Assembly (NCBI GenBank): GCA_002224055.1
Contig: AZLU01000050.1
Span: 124,001-188,000 of the forward strand
Reading direction: 5' to 3'
Length of the DNA stretch: 64,000 nt
Source of the DNA: Pezizomycotina sp. ARF18
Taxonomy: Eukaryota; Ascomycota
In this document: in pieces, positions 1 to 64,000 of the stretch
How the letters are laid out: the number at the start of each line of letters is the position of its first letter
Position numbering within the stretch: position 1 is the first letter of the stretch
Made by a program: the position numbers and the translations under genes
The notes under the pieces: model-generated
Databases searched by the model: none
What the model saw: the letters and a program-made list of their open reading frames with translations, nothing else
Told to the model about the DNA's origin: nothing

Positions 1-125
1 AGCTCAAATAAAAAAAAAAATAAAAGCCGAAATGAATAAAGAAAAAATAAATAAATCTGGTTTAAAGTTCCTTTCTATTTAGGGCGGAGCTAAATTTATT
101 TATTTGCATGATAAATTTGATTAAG
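1..125 (+). other. 3' end of an intron in nad4
   Basis: AT-rich non-coding sequence before the nad4 exon. The block around 91-125 (TTTATTTGCATGATAAATTT) is nearly the same as the 3' end of the second cox2 intron near 22390-22420, which suggests related intron 3' ends. If the intron ends with G, the exon starts at about 126. The intron begins outside the window, so its class is not seen. Confidence 0.5.
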
Positions 126-869
126 GTGTTATTACCTAAAATCTCTTTAGTTTATACTTGAATTGTGTTTTTAATTGGTGTTATTACTATTATTTATGCT
201 AGCATAAGCACACTTAGAACTATAGATGTAAAAGAGCTAATAGCTTATTCTTCTGTTGCTCATGCTGCTGTATATTTACTTGCGGCCTTTAGCAATACAG
301 TTATAGGTATAGAAGGTGCTATTGTTTTAGGATTAGCTCATGCATTTGTTTCTCCAGGGTTATTTATATGTGCTGGTGGTGTATTATATGATCGTACTCA
401 TACCAGATTAATTAATTATTACAGAGGGTTAGTACAAGTGATGCCAGTCTTCTCTATACTTTTCTTTATTCTATGTTTAGCTAACATGGGAGCTCCGCTT
501 TCTTTTAATTTTATAGGTGAATTTATGTCACTCTATGGAATATTTGAAAGATTGCCTGTAATTGGTGCTTTTGCCTGTTCTTCTATCGTACTTTCAGCCG
601 CGTTCACAATTTTCATGTTTAATAGAATTGTTTTCGGTGGTTATTATTCTCCTTATTTAAGTATGTTATCAGATTTGAATAGAAGAGAATTCTTTATGCT
701 TTTCTTTCTTGTAGCCTTTACTATTTTACTTGGAGTTTATCCAGCTCCAATCTTAGATGGATTACATTACTCTGTATCTACTCTAATTTATTCTTCTAAT
801 GTTGACAACTTTACTATGGCTTTAATACCTACCTTTGTGGCCCAGATAAAAAAAATATTAAAACAGTAG
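126..869 (+). CDS. nad4: NADH dehydrogenase subunit 4, last exon
   Basis: C-terminal two thirds of ND4, a proton-pumping membrane subunit of respiratory complex I in the inner membrane. The family core is plain: 'LRTIDVKELIAYSS', 'GLAHAFVSPGLFICAGG', 'NFIGEFMSLYG' and 'YPAPILDGLHYSVSTL', with several hydrophobic helices. TGA at 159-161 reads as Trp. The N-terminal exons lie upstream of the window. The tail after the conserved 'STLIYSS' is about 20 residues long and ends 'KKILKQ'; it looks atypical and may be a replaced C-terminus (see 1555-1745). The stop overlaps the start of the next ORF. Confidence 0.93.
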
Positions 870-1543
870 TGGTTCCTTTTATAGCATATTCTAATGCTGA
901 TCTTCAAAAGTTTGAGATAATAAAAAATAATAGGCATAAATCTGGAATTTATCGTTGAGTTAATAAAGTAAATGGTAAATGCTACATAGGAAGTAGTATT
1001 AATTTGACTTCACGGTTTTATAAATATTTTAATCTAGCTTATATTATTGCTCAATCACAACATAGTTTAATATTTAAAGCTTTAGTAAAATATGGATATT
1101 CTAATTTTAGACTCGAAATCCTTGAGTATTGTGATCCTGAAAAGTGTTTAGAAAGAGAACAATATTATATTGATTTATTAAAACCTGAATATAATATATT
1201 AAAAAAAGCGGGTTCATCTTTAGGGTATAAACAATCTGAAGAAGCTCGAGCTAAGATGACAGGGAAAAAACTATCGGAAGAAGCTCGGGCTAAAATATCT
1301 AGTATTCATCTCGGGAAAAAAGTATCTGAAGAGACTCGAGCTAAAATATCTAGTTTCCAAAGCAAGAAAAAATTATCTTCAGAAACTCGAGCTAAGATAT
1401 CTAGTTCTCTAGGTACCGCTGTAAATGTTTTAGATTTACAGGAAAATAAGACAACTATGTATCCTTCTGGTAATCAAGCCGCCAAGGCTATTTCTTGTCC
1501 TCCTCGTACATTTCAAAATTACTTAAAATCCGGCAAACACTAA
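869..1543 (+). CDS. GIY-YIG homing endonuclease abutting nad4
   Basis: GIY-YIG nuclease of the mobile-intron type. It opens with 'NADLQKFEIIKNN', a segment shared with the other GIY-YIG copies here, then 'SGIYRW' and 'CYIGSS' (the GIY and YIG strands), 'LEYCDPEKCLEREQYYID' with the catalytic Glu region, and 'KPEYNILKKAGSSLG'. Four NUMOD3-like repeats ('SEEARAKMTGKK' type) follow, then a NUMOD1-like helix region. It reads through one TGA (Trp). GTG 869 is a possible start; the frame stays open further upstream inside nad4, so read-through or coupled translation is possible. No group I core is obvious beside it, so it looks free-standing. Confidence 0.8.
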
Positions 1544-1554
1544 AAAATAGATAT

Positions 1555-1745
1555 TTACTTTCTCTGGTCCATCAAAAGTAGTTCCTATTTGCGCAATAAC
1601 CAATAAAAAAATATTAAACCAAAACACAATAAGCAAGTTAAAGAAAAAAGCTTTACAACAAACATCTCAGAATACATCTTTAGTTGTTTGAGGTCAAAAT
1701 TTAACATCGGGAGTAGGATATCTTTATGAGGATAAGATTTTGTAA
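1555..1745 (+). pseudogene. Possible displaced nad4 tail joined to a LAGLIDADG N-terminal relic
   Basis: One frame runs from about 1551 to a stop near 1745. Its first part (GTTCCTATTTGCGCAATAAC, then AATAAAAAAATATT) resembles both the nad4 3' end at 830-866 and the decayed nad4 copy at 63055-63100. Its second part ('SLVVWGQNL') matches the N-terminus of the LAGLIDADG ORF at 23701 ('SLVVWGNNL'). My reading is that the GIY-YIG gene displaced an older nad4 tail. The match is short. Confidence 0.35.
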
Positions 1746-2092
1746 ATTTTTATTGAAATTAACAAAACTTTTTCCTCGACCAAACAAAACTAATGACAAA
1801 ATTTTTCAATAATATTAATGCTAGCCTCAAACTAGCCGTCAGCCCTCCGAAATTGGGAAGGGTGTCAATGAGGATGTTCCTCGTTAGGAGAGCGTTCAGT
1901 TCGTTTGGGTTCTAAATTGCCTTTCATTAGCTTTGCAAATTTTGGTAATTACGTTATACTTACAAATAATTTATTTAAATTGGTATTCTATTTAAAAGTA
2001 TTATATTATAATTGAAAATATAAAAACAACCCAAAAGACTAAATAATACAAATTATGAAATAAGGCTTGATCTGATTTAAATCAGCCAATTA
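1746..2092 (+). other. Non-coding spacer with a GC-richer patch
   Basis: No reading frame is supported. About 1820-1915 is richer in G and C than its surroundings and can pair with itself (CCCTCC with GGAAGGG, GAGGATG with CCTCG), so it may be part of a structured RNA or intron remnant. The class was not recognised. Confidence 0.3.
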
Positions 2093-2165
2093 ATCCGGTT
2101 AGCTTAACAGGTAAAGCATTTCACTATGGATGGAAGGATTATCTGTTCAAATCAGATGACGTGAT
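2093..2165 (+). pseudogene. Decayed copy of tRNA-Arg
   Basis: Aligns with the tRNA-Arg at 28369-28440 along its whole length and keeps the D arm (AGCTTAAC..GGTAAAGC), the anticodon stem (TTTCA/TGGAA) and the T arm (ATCTG/CAGAT). The anticodon reads ATG instead of ACG and the acceptor ends no longer pair. It lies at the left end of a longer duplicate of the tRNA plus cob leader, so it is probably a dead copy. Confidence 0.6.
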
Positions 2166-2640
2166 AAATAGAGCATGTATGTACTACTTTTATATAGGTT
2201 AGTGAGTAATATATATTTAGTTCGTACTATTATTTTTAGTTTCTCTAAATTAAATTTCTCTAAATTAAGTTTAATGAGTTAATAAGGTTTCAAATAACAG
2301 ATAATTCTACAGATTAATATCAGTTAACGGAGAAATTTGGAGCTGAGGCCTAATTAAAGATCATAGTATTATAAAAAATAAATATACGCTTCATTAGTGA
2401 TTCATCTTTTACTTTTAATTTTAAAAATCTTAAGTTAAAACGATTAACTCTCTTTGGGAGGTTTTAACTAAATTAAAAGTAATGAGATTTACTTAAATAA
2501 TTAATAAGAGCGCTCCTCTTTGATTTAATAATAAAAAAAATAATAAAAAAAGTCTAAAAAAATAGTTTTAAATAAAACAATAAATCTAACTAATAAAACA
2601 AACACAAAAAAAACAACAACAAAAAAAAAGCTTTTCCAAA
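2166..2640 (+). repeat. Duplicate of the cob 5' leader
   Basis: Closely resembles 28441-28860, the leader before the cob start: both hold TAATTAAAGATCATA, TCTTTTACTTTTAATTTT, ATCTTAAGTTAAA and AATAAATCTAACTAATAAA in the same order. The functional-looking copy continues into cob; this one continues into a LAGLIDADG relic instead. The two have diverged by small indels, so the duplication is not very recent. Confidence 0.7.
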
Positions 2641-2676
2641 GACTAAGCCAGTTAAGAGACTTTGGTAAAAATGCCA

Positions 2677-3099
2677 AAAATCTTTGATCCGTATTGATTA
2701 GCAGGATTCACTTCTGGTGAAGGTAATTTCAATATTAGTATTTTTAAAATCGAAAACAGCTAAATTAGGAGAGACTCCAATCTTAAGATTTTAAATAACT
2801 CAATATTCTCGAGATAAGCAATTAATGGAAAATTTAGAATCTTATTTCGGTTGTAGTAGTCATTATGCTCGTAATAAAGATTTTGGAGAGTTTATAATAA
2901 CGAAATTTGAAGATATTAATAAAAAAAAATCATTCCATTTTTTACAAAATATCCAATTAGAGGTGTTAAAGCTTTAGATCTTGCTAATTAATGTAAAGCT
3001 GCAGAACTAATGAATTCAGGAGCTCACTTTATTCCTAATGGTTTCGAAGAAATCTGACAAATTAAAGCTGGAATGAATTGGGGAAGAAAACAAAAATAA
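2677..3099 (+). pseudogene. LAGLIDADG endonuclease, C-terminal half, decayed
   Basis: Begins 'KIFDPYWLAGFTSGEGNFNIS', the second LAGLIDADG motif of the double-motif family seen many times here, and ends 'IKAGMNWGRKQK', the usual family C-terminus. Several frameshifts break it between. The N-terminal half is missing; the piece joins directly to the duplicated cob leader. Confidence 0.75.
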
Positions 3100-3114
3100 C
3101 GCAGGCTCCTGCCA

Positions 3115-3255
3115 GAGGAGAAAAATTTTAGTTCAGTTAGAAGTAGAGATTATAACAAAATTCCCCTCAATTTTTCAATTAAATTATATTAACAATCTAC
3201 TTAACTTTTAATGCTTTTAAGTTTATAATAAATAACAACCTTTAATTTAAATATT
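3115..3255 (+). promoter_or_regulatory. cox3 5' leader
   Basis: Non-coding sequence before the cox3 start, duplicated almost unchanged at 9636-9770 and again joined to a cox3 start. Conservation of the leader with the gene suggests it holds the signals for expression. A 29-base piece of it (around TTTATAACAAAATTCCCCTC) also lies alone at about 45638-45666. Confidence 0.5.
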
Positions 3256-3474
3256 ATGCAACAAAAAATAAGAAGTATTTTTCAAGATCATCCTTTTCAT
3301 TTAGTATCACCATCTCCTTGACCCGTCTTCACTAGCTTATCATTATTGTCATTAACTACAAGCGGTGTATTATTTATGCATGGGTTTTCTAATGTTAATA
3401 CTATCTTAACATTAGGATTTATATCTGTAGTAGCTTCAATGGCATTTTGATTTAGAGATGTTATCTCTGAGGGT
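3256..3474 (+). CDS. cox3: cytochrome c oxidase subunit 3, exon 1
   Basis: N-terminus of COX3, a core membrane subunit of complex IV. ATG 3256 gives 'MQQKIRSIFQDHPFHLVSPS', followed by 'PWPVFTS' and 'FWFRDVISEG', all family hallmarks. TGA codes for Trp at the conserved positions. The exon probably ends at GGT 3474, so that exon 2 supplies 'TYLGNHT'. The whole exon is repeated at 9771 in an intron-free copy. Confidence 0.93.
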
Positions 3475-3799
3475 ACCTTATTATTTATAGAAAGTTAAAG
3501 ATTAGATCTTTAGTAGCAAAATTAAATATTATAAATAACAAATTAACTTAAAAGTGCCCTCTTTAAATTTAACTAAATGCTGGAAACTTTTTATAAGTAG
3601 TATATTTATATTTATTATATTTAAAATAATTTACTTATTAGTGTACTATGAAAAAACAATCAGCAAGTTATTTACAGAAAGATAATTATCTGTAGATATC
3701 TTCAGAGATTATACGTTAAAATTAAATGTGTTAAATAACAATTAATTTAATCTATTATTAAGATATAATCCAAAAAATATAGAAAATTATATATTTTTG
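3475..3799 (+). other. Short ORF-less group I intron (cox3-i1)
   Basis: Separates cox3 exons 1 and 2 with no reading frame of its own. The group I core elements appear in order: P-like AAATGCTGGAAAC near 3574, Q-like CAATCAGCAAG near 3658, R-like TCAGAGATTATACG near 3702 and S-like AAGATATAATCC near 3763. The intron is about 325 nt, which fits a minimal ribozyme. It follows a U and ends in G as placed. Confidence 0.8.
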
Positions 3800-3985
3800 A
3801 CTTATTTAGGTAACCATACCAGCACAGTACAACGTGGTCTTAATTTAGGGGTTGCTTTATTTATAGCCTCAGAAGCATTATTTTTCCTAGCAATCTTTTG
3901 AGCTTTCTTTCATAGCGCTCTATCTCCTACAGTTGAATTAGGAGCTCAATGACCTCCTTTGGGGATAGAAGCCATTAATCCTTTT
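3800..3985 (+). CDS. cox3: cytochrome c oxidase subunit 3, exon 2
   Basis: Encodes 'TYLGNHTSTVQRGLNLGVAL', then 'SEALFFLAIFWAFFHSALSP' and 'GAQWPPLGIEAINPF', the middle of COX3 including helix III. It is in frame with exon 1 across intron 1 and stops matching the family at GTCAAAGGG (3986). In the copy at 9771 part of this exon is present without either intron. Confidence 0.92.
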
Positions 3986-4318
3986 GTCAAAGGGCCATCG
4001 ATACTCGATCGATGCGAAAAAAGTAAAATGCGGGGAAGTTTAAAAAGATCTATACTGTTGCGCAATGGTTATATAATTAGGGCCTGGGTCAGCTTCAACT
4101 AGATTTTTATTTAGATAATCCGCAGGTAATGCTTGTAAACAATAATAAAAACAGACCATTTGGCCAGTGGTCGCGGTTAGATAATGTAATAATAATGATA
4201 ATATTTATTAAGCCGAAAATTCATCATATATGTTAAAGTATGCAAGTATAACCTCAACGATCACAAGCTTTTATATAAATAATCATTAAGTGACCTTTAG
4301 CTAAGTCTATTATTATTA

Positions 4319-4360
4319 ATGGTCTCCAATTGTATGTAATGGTCTCTAATTGTATGTAAT
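4319..4360 (+). repeat. Tandem duplication of a 20-base unit
   Basis: TGGTCTCCAATTGTATGTAA is followed at once by TGGTCTCTAATTGTATGTAA, a direct repeat with one substitution, inside the 5' part of cox3-i2. Probably slippage. Confidence 0.85.
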
Positions 4361-4589
4361 GTAAGTAATTTACAAGTTTTACACATTGGAAGAGCTATCG
4401 AGAAAATAATAATTGGTCATTACGTTGGCCGACGTTTACCTTAGATTATTTTTATGTGATATGATCTTTTCTATGATTTTAATAGTATAGAAAGTTTGAT
4501 GAACTTACCTTACTTACATGTTTCCGGCCAGTATTTAATACATTTTTTTATATTTTACCAGTATTAGGTACATTTGTTTGTATTCGGCG

Positions 4590-4809
4590 AATATCCGATA
4601 CAAGCAAAAATCGTCGGACTGTAAAACCTGGAGGTTATAACAAGAGTAGTTTGCCTATAATAAAAAAAGAACATTATGAGATTTTATATGGACTAATTTT
4701 AGGGGATCTTTATATATCCAGAAAAAATTCTGAAAATGCTTCATTAAGATTTGAACAATCAATAATTCATGAGGATTATTTAAAGCATTTATTTGATATA
4801 TTTAGTTAA
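4590..4809 (+). pseudogene. LAGLIDADG endonuclease (second family), N-terminal half
   Basis: Encodes 'GGYNKSSLPIIKKEHYEIL', then 'YGLILGDLYISR' (first LAGLIDADG motif), 'SLRFEQS' and 'LKHLFDIFS', where the frame ends. The continuation of the same family ('VTRQLTAITELHTLFYDKG') resumes at 6044. The 1.2 kb between is the tRNA-like plus GIY-YIG cassette. It matches the complete relative at 60440-61080 in layout. Confidence 0.8.
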
Positions 4810-4941
4810 TATTAAAATTTATAAGGAATATGGTTTAAATTGCTTTGGGTTATTTTTTTTATTAATAAAAAAAATTAGAGAAAAATAATGTATTAAAAAA
4901 ATTTTTTTGTATTTAATTATTTTATAAGTAATAAGTTTTTA

Positions 4942-5011
4942 TGATATTAGCTTAACGGTAAAGTACTCCATTTCAGATGGTGAGATATCTGTTCAATTCA
5001 GATATATCAAT
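4942..5011 (+). tRNA. tRNA-like gene, anticodon TCA (copy 1)
   Basis: Folds as a cloverleaf: acceptor ATGATAT with ATATCAA (6 of 7 pairs), D arm GCTT/AAGT with GG in the loop, anticodon stem CTCCA/TGGTG with loop TTTCAGA (anticodon TCA, U33 present), and T stem ATCTG/CAGAT with loop TTCAATT. TCA would read UGA and UGG as Trp, which fits this code. Copies at 17781 and 24569 keep the fold with compensatory changes in the anticodon and T stems. TTATAAGTAATAAG lies just upstream. It always precedes a GIY-YIG gene, so it may be a cassette passenger, not the genome's main tRNA-Trp. Confidence 0.65.
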
Positions 5012-5190
5012 AATTTTTTATTACGGCGATCTCTTTAAAATGTTAATAATTAAATATTATATCACTCCGAAACGCTAGTGCGGAAAATTAAGTGATTTAA
5101 TTAATAATTAACTAAAATAGTCTTAGTATATTTCTATTAAATTAGCTTTTAAATTAGAGGTATACTTAAGCATTATAGTATCGAAATAAT

Positions 5191-5970
5191 ATGAATCATA
5201 AAAATGTATATACACCAAATATATTTCAAAAAAAATGAAAAAAAAAATTACTACACTGTATTAAAGTTAAACTTAACTCTTTTTCTTCTTGCCCGTCAAA
5301 GGTAAACCCAGCAGTGGTATATATCAATGCTGATACTCAAAAACTGCAAATATTAAAGGAAAATAAAAATAAAAGCGGAATTTATCGGTGAGTAAACAAA
5401 ACAAACGATAAATCTTATATAGGTAGTAGTGTAAACCTGACGGCAAGATTTTATAAATATTTTAATATTACGCATGTTACTAAATTAAGAAAAAACAGTA
5501 TTATTCATAACGCTCTTTTAAAGTATGATTATTCTAACTTTACTCTTGAAATTCTGGAATATTGTAAATCTTCAGATGTAGTCAAAAGAGAACAATATTA
5601 TATTAATATGTTAAACCCGGAATATAATATTTTACAAACAGCAGGTTCCTTGTTAGGGTTTAAACATAGTGAAGAAACTCTCGCTAAGATGAAAGAAAGA
5701 AAACACTCTGAAGAAACTCTAGCGAAGATCTCAAGGTCTATGAAAGAGCAAAGATCTGAAGGGGCTGGAAAACCTTCGCAAAAAATCGAAGTAATTGATA
5801 TTAAAAATAATATTAAAACTACATATAATTCTATATCTGAGGCTGCATTAAAATTAGATCTTAAACAATCTCAAATTTCTTTATTTTTTATACGAAATCA
5901 AAAAAACCTTTCCAAGGCAAATATATTTTCAAAAAGTTATAGAATCTATTTATTAATTTTTTGAAATTAG
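5191..5970 (+). CDS. GIY-YIG homing endonuclease, cassette copy 1
   Basis: ATG 5191 opens 'MNHKNVYTPNIF', the same N-terminus as the cassette copy at 24966. It then has 'NADTQKLQILKENKNKSGIYRW', abbreviated here, 'SYIGSSVNLTARF', 'LEYCKSSDVVKREQYYIN', 'NPEYNILQTAGS', NUMOD3-like repeats ('HSEETLAKM') and a NUMOD1-like tail ('EVIDIKNNIKTTYNSISEA'). The frame is open from start to TAG through several TGA codons, but the last 20 residues differ from paralogues ('YIFKK' is read out of frame), which suggests a late frameshift. It sits within a split LAGLIDADG HEG in cox3-i2. Confidence 0.8.
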
Positions 5971-5992
5971 GTAAGAACATTTAACAATTGAA

Positions 5993-6043
5993 GGGTACAA
6001 AAACTATTTCAATAAAAGGGTACAAAAACTATTTCAATAAAAG
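5993..6043 (+). repeat. Tandem 25-base repeat at the cassette's right junction
   Basis: GGTACAAAAACTATTTCAAT plus AAAAG occurs twice in a row. Just before it, GAACATTTAACAATTGAAGG encodes 'EHLTIEG', a scrap of the first LAGLIDADG family. The repeat marks the boundary where the interrupted LAGLIDADG gene resumes. Confidence 0.8.
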
Positions 6044-6420
6044 TAGCAAATAGAAAAGCATTTAATACATCTTCTGTTTATTTTGTTACTCGTCAATTGA
6101 CAGCTATTACAGAACTTCATACTTTGTTTTATGATAAAGGAAGAAAGATAGTGCCTTATAATATCGGTAGTCTATTAACGCCAAAAAGTTTAGCGTATTG
6201 AGCGATGGATGATGGCCAAAGTCACAAATCTGGTTTTACATTTAATACTTGTGCGTTTACTCTTGAAGAAATAAAATTATTACAGGTGGCGTTAAAAGAT
6301 AATTGAGATTTAGACACTTCTATTCATAGCAGAAATAGACTTTATATAAATGCTAGTTCAAAAAGAAATTTATTGAATTAGTTAAACCCCACTTTCACTC
6401 TTCAATGTTATACAAAATAC
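6044..6420 (+). pseudogene. LAGLIDADG endonuclease (second family), C-terminal half
   Basis: Resumes the ORF broken at 4809: 'YFVTRQLTAITELHTLFYDK', 'IVPYNIGSLLTPKSLAYWAM', the second motif 'AYWAMDDGQS', and a family C-terminus 'KPHFHSSMLYK' that is one frame off after 6375. Together with 4590-4809 it makes a complete two-motif protein except for the cassette between. Confidence 0.8.
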
Positions 6421-6439
6421 TTTAGACAAGGGGAAGTTT

Positions 6440-6676
6440 GAATTGCCATTATTAAATACTGTAATCTTACTATCATCTGGAGTCACTGTCACATATGCTC
6501 ATCATTCACTAATACAAGGTAATAGAAGTGGAGTTATTTATGGTTTAATAGCCACTATAATACTAGCTATAATATTTACAGCTCTACAAGGTATTGAATA
6601 TACTGTTTCTTCATTTACTATCTCTGATAGTGTTTTCGGATCATGTTTCTATTTTGGAACTGGATTCCACGGGTTA
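6440..6676 (+). CDS. cox3: cytochrome c oxidase subunit 3, exon 3
   Basis: Encodes 'ELPLLNTVILLSSGVTVTYA', 'HHSLIQGNRSG', 'GIEYTVSSFTISDSVFGS' and 'FYFGTGFHGL', the conserved C-terminal half of COX3. After 'FHGL' the frame continues without a stop into intron 3 and its LAGLIDADG ORF, the usual exon-fused arrangement for fungal intron ORFs. Confidence 0.93.
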
Positions 6677-7921
6677 AGATTAATAGCCCCTACCAGTTTA
6701 CTTATACTTATCTTTTTATTTTATAAAGCTATAAATAAAGAAGATGAAATAAGCTATCAAATGAAAAATACAGCTCTAATAGTAGAATCTAACAATAAAT
6801 CAATTAAATTAGATAAAAATTTTATTCAATGGCTTGTAGGATTTACGGATGCCGAAGGTAATTTTAATATTAGCTTGAAAGGTTTAAATAAAAATTCCTA
6901 TAACAGTTTAACTATAACATTTCAAATAGGTTTACACATAGATGATCTTTATGTCTTAGAATATATTAAAAATAGATTAAATTGTGGAAGTATTTCTATA
7001 TCTGGAAATAGATGTAATTATTTTGTTAATGATCAAAATCATTAATAAACGTTATATTGCCTATATTTAAATTTATGGAATTAAAAAGTTCTAAATATTA
7101 TCAATTTTTAATATTTGAAAATGTAGTTAATTTACTAATTAATAAACAACATTTAAGTCCTAAAGGTAAATTAAAAATATTAGAATATTATAAAGAAATG
7201 AAAACTATTAATCTAAATTCTTTAGCTAGAAAAAATATGGTAATAGAACAACATTGATTAATAGGATTTACAGAAGGAGATGCTAGTTTTTCTACTAATA
7301 AACTTGTTCCGAGATTAAAATTTGAAAATCATATTAAAGAATCAGAATTATTTAAAAGTATTTTAAATTATTTAAAAGATGGTAATTTAATAGTAAGTAG
7401 TAGAGAATCTGGAAATTCTGTAACATTAGAAATAAATAATATTCATGTAATATTTAATATAATATTACCTTTATATAATGGTTTAATGTTAACTAAAAAA
7501 TCTTATGATTTTTCAGATTGATCTATTATAGTAAAAATTTATTATTATGGATATCATAATTTACCTGAAGGTATAGAATTAATAAATTTAATAAAATCTC
7601 AAATGAATAATAATAGATTAAGTAGTAATTCTTCAGTAAAAATTAATAATTCAATAATATTAGAAAATTTAATTATTTATTATCTTATTCTAGCCCATAT
7701 GAAATAAAAAATAATATTAGATTTATTAGAGGTACTGAGAAGTTAGTATCTGAAAAACTAAATATAATAGTTATAGATGCTAAAGGTAATGAACAATATT
7801 TTTCTAGTATGGTAGAATGTAGTAAACAATTGAATATATCTAGAAAAAAAATAAAAATTGTTTAATTACAGGTATATCTTATAAAGACTATATTTTTAAA
7901 TTTGATACTTATATTAAGTAA
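6677..7921 (+). pseudogene. LAGLIDADG endonuclease of cox3-i3, frame-broken
   Basis: In frame with exon 3 at its start. First motif 'WLVGFTDAEGNFNIS' near 6830, second 'WLIGFTEGDASFS' near 7255, then 'YDFSDWSI' and a NUMOD-like tail ('IIVIDAKGNEQYFSS', 'CSKQLNISRKK'). There are frame breaks near 7030, 7690 and 7860, each in AT-rich runs, so either decay or sequencing error. It would cleave or mature its own intron if intact. Confidence 0.75.
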
Positions 7922-8125
7922 ACTGACAGAAAACAGGGTAAATTGCTATGGAACTCCTATTTCATTAAATAGGACAATAAGCAGCCAAGCGTATATTAAA
8001 TAAATAAAAAAAATAATATACGAAGGTTCAACGACTAGTAGGTGAGTTCTTTATTTACAATAATCCTGCCACGAATACCCTACAATTATTATATATAATT
8101 GAAGATATAGCCTGAACCCTTTTGT
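7922..8125 (+). other. Group I intron core downstream of the cox3-i3 ORF
   Basis: Core elements in order: GCTATGGAACTCC near 7949 (P), CAATAAGCAGCCAAGCG near 7976 (Q), GGTTCAACGACTAGTAGG near 8025 (R), and AAGATATAGCCTGAACC near 8104 (S). This is the catalytic core of the original intron. The true 3' exon does not follow here; cox3 resumes only at 14156, so 6 kb has been added or the intron is split. Confidence 0.7.
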
Positions 8126-8214
8126 AAAAAAGGGAAATAAAGGATAAAGAGCCTTTATGATAACAAACTTGTACATTCATATTCTGAGTGGGACCAGAAG
8201 AATAGTGTAAAAAA

Positions 8215-9167
8215 GTTTAGATATTCTAGATTTTATTCTACAAGTTCTTCTTCTAAATTACCTTTGAAACTTCAAAAGAAATCTATCATGTTAAATCCTT
8301 GATTTATTACGGGCTTTACAGATGCTGAGGGGTGTTTTTCTATTAGAGTTAGAAAAACTACGAAAACTCGTATCGGTTGACATGTCGAAGCTGTTTATTC
8401 AATTGGTCTTCATTTGCGAGATTTACCACTTTTACAAAAGATTCAAGCTTATTTTGGCGGTATAGGAAGAATATCTAAGGGAAAAAAACTGTGGATATTA
8501 TGTATCTTCGATACAAGATTTAACTACTGTAATTATACCTCACTTTTTTAAATACTCTTTAATAACTAAAAAGCGAGAAGCCTTTCTTCTTTTTAAATCC
8601 GTTATAGATATGGTTAATGCTAAGGAACATTTAACAATGGAAGGGATACAGAAGATTGTATCTATTAAAGCTTCAATTAATTTAGGTTTAACCGAAACAT
8701 TAAAGGCTGCTTTTCCTAAGACTATACCATTCTTAATATCATCTTTAGCTGTAAAAACAGAGATTCCACATCCTTATTGAATGGCGGGATTTGCATCAGG
8801 TGATGGCTGTTTTTCGGTTAGTAAATACAAATCTTCTTCTAAAACCCTTGTAAGATTAGTATTTAGTATATCTCAACATAATAGAGATGAATCTTTAATT
8901 AGAAGTTTTATTGCTTTCTTTGGTTGCGGTACATATTGTTCATCTCCTTTAAATCGAACTACGGTAACTTTTCAATGTTATAAATTTTCAGACAATTATG
9001 AAAAAATTATACCGTTTTTTCGTAAATATAATATAAAAGGTATAAAATCCAAAGATTTCGAAGATTGATGTAAAGTAGCCGAAATAATTAAAATCAAGGA
9101 TCATTTAACTAAAGAAGGACTTGACCAGATTTATCAAATAATATCTGGAATGAATAAAGAAAGATAA
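8215..9167 (+). CDS. LAGLIDADG endonuclease, double motif, one frame break
   Basis: First motif 'WFITGFTDAEGCFSI' near 8300, second 'WMAGFASGDGCFSVSK' at 8779, with the family linker 'EHLTMEGIQKIVSIKASINL' and the tail 'ISGMNKER'. A break near 8490 lies in an A7 run. It is not in frame with any host exon. It lies inside the enlarged third cox3 intron and is probably part of a second intron-like unit. Confidence 0.8.
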
Positions 9168-9635
9168 GTAATTTCTTTTTTTTTTCACAGAAGATTCCCT
9201 CCGTGCCTAAACGACATAAATGAAAGAGCGGTAAGCCCTTGAACAGGGTAAAAGTATATCCCTTCCTTCCGAAGCGAAATTTATAAGTAATATGTTTTAT
9301 AATTTTTTTTTTTATAAAATTTATAGTATGGTTAAAAAAAAATAAATTTTAATTAAATTTATAAGTAGTATAGTTTAAAAAATAATAAATAATTAAAATT
9401 TATAAGTAGTAGGATTTAAAATAATTTTTTTTTAATTATAAATTTTGTAAGTAATGAATTCTAAAAATAGAATTTTTTTTTTTCTCTTATATAAATATTT
9501 AATAATACTAATAATATAGAAAGGAAACACCTTTAAATTAATTTATTTAATTTTAGAAAAAGGTAATAACGCTCCGCGAGGGAGAAGAAAGCCAATTAAT
9601 ATGAAAATAAAATCAATTAATATGAAAATAAAATA
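9168..9635 (+). other. AT-rich spacer with repeated TTATAAGTAAT-like motifs
   Basis: No gene. Five near-copies of the motif A(A)TTTATAAGTARTR occur at about 9280, 9352, 9394 and 9439, with a weaker one near 9318. The core resembles the yeast mitochondrial promoter nonamer TATAAGTAA. The same motif precedes the tRNA-like cassettes at 4924, 17730 and 24500. The array ends where the duplicated cox3 leader begins. Confidence 0.5.
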
Positions 9636-9770
9636 TAAAAATTTAGTTCAGTTAGAAGTAGAGATTATAACAAAATCCCCTCAATTTTTCAATTAAATTA
9701 TATTAACAATCTACTTAACTTTTAATGTTTCAAAGGTTTATAATAAATAACAACCTTTAATTTAAATATT
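9636..9770 (+). promoter_or_regulatory. cox3 5' leader, second copy
   Basis: Nearly identical to 3115-3255, apart from a few small changes (for example GTTTCAAAGG for GCTTTTAAG). It leads into a second cox3 start at 9771, which implies that the duplication carried the expression signals with the coding sequence. Confidence 0.55.
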
Positions 9771-11209
9771 ATGCAACAAAAAATAAGAAGTATTTTTCAA
9801 GATCATCCTTTTCATTTAGTATCACCATGACCCGTCTTCACTAGTCTATCATTATTGTCATTAACTGCTAGCGGTGTATTATTTATGCATGGGTTTTCTA
9901 ATGTTAATACTATATTAACATTAGGATTTATATCTGTAGTAGCTTCAATGGCATTTTGATTTAGGGATGTTATCTCACTACGTGGTCTTAATTTAGGGGT
10001 TTCTTTATTCATAGTCTCAGAAGCATTATTTTTCCTTGCAATCTTTTGAGCTTTCTCTTATAGCGCTTCTACAGTTGGGCCTGGGGCTCAATTACCTTAT
10101 TTAGGAATAGAAGCCAAATTGCCATTATTATATGCTGTTATAATACTATCATTTGGAGTTACAGTCGCACTGGCTTATATTATACTAATTCAAGGTAATA
10201 GAAGCGGAATTATTTATGTAACAGCCACTAAAATACTAACTACAATAAAAACAAGCTTATGTTTAATTTCGCTTCGCAAGGGGAGAGGAGTAAAATTTTA
10301 TTCTTCTTTAGTCACGGTTAAGCCAAAAATTAAATTAAATTCTAAGGTAACAGGGTTTTCGACAGTTAAATCTTCGCAAGTGAGATTTATATCTGTTCTT
10401 TCTTCGAAAAAACTTCACCCGTGATTTATTACTGGGTTTTCAGATGGAGAGAGTTGTTTTCATGTACAGATCAACTTTTTTAAAATAGCTCGAATAGGTT
10501 TAACGGTACAAGCAAAGTTTCAAATTAGTCTTCATGAAAAAGATAGAGCAATTTTGGAACTAATGAAATTATATTTTGGAGTTGGTTCTATTTATAAACA
10601 TGGTAAAAAGTCTTCAGTATCAAGTTCAGTTGCATGCAACTGAACTAATATAATTATTCCTCATTTTGAGAAATATTCTTTAATTACTCAAAAGCAAGCT
10701 AATTTTATTTTATTTAAAGAAATTGTTGATTTAATGAGTCGTAAGGAACATTTAACTATTGAAGGATTACGTAAAATAATTGCTATTAAAGCTTCAATGA
10801 ATTTAGGTTTATCCGAAAATTTAAAAAAGGAATTTCCTAATATTATTCCTGTTCCAAGACCTTTAGTTGAAGTACCCAAAACCTTTGAGCCTCAATGATT
10901 AGCTGGTTTTACCTCCGGTGAAGGGTGTTTTCTAATTAGAATTTTAAAATCTTCTACTAATATTACTGGTTCTCAAGTAGTCTTAGTATGTAAAATAACT
11001 CAACATTCTCGCGATGAAGAGTTAATGAAAAGTTTGGTTTCTTTTTTTGGATGTGGTCGTTATGAATCAGTCCATAATTTAAATATCGGGAATTTCATAG
11101 TTACAAAAATTACTGACATTACTGATAAAGTGATTCCTTTTTTGATAAATACCAAATCATTGGAGTTAAATTTTTGGATTTTGTTGATTGATGTAAAGCA
11201 GCAGAGTTA
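9771..11209 (+). CDS. Intron-free cox3 copy fused in frame to a LAGLIDADG endonuclease
   Basis: ATG 9771 opens a cox3 N-terminus identical to exon 1, then runs without introns through parts of exons 2 and 3 ('RGLNLGVSLF', 'LPLLYAVIILSFGVTV', 'LIQGNRSGIIY') and straight into an HEG ('WFITGFSDGESCF' and 'WLAGFTSGEGCF'). With TGA as Trp the frame is open for about 480 codons. Both old exon junctions are marked by in-frame deletions ('DVIS' joined to 'LRGLN'; 'GIEA' to 'KLPLL'). A 24-base palindrome inside the HEG keeps frame. The frame ends early at 11209; family sequence continues out of frame to about 11312. The cox3 part lacks helices and is unlikely to work as COX3. Confidence 0.8.
10623..10646 (+). 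repeat. Perfect 24-base palindrome inside the fused HEG
   Basis: AGTTCAGTTGCA followed by its exact reverse complement. It sits where relatives encode 'QYRVTSLQDL', and the frame is kept. One of many palindromes in this window. Confidence 0.9.
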
Positions 11210-11312
11210 ATAAAAAACAAGGCTCACTTGACCCCAGAAGGTTTAGAAAAGATTTTAAAAATAAAAATGAGAATGAACAAGAGAAGACAAGATTATAACA
11301 TCTACGATAAAT

Positions 11313-11904
11313 AAAGAAAGGTTGTTACTTATACTTTTTTTTTTCAGGTAGATAAATAAAAGTTAAATTTTATCAGAATATATACTAAATTGCCAAACTC
11401 AGGGGAAACCCTAAAGACAATAATACCACTTATAAAAAATTTTTACGTTGTTTAGAATTTTTAGTATTAGAAATTTTAGTTTAGTTTCTAATTACTTAAT
11501 TTTTTTTTATAAAATTTAGCTATCACTTATTTAACAAAGAAGGATTATTTTATTAAAAATTTTTGGCTTCATGAAGGAAGTTTAAAATTTTGATTATTAG
11601 ACATTTAATTCTAGTTTCCAATAAAAAAAAATAGAAGTATTAAGGTTTAAAATTTAGAAATAAGCTTAATCAAATTGTTGAGCCAAGTATTTTACTGAAA
11701 ATCTATATACTAGAACTAGAAAACCTTATACATTTTCTTACATGGTCAATAAATTAATTTGTTGACCTTCTTGTAATTAATATTTATATGATAAAATACT
11801 TTTAAGTCAAAATTATATTATATTGATTATAGTAATTGTAATTAAATAAATTTAGAAATTTCTTTTATGATTTATTTTATAAAAATGGAGTTTTAGTTTT
11901 TAAT
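11313..11904 (+). other. Non-coding stretch, possible intron remnant
   Basis: No supported gene. Near 11391 GCCAAACTCAGGGGAAACCC resembles the P element of the hairpin-bearing introns (compare CCAAACTCCGGG at 22668), so this may be a group I remnant. The rest is AT-rich. Confidence 0.3.
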
Positions 11905-12011
11905 ATTTATAAGATAAGATACTTTTTATTTTCTTTTTCTGGTTAAAATAATATCAAATTGACTATAGTAATTGTAATTAATATTAATTTTTATCTAAAT
12001 ATTTTCTTTCT
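11905..12011 (+). promoter_or_regulatory. cox1 5' leader, copy A
   Basis: Matches 31376-31481 almost base for base (TTTTTATTTTCTTTTTCTGG, ATCAAATTGACTATAGTAAT). Both copies end directly at a cox1 ATG. No promoter was identified with confidence. Confidence 0.5.
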
Positions 12012-13509
<1,498 letters not shown>

Positions 13510-14155
13510 GTCGGTTAGGACCGGATTACCGGGTCTCTAATCTATTTCTAAATTCGCCCCGCGGTAGGTATGGATCAATTTTATATAACATAGTATAGTC
13601 GCGAACGGTATCAGTCGGTCAGAATAGTGGACTTCAACCGATTGTGGGTCTAAGATTATTCCCTGCGCCTGAGCGAGATAAAGGAGAATAGGCCAAATAA
13701 ACAAAACGAACGGAAATTTTTATGTAGTATAATGGACCTTCTCTCTTACGTAGCAAAAATCCTTCTTTTAATCCTCTTTTTAAGCTATTGTCACAAAAAA
13801 AATTGCAACGTAAAATATAGTGAAAAGTCTATAATAAGTACCATTACTAATTATAATGGGTAAGGTAAAAATTTATTGTATTAAGGAAACTTAAATGGGT
13901 AATCGTGGAACTAACCTATATTTATCTTTTAGGATAAATATGGAAAAGCGCATCGAGTAGACGGTAGTTGTTATAGAAGAAAGGGTATTTGAAATATTTT
14001 TAATTTACCTTCTCTTTTGTAATTAAGGTGTACTCAGTCTTCCTTAAAAATAAGGAAATAACTTTACGTCCTAGCTAAGTCGTACGGTTTTACGTACTTG
14101 TTTATACATATGTAATAGTTAAACCATTCGATATGTTAAAGTAAAGATAGGCACG
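13510..14155 (+). other. 3' part of a group I intron before the last cox3 exon
   Basis: No ORF. GGGTAATCGTGGAACTAA (13898) and GCATCGAGTAGACGGTAG (13949), then TAAGGTGTACTC (14026), parallel the conserved core blocks of the hairpin-bearing introns at 22815, 23360, 26650 and 57330. A GC-richer segment at 13510-13700 is unassigned. The intron ends at G14155. Confidence 0.55.
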
Positions 14156-14320
14156 GTAATTATAGGAACATTATTTCTTGGAGTAGGATTTTGAAGAGTG
14201 TTAGCTTATCACTCAACTGATCAACATCACCTTGGGTTAGAATCAGCTATTTTATATTGACATTTTGTTGATGTCGTCTGATTATTTTTATATGTTTCTG
14301 TTTATTACTGGGGTTCTTAA
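14156..14320 (+). CDS. cox3: cytochrome c oxidase subunit 3, last exon
   Basis: Encodes 'VIIGTLFLGVGFWRVLAYHS', 'DQHHLGLESAILYWHFVDVV' and ends 'YVSVYYWGS' TAA, the canonical COX3 C-terminus. It completes exons at 3256, 3800 and 6440 to about 269 residues, the family length. It is 7.5 kb from exon 3. Confidence 0.92.
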
Positions 14321-14640
14321 TTTCCTTTTATTTTCTTTAAATAGAAGACTTTCTTTTATTTGAAGATAAATCTTTATTACTTACTTCAGCCCTTATTTAG
14401 TATAAATTAAAAATGAATTTTCCTTAATAAAAGCGAAATTCAAATTTGATTCTTCTAAAGTAAACTAAAAAAAATTACAAAAAAATTTTAATGGTTTATT
14501 TAAAGCAGAAGGGACTATAGGTGTTTATTATCAAACATTTTAAAAGTTACTTTTAATTTTTCTATTAGGCAAAACTATAGTTCAGAAACTGCAATTTTAT
14601 TTTTAATAATCAAAGCTATTTTGGTGTAGGTAATATATAA
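14321..14640 (+). pseudogene. Decayed LAGLIDADG fragment (cox2-type family)
   Basis: Around 14400-14630 the sequence follows the HEG at 14905-15160 ('IKNEFSLIKAKFKFDSSK', 'FNGLFKAEGTIGVYYQT') with many breaks. It directly follows the cox3 stop. The span 14283-14480 is repeated at 16023-16215. Confidence 0.65.
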
Positions 14641-14664
14641 GTTTTTTTGCATGATCGTAAATCT

Positions 14665-14796
14665 TTTGGAATCAATTTAAAAATAGTTTAAAGAAATCTC
14701 TCCGAAGATTTTTTAAGAATACTCTTTTATTAATAATATTTGCTTACAGCAATAATAGAATAAAAGAAAAATTCAGAATAACTAAATCTCTAATAA
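14665..14796 (+). promoter_or_regulatory. cox2 5' leader, copy A
   Basis: Matches 19570-19679 closely (TTAAAAATAGTTTAAAGAAA, TCTCCGAAGATTTTTTAAGA, ATTCAGAATAACTAAATCTC). Both copies lead into the same cox2 5' coding sequence. Confidence 0.5.
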
Positions 14797-15966
14797 ATAA
14801 AATATGTTAAATTTTTTAAAAATATTTCTCTTCAAGGTGATTCTCCTAAACCTTGAGGTCTTTATTTTAAAGATAGTGCCCCTTTACAATTAAGATTATC
14901 TTCTACTTTAGTTTCTAAACAACTAGAACAAATTAAAAATGAATTTGCGTCAATCCAAGCAAAATTTAAATTTGATTCTTCTAAAGTAAACTTAGTAAAT
15001 TTTCAAGAATTTATTAATGGTTTATTTCAAGCAGAAGGTACTATAGGTGTTTATTTTCCAAAAAAAGAATCTTTAAAAGTAGTCTTTTATTTTTCTATTG
15101 GTCAAAATTATTCACCTGAGGCTGCTAATTTATTCTTAAAGCTTCAAGCTATTTTAGGTATAGGTAATATAAAAATTGAAGTTAATAATAGAGGTAATAT
15201 TTATATTAGATATATAGTTACCGATACTAATCAAATTTTTAATATTATTGTACCTTATTTTTCGTATATTTATGGCCAAAAAAGATTCGATTTAGCAAAA
15301 CTAAGTCAAATTTATAGTTTGTCTAATAAGCTATCTAAAAGTTTTAATAAAAAATTTGCATTAGAACTTATTCATTTAGTTTATTCTACAAATCCTAAAG
15401 GTCAAGAACGAAAAATAACATTAGTCGAAAAACTTTTAATATTTAATTGTACTGAAGGATCTTTTAATATTTCTACTGTTTCAGAGAATTTAAATTTACC
15501 TTCCAAGTATTTTATTATTGGTTTTTTTTTAGGAGATGGTAGTTTAGGATTTATATTTGATGAGCGTCCAGATAGAGCAGCGAAATTTTATATTAGAATT
15601 CTTTTTAGTTTTTCATCTCAACTAGCAAATGATGATAATAATTATTTACTAACGCTAATCGCTGAATCTATGGGATTACCCCCTCAAATTTATAAAAGAG
15701 TTAATAATATGATTAGTCTTGAATACAGGGATAAAATTGTATTTGAAAAAATATTACCTTTTTTATTCGAGTATAGTGAATGATTATATTGAAAAAAAAA
15801 TAGATTAACTATAGCTTTATCTATAGCTGAATATTACAAAGATAAACGTAAATTAAATAAACAAGAGTGTATTCAAATAATAGAATTATTATTTAGTATA
15901 CCTAATAACTATTCAAAACCTAAAGAATATTGATTAGATTTAATTAATAAACGTAAGTGAAAGTAA
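14797..15966 (+). CDS. cox2 5' fragment fused in frame to a LAGLIDADG endonuclease
   Basis: The first ~28 codons copy the cox2 N-terminus ('ISLQGDSPKPWGLYFKDSAP'); the frame then enters an HEG with 'FINGLFQAEGTIGVYF' and 'FIIGFFLGDGSLGFIF', and is open for 389 codons to TAA 15966. Start uncertain: ATA 14797 is the first codon after an in-frame stop, and an ATG at 14804 is out of frame, exactly as in the true cox2 at 19680. It may be a truncated cox2 exon 1 with its intron ORF. Relics of the same HEG lie at 14400, 16130, 17330 and 19190. Confidence 0.8.
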
Positions 15967-16022
15967 TTATTTTCTTGTGACTGTTTTTTGTACGTTTTGT
16001 ATATTTTTATATTTTTTCTTGA

Positions 16023-16215
16023 CTTTTTTTGTATGTTTCTGTTTATTACTGGGTTCTTAATTTCCTTTTATTTACTTTGAATAGAAACTTTCTTTTATTC
16101 GAAGATAAATCTTTATTACTTGCTTCAGCCCTGCCTTTAGTACAAATTAAAAATGAATTTTCCTTAATAAAAGCGAAATTCAAATTTGATTCTTCTAAAA
16201 TAAATTAAAAAAATT
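16023..16215 (+). repeat. Direct repeat of the cox3 3' end and following sequence
   Basis: Copies 14283-14480: the last cox3 codons (GTATGTTTCTGTTTATTACT), the TAA, and the following HEG relic. The two copies bracket the cox2-HEG fusion, consistent with insertion by recombination or a tandem duplication. Confidence 0.8.
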
Positions 16216-16377
16216 TTTTTATCATAAACCAATTAGTTTTTTTTACTAAGGAAACATAATAATTACCCCTGTATCAGAATATTATAAAAGATATAGTTTA
16301 AGTGGAAAAACAAAAGTAGATAATATTTAATAAAATAGTTATACCTTAATTCAAGTTTCGAAACTTGATATCTTTAT

Positions 16378-16608
16378 ATGCTTTTAATGAGTTCAATTTT
16401 AATTTTATTAAATAATACCGTCACTTTTAGACGGGATAAAACTATATCCTATAATAGAATAACTATGATAGTATTACTTTATTCATCTGTCTTAGGCTTT
16501 GAAACGTAATTCTTATTGTCCTTAGATTCAAGAATTAGTATATATTCTGGTTTATGTCAAGTATCATCTTTAGCACAAACATTTGTAATTTTTTTTTCCT
16601 ATATTAAG
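16378..16608 (+). pseudogene. nad2: nad2 5' fragment
   Basis: ATG 16378 gives 'MLLMSSILILLNN', then 'RRDKTISYNRITMIVLLYSS', the N-terminus of complex I subunit ND2. After 'FET' the frame shifts; 'SLDSRISIYSGLCQVSSLAQ' and a hydrophobic run still match. No further ND2 is present, so this is a partial, broken copy. Confidence 0.65.
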
Positions 16609-16834
16609 TATTGTAATACTTCAATTAAGGTATTTCTATATTAGAAATTTAGAATATAAAAGAAATATATTTAATCGCAAATTAGACTTTGACAAATGTT
16701 TCTATTTTATTTTTAAAGAAAAAATAAAAAGAACAGATAATGTTTATCGAAATCAAAATTATAATAAGATTTCTGGTTTGTTAGAAAAAAAAATAATTAA
16801 GTCTACATTTAATTATTTTCCTTTATGAGGCACA

Positions 16835-17104
16835 ATGAACTATAAGTATATTGTTTTTAGACCAGGTTTATTAACTCTCAACGCCCCTTTATTCTGTCGC
16901 TATAAATCTAACTTCTCTTTTTCCCTCTTGCCTGCAGTCCAGAGGGCAAAGGCTGCAAAATTTAATAAGGATTTAGATATTGTTATTAGAATCTTTATAC
17001 TTGAGTTATTTAATAATAGCTTTAACTTAAAAAAATCTAAATTTAAAAATTACAAGGATATTGTTAAATTCTTTGAGGATTTTGAAAAACTTACAGGTAT
17101 TTAA
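16835..17104 (+). CDS. Unrecognised ORF
   Basis: 89 codons from ATG with a basic, hydrophobic composition ('NYKYIVFRPGLL', 'LDIVIRIFILELF'). Sequence out to about 17325 still looks protein-like in shifted frames ('VKETFPNFYDKAFLASNYFF'), which suggests the 5' part of a longer, frame-broken gene that joins the HEG relic at 17330. No family recognised. Confidence 0.35.
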   Translation: MNYKYIVFRPGLLTLNAPLFCRYKSNFSFSLLPAVQRAKAAKFNKDLDIVIRIFILELFNNSFNLKKSKFKNYKDIVKFFEDFEKLTGI

Positions 17105-17329
17105 TTAAAGTATAAAATTAACTCTGATTATATATCTAAATTAAAAAATAGAGGTCTTTCTATTCAAAAAAAAGCGCAGAATTTCCAAGAATGAGGATGT
17201 AGAAAAATTTTTTAATTATGTCAAAGAAACATTCCCCAATTTTTATGATAAAGCTTTCTTGGCTTCTAATTATTTTTTTTATTCTAAGTCTGACTCTAAA
17301 ATAAATTATAAATTAATCAATAAAGAGTT

Positions 17330-17565
17330 TTAAGCATTACTAAGGATATATTTGAAAAAAAAATAGTACCCATTTCTATATGGACAAAAAAGATTAGATT
17401 TAATGAAATTACATAACGATCTTTCTGAAACTGTGTTAAAACTTTTGATAAAAAAAAAATTGCTTTAAATTTAATTCATTTAGTATGTTCTACAAACCCT
17501 GATGGCCTAACACGTAAGGTAACTTAATTGAAAAACTTTTAATATTTAATTGTAATACAAAAGTG
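17330..17565 (+). pseudogene. LAGLIDADG fragment (cox2-type family), left part
   Basis: Tracks residues of the HEG at 14797 around 'YGQKRFDLAKL' through 'LIHLVYSTNPKG' and 'EKLLIFNC', with frame breaks. The continuation ('LPSKFFIIEFFLGDGSLGFI') is at 19190-19372, beyond a tRNA-like and GIY-YIG cassette. Confidence 0.7.
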
Positions 17566-17780
17566 GGAGGCAAGCCATCAGAAATTTATTTTATATATAT
17601 AATTTGGCCGCCCTTTGGAGCGAGAGAGTTGTATACCATAGCCTAAATGGTTTAATATAATTTTTTTTTATTGAATTTATAGTTTTTAATTTTATGGGAT
17701 TTAAAATAACAATCTTTTTTTTAATTAATTTTATAAGTAATAAGTTTTTATTTTATTTATAATTTAAAAAGTAAGGGATT

Positions 17781-17850
17781 ATGATATTAGCTTAACGGTA
17801 AAGTACTTCGTTTCAGACGATGGGATCTTTGTTCAATTCAAAGGTATCTT
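17781..17850 (+). tRNA. tRNA-like gene, anticodon TCA (copy 2)
   Basis: Same cloverleaf as 4942-5011. Anticodon stem CTTCG/CGATG and T stem CTTTG/CAAAG differ from copy 1 on both strands of each stem, so pairing is kept by compensatory change; the loops TTTCAGA and TTCAATT are unchanged. Acceptor ATGATAT with GTATCTT pairs at 6 of 7 positions. TTATAAGTAATAAG lies about 55 bases upstream. Confidence 0.65.
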
Positions 17851-17853
17851 TTT

Positions 17854-17934
17854 GGTATTTGCTTGTATTAGTTTATAAGTAAAGCACCTCCTCTCTAAAG
17901 AGAGGAGGTGAAATCTGATCAATTCAGATATATC
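17854..17934 (+). ncRNA. Second, enlarged tRNA-like fold next to copy 2
   Basis: GGTAT pairs with ATATC at the ends; a D-like arm (GCTT...AAGC) is followed by a 12-bp hairpin CACCTCCTCTCT/AGAGAGGAGGTG in place of an anticodon arm, then a T-like arm ATCTG-ATCAATT-CAGAT. The copy at 24643 keeps the layout with different stem sequences. It is probably a degenerate tRNA or a structural element of the cassette. Confidence 0.5.
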
Positions 17935-18064
17935 TTTAAAAAATATAGTTGCCATTTAATATGCTAGTGATAAAATAATATATACCACCGCACCGCTTCT
18001 ACGGAAAGGTAACGTGATGTAATTATTTAATTAGTTAACTAAAATAGTCTTTATATATTTCTGC

Positions 18065-18917
18065 TTGCTTAGTTGTGATGAAGAGGTATATTTAAGCATT
18101 ATAATATCAAAAAATGTGAACCAAAAAAATGTATATACACTAAATATAGTTCAAAAATATGAACATTTCCCCCCGAATAAGCCATATTCTTTGCTAATAT
18201 TTTTAATTATTTCGCTGATGGTTTTAATGCTTTGCTTTGGGTCTTATTATTTATATCATGATATAATTGCTTCTGTTGTTATACCAGCTGTGTCATATAC
18301 TAATGCTGACACCCAAAAACTGGATATATTACGAGATAATAAAAATAGAAGCGGAATTTATCGGTGAATTAATAAAGAGACAGGAGAATCTTATGTGGGA
18401 TCTGCTACTAATTTATCTAGAAGATTTCGCCTCTATTATTCTCTGCTTAGTATCGAACAAATATTAAAGAAATCAAAAAGCCGAATTTTCCGTGCTATAC
18501 TAAAATATGGTTATTCCAAATTTACTCTTGAAATCCTTGAGTATTGTGATTTGGCGGATTTAATAAAACGTGAACAATATTATATAGATTTATTGAAACC
18601 TGAATATAATATTAAAAAAAAAAGCAGGTTCATCTTTAGGTTATAAACATACGGAAGAAACCCGAGTTAGGATGGCTAGTACTAAAATCGGGCTACAAGT
18701 CGGAGAAAAACACCCAAGGTATGGTAAACCAAAACCGGAAGGAGCTGGTAGACAATCTTTCCCTATACAAGTCATTGACCTAAAAAATAATATAACAACT
18801 AGCTATGATTCTCTATCTGCAGCTGCATTAGCTTTAGATATCAAACAAGCTCGAATATCTGTTTATTTTTCACCTAAATCAAAAGAGCCCGGTAGATATA
18901 TTTTCAAAAAAGTGTAA
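18065..18917 (+). CDS. GIY-YIG homing endonuclease, cassette copy 2
   Basis: After a hydrophobic N-terminal stretch ('SLLIFLIISLMVLMLC') come 'NADTQKLDILRDNKN', 'SGIYRW', 'SYVGSATNLSRRF', 'LEYCDLADLIKREQYYID' and 'KPEYNI'. The frame breaks in an A10 run near 18615 and resumes with 'YKHTEETRVRMAS', NUMOD3-like repeats and 'VIDLKNNITTSYDSLSAAAL'. A homopolymer miscall would explain the break. 'QKNVYTLNI' near 18120 matches the N-terminus of cassette copies 1 and 3. Confidence 0.75.
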
Positions 18918-18950
18918 ATCGTTTATTTTTAATAGAGAATAAATCGCTTT

Positions 18951-18972
18951 CTTCCTCTCTTTAGAGAGGAAG
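18951..18972 (+). repeat. Palindrome CTTCCTCTCT-family
   Basis: CTTCCTCTCT, a 2-base loop, then AGAGAGGAAG. It lies in the 3' flank of the GIY-YIG gene; the same flank after the copy at 54249 (near 55080) lacks it, so it looks inserted. Confidence 0.85.
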
Positions 18973-19054
18973 TGAAGAGGGTAGTTATTCATAATTTTGC
19001 GCGAGGCGGGGCGTAAAATAAAATAGACTAATCTAATACACTATTATATTTTTA

Positions 19055-19175
19055 GATACATAAAGCAGCCGTTCAATTGGGTACAAATCATAATACTATT
19101 AGAAATTATTTCAAAAACAATAAATTATACCAAAATAGATATAGTTTATTAGTTATTAAAAACACTTCACAGTAG
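19055..19175 (+). pseudogene. NUMOD1-like DNA-binding relic
   Basis: 'IHKAAVQLGTNHNTIRNYFK' with 'LYQNRY' matches the helix-turn-helix tail of the GIY-YIG proteins here. It lies alone after cassette copy 2, probably the end of another endonuclease. Confidence 0.55.
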
Positions 19176-19189
19176 TCTTTTTGGTTACA

Positions 19190-19372
19190 TTCTTAATTTA
19201 GTTCTTGTCTATTGAACCTGAAAATTTAGAATTACCATCTAAATTTTTTATTATTGAATTTTTCTTAGGAGATGGGAGCCTGGGGTTTATTTTTGATAAA
19301 CCTAAAAATAGAGCTCCTATTGCTAATGTAAAAATTTTTTATTCTTTATTCTCTAAGAGCCCTCAATGGTAA
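19190..19372 (+). pseudogene. LAGLIDADG fragment (cox2-type family), right part
   Basis: 'ENLELPSKFFIIEFFLGDG' and 'SLGFIFDKPKNRA' match residues of the HEG at 14797 that follow the part seen at 17330-17565. The 1.6 kb between the two parts is the tRNA-like and GIY-YIG cassette. Confidence 0.75.
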
Positions 19373-19429
19373 AAAAAAAAAAGATTACAATTTAATTTTT
19401 TAATCAAAATATCCGTGTTTACATAATTA

Positions 19430-19545
19430 ATAATATAACAATTCGCTACTAGCTGCACATGAAAAATCCGAGTCAATGAAAACTGACCTCAATTGTAGTT
19501 TTTCAATATCGGGTAATTCAATAATGGGCTGATCACTTGGTAATC
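19430..19545 (+). other. Intron element shared with 47325-47465
   Basis: AATTCGCTACTAGCTGCACA, CTGAC..CAAT.GTAGTTTT and GGCTGATCACTTGG occur in the same order at 47325-47465. Probably the 3' part of a group I intron class; neither copy ends at a recognisable exon. Confidence 0.5.
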
Positions 19546-19679
19546 TTCTTTGCGCAAACTTAAAAATAGTTTAAAGAAATCTCTCCGAAGATTTTTTAAG
19601 AATATTCTTTTATTTATAATATTTGCTTACAGTAATAATAGAATGAAAGAAAAATTCAGAATAACTAAATCTCTAATAA

Positions 19680-19916
19680 ATAAAATATGTTAAATTTTTT
19701 AAGAATATTTCTCTCCAATGTGATGCTCCTAAACCTTGAGGTCTTTATTTTCAAGATAGTGCTTCTCCACAAATGGAAGGATTAGTAGAATTACATGATA
19801 ATATTATGTTTTATCTAATTATTATATTATTTGGTGTTGGTTGAATGTTATTTTCTGTAATAAAAAATTATTCTAGTGTTAAATCACCTATTAGCCATAA
19901 ATATTTAAATCATGGT
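19680..19916 (+). CDS. cox2: cytochrome c oxidase subunit 2, exon 1
   Basis: N-terminus of COX2, the CuA subunit: '[18 protein letters not shown]', '[20 protein letters not shown]' and '[11 protein letters not shown]'. The start is unclear: ATA 19680 follows a stop in frame, while ATG 19687 is out of frame; the copy at 14797 has the same layout, so this is not a random error. A duplicated leader lies at 19570-19679. The exon reads on into a GIY-YIG intron ORF. Confidence 0.9.
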
Positions 19917-20788
19917 AAATATGTACCTATTCAAAAGTGTTCTAAGTTTAATACTCAATCCTATATATCGGTACGTAACTTATCTAACAGTTCTTCACAT
20001 AAAAATTCTTATGTAAAAAAATATGAAGATGCTTATAATATGAGAAAAGATATATATACTGAAAACCAAGGTAAATCAGGAATTTATATGTTAACTAATA
20101 AATTCACAAATAATATATTGGACAATCCACTCCATATCTTAGATATGGAGTGGAATTAAAAATTACTTTAATTTTAGCTATATAAAAAGTAGAGAAAATC
20201 TTTTAATAAGTAGAGCTTTAATTAAATACGGTTATTTAAATTTTTCTGTCACAATTGTAGAATATTGTGATAAATCTGATTTAGTTAAAAGAAAACAATA
20301 TTATTTAGATAAATTAAATCCAAAATATAATTTACTAAAAATTGCAGGTAGCTCTTTAAATCATAAACTTTCAAAAGAAACTAAACTAAAAATTAGTAAA
20401 GCTTTAAAAGGAGTTTATGTAAAGGAAAAATCTGCTTTATTTGGTCGTATTCATACAGAAGAAACTAAAAAATTAATGAGCTTAAAAAAAGCAAAAGAAA
20501 ATAACCCTTTATTTGGAAAAGTTCACACCTGAAAAAAGTAAAGAGTTAATGAAAAAAGCAGCCTTAGGTAGAAAACATTCAGATGAAACATTGTAAAAAA
20601 TGAGTAGTGCACGAGGTAATCCCGTGAATATTTATGAAAAATGTTCTTCAGAAGGATTTAAATTAATAGGTAGCTTTGTTTCACCTAAAAGAGCAGCAAA
20701 ATTTTTAGATATAAGTGGAAGTACTGTAATAAAATATATGAATTCAGGTGAAATCTTTAAAGACAGATATAAATTTTCATCAAAATAA
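19917..20788 (+). pseudogene. GIY-YIG endonuclease of cox2-i1, broken by a palindrome
   Basis: In frame with cox2 exon 1. 'KYEDAYNMRKDIYTENQGKS' and 'GIYML' form the first strand; at 20126 a 29-base hairpin replaces the region that should hold the YIG strand and catalytic Arg, and the frame stops at 20159. Sequence then resumes with 'IKYGYLNFSVTIVEYCDKSD', 'NPKYNLLKIAGSSL', NUMOD3 repeats and 'SPKRAAKFLDISGST', with two more breaks. Confidence 0.75.
20126..20154 (+). repeat. Palindrome inserted in the cox2-i1 GIY-YIG gene
   Basis: TCCACTCCATATCT, one T, then AGATATGGAGTGGA: a near-perfect 14-bp stem. It interrupts the conserved GIY-YIG fold. Confidence 0.9.
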
Positions 20789-21010
20789 ACTTAAAAAAAC
20801 TATGAATAAAATTTCACTGTATGCTGGAAACTCCTAAAGCCTTGGATACTAAAAAAATTTTAATCAGGTGACAATTCTAAAGGCTGTAACAATGGACAAC
20901 CAGCAGGAAACCAAAGTAACATTAAATGTTATAAGTAGGATCCTCAGAGACTATACGTGAAAATCAAAATATTTGGTAAGACATAGTCCAGCCCCGCTTT
21001 GCGGGAGTAG
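20789..21010 (+). other. Group I core of cox2-i1
   Basis: ATGCTGGAAACTCC (20821), CAACCAGCAGGAAACC (20898), TCCTCAGAGACTATACG (20941) and AAGACATAGTCC (20978) are the P, Q, R and S elements in order. The intron ends at G21010, where cox2 exon 2 resumes in frame. Confidence 0.85.
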
Positions 21011-21073
21011 ACATTAATAGAGTTAATATGAACAATAAGCCCAGCAATAATATTAATATTAATAGCATTTCCT
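21011..21073 (+). CDS. cox2: cytochrome c oxidase subunit 2, exon 2
   Basis: 63 bases encoding 'TLIELIWTISPAIILILIAF' and P, the second transmembrane helix of COX2, continuous with 'NHG' of exon 1 and '[10 protein letters not shown]' of exon 3. Confidence 0.92.
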
Positions 21074-22427
21074 GCTAAATGATTTAGGAAATCATTAAAG
21101 AGGGTAAAACTATTAAACTTCGGAAATATCCTAAAGCTTTTGATACCATACCATAGTTGAAAAACTATGAGTGGATGAATTAATAACTCATGTAAGGTAA
21201 AAAGTCAGAAGATGAAGGAAACTAAAATGGGTTATTGCGAATCTAAATCAGTATGTTTTTTAATTTCTAAAAATACTGCTGTAAAAGATCAACGAGTAAA
21301 TAATAGTGGATACTTTATTACAAAGCATTTAAGATGTACTCTAATAGGTTTTGAAAGAAACTATCAAGTTAAAATCCTTTCTAAACAAATAAATAAAATA
21401 AGATTATATTCTTCCAAAACGGCCTTACAATCACTAATTAAACTGACAATTGATCCTCGATTTTTTACAGGATTTGCGGATGGCGAATCTTATTTTTCAA
21501 TTAAAATATCTAGAAATATCAAGCATAAAATAGGTTGATGTGTACAAGCTAATTTTTTATTGGTTTTACATAAAAAAGATTTCAGAATTTTATATATGAT
21601 TAAATCATATTTAAAAGTAGGTAATATTTATACAAGAAAAGATGACACTTGTGTTTATCTTGTACAATCTATTAAAGATTTAGCTATAATAATAGGTCAC
21701 TTTGATAAATATCCATTAATTACTCAAAAACAAGCAGATTACCTTCTATTTAAAATGGCTGTTGATTTAATCAAAAATAAACAACATTTAACTATGGAAG
21801 GGTTACGAAAAATTGTAGCTATTAAAGCATATAAAGGTCTCCCATTAAATATAAAAGCTGCCTTTACAGATATTACTCCAGTTAATAGACCTAGTGTTTT
21901 AGATTATAAGATTAAATATCCTCATTGATTAGCAGGTTTCGCAACAGCTGAAGGTTGTTTCCTCATTAACATTATATCTAAACCTAAAATGAAAACTGGG
22001 TATTCAGTAGAATTAGCTTTTGTACTTGTTCAACACTCTAGAGATGATAAATTAATGAAGAGTTTAACAGAGTATTTAGGATGTGGGCTAGTTTACAAAA
22101 GTCGTGATGTGGTAGAATTAAAAATTACCAAATTTGAGCATTTAGTGGAAAAAATAATTCCGTTTTTTAATAAATATAAAATCGAGGGAGAAAAAGTCAA
22201 AGATTTTGAAGATTTCAAAAAAGTTGCCGAATTAATGAAAAATAAGGTTCACCTGACTTCTGAAGGTTTAGAAAAGATTCGTCTAATCAAAGCTGGAATG
22301 AACAGGGGAAGAAAATAAGTCAGGAATCAAGTTATATCTTTTTTTTTTCTATATAGGTAAAAATATGGTTTATTCTATAAAACTAGTAGTATTTTATTTA
22401 TTTGTATGATAAATTTAACCGACTATG
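21074..22427 (+). other. Group I intron cox2-i2
   Basis: Starts after 'AFP' and ends before 'SFKLL'. CTTCGGAAATATCC (21118) and CATAGTTGAAAAACTATGAG (21149) are 5' core elements, shared with the intron at 63582 (CATAGTTGAAAAATTATGAG). The rest is mostly the LAGLIDADG ORF; the 3' end resembles 91-125. Confidence 0.7.
21212..22318 (+). CDS. LAGLIDADG endonuclease of cox2-i2, intact
   Basis: 368 codons, unbroken with TGA as Trp. First motif 'FFTGFADGESYFSIKIS', second 'WLAGFATAEGCFLINI', linker 'HLTMEGLRKIVAIKA' and tail 'LEKIRLIKAGMNRGRK'. The double-motif monomer is expected to cut the intron-less cox2 site and may help splicing. ATG 21212 is in frame, but fusion to exon 2 is not required. 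Confidence 0.88.
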
Positions 22428-22630
22428 TCATTTAAATTATTATATTTAATGGATGAAGTAACAGATCCTGCAATGACAATTCTCGCAGAGGGTCATCAAT
22501 GATACTGAACATACCAATATGTGGATTTTATCAATGATGATAATGAAAATATAGAGTTTGATTCTTATATGATAGGAGAAGACGATCTAGAAGATGGTGC
22601 CCTTAGAATGTTGGAGGTTGATAATAGAGT
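22428..22630 (+). CDS. cox2: cytochrome c oxidase subunit 2, exon 3
   Basis: '[18 protein letters not shown]', 'GHQWYWTYQY' (the aromatic region near CuA) and '[13 protein letters not shown]'. Ends at GT 22630 after 'DNR', and is continued by 'VRPIHVILPEYTH' in exon 4. Confidence 0.93.
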
Positions 22631-23134
22631 GAAAAAGCCTTAAGCAAGCTTTAATTACTCTAAAGTAGCCAAACTCCGGGGAATCCTTAAAAGCTCATAA
22701 TACTAACCTTTAACTAACCCATTTAGGTGAAAACTTAAAAAGGTAAAGAGGGGCCTGGCTAATCATCAGGATATAGTAATAAGTTTTGAGATTTGATGAA
22801 AGTCAGAATAGGTTATCGCGGATCTAAATGTTAACTTCCCACTTGCAAAGCAAGTGGGAAGTGAACTAAAAGAGCAACGAGTAGATGGTTACTCGCCACT
22901 TATTAGGTTAAACCTCGAATACCATCGAGTAGGGATGGATAGATATGTGGTGTAAGGTGTATTCTAATAGCCAATTTATTTTTTTTAATTCTTTTATACC
23001 TGGTTCATATGAATTAGTAAGGTTGAAAAATAAATTATCGGAAACGAGGCGTTATATCTTTAGCTTATACCTAAATATTAAATATATTTTAATCTATATA
23101 TTTTTGAATCTATATGTTTTTTGCAAGGTAAAAG
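22631..23134 (+). other. Group I intron cox2-i3 with internal hairpin
   Basis: CCAAACTCCGGGGAATCC (22667), TATCGCGGATCTAAATG (22814), a 29-base palindrome (22834-22862), AAAGAGCAACGAGTAGATGG (22868) and TAAGGTGTATTC (22953) are blocks shared with cox2-i4, cox2-i5 and cox1-i6. ORF-less. Subclass not assigned. Confidence 0.75.
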
Positions 23135-23198
23135 GAGACCAATTCATGTAATATTGCCAGAATATACTCATATTAGATTTATCTTGACCGCTGCGGAC
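23135..23198 (+). CDS. cox2: cytochrome c oxidase subunit 2, exon 4
   Basis: 64 bases encoding 'RPIHVILPEYTHIRFILTAA' and D, between two related introns. Matches the family segment before 'VIHSFAVP'. Confidence 0.88.
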
Positions 23199-23700
23199 TA
23201 AAAAAAACCTTAAGCAAGTTTTGTATAATGTCCGATAAATACCAAACTCCGGGTAAAGCTTAAAGCTTAAGCTACCAAGTATTATAAATAATTTATAATA
23301 TGGCAAGTCTAATTAACTTTGATGGTAATAAGGTTTAAGATTGATTGAAAAATCGAATAGCTGTTCGCGGATCTAAATGTTCACTTCCCACTTGCAAAGC
23401 AAGTGGGAAGTGAACTAAAAGAGCAACGAGTAGATGGTATTTCATCTATAATAAAAAGGATTGTAATATTCATATCTTAGGTAAATTATAGGTGTAAGGT
23501 GTATTCTAATAGTCTCTGAAAGGAAATGTTATATACTTAGCTTAATTCTAAATCAATTTATTAACTTTTAAATTAAATTGTTAAATCTTTATGGTAAGTT
23601 CATTTTAGTTCTGTGAAATATATTAATTTTATATTAATAATAAATAAAACAGAATTATATTTAGTAAAATTAAAGTAATAAGATAATAAAAAGTATAAAT
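23199..23700 (+). other. Group I intron cox2-i4, 5' core
   Basis: Same block order as cox2-i3: CCTTAAGCAAG (23208), CCAAACTCCGGG (23242), TTCGCGGATCTAAATG (23364), the palindrome at 23381-23413, GAGCAACGAGTAGATGG (23421) and TAAGGTGTATTC (23495). The intron continues through a LAGLIDADG gene and a cassette to 26443. Confidence 0.75.
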
Positions 23701-24498
23701 ATGGTGACTTCTCACTCTTGTGTTACTATCTTAATTATAAAAGTTGAGTACTATAGATTAAACAATAGCTTTAAAAAATTTAAATCATCAAACCGTATAC
23801 AATTTTCTACTACTGCCTTTAATGTATTTCCTAAATTAAAAAAGGTTGATAATTTTAATGTAACTTCAAGTAGTTTGGTAGTTTGAGGTAACAATTTAGG
23901 TTTAACTTTAGGAAGCAGATTAACTAGAATTCAAGCAGGTATGACTAAAATTCCATTACATATACAAAGTATTATGATAGGTGTAATTTTATCAGATGGG
24001 TGGTTACAATTACCTTCTGATAGCATAAATGCAAGGTTAGGTTTTAAACAATCTACAAAGAATTCTTTATATTTTTTATTTGTATTTTTTAAGTTAGGCC
24101 ATTATTGTTCTAGTCTCCCTCATAAAACTTTTGATACTAGAAAAGGTAAGACTCATTTAGGTTTAGCTTTTAATACACGACAATTACCTTGTATTACTAA
24201 CCTTTATAATTTATTTTATCAAAATTCTAAAAAGGTAATACCAAATAATATTTATCATCTTCTTACTCCCATTGCATTAAGTCATTGAGTAATGGGGGAT
24301 GGCTCTGCTACTAGAAGAGGGTTGGTACTTTGTACTGACAGTTTTACTTTAAAAGAAACAATATTATTATTAAATGTATTAGTAATTAAATACGAGCTTG
24401 ATTGTAGCCTTTGAAATAATAATTCAAATTGGCGTATTTATATAAAACATAAATCAATGCCTAAGTTAAAAAACCTCAAATTAGAGTTTAATTTATAA
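23701..24498 (+). pseudogene. LAGLIDADG endonuclease (second family) of cox2-i4, cut near its end
   Basis: 'QSIMIGVILSDGWLQLPS' and 'SHWVMGDGSATRRGLVL' are the two motifs; 'YKHKSMP'-type tail ('RIYIKHKSMPKLKNLK') is cut at about 24480, where the tRNA-like and GIY-YIG cassette begins. The missing end ('MHYSMLYKL') is at 26362-26393. Frame open from ATG 23701. Confidence 0.8.
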
Positions 24499-24568
24499 TT
24501 TTATAAGTAATGGAAATATATGATATGGAAAGAATTTTAATAATAATATTTTTTTTTATTTTAAGACC

Positions 24569-24638
24569 TTGATATTAGCTTAACGGTAAAGTACTTCATT
24601 TCAGATGATGTGATATTTGTTCAATTCAAATATATATT
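24569..24638 (+). tRNA. tRNA-like gene, anticodon TCA (copy 3)
   Basis: Anticodon stem CTTCA/TGATG with loop TTTCAGA; T stem ATTTG/CAAAT with loop TTCAATT; D arm as in copies 1 and 2. Stems differ from the other copies by paired changes. The acceptor pairs at only four positions, the weakest of the three. Confidence 0.55.
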
Positions 24639-24642
24639 TTTT

Positions 24643-24726
24643 GGTATTTGCTTGTATTAATTTATAAGTAAAGCACATCATTTTTCAAATGATGTGAAAT
24701 CCAACAGCTAAGCTGTTGGATATATC
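24643..24726 (+). ncRNA. Second, enlarged tRNA-like fold next to copy 3
   Basis: Same layout as 17854-17934: GGTAT...ATATC ends, D-like arm, hairpin CACATCATTT/AAATGATGTG where an anticodon arm would be, and a T-like arm enlarged to ATCCAACAGCT/AGCTGTTGGAT. Stem sequences differ from copy 2 but pairing is kept. Confidence 0.5.
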
Positions 24727-24965
24727 TTTTTAAAAAAAAAAATGGTGATCTCTTTAAAATGTTAGTGTAATTGAAAACGTAATGGTGATATCGCAATATT
24801 AATTCGATGGAGTAACGTAAACGTAATGGTGATCTCGTAATAATAATTATTATTAATTCGATGGAGTAACGTTAGATTAAATTAACTAAAATAGTCTTAG
24901 TATACTTCTATTAAATTAGCTTTTAAATTAGAGGTATACTTAAGCACTTTATAATATAAAATAAT

Positions 24966-25793
24966 ATGAATCACAAAAATATATCTACACCAAATATATT
25001 TAAAATATATCTGTGGCGCAGCCAAAGACATTTTTCTACTTTCTTGAGTGAAAAGAATATAAAACCAGCAGCGGAATATTCCAATGCTGATACTCAAAAA
25101 CTTGATATCTTAAAAAATAATAAAGGAAAATCAGGTATTTACTTATGAAAAAATGTACAAAATGGAAAATTGTATGTTGGTAGTTCACAGTATCTTGCTC
25201 GTCGTTTAAACCAATATTATAGTATTAATTTTCTTACTAAAAATTGTAGTATGAGTATTAATAAAGCTTTATTAAAATATGGTTATTCTTCTTTTAGTTT
25301 ATATATTTTAGAATATTGCGATGAAAAAGATCTTTTAAAACGAGAACAATATTACATCGATTTATTGAAACCAGAATATAATATTTTAAAATTAGCAGGC
25401 TCATCTTTAGGGTTTAAACATAGTGAAGAAACTCGAACTAACATGTCTAGTTCTAAAATTGGGCTCTACGCAGGAGAAAAGCACCCAATGTTTGGAAAGT
25501 CACACTCTGAAGAAGCTCGAGCTAAGATGTCTCAAGCTAAAATAGGGCTCTACGTCGGAGAATTAAATCCGATGTTTGGAAAGCTACATAGTGAAGAAAC
25601 TCGTACGAAAATATCAGCAACAAAAGGAACAAAAATTTTAGTTAATGATCTTTTAACTAAAAATTTGTCTGAATTTCATTCTATTCGGAAAGCTGCTGAG
25701 AGCTTAAATGCTACTTATAGTACAATTCGTTCTTGTGCTTTACAAAATAAATTCTATAAAGATAGATATGAAATTACAATTAAAAAAAATTAA
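24966..25793 (+). CDS. GIY-YIG homing endonuclease, cassette copy 3, intact
   Basis: 275 codons open with TGA as Trp. 'MNHKNISTPNIF' start shared with copy 1; 'NADTQKLDILKNN', 'SGIYLW', 'LYVGSSQYLARRL', 'LEYCDEKDLLKREQYYID', 'KPEYNILKLAGSSLG', three NUMOD3-like repeats ('HSEETRTNMSSSKIG' type) and a NUMOD1-like end ('SIRKAAESLNATYSTIRS'). This is the best-preserved cassette gene. Confidence 0.88.
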
Positions 25794-26443
25794 GTATTTG
25801 CTTTAAAGATAATTTCATAATTATTTGTTCAGTTATTAATTAAATATAATTATGGAATAACGGGCTTTCGTAGTCCCCTCCGGGGGCTTTAATTTTGGTT
25901 TTTATTTTAATAATTTTTATTGCAGAGGGAATTGGGTTAATATTATATAACAAGTAGTAATTTATTTTAAATAATATTATGAGGAGGGTGGTGGGCTATA
26001 TAATAAAAAAATAAATACCACTATTGACCTAGCGATTTAATAAAATAACCATTGTGATGCTTGTCTATGGAACATCTTAAAAGTTGTATTATTTAATATT
26101 AATGGATACTCCGTAAAAAAATTAAATGTTGATCATTAATCATTTTTATAAGTATCCTTTGATTACTCAAAAATATGCAGATTTTAAGCTATTTAAGCAA
26201 GTGATTTAATCTTAAAAAAGAACATCAATAGTGGACTAAGAAAATAATTAATATTAAGGCTTCAATTAATTTAAATGTTATAAAATAGATTATTAACTTA
26301 ATTTTCGTACACGGCAGCAGTAAGTAGACTATTGTAATTGGTTATATGCATTATAATTGATCATATGCATTATTCGATGTTATATAAGCTAAAAGTTTAA
26401 ATTTATTTTAATTATTTGACATGATTGAATAGTAGAATACATG
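25794..26443 (+). other. cox2-i4 remainder with HEG relics
   Basis: 25920-26000 holds GAGGAGGGTGGTGGGCTATA, nearly repeated at 59960. 26100-26290 is a decayed LAGLIDADG segment ('YKYPLITQKYADFKLFKQV'). 26362-26393 encodes 'MHYSMLYKL', the missing tail of the LAGLIDADG gene cut at 24480. The intron ends at G26443. Confidence 0.65.
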
Positions 26444-26490
26444 GTGATACATTCATTTGCTGTTCCTGCTTTAGCTATAAAATGTGATGC
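26444..26490 (+). CDS. cox2: cytochrome c oxidase subunit 2, exon 5
   Basis: 47 bases encoding 'VIHSFAVPALAIKCDA', which carries the first CuA-ligand His of COX2. Framed by introns on both sides. Confidence 0.88.
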
Positions 26491-27952
26491 ATAAAAAAAA
26501 TAAATGTAATCGTTTATTAATTGTGCTAAGGAGCCAAACTCCGGGAAATCCCTAAAGCTCTAGTAACCAAGGATATAAGAAAACTTGCGTCTGGCCTCAT
26601 TAATGATTGAGGGTATGGTAATATCACTAGAGATGATGGAAACTAAAATGGGCTATCGCGGATCTAAATGTTCACTTCCCACTTGCAAAGCAAGTGGGAA
26701 GTGAACTAAAAGAGCAACGAGTAGATGGTTCTTCAGTATTGTCTTCAATACTGTAAGGTGTACTCTGGTCACCGGGAAACCGGCTCTAGGGAGAAAAATA
26801 AATTCTTTATAAGTTACCCTAGATTAAAGCTACTACAATATTTGATTTTTATTTAATAACGTTTACTAATAGTTAATTCTTATAAATATTGATTTTATTT
26901 AATAGTTTGCGAATATTAATTAAGTTGTAATTCGGATATAAACATAAATTTTTCAAGATAAAAGATTTAATTAAATTTAAATCTTATATAACTTCAACTT
27001 ATAATAAATTATCTCGTCCTACTGATCTAGCAAATGAGCATATAGAAAAAGGTAATGCTACTACAAGTGAAGTTATAAATAATCTTTTACTTAACCAAAA
27101 AATTTCTATAACTCAAAAAGAACTAGATAAACTTTTACATCTTCCAAGTGTAAAATTTGATTTACCTATTACTAATGAAGTATATCCCGCATTATTAGCA
27201 TTAATAGGTAAACCTCAGTCTAGACGTAGCCATGCTGGTGTGTATATTTTTTCTCATAAGTCTACTGGGAAAAAATATGTAGGATCAAGTAATAATTTAA
27301 GTAGAAGATTAAAACAATATTTTGAAAAAAAATACCTTATTTAGTAATAAAGACACTGGATTATTACTTCCTTTAATGAATAAAGAAGGGTTTGATAAGT
27401 TTACTTTAGAAATTATTATTATACCCTCTTCTTATTCTAAGTATTCACATTGTTTTTTGGAGCAATACTTTTTATTAGATAAAAGATTTAATTTAAATAC
27501 ACAGAAAATAGTTAATTTTAGAATCAACCAAGGATTCCAAATTTTCTTGTATGATATACCTTGTAAAATTTTATATCATGCAAGTAACTCTTTAAATGCT
27601 TTTTGTGAAGATTTAGGTATACATCATTCTTCTTATAAAAAATGTATATCAACTGGTAGCCCTTATTTAAATTCTTTTATCATTTCAAACACTTTAATAA
27701 CAGAAGCTGTACCAGCCAAATTAACTGAATTTGAGGTACGTGAGTTAATTGATAAATGCAGAAAAGAAAGTTTAAATGAACTACATAAGTCTTACGGTAA
27801 AGCTGTTGAGGTATTTAATAAAAAGTCTAATAAAAAAGAAATTTATGATTCTGTATCTAAAGTTGCTAACAAATTTGGTATTGGTAGACCTACTGTTAGA
27901 AGACATTGTAAGTAAGGTTATTAAATTTTTAATTATGAAATCAATATTGTAG
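26491..27952 (+). other. Group I intron cox2-i5
   Basis: CCAAACTCCGGGAAATCC (26533), TATCGCGGATCTAAATG (26654), palindrome 26672-26704, GAGCAACGAGTAGATGG (26713) and TAAGGTGTACTCTGGTCACC (26751), sharing most blocks with cox1-i6 at 57190-57460. It carries a GIY-YIG ORF. Confidence 0.8.
26931..27915 (+). CDS. GIY-YIG endonuclease of cox2-i5, one homopolymer break
   Basis: 'HAGVYIFSHKSTGKKYVGSS' and 'NNLSRRLKQYF' are the catalytic N-terminus, reached after about 100 upstream residues; the frame breaks in an A8 run near 27330 and resumes 'KFTLEIIIIPSSYS', 'CFLEQYFLLDKRFNLN', and a NUMOD-like end 'SKVANKFGIGRPTVRRH'. It is a different subgroup from the cassette GIY-YIG genes and lacks NUMOD3 repeats. 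Confidence 0.75.
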
Positions 27953-28114
27953 AACGACCCTGGACGTTTAAACCAAGTATCAGTGCTAATTAATAGAGAA
28001 GGTACTTTTTACGGACAATGTTCAGAAATTTGCGGACTTCTTCACAGCTCTATGCCTATAGTTATTCAATCTGTATCGATTGAAAAGTTCCTACTTTTTT
28101 TACAAGAACAATAA
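27953..28114 (+). CDS. cox2: cytochrome c oxidase subunit 2, last exon
   Basis: '[17 protein letters not shown]', '[19 protein letters not shown]' (Cys, Cys, His and Met ligands of CuA) and '[10 protein letters not shown]' TAA. A second copy with one silent difference is at 30595-30756. This copy follows exon 5 directly and is the likely functional one. Confidence 0.92.
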
Positions 28115-28368
28115 AAAATATATTAAAAATGTGGATTTATATGAATCTGAATGTATAACTTAATACAGTATATGCCTGAAGATCTATAGAGTTTTTTTAA
28201 TTGTTATAGATATAGACGGCTTAACTAGATAGTCACATAAAATTTTTCAAGTCAAAAAGATATTGATAATTTAAACATTATCGATAATAATTTGTCATTT
28301 TTATAAAAAAAATCTTTTAACTGCTAAGGATTAATATATAGTTATCTATTTTTTATAAAATAGATAAA
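28115..28368 (+). other. Spacer between cox2 and tRNA-Arg
   Basis: AT-rich, no gene seen. The first 15 bases after the stop match those after the second copy of the exon at 30757. Confidence 0.5.
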
Positions 28369-28440
28369 TTACGTTTAGCTTAATTGGTAAAGCATTCCAC
28401 TACGGATGGAAAGACTGTCTGTTCAAGTCAGATTACGTAA
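28369..28440 (+). tRNA. trnR(acg): tRNA-Arg (ACG)
   Basis: Acceptor TTACGTT with TACGTAA (6 of 7 pairs), D arm AGCTTAATTGGTAAAGC, anticodon stem TTCCA/TGGAA with loop CTACGGA (anticodon ACG, U33), T stem GTCTG/CAGAT with loop TTCAAGT. ACG reads CGN arginine codons. It stands just before the cob leader; a decayed copy is at 2093. Confidence 0.85.
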
Positions 28441-28860
28441 TAAATAAAGCATCTATGTACTACTTTGTTTTTATATAGTTAGTGAGTAGTACATTTGTGC
28501 ATAGTATTATTATGTTTAGTTCTTTCGTTCCCGAAGGGAAAGGGGGTAATTAAAGATCATAACACTGTAAAAGATAAATATTCGCTCCATTAGTGATTTA
28601 TCTTTTACTTTTAATTTTTAAAATCTTAAGTTAAACGATTAACTCTCTTGCCCCTTGCTTACTTCGTAACCAAGGGCAAAGGGAAGCAAGGGAGGGTTTA
28701 ACTAAATAAATAGTAATTAGATTTTACTAGATTAATCAATACCTACGGGTCTTTGATTTTATAATAAAAAAAATAATAAAAAATAGTATAAAAAATAGTT
28801 CTAAATAAAACAATAAATCTAACTAATAAACAAAAACAAAAAAAAAACACACAAACAAAA
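28441..28860 (+). promoter_or_regulatory. cob 5' leader
   Basis: Non-coding, followed by the cob ATG at 28861. Duplicated at 2166-2640 without cob. A local inverted repeat around 28651-28690 (TTGCCCC...GGGCAA) is absent from the other copy. Confidence 0.5.
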
Positions 28861-29280
28861 ATGAAAATATTTCTAAACCATTCTATGTTAAAATTAGCAA
28901 ATTCATATCTAATCGATTCAGCTCAACCTTCTAATTATGCTTGAAATTTTGGGTCTTTGTTGGTAGTTTGCATTGGAATTCTTTATAATTTAAATTATGC
29001 TTGAAATTTTGGGTCTTTATTAGCAGTTTGTCTTGGAATTCAAATTGTAACTGGAGTAACTTTATTACTTCGTTACTTCCATTCAAATATTGCTTTAGCT
29101 TTCTTCTTTTTGGGCGAAATTAATATTGATAGAGGGTTATATTATAGAAGTTATCAAAAACCAAGAGGTTTAACTTGAATTATAGGTACTTTTATACTAA
29201 TCCTGATTATTGTGTCTTTCTTAGGTTATATTTTATTTTTGGTTTTCTTGTTGTTCGATTACGCTGTAATACCATCCGGT
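28861..29280 (+). pseudogene. cob: cob 5' fragment with in-frame duplication and deletion
   Basis: Cytochrome b N-terminus 'MLKLANSYLIDSAQPSN' followed by 'YAWNFGSLL' twice, a 60-base in-frame tandem duplication (28933 and 28993). 'GVTLL' then jumps to '[13 protein letters not shown]', omitting about 26 residues that hold the 'SVEHIMRDV' region, and the exon continues '[16 protein letters not shown]' and 'SFLGYIL'. The rest of cob is not in the window. It is a damaged or chimeric 5' end unless repaired by unusual processing. Confidence 0.75.
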
Positions 29281-30190
29281 CCTGGTTTATCTTTTAACTT
29301 TAATTCATTAATTCCTTTTTTTGTTACAGGCTTTATCGATGGTGAGGGGTGTTTTTCTATTAGTGTTCGACGCAGACTTGATTCAAAACTAGGTTGAATG
29401 GTAGAAGCTATCTTTTCTATTGGTCTTCATGAAAAAGACAGAGCAATTTTGGAAAAGATGAAATTATATTTTGGAGTTGGTTCTATTTATAAACATGGTA
29501 AAGATAGTCTTCAGTATCGTGTTACTTCTTTACAAGATTTAATTAATTTTATTATACCACATTTTGATAAATTCCCTTTAATGACTCAGAAGAGAGCTGA
29601 CTTTGAACTTTTTAAAAAAGTTGTTGAAATGATAAGTCGTAAGGAACATTTAACTATTGAGGGATTACATAAAATTATTGCAATTAAAGCCTCTATAAAT
29701 TTAGGTTTATCGGAGGAATTCAAAAAGGTATTTCCTAATATTATTCCTGTTTCAAGATCTATAGTTGAAGTGCCTAAAATCTTTGATCCGAATTGAGTAG
29801 CTGGATTCGTCTCAGGTGAAGGTTGTTTTTTAATTTCTATTTACAAATCGAAAACAAAATTAGGAGAGGCTGTTAAATTAATATTTGAAATCACTCAACA
29901 TTCTCGTGATGCAGAGCTGATGAAAAGTTTAATTATTACCTTAGGGTGTGGTCGTTATGTTATTCGTAATAATAAAGATCACGGGGATTTTATAGTAACA
30001 AAATTTTCTGATATTACTAATATAATCATTCCCTTTTTTGCAAACAATCCAATTATTGGAATTAAAGCTTTAGATTTTGGTAATTGATGTAAAGTCGCAG
30101 AATTAATGAAAAAAGAGGCTCATTTAACTCCTGAGGGTTTGGAAGAAATTAAAAAATCAAAATGGGTATGAATAAAAGAAGACAATTTTA
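29281..30190 (+). CDS. LAGLIDADG endonuclease in frame with the cob fragment
   Basis: The frame from ATG 28861 continues unbroken here. Motifs 'FVTGFIDGEGCFSISV' (29323) and 'WVAGFVSGEGCFLISI' (29795), linker 'EHLTIEGLHKIIAIKASINL'. The usual C-terminus 'IKMGMNKRRQF' is one base out of frame after an A6 run near 30150. A group II domain V follows, so it may be a LAGLIDADG ORF within a group II intron. Confidence 0.82.
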
Positions 30191-30229
30191 ACCTTTACTA
30201 TATTAGTGCGCCTCGGATATTCGAGTGAG

Positions 30230-30480
30230 TCTGATTAAAGCCCGTTGAGAGCCGTATGATGCGAAAGTATCACGTACGGTTCGGGAAAGAGGTTACGTGA
30301 CCCCAACCAACCGTTCGAGAATGGTAGCTTAACCTGAAACGTTATTCAGGTTTTGACTAAGAACATGCTCTGGCGCCCGGGGAGATAATATCAGTTATAC
30401 CGGGTTTGGGCACCTGCGCTTGATTTGGCGGAGTGTCACGTATTCCTTAGTTTATTACTTACAGCGGACTTCTTCATAGT
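30230..30480 (+). mobile_element. 3' end of a group II intron (domains V-VI)
   Basis: 30248-30281 is a classic domain V: GAGCCGTATGATGCGAAAGT paired with ATCACGTACGGTTC, GAAA loop. A domain VI-like hairpin (CCTGAAACGTTATTCAGG) follows near 30332. No reverse transcriptase is near; the only ORF before it is LAGLIDADG. The exon expected after it is not recognisable. Confidence 0.75.
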
Positions 30481-30594
30481 TCTATTGTTAGTGGTAAACC
30501 TTATAATAATAATTACTATTTTAATTTTATAACTTAGTATGTAATACAAATGGTAAGGTCTAAATTTTTATGAAATTATAAAATCATGTTGTAG

Positions 30595-30756
30595 AACGAT
30601 CCTGGACGTTTAAACCAAGTATCAGTGCTAATTAATAGAGAAGGTACTTTTTACGGACAATGTTCAGAAATTTGCGGACTTCTTCACAGCTCTATGCCTA
30701 TAGTTATTCAATCTGTATCGATTGAAAAGTTCCTACTTTTTTTACAAGAACAATAA
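30595..30756 (+). pseudogene. cox2: Second copy of the last cox2 exon
   Basis: Identical to 27953-28114 except GAT for GAC in codon 2. The reading frame is whole and the 15 bases after the stop also match; upstream, about 38 bases of intron 3' end are similar. It has no adjacent cox2 exon 5, so it is probably not used unless trans-spliced. Near identity means recent duplication or gene conversion. Confidence 0.85.
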
Positions 30757-31375
30757 AAAATATATTAAAAAATAATTTATTAAAAAAATAATTTATTAAA
30801 AAATAATTTATTAAAAAACTGATTCCGTTAACGGAATCAGTAAAAAATAATTTATGGGAGTTGGAAACTAGAGATTAAAAAGATAGTGTTTTATTAAATG
30901 ACTCGAGAATTTTACCAAGTATAAGAAGGATACCTTGTACAGAATTTTTTGACAGCCGGTAATGGACGATATAGCGAAAATGATCGTGATGTCTTTTTTA
31001 CTATAAAATCCACCCGGGGGGGGGGGGGGGAATACCGAATTTTGATACTTAAATAAACGTCTCTTGTAATTATAAGATTTTCTACTATCATTTATATATT
31101 AGTATCTTCTTTATATAAATTGATATAATTAGAATTTATTTAAAATTCTTTATTTTATTTTATTTTAGTTTTTTTAAGTATTATTATTTAGTTGAATTCT
31201 CTATTTTTGAATATTGTATTTTAATAAGGATCGTGAATAATCTTTTATTGTTATACAGGTTAATACCTTAATAATTAGCGTGTCTTATATAAATTGGTTT
31301 TATTTATTTCTCATAATTGTTGTTGTAAGCAATTAAAACCAATTGTTTAATTTCTCGACCCTTTTTTATATAATA
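30757..31375 (+). other. Spacer with simple repeats, a palindrome and a G15 run
   Basis: AATAATTTATTAAAA repeats at 30765-30815, a perfect palindrome CTGATTCCGTT/AACGGAATCAG at 30819-30840, and 15 consecutive G at 31016-31030. No gene seen. Confidence 0.7.
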
Positions 31376-31481
31376 AATCTATAAGATAAGACTTTTTATT
31401 TTCTTTTTCTGGTTAAAATAATATCAAATTGACTATAGTAATTGTAATTAATATTAATTTTTATCTAAATATTTTCTTTTT
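31376..31481 (+). promoter_or_regulatory. cox1 5' leader, copy B
   Basis: Near-identical to 11905-12011 and followed by the cox1 start that leads into the rest of cox1. Confidence 0.5.
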
Positions 31482-31697
<216 letters not shown>

Positions 31698-34215
31698 GTG
31701 CGCCATTGCGCCTCGTACTGGGGTCAACTCCAAAAGAGTTCTTGGAACTATACAACCAAGTAAAGAGCCTTCAGGCTGGTAGAGTCAAACTCTACGGGGA
31801 AACCCAAACAGCTAAGCTGAAGGAAAAAGGGTTAAACGTGACTGGTACAGCAGTCATAGGGTATAACCCCCATCTACGATGTTTACCGATCAGGATAACG
31901 AACTTGATACATATTGTCCGTCATAATAGGACCTTCAATCTACCTGTAACAAGGGTTGATGCTTATTGTGCTGAAATTTTATCATTAGTTTTTCAGTTGT
32001 ATAGTCTGCTAGATAAGCGGGAAACAATAAGGGACGTTACACAGAGTAAATCAAAAAATATGCAAGGATTCAAAACATCACACCCAGTCGTGGAACTATG
32101 GGATCACCTAAGGGAGCCAGACAAAATAAACTGCCACCAGCCAAGTGGTGGAATTAAAGTAATCGGACAAAGGTTCCTAACAGCCCAAAAAGGCAGCCGA
32201 AGAAGTTGGGGACTTCTAGGCGGTGACGGAACGGTCATAGTACTTAATCGGAAGGACCGTAGTCTTCACACAAGAATGCGAACCTTTGCTTCAAAAGCCG
32301 GGCTTGAAAAAAAGCCGATACGTGGCAGCGAAACAAAGATCCATTCTAACATCCAAACTAACTCGATTAATATAAAACAAATCGCTAACCTCAAAAATCT
32401 AATCACCGCATACGAACTAATTAAAAGTAAACCAGGAAACATGACTCCAGAAGCGGACGAACAGACACTTGACGGTATCGATATGAAATACTTTAAAGAC
32501 ATACAAAAAAAACTGAGGGCAGGTCAATATGAATTCCCACCCGCAAGGCGGATACAAATCCCCAAGCCTGGGAAGACAGACACCAGACCCATCACAATCG
32601 CTTCCCCAAGACACAAAATAGTACAAGAAGCCATAAAATTAGTTCTAGAACAAAAATTCGAACCGAAGTTCTTGGAAAGTTCTCACGGGTTCAGACCCAA
32701 ACGAGGTACTCACACTGCCATGCAATGTGTAGATGCAAAGTTTCAAAGCGTACATTACATTATAGAAGCTGACTTTTCCAAAGCATTCGATAGAATACCT
32801 CACGATAAACTTATGTCAAAAATAAAAATACACATAAGTTGTGAGAAAACCCTAAAACTAATAAACTCAAGTCTGAAAGCTGGATTCATTGAATTCAAAA
32901 AGATACATGAAAACAATGCAGGAACCCCCAAGGATCCACATTAAGTCCCCTACTATGTAATATATATTTACATGAACTGGACAAATTCATAGAAAATCTC
33001 AAGAAGGAAATGGAAGTGGGAAAGAAACGTAAAAGAAATAAAGAATACCAAAGTCTCTCCAATAAAGTTAAATACTGGAAAAACAAAAATCTAGACGAAC
33101 TCAAACCCATAGAATTCCAGGAACTCAGAAAGAAACTCCACGAAACCCCTAGTATGAGCCAGGACGACACTTATATACGAATACACTATATAAGATATGC
33201 CGACGACTTCATAATAGGAGTAGAAGGAAGCTATCAAGTGGCAGCAACAGTTCTAGAAAGAGTAAAAAACTTCGTTGAAAAGGAACTAGGATTAGAATTA
33301 AACCCAAACAAAACGGGAATTACCAAATACTCGGAAAAGCCAGTAGGGTTCCTTGGATACTTGATGGCCGCACCACATCTGAAAGGTGCCCGAAAACCCC
33401 TAGAAACAATTACCACCGACGAAAGAACTATATCACGTCGAAAAAAGGTAAGAATCCGGATCAATCTAGATCTACAAAAAACGCTAAGCAAATTAGAGGC
33501 TAAAGGATTCATTCGTAAAAGAACAAATCACCGCCAACACCAATCCCTTATATATAGAGGAAGATACAGAGGGAACTTAATAAATCTCGAACACGCAGAT
33601 ATCCTCCGTAGATACAACTCCGTAATAAGAGGTGTAAGCAACTACTACAGCTTTGTGAAAAATTGAAACCACCTTGAGTACATCGTATGACTACTAAACG
33701 AATCATGCGGGTTCACCTTGGCAAGAAAGTTCAAAATAAGGACTATACGTCAAACCATGCACAAATTCGGAAAGGACTTAGGATGCGAAATTACCAGAAA
33801 TGACCAAACTCATAGAATCTCAATCATAACACCCTCAGATCTTCAAAAAAAGAAGATATCCCAGAGCGTCATAATGGACCGGGAACCTCTACAAGAATTA
33901 AACATAACATGGAATTCCAAATTCACAAAGTCAAACCTATTTCAAGTCTGTGCAATATGTGAAACCCCAGAAAACGTACAAATGCATCACGTCAGAAAAA
34001 TACGCGATCTAAAAAACGGAAAACTAAAATTAGACTTCTTCACACGTCAAATGGCAGCCATAAATAGAAAACAAATTCCTTTATGTCAAGGTCATCACGT
34101 GGCACTTCACAACAATACTTGAACCGAATCTGAAAAGAAAAAGTTCCAAGAATACGTGAAAAACCGGAAGAGAGACCCAAAAGGAAAAAAAAGGGATATT
34201 AAAAAAGAAACATAA
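31698..34215 (+). CDS. Group II intron reverse transcriptase / maturase / HNH endonuclease
   Basis: RT blocks: 'ARRIQIPKPGKTDTRPITIA', 'SHGFRPKRGTHTAMQ', 'EADFSKAFDRIPH' and 'YADD' near 33196 (catalytic Asp pair). Then maturase-type 'GVSNYYSFVKNW' and an HNH zinc site 'VCAICETPENVQMHHVR' with 'LCQGHH'. The frame breaks near 32929, where CCCCC should be one base longer to read 'GTPQGS'; the catalytic region downstream is otherwise open to TAA 34215. It would promote splicing and retrohoming of its intron. Confidence 0.88.
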
Positions 34216-34366
34216 GAAACGATACAAAAAATGTCAAATCGAGAAAAAGTTAGGATGGAAAGGACGAGGAACGTCCTAGGTCGGAGATGGAAAGCTGTAT
34301 GATGGGAGACTATCACGTACAGTTTGGAGGGCAGTGGAAATCGTAAGATAACTAGACTGACCCTAC
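31698..34366 (+). mobile_element. Group II intron cox1-i1 with RT-maturase
   Basis: 5' end GTGCGCC, 3' end AC, and a domain V at about 34284-34318 (AAGCTGTATGATGG..CTATCACGTACAGTTT). It encodes a reverse transcriptase with maturase and HNH regions, in frame with cox1 exon 1 apart from the missing G. Its first 138 bases are duplicated at 12229. Confidence 0.9.
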
Positions 34367-34379
34367 TTTTTTTCATGGT
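34367..34379 (+). CDS. cox1: cox1 micro-exon 2 (13 nt)
   Basis: TTTTTTTCATGGT between the group II 3' end (AC) and the next intron (CATTTATGC). With the last A of exon 1 it restores 'ILM-IFFMV', and exon 3 continues 'MPALIGGF', exactly as in the family. Confidence 0.8.
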
Positions 34380-34480
34380 CATTTATGCTTATTTAGTTAA
34401 ATATAGACTATTAAAACTTTAATTCAAAATAGACTTTACTGAATAATATATTTAAGTCTTTTTATAAAGATTTATTTAAT

Positions 34481-34745
34481 TTATATGGCATGGCCAGGTA
34501 ATATAGTAATATATTTTTTTTTTTTCCACTAAATGCTAGAACATCTTTAGAGCTTTTGAAACTAGTTCTGCTTGTTTTCTTAAATGAAAAGCGGCAGAGT
34601 ACAGTTACATACAAAAGATTAGACAACTAGCAAGAGCTAAAAGTATAAGGGCTATCTAAGCATTAAACACTTTTACTGATGAGTTCCTCAGAGACTATAC
34701 GTGGAATACCCTCAGCGATGGTGGCCATCCAGTTAGTTAAAATAA
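34481..34745 (+). other. Group I core, copy left of nad6
   Basis: CATGGCCAGGTAATATAGTA (34489), AAATGCTAGAAC, ACAACTAGCAAGAGC, TTCCTCAGAGACTATACGTG (34683): P, Q and R-like elements. The S element is weak. Very like 36236-36540. Confidence 0.75.
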
Positions 34746-35081
34746 CCACAATAAAACAACATTTTATTGATACTTTGAATCCTAATTTAAATGTAGGCTT
34801 AGTAGTTAATAGTTCTGGTCGCTAAATCTTTTGACTGTTAAATACAGTTCCGCATGAATTTATATTCTCTTTTTCTTTTTTTAAATTATATTTTTTAAAA
34901 TGAGCTAGCAAAAAATAAATATATCTTTCGCTTTGGAACCGAAGGAGCGTAGTTTTAATTTTTGGATTTACATTTTCTTAAAAAAAGGGTGATCTTTTAG
35001 CGACTGGTGAAAAACTTTCACAAAAGTCTTTAATTAATTTTCTGTCTATAAAAATATCGAAATTACAAAATAAAAAAAAAA
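34746..35081 (+). other. Spacer before nad6
   Basis: AT-rich, no gene seen; presumably the nad6 leader and the end of a group I unit. Confidence 0.4.
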
Positions 35082-35735
35082 ATGGTTTATAATAATATAT
35101 TTTTCGATGATAATTTTTTCTCTAAAATATTAAGTGAATATTTTAATACATATTTAGAAATCTATGATAATGGTTATCAATTAATATGGCTTTATTTTAT
35201 AAGCATTGGTAGTTTATTGTCAGGTATATTTGTAATTATAACAAAAATCCTGTCTTAGCTGTATTATATTTAATTTCATTATTTTTATGATTGTCTGGGT
35301 ATTTATTTTTAATTGGTTTATCTTTTATTGGTTTATCTTACCTTCTTGTTTACATTGGAGCTGTTTCGATTTTGTTCCTTTTTATATTAATGTTAATTAA
35401 TATAAGAATCTCGGAACTTCAATCCCAGTCTCTAAATTCCCTTCTCTTAAGCTTTCTTATATCTATTGCTTTTTACTCTTCATTACTTAATCATACTCCT
35501 TCGAGCTTAAACATAAAATCCTTTATTACTTTATTATTTAATAATGTAAATTTAAGTTTTGATGTTAATTATGTTTCAAGCGAGAATTGAGACGGTAATC
35601 TTGTATCTACTACAGATATAAGTAGTATTGGTAATTTGATGTATTCAAGTCATTTTATATGACTAATTGTTACTTCAATTATATTATTATTAGCTATGAT
35701 CGGTGCTATAGTTATGACAGTGGATTCAGTAAATC
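35082..35735 (+). CDS. nad6: NADH dehydrogenase subunit 6, nested in cox1-i2
   Basis: Complex I subunit ND6: 'IFVIITKNPVLAVLYLISLF' spans a one-base deletion near 35255 in an A run, then 'GLSFIGLSYLLVYIGAVSIL', 'FLFILMLINIRISELQS', 'WDGNLVSTTDISSIGNLMYS' and 'LLLAMIGAIVMT', all typical. ATG 35082 is the likely start. The family normally stops a few residues after 'GAIV'; here the frame runs on for another 100 codons. Confidence 0.85.
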
Positions 35736-36202
35736 GGATTACTAATATTAACTCAGTATCATCAACATTTTATAATAGACCTCCTGTACAAAACTCTTCT
35801 GTGCCTACTACAAACCTTATCAAAAATAAAAAAAAAATATTAAAAAAAACTCTTGACGATTGTTTAGATTATGGAAAATTATATTTAGATACTTTTTTCT
35901 TTTCTTTAGATAGAATTGAAGAAAGTACTAATCTTAATTTATTAACTTTAGATGAATTAAAACTCTTGTATCAAAAAAAAACGAGATATTTATCAAGTAA
36001 AGCATCCTGCATCTAAAACTATTTTAGCTGAATTTAAAGACGATTCTAGATTAAATAGAGAATTTAGTTCTTTAAGTTTTTTTTTTAGCTAAAGAGCTTA
36101 AAGGGGATCGTGCGGTAATTAGAGTATATTTAAAAGGAACTAAGTCTGGTTATTATAGGGGTAAATGAAAATTTACTTACCTAAAATCTAAAACTGAATA
36201 AC
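35736..36202 (+). CDS. Unrecognised extension fused to nad6
   Basis: From 'VDSVNRITNINSVSS' the nad6 frame continues to TAA 36016 with a polar, Lys-rich sequence ('DDCLDYGKLYLDTFFFSLDR'). In shifted frames related-looking sequence goes on to 36202 ('LAKELKGDRAVIRVYLKG'). The breaks fall in A and T runs. It may be an ORF of an intron inserted near the nad6 3' end, since a group I core follows at once. No known domain seen. Confidence 0.45.
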
Positions 36203-36235
36203 ATTTATTAATGCTTATAAGTAATAATTAATTTA

Positions 36236-36540
36236 CTAGGCATGGCCGGGTAATATAGTAATATATTACTTTCTTTTCACTATGTGCTGAAATATCTTTA
36301 GAGTTTTTGAAACTAATACTGCAGTTTTCTTAAATGAAAAGCAGCAGAGGACAGTAACAAAAGATTAGACAATCAGCAGGAAACCAAAGGTATAAGGGCT
36401 ATATTTAAGCATTAAACACTTTTATTTAGTAAGTTCCTCAGAGCACTACACGTGAAATACCCATCTAATACGATGGGTAAAAATATAGTCCAAGCTTTTG
36501 CGAAAGCAAAGGATAATAAACGTATGCCTTTTTACTAAAG
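36236..36540 (+). other. Group I core, copy right of nad6
   Basis: CATGGCCGGGTAATATAGTA (36240), ATGTGCTGAAATATC, CAATCAGCAGGAAACC (36370), TTCCTCAGAGCACTACACGT (36432) and AAATATAGTCC (36480). About 85-90% alike to 34481-34745 by eye. The two copies bracket nad6. Confidence 0.8.
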
Positions 36541-36689
36541 TTGGTATAAAACCCGACAGTATGTTCTTAGCGCTAATTCTTATATATATTTTATATTTCA
36601 TATTTTTTCAAGAAATAAAACTATTCCGAATATAACTAAGCGTTTAGGGTACAGATTTTACCTTAAAAAATTAGGTTCGTTTTTTTTTT

Positions 36690-36860
36690 CTACTACAGCC
36701 ACACAGCTTTGCCTAGATCCGCACCTGAATAACAGGGTTTTGCAATGCTGAGAGTTCATTTTCCATTTCTATTTTAAGGGACGCCAAATATAAAACAGGT
36801 TGAAGAATTAAAGCTTTTAAATCATATCCTTTTTTTTATTTATAAAAATAAGTTAATTAA
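36690..36860 (+). pseudogene. LAGLIDADG N-terminal relic
   Basis: 'TATQLCLDPHL', then (with shifts) 'ITGFCNAESSFSISI' and 'YKTGWRIKAF': the start of a double-motif HEG. Its C-terminal half is at 38046-38585, beyond a GIY-YIG gene. Confidence 0.65.
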
Positions 36861-37175
36861 TATCTGCTAATCTTTTGAAGTATCATTAAATAATAATAAC
36901 AAAATATTCATTATTAGGGTTTATCGTCGATTTTTTTATTCATTAACTCTAACTCTGGCCCTCCACAACCGATGGTGTACGTTGGTTTAAATAACCGCCG
37001 TTGTAACTAAAGCAGTGGGTAAGGTTAGACTAGGCTATCTTTATAGTCTTCCCAACTATTCCAAATACACAAATTATTCTTATTTTTTGTGTCGATTTAA
37101 ACTAGTTGTAGCTAATTAGTTTCCAATTAATATAAATGCTTGTTAATTTACTAAAAATTTTACTAATATAAGACA

Positions 37176-37960
37176 ATGATGAAAAAAAATAAATTTAATC
37201 TTTATTCTCCGCTGGGGAATAGTCCTTTTGGTTATCCTTCTTTTGGTTATTTTGGTTCTTTTGGTGGATTGTTTCGCTTTCACATGGATAGAAAAAATCG
37301 TCGATATTTATCGGGAACAAATCCTATAATACCCGTTATGAGTTATACAGATTTATTGATACAAAAAAAGCAGATTATGAAAGATAATAAAGGTAAATCA
37401 GGAATTTATCGTGAGTAAATATTATTAATGGAAAAACTTATATTGGTAGTAGTATTGATTTATCACGTCGATTAAGAGATTATTTTAGCATTTATTATTT
37501 AGAACATGAAATTCAAAAAATTAATAGTATGATTTATAAAGCATTATTAAAAAATGGTTATTCAAATTTTATTCTTGAAATCCTGGAGTATTGTGATGTG
37601 GCGAATTTAATCAAGCGTGAACAACATTACATTGATTTATTGAAGCCAGAATATAATATTTTAAAAATAGCTGGTTCACCTTTAGGTCGTAAGCATTCTG
37701 AAGAAACTATAGCTAAGATGTCTAGTATTCAAACAGGAAAAAACATACTGAAGAAACTATAGCTAAATTGAGCGCTGCAAAAAAAGATAAATATCAATGA
37801 ATGAAGTTATTGATATAAAAAATAATATTACAACTATATATGATTCTATAACAGCTGCTGCATTAGCTTTAAATATTAGAAAATCAACCATTGCTATTTA
37901 TTTCACTCGTAATCAGAAGCTTTATAAAAATCAATATATATTTAAAAAGTTGGTTTACAT
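37176..37960 (+). pseudogene. GIY-YIG endonuclease, frame-broken, between LAGLIDADG halves
   Basis: 'KGKSGIY', 'TYIGSSIDLSRRL', 'LEYCDVANLIKREQHYID', 'KPEYNILKIAGSPLG', NUMOD3-like repeats. Breaks near 37411 and 37742 (A run), and the same ATGAATG frame split as at 53908. From about 37700 it is almost identical to 53815-54066. A palindrome (37966-37989) follows directly. Confidence 0.75.
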
Positions 37961-37965
37961 AAGAG

Positions 37966-37989
37966 ACTTCCTCTCTAGAGAGAGGAAGT
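37966..37989 (+). repeat. Palindrome ACTTCCTCTCT-family
   Basis: ACTTCCTCTCT, AG, AGAGAGGAAGT at the right edge of the GIY-YIG gene; absent from the near-identical copy after 54066. Confidence 0.9.
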
Positions 37990-38045
37990 TACAAAAAACC
38001 GTATGGATTTTGAACTTTGGTCTCAAATACTAGATCTAACTCACA

Positions 38046-38585
38046 ATAAAAACATTTAACTCAGGAAGGGTTATCGAAAATTATTGCGATTAAAGCATCG
38101 ATTAATTTAGGTTTATCGGACGTATTAAAAGCAGCTTTTCCAGAAATAGTTCCAGTTTCAAGACCTTTGATTCTAGATCAAAAAAAACCGGATCCTTATT
38201 GACTTGCTGGATTTGTAAGTGGAGAGGGTTATTTTATAAGTCTTTTCAAAAGTGATACTCTAACTGGATTTGCTGTAAGATTAAGATTTAATTTAACACA
38301 GCATTCTCGTGATACTCAATTAATGAAAAGCTTAGTAGATTACTTAGGTTGTGGTCGTTATGCTAATTTTAATAATAAAGATCACGGGAGATTTCATAGT
38401 TACAAATTTTGAGAACATTACTGGAATCATTATTCCATTCTTTGAAAAATCGTAGGAGTTAAATCTTTGGACTTTTCTGATTAAGCAGCTAAAATAATGG
38501 AAAATAAAGGTCATTTGACGCCCGAAGGCTTAGATCAAATTCGTTTAATAAAGTCTGGTATGAATAGAAATAGACAAGTACAATA
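38046..38585 (+). pseudogene. LAGLIDADG C-terminal half
   Basis: 'HLTQEGLSKIIAIKASINLG', 'WLAGFVSGEGYFISLFK' and a broken end ('IRLIKSGMNRNRQVQ'). It continues the gene begun at 36690. Confidence 0.75.
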
Positions 38586-38719
38586 GCTTTTTTTCTTTAG
38601 ATAGGAATTTGTTCAGAAGACAGAAAGTTTATGTCTAAAAAAATTGAAATAAAATATAAATAACTAATTAAACAAGAAATACAGTAACTAGTAGCATACG
38701 AAAAAATATTTTTATATAT

Positions 38720-39080
38720 TATTATTTTTCTCTCTCTTAAAATACCCCAATCGCAATTTACCTACAGGAATTTGTTTAGTTGGGTCTTTTTCCAATAATG
38801 TTGAAAGGGTATTAAGCTATTTCGAAAAAAAAAATACCACTTCCTCTCTTAAGAGAGGAAGTGGAAGAGGTGTTCAGTTTTTAGCGGACTATGGAATTGA
38901 AAATATTTAATTAATTATTATTTATTTAGACTACCATAAGTCTACAACACGTGATATTAAGATTTTAGAGGCTTATTATATTAACGAATTAAATAGTAGT
39001 TTAAGAGAAAGTAATAGGGAATATATAATTTTTTTAGATATTAAAAGGAATTATATGTTCAAACTGCATGCTTTTTCTTT
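38720..39080 (+). pseudogene. GIY-YIG-like relic split by a palindrome
   Basis: 'NLPTGICLVGSFSNNVERVL' and 'SYFEKK' precede a perfect 28-base palindrome (38837-38864), then 'FLADYGIENI' and 'LDYHKSTTRDIKILEAYYIN' follow. This resembles the mid-part of a GIY-YIG protein; family assignment is tentative. Confidence 0.45.
38837..38864 (+). repeat. Perfect 28-base palindrome
   Basis: CCACTTCCTCTCTT and its exact reverse complement AAGAGAGGAAGTGG. Same family as those at 18951 and 37966. Confidence 0.95.
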
Positions 39081-39181
39081 ACATTATAATTGGTAATTTA
39101 GGGTTTTGTTTACGCATTCCATTCAAATTTAGAATACTTTTAATTTACTAGGTTATTCAAATGTAGATCGGCGGGTTTCTT

Positions 39182-39962
39182 TTGCTAGCAAAACTAAAAT
39201 TACCATCTCCTCTTTATACAGTTAGTCTTTATTATAATTCTCTGGGAGGTTATGCTCACTTAATTAGCCAAGTTAAAAACGCTCTTAGCTTTGTTCGCTT
39301 ATCTAGCCTTTATTTAATTAGATCTTTTTCCACTAAGAAAGCACTGTACGATTTAGCACAATTAACTAGGATTTCATCAACTTTGACTCAGCCGCATAAA
39401 TTAAATTCTTTATTTATAACAGGATTCACCTGATGCTGAAGGCTGTTTTCAACTTAATATTATGAAAAATCCAAAACTAAAACTAGGTTGAACAGTAAAA
39501 GTAACATTAGCAATTAATCTATGTAAAAGATAAAGCGATTTTGAAACTCATTAAATCTTATTTGGTGGAATTGGAAGCATTACTAAACACGGGAAAAACA
39601 ATATGCAGTATCGTATTACTTCTTTGCAGGATTTAACTAATATTGTTATACCACATTTCATTAAGTTTCCTTTAATAACTCAAAAGAGAGCAGATTTTGA
39701 ATTATTTAAGCGTGCAGTTGAAATAATGAACAACAAGGGACATTTAACACCGGAGGGCTTACAAGAAATTGTTAATATTAAAGCATCAATAAATAGGGTT
39801 TTATCTGATGAATTGAAAAGAGCTTTTCCAAGTACTCTCCCAGTTAAGAGACCAGAATTAAAATTTAATAGTTTAAGCCAAGCATCTTTATATATTAAAG
39901 AAATAGTAGGTACTTGTGATAGGGGTGTTTTAAGAAGTCATATGAAAAATAATACTATATAA
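39182..39962 (+). pseudogene. LAGLIDADG N-terminal half joined to a NUMOD-like tail
   Basis: 'GFTDAEGCFQLNI' follows an extra C at about 39430; then 'MQYRITSLQDLTNIVIPHF' and 'EGLQEIVNIKASIN'. In place of a second LAGLIDADG motif it reads 'NSLSQASLYIKEIVGT' and 'VLRSHMKNNTI', like the DNA-binding end of GIY-YIG proteins. A chimera with three frame breaks. Confidence 0.65.
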
Positions 39963-40038
39963 AAGATGAATAATAGTGAAGATATAAATCTTTTTTTATT
40001 AATATTCATTTTTAATTATCCATCAATTAATAAATTTG

Positions 40039-40063
40039 TATGCCTGCTTTAATTGGTGGTTTT
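40039..40063 (+). CDS. cox1: cytochrome c oxidase subunit 1, exon 3
   Basis: 25 bases encoding 'MPALIGGF', placed between cox1-i2 (ends TTTG) and group II intron cox1-i3. Continued by 'GNFLLPL' at 42982. Confidence 0.82.
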
Positions 40064-42981
40064 TTTCGACGCGGACAATTTACGATTGCAATGTACATCA
40101 CGTTCATCATGACCCCCGCAGATTCACTTGCCTATGGCAAGAAAGGGTCCAGGTTAAATGCTGCAGTTTCAGTCAACGAACTAAAGCTGTGAGGAAGCAC
40201 TAAATGGGAAAAAGGAAACGGTAGGCTTCGATTCCTGAGTACCCTACCTCGCTCAGCGACAGTTACGAGTTGAGCGAAAGCTAACTTTCATTCTAAAGAC
40301 GGTCCATCAATACTCATTCTCCTACCCTCCGGAATGAGGTCTGCAAAAATGGGAAATGGTGGACTCAGAACCATCCTCCTATGAATCTGCCTCATAAGAC
40401 ATACCGTAACAGAAAGCATCTCAGTAACTCGTCCAGACTCAATTCAAACTCTCACCTTTGGCACTACTGCTCACTTAGTCTTCACAGCCAGATATTTGGA
40501 TAAATATATCTTGAATGAGTCGAGCCAATCGTATCTCAAACGCGGGAACCCCGGACAGATGTTTAATAATCTAATAAACATCGTTGGTTTAGTCTTAGAC
40601 CTGCTGTATTCAAAGCTTCGGTCAGAATGCAGTGGCCAACACGGGGGCAAGATAGCAGAAAAAGCCAATGTCAAAGGTAATGCTTTGAATACCCGACGGA
40701 ATACTAGGACCTGCGGTTTCCCTAGGGGTACATCAAATGGTGTACTGCTGAATTCTGTATGCCTTAATAAGGTTTCACCCAATCTCTTTGGGGAACAAAC
40801 AGGATCCGGGACCTCTTAAGAGGTAGATCTATGAGTTCCTTCAATCCACCAAATAGAGTAAAAATACAAAAGGAGGTGGAACTTAAACAAAGAGAATTAG
40901 TGAAACTAGCGGAACTGAGGGGAATAAATGACCAAGCAGTCTTTGATAGACAATTATTACTGGCCAGATCCAAACTCTTTCGAGAATATGCCGTGATTTT
41001 AATCAGTCAAAAACCAGGATCTCAAACCCCCGGTATAGACCACCAAAAATACGACAAAGACAACAAAGAGATGTTTAAAGATCTGGTGGAATTCCTTAGA
41101 TTCGCCCTCTACCATCCTAACCAATATAGAGCCCAACCCGTTAAAAGGGTTTGAATCCCTAAACCTGGAAAGGATGAAAAGCGGCCCTTAGGTATCCCCT
41201 CTCTGAAAGACAGAACATTACAAGCCTTAATTAACTTAGTTTTACTGCCTTTAGTTGAATTGACTAGCGACCCTAACAGCTACGGTTTTAGACCTCACAG
41301 AGACTGCAAAATGGCTATAGCCGCAGCCCGAGTTCAACTTAAAACCATCGATATAGAGAAAGCTAGACAATCAAATCACAGAAGGGAAGAATCTAAAGGT
41401 TCCCCAATCGATTACCAAATTTCAAACCAAGATAAATGAATTTTGGACGCGGACATAAAAGGGTTCTTTGACAACATAAATCACAACTGATTATTGAATA
41501 ACCTATTTCTCCATCCTACCCTTAAGAAATTCATTTATGAATGACTAAAGGCTAAGATCTTCGACAATGGAACGTACTCGGATCCGATTAACGGAACTCC
41601 ACAAGGAGGAATAATTTCCCCTACTCTTGCTAACTTCACACTTAATGGACTAGAACAGGCAGTGGCAAGCTCATTATACCCACTAACAAAGTCGAAGGAT
41701 CAGAGATACCCTATAAAAGTCAAAGATCGTAGAAAAGTCCGAATCGCATTAAACACCACAGTAATAAGATATGCCGATGACTTTATAGTGATAACCAGAA
41801 GTGCCAATTTGTTAAAGAAATACATAATACCGGCTATTACAGAATTCTTAAAAATACGGGGCCTCTGACTTTCTCCCACGAAAACAAAACAATTTCAACT
41901 GAGAGCACCCGGAGCCCAACTTGACTTCTTAGGTTATACGTTCAAATACCGAGAATGATCTCGTAAAAGAACTGTCGTATACTCAAGAAGCTCCTCAACG
42001 GCCATAGCATTATTTCCAAACAAGGAAAAGACGTTGAAATTTATAGATAAGCTTAAGGGGATGATAAAAAATGCCCAAAACTTGTCAGCAGTTGAACTAA
42101 TCAGTCAACTGAACCCAGTTATCCGTGGCTGAGCGAATTACTACAATATGGAAAATAGTTCCTATTATAGAGTACGTGTCAAGGAAGCCTTATATCGACT
42201 ACTCTGAAGCTGAATGAAAAGTAAACACCCCACTCTGGGAAAAAGAACTCTCGCTGAACTATTCTTTTTAAAAAAGTCAGAATGTATGAAACTAGAGAAT
42301 ATTCATGAGGAATCTCCAATCCCTATACAAAATATAACTAAAGACGGATACATAAAGTTTCAAAACTTCAAATGGACATTTTACGGTGATACTAAAACGA
42401 AACACAGATATTCAAACCAAGCGAAATATCGGACAGCAATGCTAGTGAATCCAACTAATTGCTCTCCAATAACAGCAGCAATTAAATATCTGCTCCCCAA
42501 CAATCTAAAAGGTATACACGCCTTCCATGAAAACCGGGAGAAAATAATCCAACACAAAATGGAACTGTCCTTAAAAACCACTCCTAAAACACCCTCGTTG
42601 AAGGAGAGTTTATACAAATCTCAAGAAGGACTTTGTTACTTATGTAAGGGCATTATAGATCACGACACTCTACACTATAACAGTGCACATATCCACCATA
42701 TCGAACCTATCAAATCGGGAGGTAGTCGATTAACGCTGAAAAATTTAGCGTTGACTCACTCCCACTGTCATCAAAACCTCAAACACTAAATAAATGACAT
42801 GAAACAAATTAGTAAGAGGAATGTCCCATCCAAGGACCGCTGTCTCATAAACTGAGCAAAACCTTGCTTATAGATAAGGTACAGATTCGATATGAGATTT
42901 ATTCGGGTGAGCCGTATGCAGGGTGATCTGCACGTACGGATCTTTGAGGGGTATCGTCGCGAGACGTGTCCTATCTCTAGT
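40064..42981 (+). mobile_element. Group II intron cox1-i3 with intact RT-maturase
   Basis: Interrupts cox1 between 'GGF' and 'GNF'. Domain V at 42909-42942 (GAGCCGTATGCAGGGTGATC, then TGCACGTACGGATC). 40081-40830 is the GC-richer domain I-III region. The 5' boundary is not a clear GTGYG, so it is approximate. Confidence 0.85.
40831..42789 (+). CDS. Group II intron reverse transcriptase / maturase / HNH, intact
   Basis: 652 codons, unbroken with TGA as Trp. RT blocks 'RVWIPKPGKDEKRPLGIPSL', 'SYGFRPHRDCKMA', 'DADIKGFFDNINH', 'GTPQGGIISPTLAN' and 'YADD' (41770); maturase-type 'IRGWANYYNM'; HNH site 'CYLCKGII' ... 'HIHHIEPIKSGG' ... 'THSHCHQNLKH'. Complete catalytic residues suggest a functional retrohoming and splicing protein. 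It differs in sequence from the RT of cox1-i1. Confidence 0.93.
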
Positions 42982-43026
42982 GGTAATTTCTTGTTACCTT
43001 TAACGATTGGTGGACCCGACATTAAT
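42982..43026 (+). CDS. cox1: cytochrome c oxidase subunit 1, exon 4
   Basis: 45 bases encoding 'GNFLLPLTIGGPDIN'; the family continues 'F-P-R-L-N-N', found at 50345. The exact 3' edge is uncertain by a few bases. Confidence 0.78.
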
Positions 43027-43398
43027 TTCTGATTTAAGTGTCGTGAGTAATCAAATCTCACCTAGCCGTTATTAACCATGATAATAATAAAAAACATGAG
43101 TATAAACATAACGACCGGACTTGGTGAAAACGGTTAACAACCCCCTAGTTGAAGACCGTCGATGGTAAAATACATCGCTACAGACTGGCTCACCAACGTA
43201 GAGCTCTTATGCTCGCGAATGTACAGTCGAAACTTAGAATCAGTTCGCAATTTAAGGGCTGATTGGTGTGCAGGGTTCTTATCTTTTTTATATCCCTTTG
43301 TGGAGAGATTAGATGTTAAAGATAAGAAAGTGTTCAGAACATGAAGAAAACACCTGTAGGGTAACCTACTTTAAGATAACTAAGTTTGGGCAAAAAAA
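43027..43398 (+). other. 5' structural part of group I intron cox1-i4
   Basis: Structured GC-richer sequence (GACCGTCGATGGTAAAATAC, ACAGACTGGCTCACCAACG) typical of a group I core, before a LAGLIDADG ORF. Subclass not assigned. The intron as a whole runs to about 50344. Confidence 0.6.
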
Positions 43399-44418
43399 AT
43401 GAAAAATTGCCTATATCGCTTACTCCGCTTTAACTCATCAGGTATCAAACATAATGGTACTTTAGCATTTACCAATAAGGAAAAACATTTACTTGGTTCA
43501 TATTTAGCTGGACTTTATGAGGGTGACGGTCACATTTATATAAGTAATCCCACTGCTAAAATACAAACTTTTTCATTATCTATAACTTTTAATTTAAAGG
43601 ATCTACCTTTGGCTGAATATTTAAAGAATTTACTTGGTTTTGGTTGAATTAGAATCAAAGAAAAAGAAAAAGCTTGTGTACTAGTATTCCATACTATCGA
43701 TGGAGTAATTCACATAGTGTCTTTAATGAATTCTTATTTAAGAACTCCTAAACTTGACAAATTTAATCAATTAATTGATTGTATTAATGCTAAAAGAAAT
43801 TTAAATATAATTAAATTTCCTGTTAATACTAAAGATTTAGATAATGATAGTTGATTTGCGGGATTCTTAGATGCTGACGGAAATTTTGACATTATAAATA
43901 CTCAGAAAAAATTAGATGATAATGGTAAAATTATAAGAAAAAGAAGAGTTTCTTGTAGATTAAGAATCCAACAAAGAATGTTTGACCCTACTACCAATAA
44001 AAGCTATAAACCTATCTTCGAAAAAATCGCCGCATTTTTAGATGTAAATTTAAATGTAGTGAAACGAAGTAATGGTAAAGAGTATTTTAGTGTAGAAGCT
44101 AAAAGTAGAAAAAGTTTAACTATTGTAAAAAATTACTTTAATATTTATTCTTTATTTAGTTCTAAACATTTAGACTATAATAATTGAGCCAAAGTTGTGG
44201 ATTTAATTCTATCACAGACTCACTATGAAGAAAACAATTTTGTATTAATTGAAGAATTAAAAACAAGTATGAACAATAGTAGAACAACATTTGATTGATC
44301 GCATTTGGTTAAACTAGGTATGCACACATATGGCAAACAAAAGGGACCCCTGTTAAAAAACGATAGAAATATTAGTGTTTCTAAAGAAAGTGTTATAAAA
44401 AAAAGGGTCTCCTGTTAA
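43399..44418 (+). CDS. LAGLIDADG endonuclease, tandem copy 1
   Basis: 339 codons open to TAA. 'YLAGLYEGDGHIYIS' and 'WFAGFLDADGNFDII' are the motifs; tail 'MNNSRTTFDW'. A different LAGLIDADG subfamily from the 'TGFxDGEGCF' type. Shares its layout with the next ORF. Confidence 0.85.
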
Positions 44419-45356
44419 AAAATGATAGAAATATTAGTGTTTCTAGTGTTAAGATACAAAAGAAGGATAGTGGTAAATCATATAAATTTAATTTAAACTC
44501 TTATTTAGCTGGCTTATTTGAAGGTGATGGGCATATTTGAATTCAAAAAGATGTAAAAAATATGGGTAAAAAACACAATCCCAGATTTTGTATAACTTTT
44601 GGTTTGAAAAATGAACCTTTAGCTAAAAATTTGCTTTCTATAATAGAGTCAGGACATATTAGATATAAACTTCAAGATAATGCCTGTGTATTAATTATTT
44701 CATCTGTTGAAGGCTTAACAAAAATAGTTAAAATAATAAATGGAGAATTAAGAACACCAAAAATAGACCAACTTTATAATTTGATAGAATGATTAAATAA
44801 GCATCACAATAAAAATATCATAAAATTACCTTTAAAAGAAGGTAATTTAGGTAGTGATAGCTGATTATCTGGATTTGTGGATGCTGTAGGGTCATTTTAT
44901 ATTAGAAATACCCAAAAAAAGATAAAAGAACAAGGTAATATTTTAAAAAAAAGAAATATTGCTTGTAGATTAAGAATTGAACAAAGAATGTTTGACCTTA
45001 TAACTAATAAAAGTTATGAGTCTATATTTAAAGAAATTGCCACATTTTTTGGTGTTAATTTATTTGTATCTAAAAAGAATAATAATCAGTATTTTATTAT
45101 AACTGCTATAAACAGAAGAAGTATTAAAATTGTTAAAGATTATCTAAATACATATCCAATGTTTAGTTCAAAATACCTTGATTATAAGGATTGGGAAATA
45201 GTCGTAAATTTAATTCTTAGTCAAACACACTATAAAGAAGAGAATAGTAACTTGATTGATAAATTAAAAAACGGAATGAATAATAATAGAAAAAACTTTA
45301 ATTGAGATCATTTAAAATATTTTGATAAAATAAATTATTTAGCTTCTATTTCGTAA
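44412..45356 (+). CDS. LAGLIDADG endonuclease, tandem copy 2
   Basis: 'YLAGLFEGDGHIWIQ' and 'WLSGFVDAVGSFYIR' (the second motif has V-G where copy 1 has D-G, so a catalytic acidic residue is lost). Frame open to TAA 45356; no clear ATG before 44562. A 40-base repeat (44346 and 44405, CCTGTTAAAAAACGATAGAA) marks the duplication junction. Confidence 0.8.
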
Positions 45357-45885
45357 AAGGACATTCGCAATCTTTCAATTAATTATAAAAATATATCTGC
45401 TGAAGTTTTTGGAAGTAAAGGGTTTTTATATTCAAAAAAAATTATTAGTAATAGCCTAATTTTTAAAAAGTTTAAGAAAAGTTAGATTTGTTTCAAGTAT
45501 AAGAAATTTAATCTAAATTTAAATTATTTTATTTTTTATGATTATTTAAGATTTAGATTAATGGATTTTTTATATTTAGATATATATTTCAACGGGGGAA
45601 CTAAACTCCCCTAAATTAGCTCCTAATTGTGTAAAGTTTATAACAAAATTCCCCTCAATTTTTCACTTAGCTCTTAGCTTATTGAAAATTTTTTCCTCAA
45701 ATTTTCAATAAGCCATAATTTACATAATTAATTATAAAACGCATAATGTAGAGGAAACTTATTTGTACAAAGGGTTGAACCTCTACGGGCAAGACCTCCA
45801 TGAGTAGTAATGCTAAAACTGAAAAGTTGAACCTATAATCGAGGGGTGGAGGAAATCCGGAAAGAAATCGAGGAGAAGTCGAGGA
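45357..45885 (+). other. Intron sequence with relics
   Basis: 45358-45425 resembles the N-terminal coding region at 46036-46120 ('KDIRNLSI', 'GSKGFLY'), a duplicated scrap. 45638-45666 is a piece of the cox3 leader. 45750-45885 is structured (TGTAGAGGAAAC, GGTTGAACCTCTACGGGC) and probably the 5' part of another intron unit. Confidence 0.45.
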
Positions 45886-46812
45886 GTGTATGCCTCTGCC
45901 GAATCAGATTTAAGCAGTAATGTGTTAAATCGCATGTTCAACAACCTATACTTTAGGAACATTATGTGTTATAATATAACAAATATAATAAATACAACAA
46001 AAATGAAAACAAACAAATCTTTAATTTATTCTTCGCTTTTTCTTAAGGACATTCGTAATTTTTCAAGTAATTCTAAAGACATATCTGATATACGTTGACC
46101 AGAAGTTTTTGGAAAGAAAGGTCTTTTACTTGCATACTGTTTAGCTAAAGTTGGTTATATACAAAAAAGATTTAAAAGCACTAATATCAAAACATCAACT
46201 TGTACATCTTTAATTCCTTGAAGAGAAAATTTACCTATAAAATTTATTGCATTATCTAAATTTCAATATAATGTTATTGTAGGTCTAATATTATCTGACG
46301 GGTGGGTAGGATTTTCATCTTCTCGTAGTAAAAACGCACGATTGGGATTCAAGCAATCAAAAGCTAAGTCTAGTTACGTTTTATTCGTGTTTAATATATT
46401 ATCGAACTGTTGTTCTAGTTACCCTCGTTTAACTACAGGAAAAAATCCTGGTCTACAATTTTTTACTCGAGCATTACCTTGTTTTACTGAATTCCGTTCT
46501 TTATTTTACGTTGACAAGGTAAAAGTAATTCCAAATAATATTTATAATATCTTAACACCTGAAGCTTTAGCGCATATAATTATGGGAGACGGAGCAGCAC
46601 AAAAACACGGAATAACAATTTGTACTGACAGTTATCCTTTACCTGATGTAATTCGATTGATGAATGTGCTTATCATTCGATATAGATTAGATTGTATTTT
46701 ACGAAAACATGGACAATATTATCGAATTTATATTCGCAATGGTTCTATGCCTTTATTACGATCAATTGTTACTCCTTATTTTCATAATTCAATGTTATAT
46801 AAATTACAGTAA
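45886..46812 (+). CDS. LAGLIDADG endonuclease (second family), intact
   Basis: Frame open for 308 codons with TGA as Trp. 'YNVIVGLILSDGWVGF' and 'LAHIIMGDGAAQKHGI' are the motifs; the end 'MPLLRSIVTPYFHNSMLYKL' is complete. First ~45 residues may be leader-derived. Confidence 0.83.
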
Positions 46813-46861
46813 ATTATTTTTCGTCGGGTTATTAATAATTTTATTAAAAATTATTAATTAC

Positions 46862-47293
46862 CCGCGATGGTAGTTTCTCTATTCAACACACTAAAGTAGA
46901 AAGCGGAGCTAAAAAAAGAAAAATATCATGTAGATTGAGAATTGAACAAAGGATGATATATCTTAAAACTGGTGGTAATTACTTTAATGTTTTAAACGAG
47001 ATAGCTACATTTTTAGGTTGTAATCTTTTAACTAGAAAACAAAAATCTACAAATAATGAATATTATACTTTAGCAGCATCTAGTCGTAAATCTCTTTTAA
47101 TTATTATAAACTATTTTGAAATGTTTCCTTTATATTCTTCTAAACATTTAGACTATTTAGATTGAAGTAAAGCAGCAAAATTAATTTTAAATGATCAACA
47201 CTATACTGATCAAGGTATGATTGAAATAGACAGTTTGAAAAATAACATGAATTGTAATAGAAAAACCTTTAATTGAGATCACTTAAATATCTA
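46862..47293 (+). pseudogene. LAGLIDADG C-terminal fragment
   Basis: 'RDGSFSIQHTKVESGAKKRK', 'CRLRIEQRMIYLK' and 'NNMNCNRKTFNWDHL' match the C-terminal half of the tandem ORFs at 43399-45356. The N-terminal half is replaced by the preceding ORF. It starts next to an AT-rich hairpin (46826-46865). Confidence 0.7.
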
Positions 47294-47324
47294 GGACTTA
47301 AATTTAGTATAAAGAGATGCAAAC

Positions 47325-47465
47325 ATAATAATTCGCTACTAACTGCACATGAAAATCTTTTATTGAAGTCGTAATGAATACTGACTTCAATCATAGTTTT
47401 TAATTATAGGGTTATTCAAAGATAGGCTGATCACCTGGGAAATGTACAAGCAACTTTAGTGTTAA
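47325..47465 (+). other. Intron element shared with 19430-19545
   Basis: AATTCGCTACTAACTGCACA, then GGCTGATCACCTGGGAAA. Function unknown; likely an intron core segment. Confidence 0.5.
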
Positions 47466-47951
47466 TAACAAACTGGTGATTGAGCCTAAAACGATCTAAC
47501 CTAAAAAAGGATTTATAATGGATAGAAATCTAAATAACTTTCCCGTTAATCTTTTTTTAATTATGTATTTTTGAAGGATCATATTAGTTTGTTTAAATTA
47601 CACTCTAAAATGATTGGGATTGATGAAAAAAAAAATATTAATAACTTGATAACTGTTCCCGTTAACGGAAACTAGTAAAGGTTTTTATAAAATAACATTT
47701 ATATTTAGATACCTAAGTATTCATATAAAAATTATTATTAATAACATTCAAATTTGTAATTTTAATTGTATTAGTAATATATCTGCTGCTTAGCAGATAG
47801 CTTAACTAAAAATTTGAAGTTTATATTTAGGTCGTACATTTATAATTAAATTATAATATAATCGGCTTAGAAGGGTTATAAAGGCTATTTATACCTGTTG
47901 TTAGGTATGGGTAAGTCCCATATTTATGTTCGTTTTTTAATAAATCAAACT

Positions 47952-48420
47952 ATGCTAATTTTTTTTAGTCTTTACAACAGCTCTTTTTATAGCAATTCTT
48001 ATAGCCCTCAAGATCAAATAAAATATATAATTTTTGAGGTCTTTCCGCAATTAGTTAATATTCAATTCTTTTTAACTAATTGAGGAATTTATTTAATTAT
48101 AAGTTTCTTAATTGCTTTTATTTTAAATATATTAAGAAATATAATTATTAATAATTGATCTTGAATTCAAGAATCAATTTATGCTGTAATAAAAAGTTAA
48201 TTATAAATAAATTAAGTACTATTAAAGGTCAAATTATTTTTTCCTTTATATATTCTTTATTTATTTTTATATTTATAAAAAATTTTCTCGGTATGGAACA
48301 TTATAGTTTTGCTTCAGTTTCTTATTTTATTTTAATTTTCTCACTTAGTTTTATTAAAATTTTAAATGTGATTAAAAGTCTCTTAATTGCTTTCATTTTA
48401 AATATATTAAGAAATAAGAA
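47952..48420 (+). pseudogene. atp6: atp6 5' fragment
   Basis: ATP synthase subunit a: 'SYSPQDQIKYIIFEVFPQ', 'TNWGIYLIISFLIAFILNIL', 'NWSWIQESIYAVIKS', then after a one-base shift at 48200 'GQIIFSFIYSLFIFIFIKNF' and 'YSFASVSYFILIFSLSF'. It ends with a second 'LLIAFILNILRN', an internal repeat of 48101-48150. The proton-channel C-terminal half is missing. The frame flows into the HEG that follows. Confidence 0.78.
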
Positions 48421-49429
48421 TAAAACTTCAAATAAAGCTTTAATTCCTTATCGGCATAGCCAAAGAGGGTTTTGCTTTGGGAGATATTCTAATGGTCAGA
48501 AATTGAGATTCTATTCTACTTCAGCTACTCAACAATCTCAGATAAAATTAGATCCTAACTGGATAACAGGGTTTGTAGACGGTGAGGGGTCATTCATGGT
48601 TTTTATAAAAAAAAATTTAAAATCTAAAATCGGTTGAAGTGTAGAAGCTAGATTTTCTATTGGTCTTCATGTAAAAGATTTAAATCTTTTAGAACTCCTG
48701 AAATCTTATTTCGGAGTTGGAAATATTCATAAACATGGTAAAGATGGAATTCAGTATCAAGTTACCTCTTTACAGGATTTAATTAAAATTATTGATCACT
48801 TTAATAAATATCCTTTACTTACTCAAAAAAGGGCTGATTTTATTTTATGACAAAAAGTAATTGAACTAATTATAAATAAAGAACATTTAACAATTGAAGG
48901 TTTACAAAAATTTGTCGCTATTAAAGCTTCAATGAATTTAGGTTTATCCGATAAGTTAAAAGTAATCTTTCCTAACGTTATTCCTGTGGAAAGACCTTTA
49001 GTTGTAGACCAAAGGATTAAAGATCCAAATTGATTAGCTGGTTTTACTTCTGGTGAAGGTTGTTTTCAGATAAACACCAAAGTATCAGGTACTAGTCGCA
49101 CTGGTTATCAAGTTCAATTAGTATTTTCAATTGGTCAACATATTCGTGATGAACAATTCATGAGAAATTTAATTTCTTTCTTCGAATGTGGTTATTATTT
49201 ATCTCATAAAAATAAATTTTTTGGAGAGTTCATAATTACAAAATTTGAGGACTTAAATGATAAAGTTATTCCATTTTTCCAAAACAATCCAATTCTTGGA
49301 GTTAAAGCTTTGGATTTTGCTGACTTCTGTAAAGTAGTAGAACTAATGAAAAATAAGGCTCATTTAACTAAAGAAGGATTGGATCAAATTCGTCAAATAA
49401 AATCAGGTATGAATAAGGGAAGAGAGTAA
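48421..49429 (+). CDS. LAGLIDADG endonuclease in frame with the atp6 fragment
   Basis: Frame open from about 48155 to TAA 49429 with TGA as Trp. Motifs 'WITGFVDGEGSFMVFI' (48560) and 'WLAGFTSGEGCFQINT' (49032); linker 'EHLTIEGLQKFVAIKASMNL'; tail 'IKSGMNKGRE'. Looks intact. Confidence 0.87.
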
Positions 49430-50344
49430 GTCAATTCGATTAAACTAAATCGTTATTTATTATAGAGTTCAATTAATATTTAAAATAACCTAATAAACAT
49501 GTTTTATTCAGTTAATAAAAAGTTTAATTTCGCGGGTAATTAATAATTTTTAATAAAATTATTAATAACCCGACGATTGTGGAATCAAAGAAAAACCTTT
49601 AATTGAGATCACTTAAATATCTTGCCACTTAAATTTAGAGATTTATTTAAAGAAGCTTAGGACGGGAGCTTCTTTAATGGTAAACCTAATTACAGACCAT
49701 TCCTTGAGTTGTAATTTATCTTTTAAGAAGTAGGGGTTCTCTTTGTAAGGTAAAACCAATATAAAGGGGATAGAGGGTGGCCTCTATCTAAGCTAAATCA
49801 AACTGTCATTGCTTGCCCTATAACCAATTTGGTATTCTTAGGGAGAGTCTATTTCAATTAAGATCACTTAAATAAATTATCTCTTTATTTTTAATCACAA
49901 TATTATACTACGTTTTTTAACAAAATGGGAATGCCATTGATAAGTGTAAATTTATCAATTATTACTACGCTGTATGCATAGAATCTCTCGAAGATGGAGT
50001 TAACACTCCAGTTAACAGATATGTAGACACCTAATTAGGATTTTTTTTATAATTTTAGGCCCTACGGCTAGTATAAATAAATCTTTAAAGTTGTATACTA
50101 TGACTGAATTAGTAGTAATACTTACATATACATGGGAATAATATGCTGGAAACCAAAGTAATTAACATAATTTGTAATTGCGAGTAGGATCCTTAGAGAC
50201 TACACGCGAAGCCCCATGTTTTTATATGGGTGAAAACATAGTCCAGCCGGGTAGGAAACTACTTCTCTAGTTATTAAACATAAAAATTAATTTATTAGTT
50301 TATGGCTATAGGTTTTGCTTTATATTAAGCTAAATGGATAATGA
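49430..50344 (+). other. 3' part of cox1-i4
   Basis: 49533-49573 is the reverse complement of the hairpin at 46826-46865; 49585-49622 repeats 47255-47293 (AAAAACCTTTAATTGAGATC). 50150-50250 holds a group I core: ATGCTGGAAACC, CCTTAGAGACTACACGCG and AACATAGTCC. No intact gene. Confidence 0.6.
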
Positions 50345-50448
50345 TTCCCAAGACTAAATAATATTAGTTTCTGATTATTAATACCTAGCCTATTATTATT
50401 TGTATTTGGAAGTTGTATCGAAGACGGAGTGGGTACAGGGTGAACTCT
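50345..50448 (+). CDS. cox1: cytochrome c oxidase subunit 1, exon 5
   Basis: 'FPRLNNISFWLLIPSLLLFV' and 'CIEDGVGTGWTL'. It probably ends at ACTCT 50448 so that the next exon completes 'LYPPLAG'. It reads on into an intron ORF. Confidence 0.88.
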
Positions 50449-51114
50449 TTATCTAAGTAAGGAGTTGTTCATGAGTAATCATGAAGCAATTAAATTCTTT
50501 TCAATGCGGGAACATCTTCAAGTGTTTTGTTTAATCGAAACACATGTTATAGACTACTCATGTCTAGACTATATTATGTCAGGAATTCCTTTTATTCCTA
50601 TAACATACGTAAAAATGTCTATTGCACGAAGACAATCTGCTTGAGTAGGTAATAAATGTTATTCTACTCATCAAGGACTCAACAAAGAATATCTTAAAAA
50701 TAATAAAGATATATTTGAACAATGATTAGTTGGTATGACTGATGGTGATGGATGTTTTTCTATTTATCATCAAAACGGGAAATGGACTTTAATTTATAAA
50801 ATAGCTTTGAGTAGATATAGATTAGAATGTACATTACGAAATCATACACCTACTCAACCTAGAATTTATATTAAAGAACGTTCTATGCCATTACTAAGAA
50901 CTATAGTAAGACCACATATATGTTCTTCTATGTTATATAAATTAGGTAAGAAAGTTGAATCTCGACATCAATATACTACTTTATCTAACGAAGGTTGTTT
51001 TTATGTAAAAATAGCTAATATTGCTAACCAAAAAACTCCTAAAACTCAATGAGAGTTAAAATTAGTGGGATTAACAGATAGTGATGAATTTGATTCTTTT
51101 AATGTTAAAAAATA
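50449..51114 (+). CDS. Chimeric LAGLIDADG ORF in frame with cox1 exon 5
   Basis: The frame from exon 5 continues to 'WLVGMTDGDGCFSIYHQNGK' (first motif of one family), then switches at 'YKIALSRYRLECTLRNH' to the C-terminal part of the second family ('RSMPLLRTIVRPHICSSMLY'). After that 'WELKLVGLTDSDEFDSFN' returns to the first. It looks like one HEG scrap recombined into another. The frame stops at 51114. Confidence 0.65.
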
Positions 51115-51888
51115 AAGGGTGAGTTTGTTCTTAACTATAGTATTTCTCAGCCTTTTTATAATATAAGGTTACTTTACTATATAAAAAAGACTTTAGGTAA
51201 TGGTAAAGTTTTAAAATTTGAAACTCAGCAAGTCTCTAGGTTTATAATTAATGATAGAAAGGTATTAAAAGAAATAATATTTCCTATTTTTGATAAATAT
51301 TCTTTGTTAACTAGAAAATATTTTTCTTATCTACAATTTAAGAAAGCTTGAAGTATTTTAGAAAATAATAATTTTACTACAGAACAAAAAAACGAAGCTA
51401 TAGAAAATTTACTTAATAATTCATTATCTAACAATTATGTTTCACCTGCTATATCTCATTTAAATGATAAGAGTAGTTATGAAACAATAAAATCTGCTAT
51501 TTCAATATATTGATTAGCAGGTTTCATTGAAGGTAAAGGTAATTTTGGAGTTTTATATGAGCAGGGTGTATTTATTATAGAATTTTCGATTCGAACTAAA
51601 AGAGAGAAGGCTTTATTATATTTTATAAAACGTTTATTACATATGCCTAACAAAGTAATCCTTGAACAAAATGGGTTCTTGCTAAGAACAAAACATTCTA
51701 GAGCCATTTCAAATATAATTGATGCTTTTTCATCTAAAGATTGTAAATTTAAGGGTATTAAATCACTTTATTTTAAATTATGAAAAAAAGCCTTTTATTA
51801 TAAAAATATAAATTTTAAAAAAGTAGCAATAATATATAAAATTATGCTAAATTTACATAAAAAACACACTATATCTAAGTTACGATAA
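51115..51888 (+). pseudogene. LAGLIDADG endonuclease continuation
   Basis: One base out of frame with the preceding ORF, then open to TAA about 51887: 'SQPFYNIRLLYYIKKTLGNG', 'IFPIFDKYSLLTRKYF', 'WLAGFIEGKGNFGVLY' (second motif with Lys in place of the acidic residue). 51889-51930 repeats the segment ending the first motif ('WTLIYKIAS'), flagging the insertion that made the chimera. Confidence 0.7.
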
Positions 51889-53143
51889 TGGACTTTAATT
51901 TATAAAATAGCTTCGAGTAGATATAATTTTTTCTAATAAAAATAAGGGTTAATTAAGGAAGATAGTAAATAAAAGAAATCGATTTTTATTTCGTAATTAG
52001 GATACTGTGGGTCCTCGACCCGCGGTTTGAGTAGTAATGATTTTATAAAAAAATAATTATGAGGGAAAGCGGAGGGGAAACTAAAATAATTTTATGTAAT
52101 ACATACTTAAATTTCGCTCTGCGAAAGAAGTAATATTTTGTTCATATTATAATTCTCCCTACTTAAGGTTATTCTATTAGATAAACCCTTGGCTATAAAG
52201 TAATTTGGACTGAGAGTAAGTGGGATACTACACCTAAGAGTCAAATTTAATCGAGGGTTTTTTGATGTAGGGGTTGAATAATTTTTCTAATGGAAATTCT
52301 TTAACAAGGGGGACATCATTACCTCTAGGTAACCCAACGTGTCATATCTCAGGTTGGAACTGAAAAATTAATTTTGTTTATTCTTTGACTTTAAAGAGTT
52401 TTGTTAGCTAAGGACTTATTTAGTGGAAAGCTTTAGGTAGGTACTCCAACGGAGCCTAGATGATTTTCCTAGGGCCGCGTGAGAAGGAGTATTAGTTTGG
52501 TGGATAACTGTTTCCGTTAACGGAAACAGTAATCCACATCCCAGTTATTATTAGGTGATGATAATCTGGGTCTCGATCAGACTAATTAATGTCGCAATAA
52601 GAGAATAACGTTACAAATTAGTAACGTTAAGCCTAGAGTAGTGAGCTAGCGAGGGTTAACCTGCCCGCGGGAATCTCGATACTATTCGACCTTTGATAAG
52701 GACAACCGGCCATGGCTTTATAATGTAATGTGAAGAGTCCTAGGGAGGGAAAGGTTAGGCAAACGGTGGAGAGCATGTTTGAATATCAGAAAATTAATTA
52801 GTTGAATGATTTGATATTTCGGGCTGCCGCGCAGTTTAACACATGAAAGACAAGGTAGAAAGAACTCGGCAACACAACCAAGTCATTAGTAAATCAAATG
52901 AACTGTCACTCTCCAAAGGAGGTCCTGATACATCAATAATTCCGCGCCGAACACCGTGTGAAGTAGGCTTGGAACGAGAGGAGGTCAGTGTTTTAGGCAA
53001 GCAGATGATCCCTGCTTTTGATGGGCGTCTACGCTTTATTCTATAATTCTTATACTGATTATTCTGAGGCGGTGTGTCGCGCCTTGGGTACCCGACGGCA
53101 TGCCTTATCAAAGTTAAATGAAGGATGAATAATAAATAGTAAA
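51889..53143 (+). other. GC-richer structured island without a gene
   Basis: No protein frame is convincing. Many complementary segments (GGGTCCTCGACCCGC, CCTGCCCGCGGG, GGATAACTGTTTCCG..CGGAAACAGTAATCC at 52502-52535). Likely the ribozyme part of an intron of unrecognised class within cox1-i5; no group II domain V was found, and it does not read as rRNA to me. Confidence 0.45.
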
Positions 53144-53929
53144 ATGATGAAAAAAATAAATAAATTGAACCCACATTTCGTTGGTACCCGGAATTTTTCG
53201 ACTTCTGCAACAATCATAAAAATAAATCCCTTTTGAGTTACAGGATTTTGCGATGGTGAAGCTTGTTTTTTTGTATCTATTCAAAAACATTCAAGTTGTT
53301 CAATTGGTTGAAATATTCGTGCAGGGCTAAAAAAAGTTGGTAATTTACAGAACGTAAAATATTCAACCACTGGCGGAGCCTCTAATTCTAAAGGCCTTTC
53401 TATAATTTCAGTTAAAGTCTATAAAAATACTGATACTCAAAAGCTAGAAATCCTTGCAGAAAATAAAGGTAGATCAGGTATATACAAATGAACAAACTTA
53501 GAAAATAATAATTGCTATATTGGAAGTTCTGTTAATTTATCTCGAAGATTTTCACAATATTACAATATTAATGTATTAACTAAGTTCAGAAAAAACAGTC
53601 TTATTCATAAAGCTCTTTTAAAGTATGGTTATTCCAAATTTAAGTTAGAAATTTTAGAATATTGTGATCGTAATGATGCAGTCAAAAGAGAACAATATTA
53701 TATTAATCTCTTGAAACCGGAATACAATATTCTTAAAATAGCTGGCTCATCTTTAGGTTATAAACACACGAAAGAGAGCTTAGCTAAGATGATAGGTAAA
53801 AAACTATCTGAAGAAACTAGGGCTAAGATGTCTAGTATTCGAACAGGAAAAAAACATACTGAAGAAACTATAGCTAAAATGAGCGCTGCAAAAAAAGATA
53901 AATGTCAATGAATGAAGTTATTGATATAA
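53144..53929 (+). CDS. LAGLIDADG N-terminus running in frame into a GIY-YIG endonuclease (#1)
   Basis: From ATG 53144: 'INPFWVTGFCDGEACFFVSI' and 'SIGWNIRAGLKK' are the start of a double-motif HEG. Within 20 residues the same frame reads 'KVYKNTDTQKLEILAENKG', 'SGIYKW', 'CYIGSSVNLSRRF', 'LEYCDRNDAVKREQYYIN' and NUMOD3-like repeats. The LAGLIDADG gene resumes at 54066. So the GIY-YIG gene sits inside the HEG coding sequence. Confidence 0.85.
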
Positions 53930-54066
53930 AAAATAATATTACAACTATATATGATTCTATAACAGCTGCTGCATTAGCTTTAAATATTAGAAAATCAACT
54001 ATTGCTATTTATTTCGCTCGTAATCAGAAGCTTTATAAAAATCAATATATATTTAAAAAGTTGTAA
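53908..54066 (+). CDS. NUMOD1-like C-terminal domain of GIY-YIG #1 in an overlapping frame
   Basis: ATG 53908 overlaps the end of the previous frame at ATGAATGAAG and gives 'NEVIDIKNNITTIYDS' and 'ALALNIRKSTIAIYF'. The near-identical copy at 37797-37955 has the same frame split, so it is inherited. Either an old frameshift or separate translation of the domain. Confidence 0.6.
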   Translation: MNEVIDIKNNITTIYDSITAAALALNIRKSTIAIYFARNQKLYKNQYIFKKL

Positions 54067-55049
54067 TCCAGCAAATTGGTTTACATAAAAGAGATAAAAT
54101 TTTATTAGAACAAATAAAATCGTTTTTTGGTGTAGGTAAAATTTTCAAACAAGGTCTAAATGCTTATCAATATAGAGTTAGCTCTATTAATGATATAGTT
54201 AATGTAATAATACCTCTAAAAAGACTCTTCACTTGTGCTAGCATTTGAATGGGTTGTACTATCCTAACAATTGGCAGCAATAATAGCAGCTCAATCTTTT
54301 ACAAATTATTTATTAATAACCTATTACATATTTTTACTAAAAGCTTTTGTACTGGAAATAATAATATAAACCCAGTAGTGGTATATGCCAATGCTGATAT
54401 TCAAAAGCTTGATATATTACGAGAGAATAAAAATAAAAGCGGAATTTATCGGTGAATTATTAAAGAGACAGGTAAATCTTATGTGGGTTCTGCTATTGAT
54501 TTATCTAAAAGATTTCGTATCTATTATTCTCTGCTTAGTATTGAAAAAATTTTAAGTAAATCTAAAAGCCGCATTCTTAGTGCTATATTAAAATATGGTT
54601 ATTCTAAATTTACTCTTGAAATCCTTGAGTATTGTGATCCTAAGGATTTAATAAAACGTGAACAATATTACATAGATTTATTAAAACCTGAATATAATAT
54701 TTTAAAAACAGCTGGTTCACGATTAGGAAGTCTACACACAATAGAAACTCTAGCTAAAATGTCTAGTTCTAAAGCAGGTAAAAATTTATCTGAAGAAACT
54801 CGAGCTAAGATATCTAGTTCTCTAGTAGGGGAAAAAAATCCAAGGTTCGGGAAAACAAGACCTGAAAGGGCTGGAATACCTTCTCAAAAAATCGAAGTTA
54901 TTGATATTAAAAATAATACAACAACTATATATAATTCTATATCGTTGGCTGCATTAGCTTTAGATATTAAACAATCTCGAATTTCTATGTTTTTTAGCCG
55001 AAATCAAAAGAGCCCTTACCAAGGTAGATATATTTTCAAAAAAATATAG
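54066..55049 (+). CDS. LAGLIDADG middle segment running in frame into GIY-YIG #2
   Basis: 'QQIGLHKRDKILLEQIKSFF' and 'YQYRVSSINDIVNVIIP' continue the HEG of 53144; the frame then flows into 'NADIQKLDILRENKN', 'SGIYRW', 'SYVGSAIDLSKRF', 'LEYCDPKDLIKREQYYID', NUMOD3-like repeats and 'EVIDIKNNTTTIYNSISLAA' to TAG 55049. A second GIY-YIG gene inside the same LAGLIDADG gene. Confidence 0.85.
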
Positions 55050-55183
55050 ATAAGCTTATTATTAACAGAGATCGCTTTTTGTTAGGGTTAGAAGAGGTTG
55101 TTATTCATTAATTTTATCAGGAATTATAATAGACTTTATAGATGTTTGTTTTTTATGTACCAAAGACATAACTATTTGTTTTT

Positions 55184-55828
55184 ATGTATCAAAGACATCC
55201 CTCGTACCCGTTAATATCTCAAAAACGTGCAGATTTTGATTTATTTAAACAAGTTGCATATATAATTAGTCAAAAAAAGCATGTAACCATCAAAGGCTTA
55301 CAAGAAATTTTAAATCTAAAAGCCTCGATGAATATGGGAATATCAGATACATTAAATGCAGCCTTTCCAAAAATTAAACCTGTAGATAGACCAATAGTTC
55401 AATTTTCAGCAATACCTGACCCTAACTGATTAGCAGGATTTGTTGACGCTGAAGGCTGTTTTATGATTAAAATTTCTAAATCTTCTACGCACAGTTTAGG
55501 AGTTAGTGTTAGATTAAACTTTACTATAAATCAACATTCTCGTGATGCTGAATTAATAAAAGGTTTAATAGAATATTTAGGTTGTGGAAATTATTATCCA
55601 AATTTAAGCTTACCTCAAGTAGAATTTCGTGTATCAACACTAACTGACATAGATAAAATTATTTTATTTTTTGATAAATATAATCTGATTAGTGCTAAAT
55701 TAATGGATTATAAAGATTTTAACCAAGCGGTAAAGTTAATAAAAAACAAAGCTCATTTAACAGAAGAAGGTCTTAAAGAGCTTCTTATCATAAAAGCAGG
55801 AATGAATAAAGGTAGATTAAACGATTAA
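55184..55828 (+). CDS. LAGLIDADG C-terminal part, resumed after GIY-YIG #2
   Basis: 'YPLISQKRADFDLFKQ' continues exactly where 54215 broke off; then 'GLQEILNLKASMN', second motif 'WLAGFVDAEGCFMIKIS' and tail 'LLIIKAGMNKGRLND' TAA. With the parts at 53144 and 54066 it makes a whole double-motif protein in three pieces. TTTTTATGTAYCAAAGACAT is repeated at its left edge (55152 and 55178). Confidence 0.85.
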
Positions 55829-55984
55829 TCTGTTATTCTTCATGAATCTTTTATTTAGAGTAGGTGAAATAGTATTGGCTAAACCAAAAATCTTTTGATC
55901 CCCAAAAGATATATGAGGATAAGAAGAATTTATAAAAAGGATAATAATTTATAAGATTTAAAGCCTCCTTATACCACCCCTAAG

Positions 55985-56689
55985 AGCGCTTTATTTTATT
56001 AAAGCCCAATTAGGTGTTGGAACTGTTACTAAAGATAATTCAAAAGGACAAATATTGATTAGGGATAGAAAAACACTTGAAAAGGTTATATTTCCTATAT
56101 TTGATAAATATCCTCTCTTGACTAGTAAATATTTTAATTATGAAAAACTTAAAAAAGCATTTTTTATATTAGAAGATAAGAATCTTACAAGGGATCAAAA
56201 AAATCAAAAACTTTTTGAATTAAAAAATAAATCAATTCCTGAAAATTATATATCTCCTAGTTGAAACAATATAAATTTAAAAGATATAAAAGATGTTTCT
56301 GGAATAATGACTAAATCTTGATTAGTTGGGTTTATCGAAGCCGAAGGAAGTTTTTATTTAACCTTCAAAGATTCTACTAGAATAGTTCATGGATTTGGAT
56401 TAACCCAAAAATTAGATAAAATTTTTTTGGAAGGTATTAAATTAATACTTCATATACCAACTTCTATTAGATATAAATCAAAACATAATCATTATATTCT
56501 AGACACTACTAATTCTAGGGCTATTGAAAATATTATAAAGTTTTTCCATAACACAATGAAAGGTATGAAATCCTTTGAATATAAAATATGAGTTAAATCT
56601 TATAATAAATATAAAGGAGATTACGAAAAACTATCTAAGGCTAGAGATACTCTCAGAAAAATTAAAACTAGATTATTAGAAATAACTTA
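55985..56689 (+). CDS. LAGLIDADG endonuclease lacking its N-terminus
   Basis: 'ALYFIKAQLGVGTVTKDN', 'IFPIFDKYPLLTSKYFNYEK', 'WLVGFIEAEGSFYLTFKD' (second motif). Same subfamily as 51115-51888. The first motif is missing upstream, so it is probably inactive; it may be the original HEG of cox1-i5. Confidence 0.75.
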
Positions 56690-57023
56690 ATATTTTGATT
56701 ATTAGAAATAACTTAATATTTTGATTATTAAAAAATAAGAGTGGATATTTTAGGTCAACATTTATTTAATTTTTTCTAGAAAACCCGTATAGTTAACTGT
56801 ACGGATCCTTAGCAATAGGAATTAAGGAGAAGAATAATTAATATTTAAAGCCTTACTTTACTATCTTCCTTATTAACCTCCGTTTTTATAAAAAATTTTT
56901 AATTGTTCAAAATTAATTAAAATATATCAATTTAAGATAATAGTATAGTCTATTCAATAAAGAGATTTATTGAGTGTAACGATATTTTTAATTATGAGAT
57001 AAAATGAGGTTACCAATATAAAG
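56690..57023 (+). other. 3' end of cox1-i5
   Basis: ATTATTAGAAATAACTTAAT is tandemly repeated at 56675-56725. A hairpin CCGTATAG/CTGTACGG near 56786 and AT-rich sequence lead to the exon. The intron ends at G57023. Confidence 0.5.
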
Positions 57024-57177
57024 TTACCCACCTTTAGCCGGAATTCAAAGTCACAGTGGAGCAAGTATAGATTTAGCTATTTTTGGTCTACATCTAGCAG
57101 GAATTAGTTCTCTTCTTGGTGCTATGAACTTCATTACAACTGTTTTAAATATGAGAAGCCCAGGTATTAGATTGCAT
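57024..57177 (+). CDS. cox1: cytochrome c oxidase subunit 1, exon 6
   Basis: '[20 protein letters not shown]', '[17 protein letters not shown]' and '[10 protein letters not shown]', the most conserved stretch of COX1 seen here. Confidence 0.94.
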
Positions 57178-57650
57178 AAATGCTGTAGTTTCACACTAAT
57201 TTGTGCGTAAGAGCCAAATTCCGGGAACACCTTAAAGCTCTAGTAACCAAAGTATTAGGAGAAACTCTGAGACTGGCCCTACTAATAACTAGGGGTAAGG
57301 TAATATCACTAGAGATAGAAAATAGGTTATCGCGGATCTAAATGTTAACTTCCCACTTGCAAAGCAAGTGGGAAGTGAACTAAAAGAGCAACGAGTAAAT
57401 GGTTCTTCAATAGCGTTATACTATTGTAAGGTGTACTCTAGTCACCGGGAAACCGGCTGTGGAGTTAAACTTCATGCAGCTCTATTTTTTTTCCTAACGA
57501 AAAAAAGCGGATCTCTTGGTCCGTAATGGAGGGCTTAGTAATTTGGGTTTAAGTGCTAATTATACTACTTAGTATAAAACCTTTAATTTACCTGTATGAA
57601 AATATTAACTTCCAAATTTATATATAATACATTTAGGTAATGTAATATAA
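57178..57650 (+). other. Group I intron cox1-i6, core with hairpin
   Basis: CCAAATTCCGGGAACACC (57213), TATCGCGGATCTAAATG (57328), palindrome 57348-57376, GAGCAACGAGTAAATGG (57386) and TAAGGTGTACTCTAGTCACC (57427). Closest to cox2-i5. The same intron type thus occupies cox1 and three cox2 sites. Confidence 0.8.
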
Positions 57651-58586
57651 ATTAGTAAAACGAAATATACTACTTCTGCTAATAAAATAAATCCTCATTT
57701 TGTTACAGGTTTCTGTGATGCTGAATCGTGTTTTACTTTAATTATTAGCAAAAACCCTAGACTTACTTTAGGTTGAAGTGTGAAATTAGTTTTTAATATT
57801 CATTTACATTCGAAAGATATAAATAGTTTATATCTAATTCAACGTTTCTTTGGTGTAGGTAATGTAACTCTTCACGGAGATAGTGCTCATTATCAAGCTG
57901 TAAAACTAAGTGATTTAGCTTGTATTATTGAACATTTTAACAATTTTCCGCTGAAAACTGAAAAGTATGTAGATTTTTTATTATTTAAAAAAGCTTTTAA
58001 TATAGTAAATAGTAAACAACATCTAATTGAGGCTGGTTTTACCAAACTTATTAGTATTAGAGCAACTCTTAATAAAGGTTTATCCGAAAGATTAATGACT
58101 GCATTTCCAAAAGTTGTTCCTGAGCCAAGACCTCAAGTATCAAAAACTACTTTAAATTCTAATACACCAGGAGTTAAATATTGATTAGCAGGTTTTACTT
58201 CTGGTGAAGGGTGTTTCTTTATTAAAGTAAGCAAATCTAAAACACACAAATTAGGTAAAAGTGTAACCCTTTATTTTTTAGTAAATCAAAATAATAGAGA
58301 TGCTAAATTATTAGAAAGTTTTACACAAGTTTTTGGTTGTGGTAGTTATTCTATTAACGAGAAGACTAATGTTGGTACATTTGCTGTACGAGGCTTTAAT
58401 GATATAATAGGTAAGATTATACCTTTTTTTGAAGAGTATCCAATACTAGGTGTAAAAGCTAAAGATTTTGAGGACTTTAAACAAGCATCCGAAATAATGA
58501 AAAATAAGGCTCATCTTACTGAAGAGGGGTTAGATAAAATTATCTTAATAAAATCAGGAATGAATTTTAAAAGAAAATTACAATAA
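57651..58586 (+). CDS. LAGLIDADG endonuclease of cox1-i6, intact
   Basis: 'HFVTGFCDAESCFTLII' and 'WLAGFTSGEGCFFIKVSK' motifs; in the first, the catalytic position reads E-S in place of D-G/E-G. Frame open to TAA 58586 with TGA as Trp; start not certain. Confidence 0.83.
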
Positions 58587-58801
58587 ATAGTATAGAATAA
58601 TTATACATCTAGACCTCATCTGAACTCTTTTGTATATAATACAAAGAATAAAAAGATAGATAAGTCTTTATGTGATTTATTGGAAAAAAGGTATAGCTTT
58701 ACATTAAAGATATCACCTTCATATAGCTAATTATCATGAAACTTATTATTATCTTAGTAATACTAGGTCTTATTTGATAAATGTCTATATTTTGTGGAAC
58801 G

Positions 58802-58876
58802 AAATTAGTTTTATTTGGTTGAGCTGTTATTGTTACAGCTGTTTTATTATTACTATCATTACCTGTACTCGCGGGT
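58802..58876 (+). CDS. cox1: cytochrome c oxidase subunit 1, exon 7
   Basis: 'KLVLFGWAVIVTAVLLLLSL' and 'PVLAG', joined to 'GIRLH' of exon 6. It runs in frame into the next HEG. Confidence 0.9.
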
Positions 58877-59845
58877 AGGCTTTATAGTTCTTCGGCTTTA
58901 AATTGTAATAAAATTTCTTTATCTTCTGCCTTGGCATTCAAGGAGTTACAAATCAAACTAAATCCTTACTGAATAACCGGGTTTGTAGATGGTGAGGGTT
59001 CATTTATGGTGAATATCAGTAATAGTTCAAAATATAATACAGGTTGAAAGGTAGAAGCTATATTTTCAATAGGTCTTCATAAAAAAGATCGAATGATATT
59101 GGAACTTATTCAAAAATTTTTTGGTGTGGGTAATATTTATTCGCACGAGAATGGAGTTCAATATATGGTATCTTCAATAAAGGATTTAACCAATGTAATT
59201 ATTCCTTTTTTTGATAAATATTCTCTTATTACTCAGAAGCGTGCTGATTTTGAGTTATTCAAAAGAGTCATTTTAATGATAAGTCGCAAAGAACATTTAA
59301 CAATCGAAGGTTTACAACAAATAGTTAATATCAGAGCGACAATTAATCGAGGTCTTACAGATGTATTAAAAAAAGCTTTTCCTAAAACTATTCCTTTTCA
59401 GAGACCTTTAGTTGAAGTTCCCAAAACCTTTGATCCTAATTGAGTAGCTGGTTTCATAAGCGCGGAAGGATGTTTTTTAATTGAAATTTCTCCATCAAAA
59501 ACGAAATTAGGAAAAGCAGTAAAATTAGTATTTTCAATTAGTCAACATTCTCGGGATAGAGAGTTGATGAAAAATTTTATTTCTTATTTCGGATGTGGTT
59601 ATTATGTTTCTCGTAATAATAAAGATTTCTCCGTGGATGAATTCAGAGTAAAAAAATTTTCTGATTTAATTAATATCATCATTCCATTTTTGGAAAAATA
59701 TCCAATTATTGGTGAAAAGGTTAAAGATTTTGAGGATTTTAAACAAGTTTCTTTTTTAATGAAAAAAAAGGCTCATTTGACCCTTGAAGGATTAAAAAAA
59801 ATTTATCAAATAAAAATGCGGATGATTACTAGAAGAAAAATCTAA
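58877..59845 (+). CDS. LAGLIDADG endonuclease of cox1-i7, intact, fused to exon 7
   Basis: In frame with exon 7 through 'RLYSSSALNCNKISLSS'. Motifs 'YWITGFVDGEGSFMVNIS' and 'WVAGFISAEGCFLIEIS'; tail 'IYQIKMRMITRRKI' TAA. One of the best preserved of the double-motif family. Confidence 0.88.
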
Positions 59846-60341
59846 TCTATCTTTGATTTGTTAATATAGATTGGATTATTGCTGTGATTTGCTTTATGTT
59901 GTTTTCATTTGGTGAATTTGAAATGGGAATGGGTTAATATGACTAGTAGCAATTTAATATTGTGAGGAGGGCGGTGGGCCATATTAAACCCACATATTCG
60001 TAAAAGAAATAAAAATTCTTATTTATGCTTTAAACAAAGTATTAAAAATAAAGATTATGTATTACATTTATATAGTTTATTTCAAGAATATTGTAAAATT
60101 ATTACTTATTTAAAGCCTAGTTTAATACAAAATTATATACTATCAAGGTTATGTCTACAAATCTTTAAGGTCTAAAGATCAAAAATTAAATACTTGATGA
60201 ATTTCAGGGGATTATTGACGATGAGTGTTGTTTCTTGAGAATCATAAAAGTAAGGTTATATTTAGAATTTACCCTAGATTTCAAATTGGGCAAAATTCAA
60301 AAGATAGACCTCTCTCTTAAAACTAATTAAATTAAGCTTAA
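59846..60341 (+). pseudogene. Scraps of LAGLIDADG genes
   Basis: 60000-60110 copies 60489-60600 (CGTAAAAGAAATAAAAATTC, CTTTAAACAAAGTATTAAAA) with one internal difference. GAGGAGGGCGGTGGGCCATA near 59962 recurs at 25981. No whole gene. Confidence 0.6.
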
Positions 60342-61080
60342 GTGAAGGTACAATTTATAAACGATAAATCTTGTCAATTGGTTGTATCTTCAATCAAAGA
60401 TTTAGAAAAACAACAACCCAAAACTATTACTTATGATGATATTCCTTCTGAATTGAAAGAAATTATTATAGGATTAGCTCTGGGTGATTTATATATTCGT
60501 AAAAGAAATAAAAATTCTTGCTTATGCTTTAAACAAAGTATTAAAAATAAAGATTATGTATTACATTTATATAGTTTATTTCAAGAATATTGTAAAATGA
60601 GTCCAAGGGTTAAAGATGCAATTTTAAATGGAAAAACTCATCAGTGTATTTCGATACATTAACTTATGAGGCATTTAACTATTATTATAATTTATTCTAT
60701 AGTAATAATACAAAAATTGTTCCTTCTAATATTGCAGAATTATTAACTGCTAGAGGTTTAGCCTATTGAGCAATGGACGATGGGTCCGCGGATCGTTCGG
60801 GTTTTATTTTACATACTAATGCATTTACTTTAAAAGAAGTTGAATTATTAATAAAAGCATTAAAAACCAAGTTTGATCTAGATTGTTCTATACATACTCG
60901 TAATGATAAAATTAATCAACCTTATTTAATTTATATCAAAGCAAATTCTTGAAATAAATTCAAAAGCTTAATAAAACCATACGTAATACCACACTTTGCA
61001 TATAAATTAGTTTTAAGAGGAGGGTTTACAAAAAAAACTTCTAAGCCATCAATAAATAAAAATTCATCTGATAGCACTTA
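60342..61080 (+). pseudogene. LAGLIDADG endonuclease (second family) with chimeric N-terminus
   Basis: 'KSCQLVVSSIKDLE' belongs to the first family, then 'EIIIGLALGDLYIRKRNKNS' (first motif of the second), 'GLAYWAMDDGSADRSGFIL' (second motif) and 'KPYVIPHFAYKLVLRGG'. A one-base break near 60655. It is the closest relative of the gene split at 4590/6044. Confidence 0.72.
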
Positions 61081-61214
61081 ATCTACTTGCAAATTGTCTT
61101 GTAACCTTATTGGTTTTATTATCGTCTAATTTAGAACTTTATGTTTATTTAGCGGGTAGACATAATACTCTTTGGTTAAATGTCGTATTAATCAAATATT
61201 ATAAGCTATTTAAT

Positions 61215-61505
61215 TTAATTCTGCCCGCCTTAAATCTAGTTAAATGCTGAAAACTCTTAAGCCCTAAGTAGTTTCTTAGGCTTTTATTTTTACATTTTGT
61301 ATTTATAGATAATAGTAATAATCTTAATGGAAATTGCAATAAATATTTAATTGATATTGCAAAAGACAATCAGCAGGGTTCTAAAGTTATATATTTATTA
61401 TAAATAAGTCCCTCAGAGGCCATACACTAGAACTTATTTGTTGTATTATAATTAATGATTTATTATTTACAACTTAGATAAGTAAGATATGGCCCCATCA
61501 TTAAT
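61215..61505 (+). other. Group I core within cox1-i7 (first)
   Basis: AAATGCTGAAAACTC (61231), CAATCAGCAGGGTTC (61366), TCCCTCAGAGGCCATACAC (61412) and AAGATATGGCCCC (61485) are P, Q, R and S. No recognisable exon follows. Confidence 0.75.
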
Positions 61506-61549
61506 GTGAATTAATGTGTATCTACTTTAAACAAGATTATTGTTTTTAA

Positions 61550-61575
61550 AACCAGACGAGCTAGCTCGTCTGGTT
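61550..61575 (+). repeat. Perfect 26-base palindrome
   Basis: AACCAGACGAGCT followed by its exact reverse complement, between two group I cores. Confidence 0.95.
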
Positions 61576-61599
61576 ATGGGATTTAGTCCAGTAGATCAA

Positions 61600-61910
61600 G
61601 ATATTGGGAATTACTATGGTAAAAATATGGGACCTAAAAATCTCTTATAGACCAATATGTAGAAGTGAACCTTCTGCTCAAAACCTTCAAATTGCGGAAA
61701 CGCCCTAAATAATTTTAACCAAACAATAATTACATATCTTGTGGCACAGGTAATGACTCGTGGTACGGTAAAATAGAAATTAATTTTTGAAAGAGAAATG
61801 GGCAATCTGCAGCCAAGCACCTATTGGGTGTGTTGTTCATCGACTAAATGTAGGTTGGCGTGAATAACGCTTAATATATAGTCAAGCCCCGCTCGAAAGA
61901 GTGCAAGAGC
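61600..61910 (+). other. Group I core within cox1-i7 (second)
   Basis: AAATTGCGGAAACGCC (61690), CAATCTGCAGCCAAGCACC (61804), TTCATCGACTAAATGTAGG (61837) and TATATAGTCAAGCCCC (61876). A different subtype from the first core. The sequence before it ('GFSPVDQDIGNYYGKN') could be a foreign exon, not identified. Confidence 0.75.
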
Positions 61911-62410
61911 ATATGCTCTGTTAAATGGATAGTTGCTTCACTTATGCCTAATTTAGTAAGTTTATCGACCCCCTCCCCTCCGGTGGGGAAGGGGGTTATT
62001 AAATTTTTTTTATTTGAAAATAATTATCCCCTCGCCTTATTTTTTTTTATTCTAAAAAAAATTTTTTAGGCAAAGGCGGAGCGATTACAGAATTTTATCC
62101 TTTAATAATTAATTTTTAAGAGCATTTATTAGTATGGTTAAAAATACACTTTTCAATAAATTTCTAAAAAATAATTTGATCCTGTTAGAAAAAAAACAAA
62201 TTAATATTTATCAATACAAAAATTGGTAATCAATCTAGTTTAATAATTTTAGTTTTATATTCCTTATTTTAACTAGCAGTGATTCCTACATCCAAATCTT
62301 CGTCTCTACCACGCAGCGTTACAACTTAAAGAATTTGACCATAACATTGTTTGGTGTAAATAAAACAATTCAATAAAGCCGTAAGTTTCTTTTTATTTAA
62401 ATTTCATATT
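61911..62410 (+). other. AT-rich spacer with a GC hairpin
   Basis: A hairpin of ACCCCCTCCCC with GGGGAAGGGGGT lies at 61968-61996. The rest is AT-rich; the last ~70 bases may be the leader of the next ORF. No gene seen. Confidence 0.5.
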
Positions 62411-62935
62411 ATGTTAATCTCTATTTTATTATTAACCCCACTAGAGTACTTTCTTATTTCAGTCATAATATTACTTTGTATTATTACTGTTTTCGTAGTT
62501 CCTTTTTATTTTTTAATGGATGCTAAACCTTCACCCCAAATTAAGGTAGAAGTAGAACCTCAAATTAAGATTGAGGAAGGCTCGATTAAAAAAGAAAATC
62601 CCAACGAGGTTCACTTAGCTTATACGTACAATGAGGATATTAGTAAATGCTGTATTTTCGATATATCAGACCCTTCTTTTACACACGAACGCACAATATT
62701 TCGCTCTTCTCTTGGTACTAAAATTAATGACATTTCAGTAGTTTCATATAATGGAATAAATCATCGTTGTTTTACTAGGCTTCCTACCCGTTTTAGTACT
62801 GTAGCTACATCCCAAACTTTTGGTTGCAAGGACTTTTTAGGTGTGACGGTTTATTCTGGAGGGGCTCCTGCGGCAAAGAGTTTTAGTTCTAATGGTAGAC
62901 CTCTAATTACTGTATTTAATGTCAATTTTATTTAA
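62411..62935 (+). CDS. Unrecognised ORF with N-terminal membrane segment
   Basis: 174 codons from ATG. Residues 1-34 are a hydrophobic helix ('LISILLLTPLEYFLISVIIL'), 40-65 are charged with Lys/Glu repeats, and the rest is mixed ('RFSTVATSQTFGCKDFLG'). nad4 fragments follow at once, so the start could be a nad4 N-terminus joined to something else, but I cannot show that. Confidence 0.4.
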   Translation: MLISILLLTPLEYFLISVIILLCIITVFVVPFYFLMDAKPSPQIKVEVEPQIKIEEGSIKKENPNEVHLAYTYNEDISKCCIFDISDPSFTHERTIFRSSLGTKINDISVVSYNGINHRCFTRLPTRFSTVATSQTFGCKDFLGVTVYSGGAPAAKSFSSNGRPLITVFNVNFI

Positions 62936-62954
62936 TATCAATGGTGCGATTATT

Positions 62955-63365
62955 TGATGTTACTATTTTACTTGGAGTTTATCCAACTCCAATTTTAGAT
63001 GGATTACATTACTATCTACTCTAATTCATTCTTCTAACGTTGACAAGCTTTACTGACTTTCATTCCTTTATACACAATAACAAAAAAAAATATTAAAAGA
63101 GATTTAGATCAATGCTAGAACAGTTTTTATAGCTCTCTAGAAGGATTAGCTCAAATTAGAAAAATCAAAGCGGTGCTATTGTTTTAGGATTAGCTCATAA
63201 TTTGTTTCTTCAGGGTTATTTATATGTGCAATAGTATATTATAGAGGATTAGTACAAGTTATGCCTGTTTTCTCTATACTTTTTTTTTATTCTATGTTTA
63301 GCTAACATGGGAGCTACGCCTTTTTTTTTTTTATTTTATAGGTGAATTTCTTTCACTCTAATAGA
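62955..63365 (+). pseudogene. nad4: Rearranged nad4 fragments
   Basis: 62960-63105 copies the nad4 3' end ('TILLGVYPTPILDGLHY', then broken). 63170-63360 copies an earlier nad4 part (GGTGCTATTGTTTTAGGATT, TTTAGCTAACATGGGAGCTA), so the order is inverted relative to the gene. Several small deletions. Dead copies inside cox1-i7. Confidence 0.85.
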
Positions 63366-63469
63366 TATAAAATTAATAAAATAATAAAATAAAACTATAT
63401 TATCCATAAGTGAATATAAAGCTATTTAGGGAGAAGGTACCTTAACTCTGCCTAAATATTGGCTAAAAA

Positions 63470-63581
63470 GGTATATCTGTCTTACTGATCGTAATTTCAA
63501 TACATCATTCTTTGAAACTGTAGGGGGTGGTGACCCAATCCTTTACCAGCATCTTTTCTGATTCTTTGGTCATCCGGAAGT
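63470..63581 (+). CDS. cox1: cytochrome c oxidase subunit 1, exon 8
   Basis: '[18 protein letters not shown]', 'LYQHLFWFFGHPEV', including the Glu and His of the catalytic core region. The expected 'AITM' before it reads 'RYIC', so the 5' edge is unsure. Ends at GT 63581; the remaining exons are beyond the window. Confidence 0.88.
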
Positions 63582-64000
63582 AAGATTAATATATAGGCTT
63601 CCTAATTCCTCTGTATGCAGGGAACTCCTAAAGTTTTTGGCACCAAGCCATAGTTGAAAAATTATGAGTGGATGAATTAATAGCTCATGTAAGGTAAAAA
63701 CCCAGAAGATAAAAAAAAACTGATATGGACAATCCGCAGGAAACCAAAGATATAAGGGCTATATTTTAGCATTAAACACTTTTATTAGTAGGATCCTCAG
63801 AGACTTTGCGAGGAAAACTTTATAAAATTAAAGTTAAGATAAAGTCCAATAAAACATTTAATAATGTTTGAAAAAATCAATAAAGTTCAATTGAATTAAA
63901 TAATACTACTCTTAAAAAAACGTGTTTTTTTTTATGATAAATTTAATCAAGATATTTGTAAATAATATCATTTCTTTATATTTTGCTTTATATTAATTTT
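63582..64000 (+). other. Group I intron cox1-i8 (5' part)
   Basis: GCAGGGAACTCC (63616), CATAGTTGAAAAATTATGAG (63647), CAATCCGCAGGAAACC (63728), TCCTCAGAGACTTTGCG (63793) and AAGATAAAGTCC (63837). P2-like and core blocks match cox2-i2. The window ends inside it; TATGATAAATTTAATCAAG near 63934 resembles the intron 3' ends at 105 and 22405. Confidence 0.8.

Follow-up and report, generated by a model that had tools for sequence, protein, structure and literature searches.

Two GIY-YIG genes split one LAGLIDADG homing endonuclease gene in fungal-type mitochondrial DNA

Homing endonuclease genes (HEGs) are usually pictured as parasites of host genes or as partners of introns. At least four published fungal mitochondrial introns carry one HEG within another (PMC6140425, PMC6221350, PMC8208691, PMC4964425). 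In nad5-i3 of Annulohypoxylon stygium, a GIY-YIG sequence of ~1500 bp lies within a LAGLIDADG_2 coding region, and it is reported as present in three and missing from two isolates having nad5-i3 (PMC6140425). In Coniothyrium glycines, the two parts of an interrupted LAGLIDADG gene are 95-97% identical to a 1208-bp cox1 intron of D. pinodes (PMC6221350).

Here, we describe a LAGLIDADG gene, HEG3, that is split at two places by two GIY-YIG genes. It lies in the window, the whole stretch of 64,000 nucleotides analysed, from contig AZLU01000050.1 of Pezizomycotina sp. ARF18. Read with code 4 (TGA = Trp), the window looks like fungal-type mitochondrial DNA, with many intron-encoded ORFs. The exons of cox1 and other genes were read by eye; Pfam COX1 reaches only E 2e-4, below cut-off, in one exon-fused ORF. 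Table 1 lists the features discussed.

Pieces of HEG3 and the two inserts

Table 1. Coordinates of the interrupted genes, their inserts and the reference gene within the window.
Feature	Coordinates	Strand	Description and basis
HEG3 piece 1	53144..53323	+	N-terminus, first LAGLIDADG motif VTGFCDGEACFF, ATG at 53144; tblastn and window HMM
Insert 1, site A	53324..54065	+	742 bp; GIY-YIG and NUMOD3; Pfam, HMM GIY 53399-53926
HEG3 piece 2	54066..54215	+	IQQIGLHKRD ... NVIIP; tblastn residues 62-110; HMM 37-85
Insert 2, site B	54216..55204	+	989 bp; ORF with GIY-YIG, NUMOD3 and NUMOD1 to 55049; Pfam, HMM GIY 54294-55046
HEG3 piece 3	55205..55828	+	Remainder of domain 1 and C-terminal part with the second LAGLIDADG motif LAGFVDAEGCF; tblastn 115-316, Pfam E 4e-30
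Intact paralogue (reference)	58877..59845	+	Double-motif LAGLIDADG HEG; Pfam LAGLIDADG_1 E 3e-56
HEG4 N-terminal piece	36723..36818	+	Second interrupted LAGLIDADG HEG; ends at site A (GWRIKA); HMM 6-37
GIY-YIG nested in HEG4	37272..37952	+	Degenerate, frameshifted; HMM; 3' part 97% identical to insert 1
HEG4 C-terminal piece	38044..38577	+	With stops; HMM 112-295, by eye from ~96

With the intact HEG (58877-59842, code 4) as tblastn query, 53216-53323 matches residues 26-61 (50% identity, E 1e-8), 54066-54215 matches residues 62-110 (58%, E 6e-12), and 55205-55804 matches residues 115-316 (52%, E 4e-61). Aligned in this way to the intact paralogue, the translated pieces lie on the same strand, in order and without overlap, which bears out the claim of an earlier, sequence-only reading that they are collinear and meet where a relative is continuous. 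The joint at site A falls between residues 61 and 62 of the paralogue with no host residue lost (GWNIRA/IQQIGLHKRD); the joint at site B falls between residues 110 and 115, four residues (FFDK in the relative) not being recovered. The boundaries proposed in that reading hold for the middle piece (54066-54215, plus strand) and need to be moved for the other two: the left piece ends at 53323 instead of 53335, and for the right piece the alignment begins at 55205, not at 55184.

The frames that contain pieces 2 and 3 score above cut-off for Pfam LAGLIDADG_1 (E 2e-6 and 4e-30, respectively). The frame of piece 1 gives only E 0.27, below cut-off, and the identity of this piece comes from tblastn together with the window's own HMM (positions 2-37, E 6e-10). 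Both LAGLIDADG motifs are present, on separate pieces, and the matches are collinear over the whole gene by tblastn and by the window HMM. None of the three pieces contains an in-frame stop, while the other two frames contain 3 and 1 stops in piece 1, 7 and 7 in piece 2, and 28 and 19 in piece 3. There is no continuous ORF for the whole enzyme; the splits are at 53323/54066 and 54215/55205, and the insert lengths modulo 3 are 1 for insert 1 and 2 for insert 2. HEG3 would no longer yield a whole enzyme from one ORF. The order and boundaries of the pieces, the identity of the inserts and the stop-free host pieces are direct observations, and the arrangement is a nest in the sense that collinear pieces of a host HEG flank a second HEG.

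The numerous GIY-YIG and LAGLIDADG copies make misjoining conceivable, but an assembly chimera is highly improbable: the junctions lie at codon boundaries of one gene, GC is similar in pieces and inserts (0.282, 0.275, and 0.287), and a similar arrangement exists in another record (G002, see below).

The GIY-YIG domain (PF01541) scores above its curated cut-off in both inserts (E 3e-12 and 3e-9), and Pfam finds NUMOD3 in both intervening frames. In insert 1, GIY-YIG and NUMOD3 are in frame with HEG3 piece 1 up to a stop at 53929; the NUMOD1 tail (53914-54063) is in a different frame, and this frameshift is also found in the copy within HEG4. In insert 2, GIY-YIG, NUMOD3, and NUMOD1 share one frame, the NUMOD1 score being 22.1 bits against a Pfam cut-off of 22.8, and the last ~155 bp gave no blastn match for 55040-55215 in the sequences compared. 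The nearest relative of insert 2 is a GIY-YIG of the same window (18197-18911; 71% identity over 215 columns, support 99/98 in the GIY-YIG tree). The DNA of inserts 1 and 2 is 70% identical over 481 columns. Thus, the proposal that two different GIY-YIG genes separate the pieces stands, with the correction that GIY-YIG 1 does not form a single intact ORF. By eye, the residues generally regarded as catalytic in the two enzyme families, GIY-YIG and LAGLIDADG, are apparently present.

The LAGLIDADG frame runs into the GIY-YIG frame at both left junctions, as had been noted from the sequence. At the first, a 261-codon ORF leads from the ATG at 53144 into GIY-YIG 1; at the second, the open frame has its first ATG at 54249, inside insert 2. 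Both junctions would be in frame by chance in about 1/9 of cases (1/3 each, by our reckoning), so the open frames are no proof of use. The accompanying suggestion of expression from the start of the host HEG is possible for insert 1, where a fusion protein containing GIY-YIG 1 could start at the ATG of HEG3 itself, and fails for insert 2, which has no upstream host ATG; translation of GIY-YIG 2 would have to begin at 54249 or further downstream.

It is improbable that the GIY-YIG segments are small nested introns (a twintron) that are spliced out and restore HEG3. The pieces of HEG3 are without in-frame stop, nested introns interrupting intron ORFs are described for fungal mitochondria, and the Annulohypoxylon authors term their GIY-YIG insert a parasitic intron (PMC6140425). 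But only ~75 nt of insert 1 lie outside its GIY-YIG/NUMOD-like coding stretch (53399-54063), which leaves almost no room for a ribozyme. No Rfam group I or group II match was found up to E 10 in 51900-55240 or 36780-38060, a weak negative because Rfam is silent across 49500-61300 though the cox1 exon breaks imply several introns.

Site A in other LAGLIDADG genes

A second LAGLIDADG gene of the window, HEG4 (36723-38577), is decayed and broken at the same codon boundary as HEG3 site A. Its host stretch between the GIY-YIG and the C-terminal part is gone, save the first few codons after the GIY-YIG. A short palindrome (CTTCCTCTCT..) occurs at 37966, 38839, and 18951, one copy lying where HEG4 host sequence is missing. 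In G002 (IMG/VR 3300031507_000198), a LAGLIDADG gene is cut at site A (...WRVRT) by two GIY-YIG genes, and a LAGLIDADG_2 gene interrupts it a further time at the second LAGLIDADG motif. Site A is therefore interrupted by GIY-YIG genes in three hosts, HEG3, HEG4, and G002. The left junctions in G002 and HEG4 meet a stop after about ten codons.

The 3' part of insert 1 and its counterpart in HEG4 (53807-54092 and 37697-37966) are identical in 262 of 270 ungapped columns (97%; 16 gap columns). The tract extends into the host, the adjoining 17 host bases being alike at 16 positions. The upstream parts of the two GIY-YIGs are much less alike (76.5% or 82.7%, depending on gap costs and end points). 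The 97% tract indicates that the copies have exchanged sequence.

We surveyed 18 stretches from 15 records taken for mitochondrial (324,211 bases) with HMMs mostly from window proteins, leaving out loci without a LAG1 match, loci with one or two matches that looked phage or bacterial, and overlapping loci. Of 95 LAG1 chains, 54 span the gene model from end to end, 12 of these in the window; some chains may combine fragments of adjacent genes. Another HEG lies inside five (HEG3, HEG4, G002, G003, and L118), G003 and L118 being less clean (model positions 133/209 and 141/161), and two, HEG3 and G002, are split twice. The HMM survey found no HEG inside the other 49. Four more gaps longer than 150 bp gave no HEG match; one of them (G001) is at about site A.

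Three of six GIY-YIG interruptions are at codons 35/36. Under uniform placement on 290 codons, three or more of six would coincide with p of 0.003 within ±1 codon, 0.008 within ±2, and 0.016 within ±3 (0.0007 for ±1 codon in an earlier count with four interruptions), values that flatter the case because site A was noticed before the calculation. Near model positions 59 and 209-212, GIY-YIGs of G001, G003, and G004 end just before LAG1 pieces and resemble a further common site, which we do not propose because both the upstream host piece and the fit are loose.

A wider scan of the best 80 of 109 GIY-YIG matches added one more mitochondrial-type record. Among 88 loci scanned next, eight had a LAG1 match (two of them, L041 and L042, belong to G005 and G001), and a new clean nest was not found. 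In a further LAGLIDADG scan, 34 loci yielded numerous uninterrupted LAG1 genes and no additional nest at site A. The contig L024, filed under a Nitrososphaeraceae archaeon MAG, contains a LAGLIDADG gene that belongs to the mitochondrial family (45% identity) and is perhaps a misbinned mitochondrial contig. Five IMG/VR 'viral' records (L018, L019, L021, L022, and L023) resemble fungal mitochondrial DNA with a high density of GIY-YIG and LAGLIDADG genes.

Conserved DNA is not what distinguishes site A. In 16 family members, the 30-nt identity at site A ranks 222 of 295, against rank 24 for site B and 115 for the LAGLIDADG_2 site of G002. Therefore, the recurrence is not explained by a strongly conserved target; it may reflect a tolerant mode of recognition, fragility of the site, or common descent.

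One ancestral insertion in a LAGLIDADG gene, passed on when host and passenger were copied together, without repeated homing to site A, is a possible, if somewhat doubtful, origin of the site-A nests. The two window copies have the 97% tract reaching host sequence in common, and the AU test does not reject HEG3 with HEG4 (p 0.206) or HEG3 with G002 (0.111) among 26 LAGLIDADG genes, nor the GIY-YIGs of HEG3 and HEG4 as one clade (0.17). But a clade of all three hosts has p 0.030, and so does a clade of the four site-A GIY-YIGs, two subsets of three giving 0.015 and 0.226; these p values are nominal and come from seven tests, so that they tell weakly against one insertion. As weakly, the four site-A GIY-YIGs group together to the exclusion of the four at sites B/C in 0 of 200 bootstrap trees of 36 GIY-YIGs, a comparison in which 28 rows are not counted. 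Well-supported inner branches number 8 of 33 in the GIY-YIG tree and 2 of 23 in the LAGLIDADG tree, and HEG trees of 11 and 26 rows leave the placement of HEG3 and HEG4 unresolved. Taken together, the trees would weakly reject one origin of the site-A composites.

Probable insertion and its setting

HEG3 lies in the 6.6 kb that separates the exon end ...GTGWT (~50446) from YPPLAG (~57022), both exons being assigned by eye, and belongs to a larger accumulation of HEG fragments in the cox1 intron region. The HEG3 block may in turn split an outer, exon-fused LAGLIDADG gene (first motif ~50740, C-terminal part 55983-56687), a split that is ambiguous because a second C-terminal part lies at 51133-51885. 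No relatives of the C-terminal part of this outer gene, HEG1 (55962-56687), were found in viral_contigs. A direct repeat of 39 bp (50781-50819 and 51887-51925, 97.4%) brackets a 1.07 kb block with a LAGLIDADG_2 tail, the residue string NEGCFYVKI, and one more LAGLIDADG gene. The segments 51925-51969 and 56857-56897, ~5 kb apart and flanking the HEG3 block, are 82% inverted-complementary, a possible long-range intron helix. The stretch upstream of HEG3 (52000-53100) is richer in G+C; it lies within the interval that gave no Rfam group I or II match and was assigned to no class.

Elsewhere in the window, a LAGLIDADG_2 gene (45817-46809) is followed directly by the second half of another LAGLIDADG gene (46866-47285) from its motif (RDGSFSIQ), like 6310/6333 in G002. 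No first half was recognised directly upstream of 45817-46809, and no relatives of this LAGLIDADG_2 gene were found in viral_contigs. By eye, two places (12.1 kb and 31.6 kb) carry sequence resembling the first exon of Cox1, one ahead of a LAGLIDADG ORF and the other ahead of a reverse-transcriptase ORF, and a GIY-YIG ORF (854-1549) overlaps the 3' end of an apparent nad4.

The best reading of the locus is very probably that two GIY-YIG genes inserted in HEG3, in what would be separate events. The collinearity of the pieces, the clean rejoining at site A, and similar cases elsewhere support the insertion that had been deduced from collinearity. One scan of viral_contigs, which is not a fungal mitogenome collection, with the C-terminal piece yielded no empty-site orthologue of HEG3; insertion is thus inferred from paralogues. 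Insert 1 would have entered at the boundary of host codons 35 and 36 (numbering of alignment A1) without loss, and insert 2 close to codon 84, where roughly four codons are not recovered. A likely course is that a cut by a GIY-YIG enzyme, or another break, arose within the LAGLIDADG gene and that a copy bearing a GIY-YIG served as template for its repair. A host gene that is dispensable and lies inside an intron would be a low-cost harbour, and the tract common to insert 1 and HEG4 shows that nested copies exchanged sequence afterwards.

GIY-YIG enzymes need not have cut HEG3 themselves. The inserts might have arrived by ectopic recombination, or by capture of GIY-YIG-bearing fragments during break repair, in a general shuffling of HEG fragments, an account that has a real though lesser chance of being correct. 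It fits the mosaic neighbourhood with its 39-bp direct repeat and stray LAGLIDADG_2 tail (50798-50944), the recombination shown by the 97% tract, the unconserved DNA of site A, and the N-terminal LAG1 piece of G001, which ends at about site A before a gap without HEG match. But insert 1 is a nearly complete gene whose arrival left all host codons in place, and three hosts carry GIY-YIG genes at one and the same codon boundary. Both the nests and the shared tract would be explained by repeated homing into LAGLIDADG genes, with putative cleavage by the GIY-YIG enzymes, a reading that has shared descent and ectopic recombination as its rivals.

A broader proposal, which we regard as speculative and rather unlikely, is that certain GIY-YIG endonucleases of mitochondria act as hyperparasites by homing into LAGLIDADG HEG coding sequence. 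Unrelated GIY-YIGs would reach one place, between the GWxVxA and xFxIGLH codons, in divergent LAGLIDADG genes, sometimes use the host frame, and disarm a competitor; LAGLIDADG_2 genes would do likewise at the second LAGLIDADG motif (G002, 5192/6333). Two invasions of a single gene, with a position that is reused in other LAGLIDADG genes, suggest that HEGs serve each other as a resource. The targeting of LAGLIDADG genes by GIY-YIG enzymes becomes testable by cleavage, and interrupted HEGs in mitogenomes may be nests rather than simple decay.

Comparison with known nested HEGs

The A. stygium insertion site lost 13 bp, similar to the four codons that HEG3 site B lacks; unlike HEG3, that intron has one insert, in a LAGLIDADG_2 host, and the insert is called a parasitic intron (PMC6140425). 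Cox1 intron 2 of C. glycines resembles HEG3 in its two-part LAGLIDADG gene with a GIY-YIG between the parts, and differs in having one insert, whose GIY-YIG is reported as truncated (PMC6221350). SPAM8 in Ceratocystis cox2 i8 is likewise an intron-free, autonomous HEG interrupting another HEG, but there a double-motif LAGLIDADG has entered a single-motif LAGLIDADG and no GIY-YIG is involved (PMC8208691). In cox2-i1 of Hypomyces aurantius, a HEG is interrupted, as in HEG3, by a HEG of the other family in which no intron structure was found; the order is reversed, with a GIY-YIG host and a single LAGLIDADG insert (PMC4964425).

With at least four published systems, nesting of one HEG in another has precedents, but the sequence-only reading was right to call the double invasion unusual. 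The literature searched, in which few subscription papers were covered, contained no LAGLIDADG gene with two separate GIY-YIG inserts. Compared with the known systems, three features are new: the double split of one LAGLIDADG gene by two GIY-YIG genes at two places, the reuse of site A by GIY-YIG genes in HEG4 and G002, and the 97% identical tract of the window's two site-A inserts, which runs into the host.
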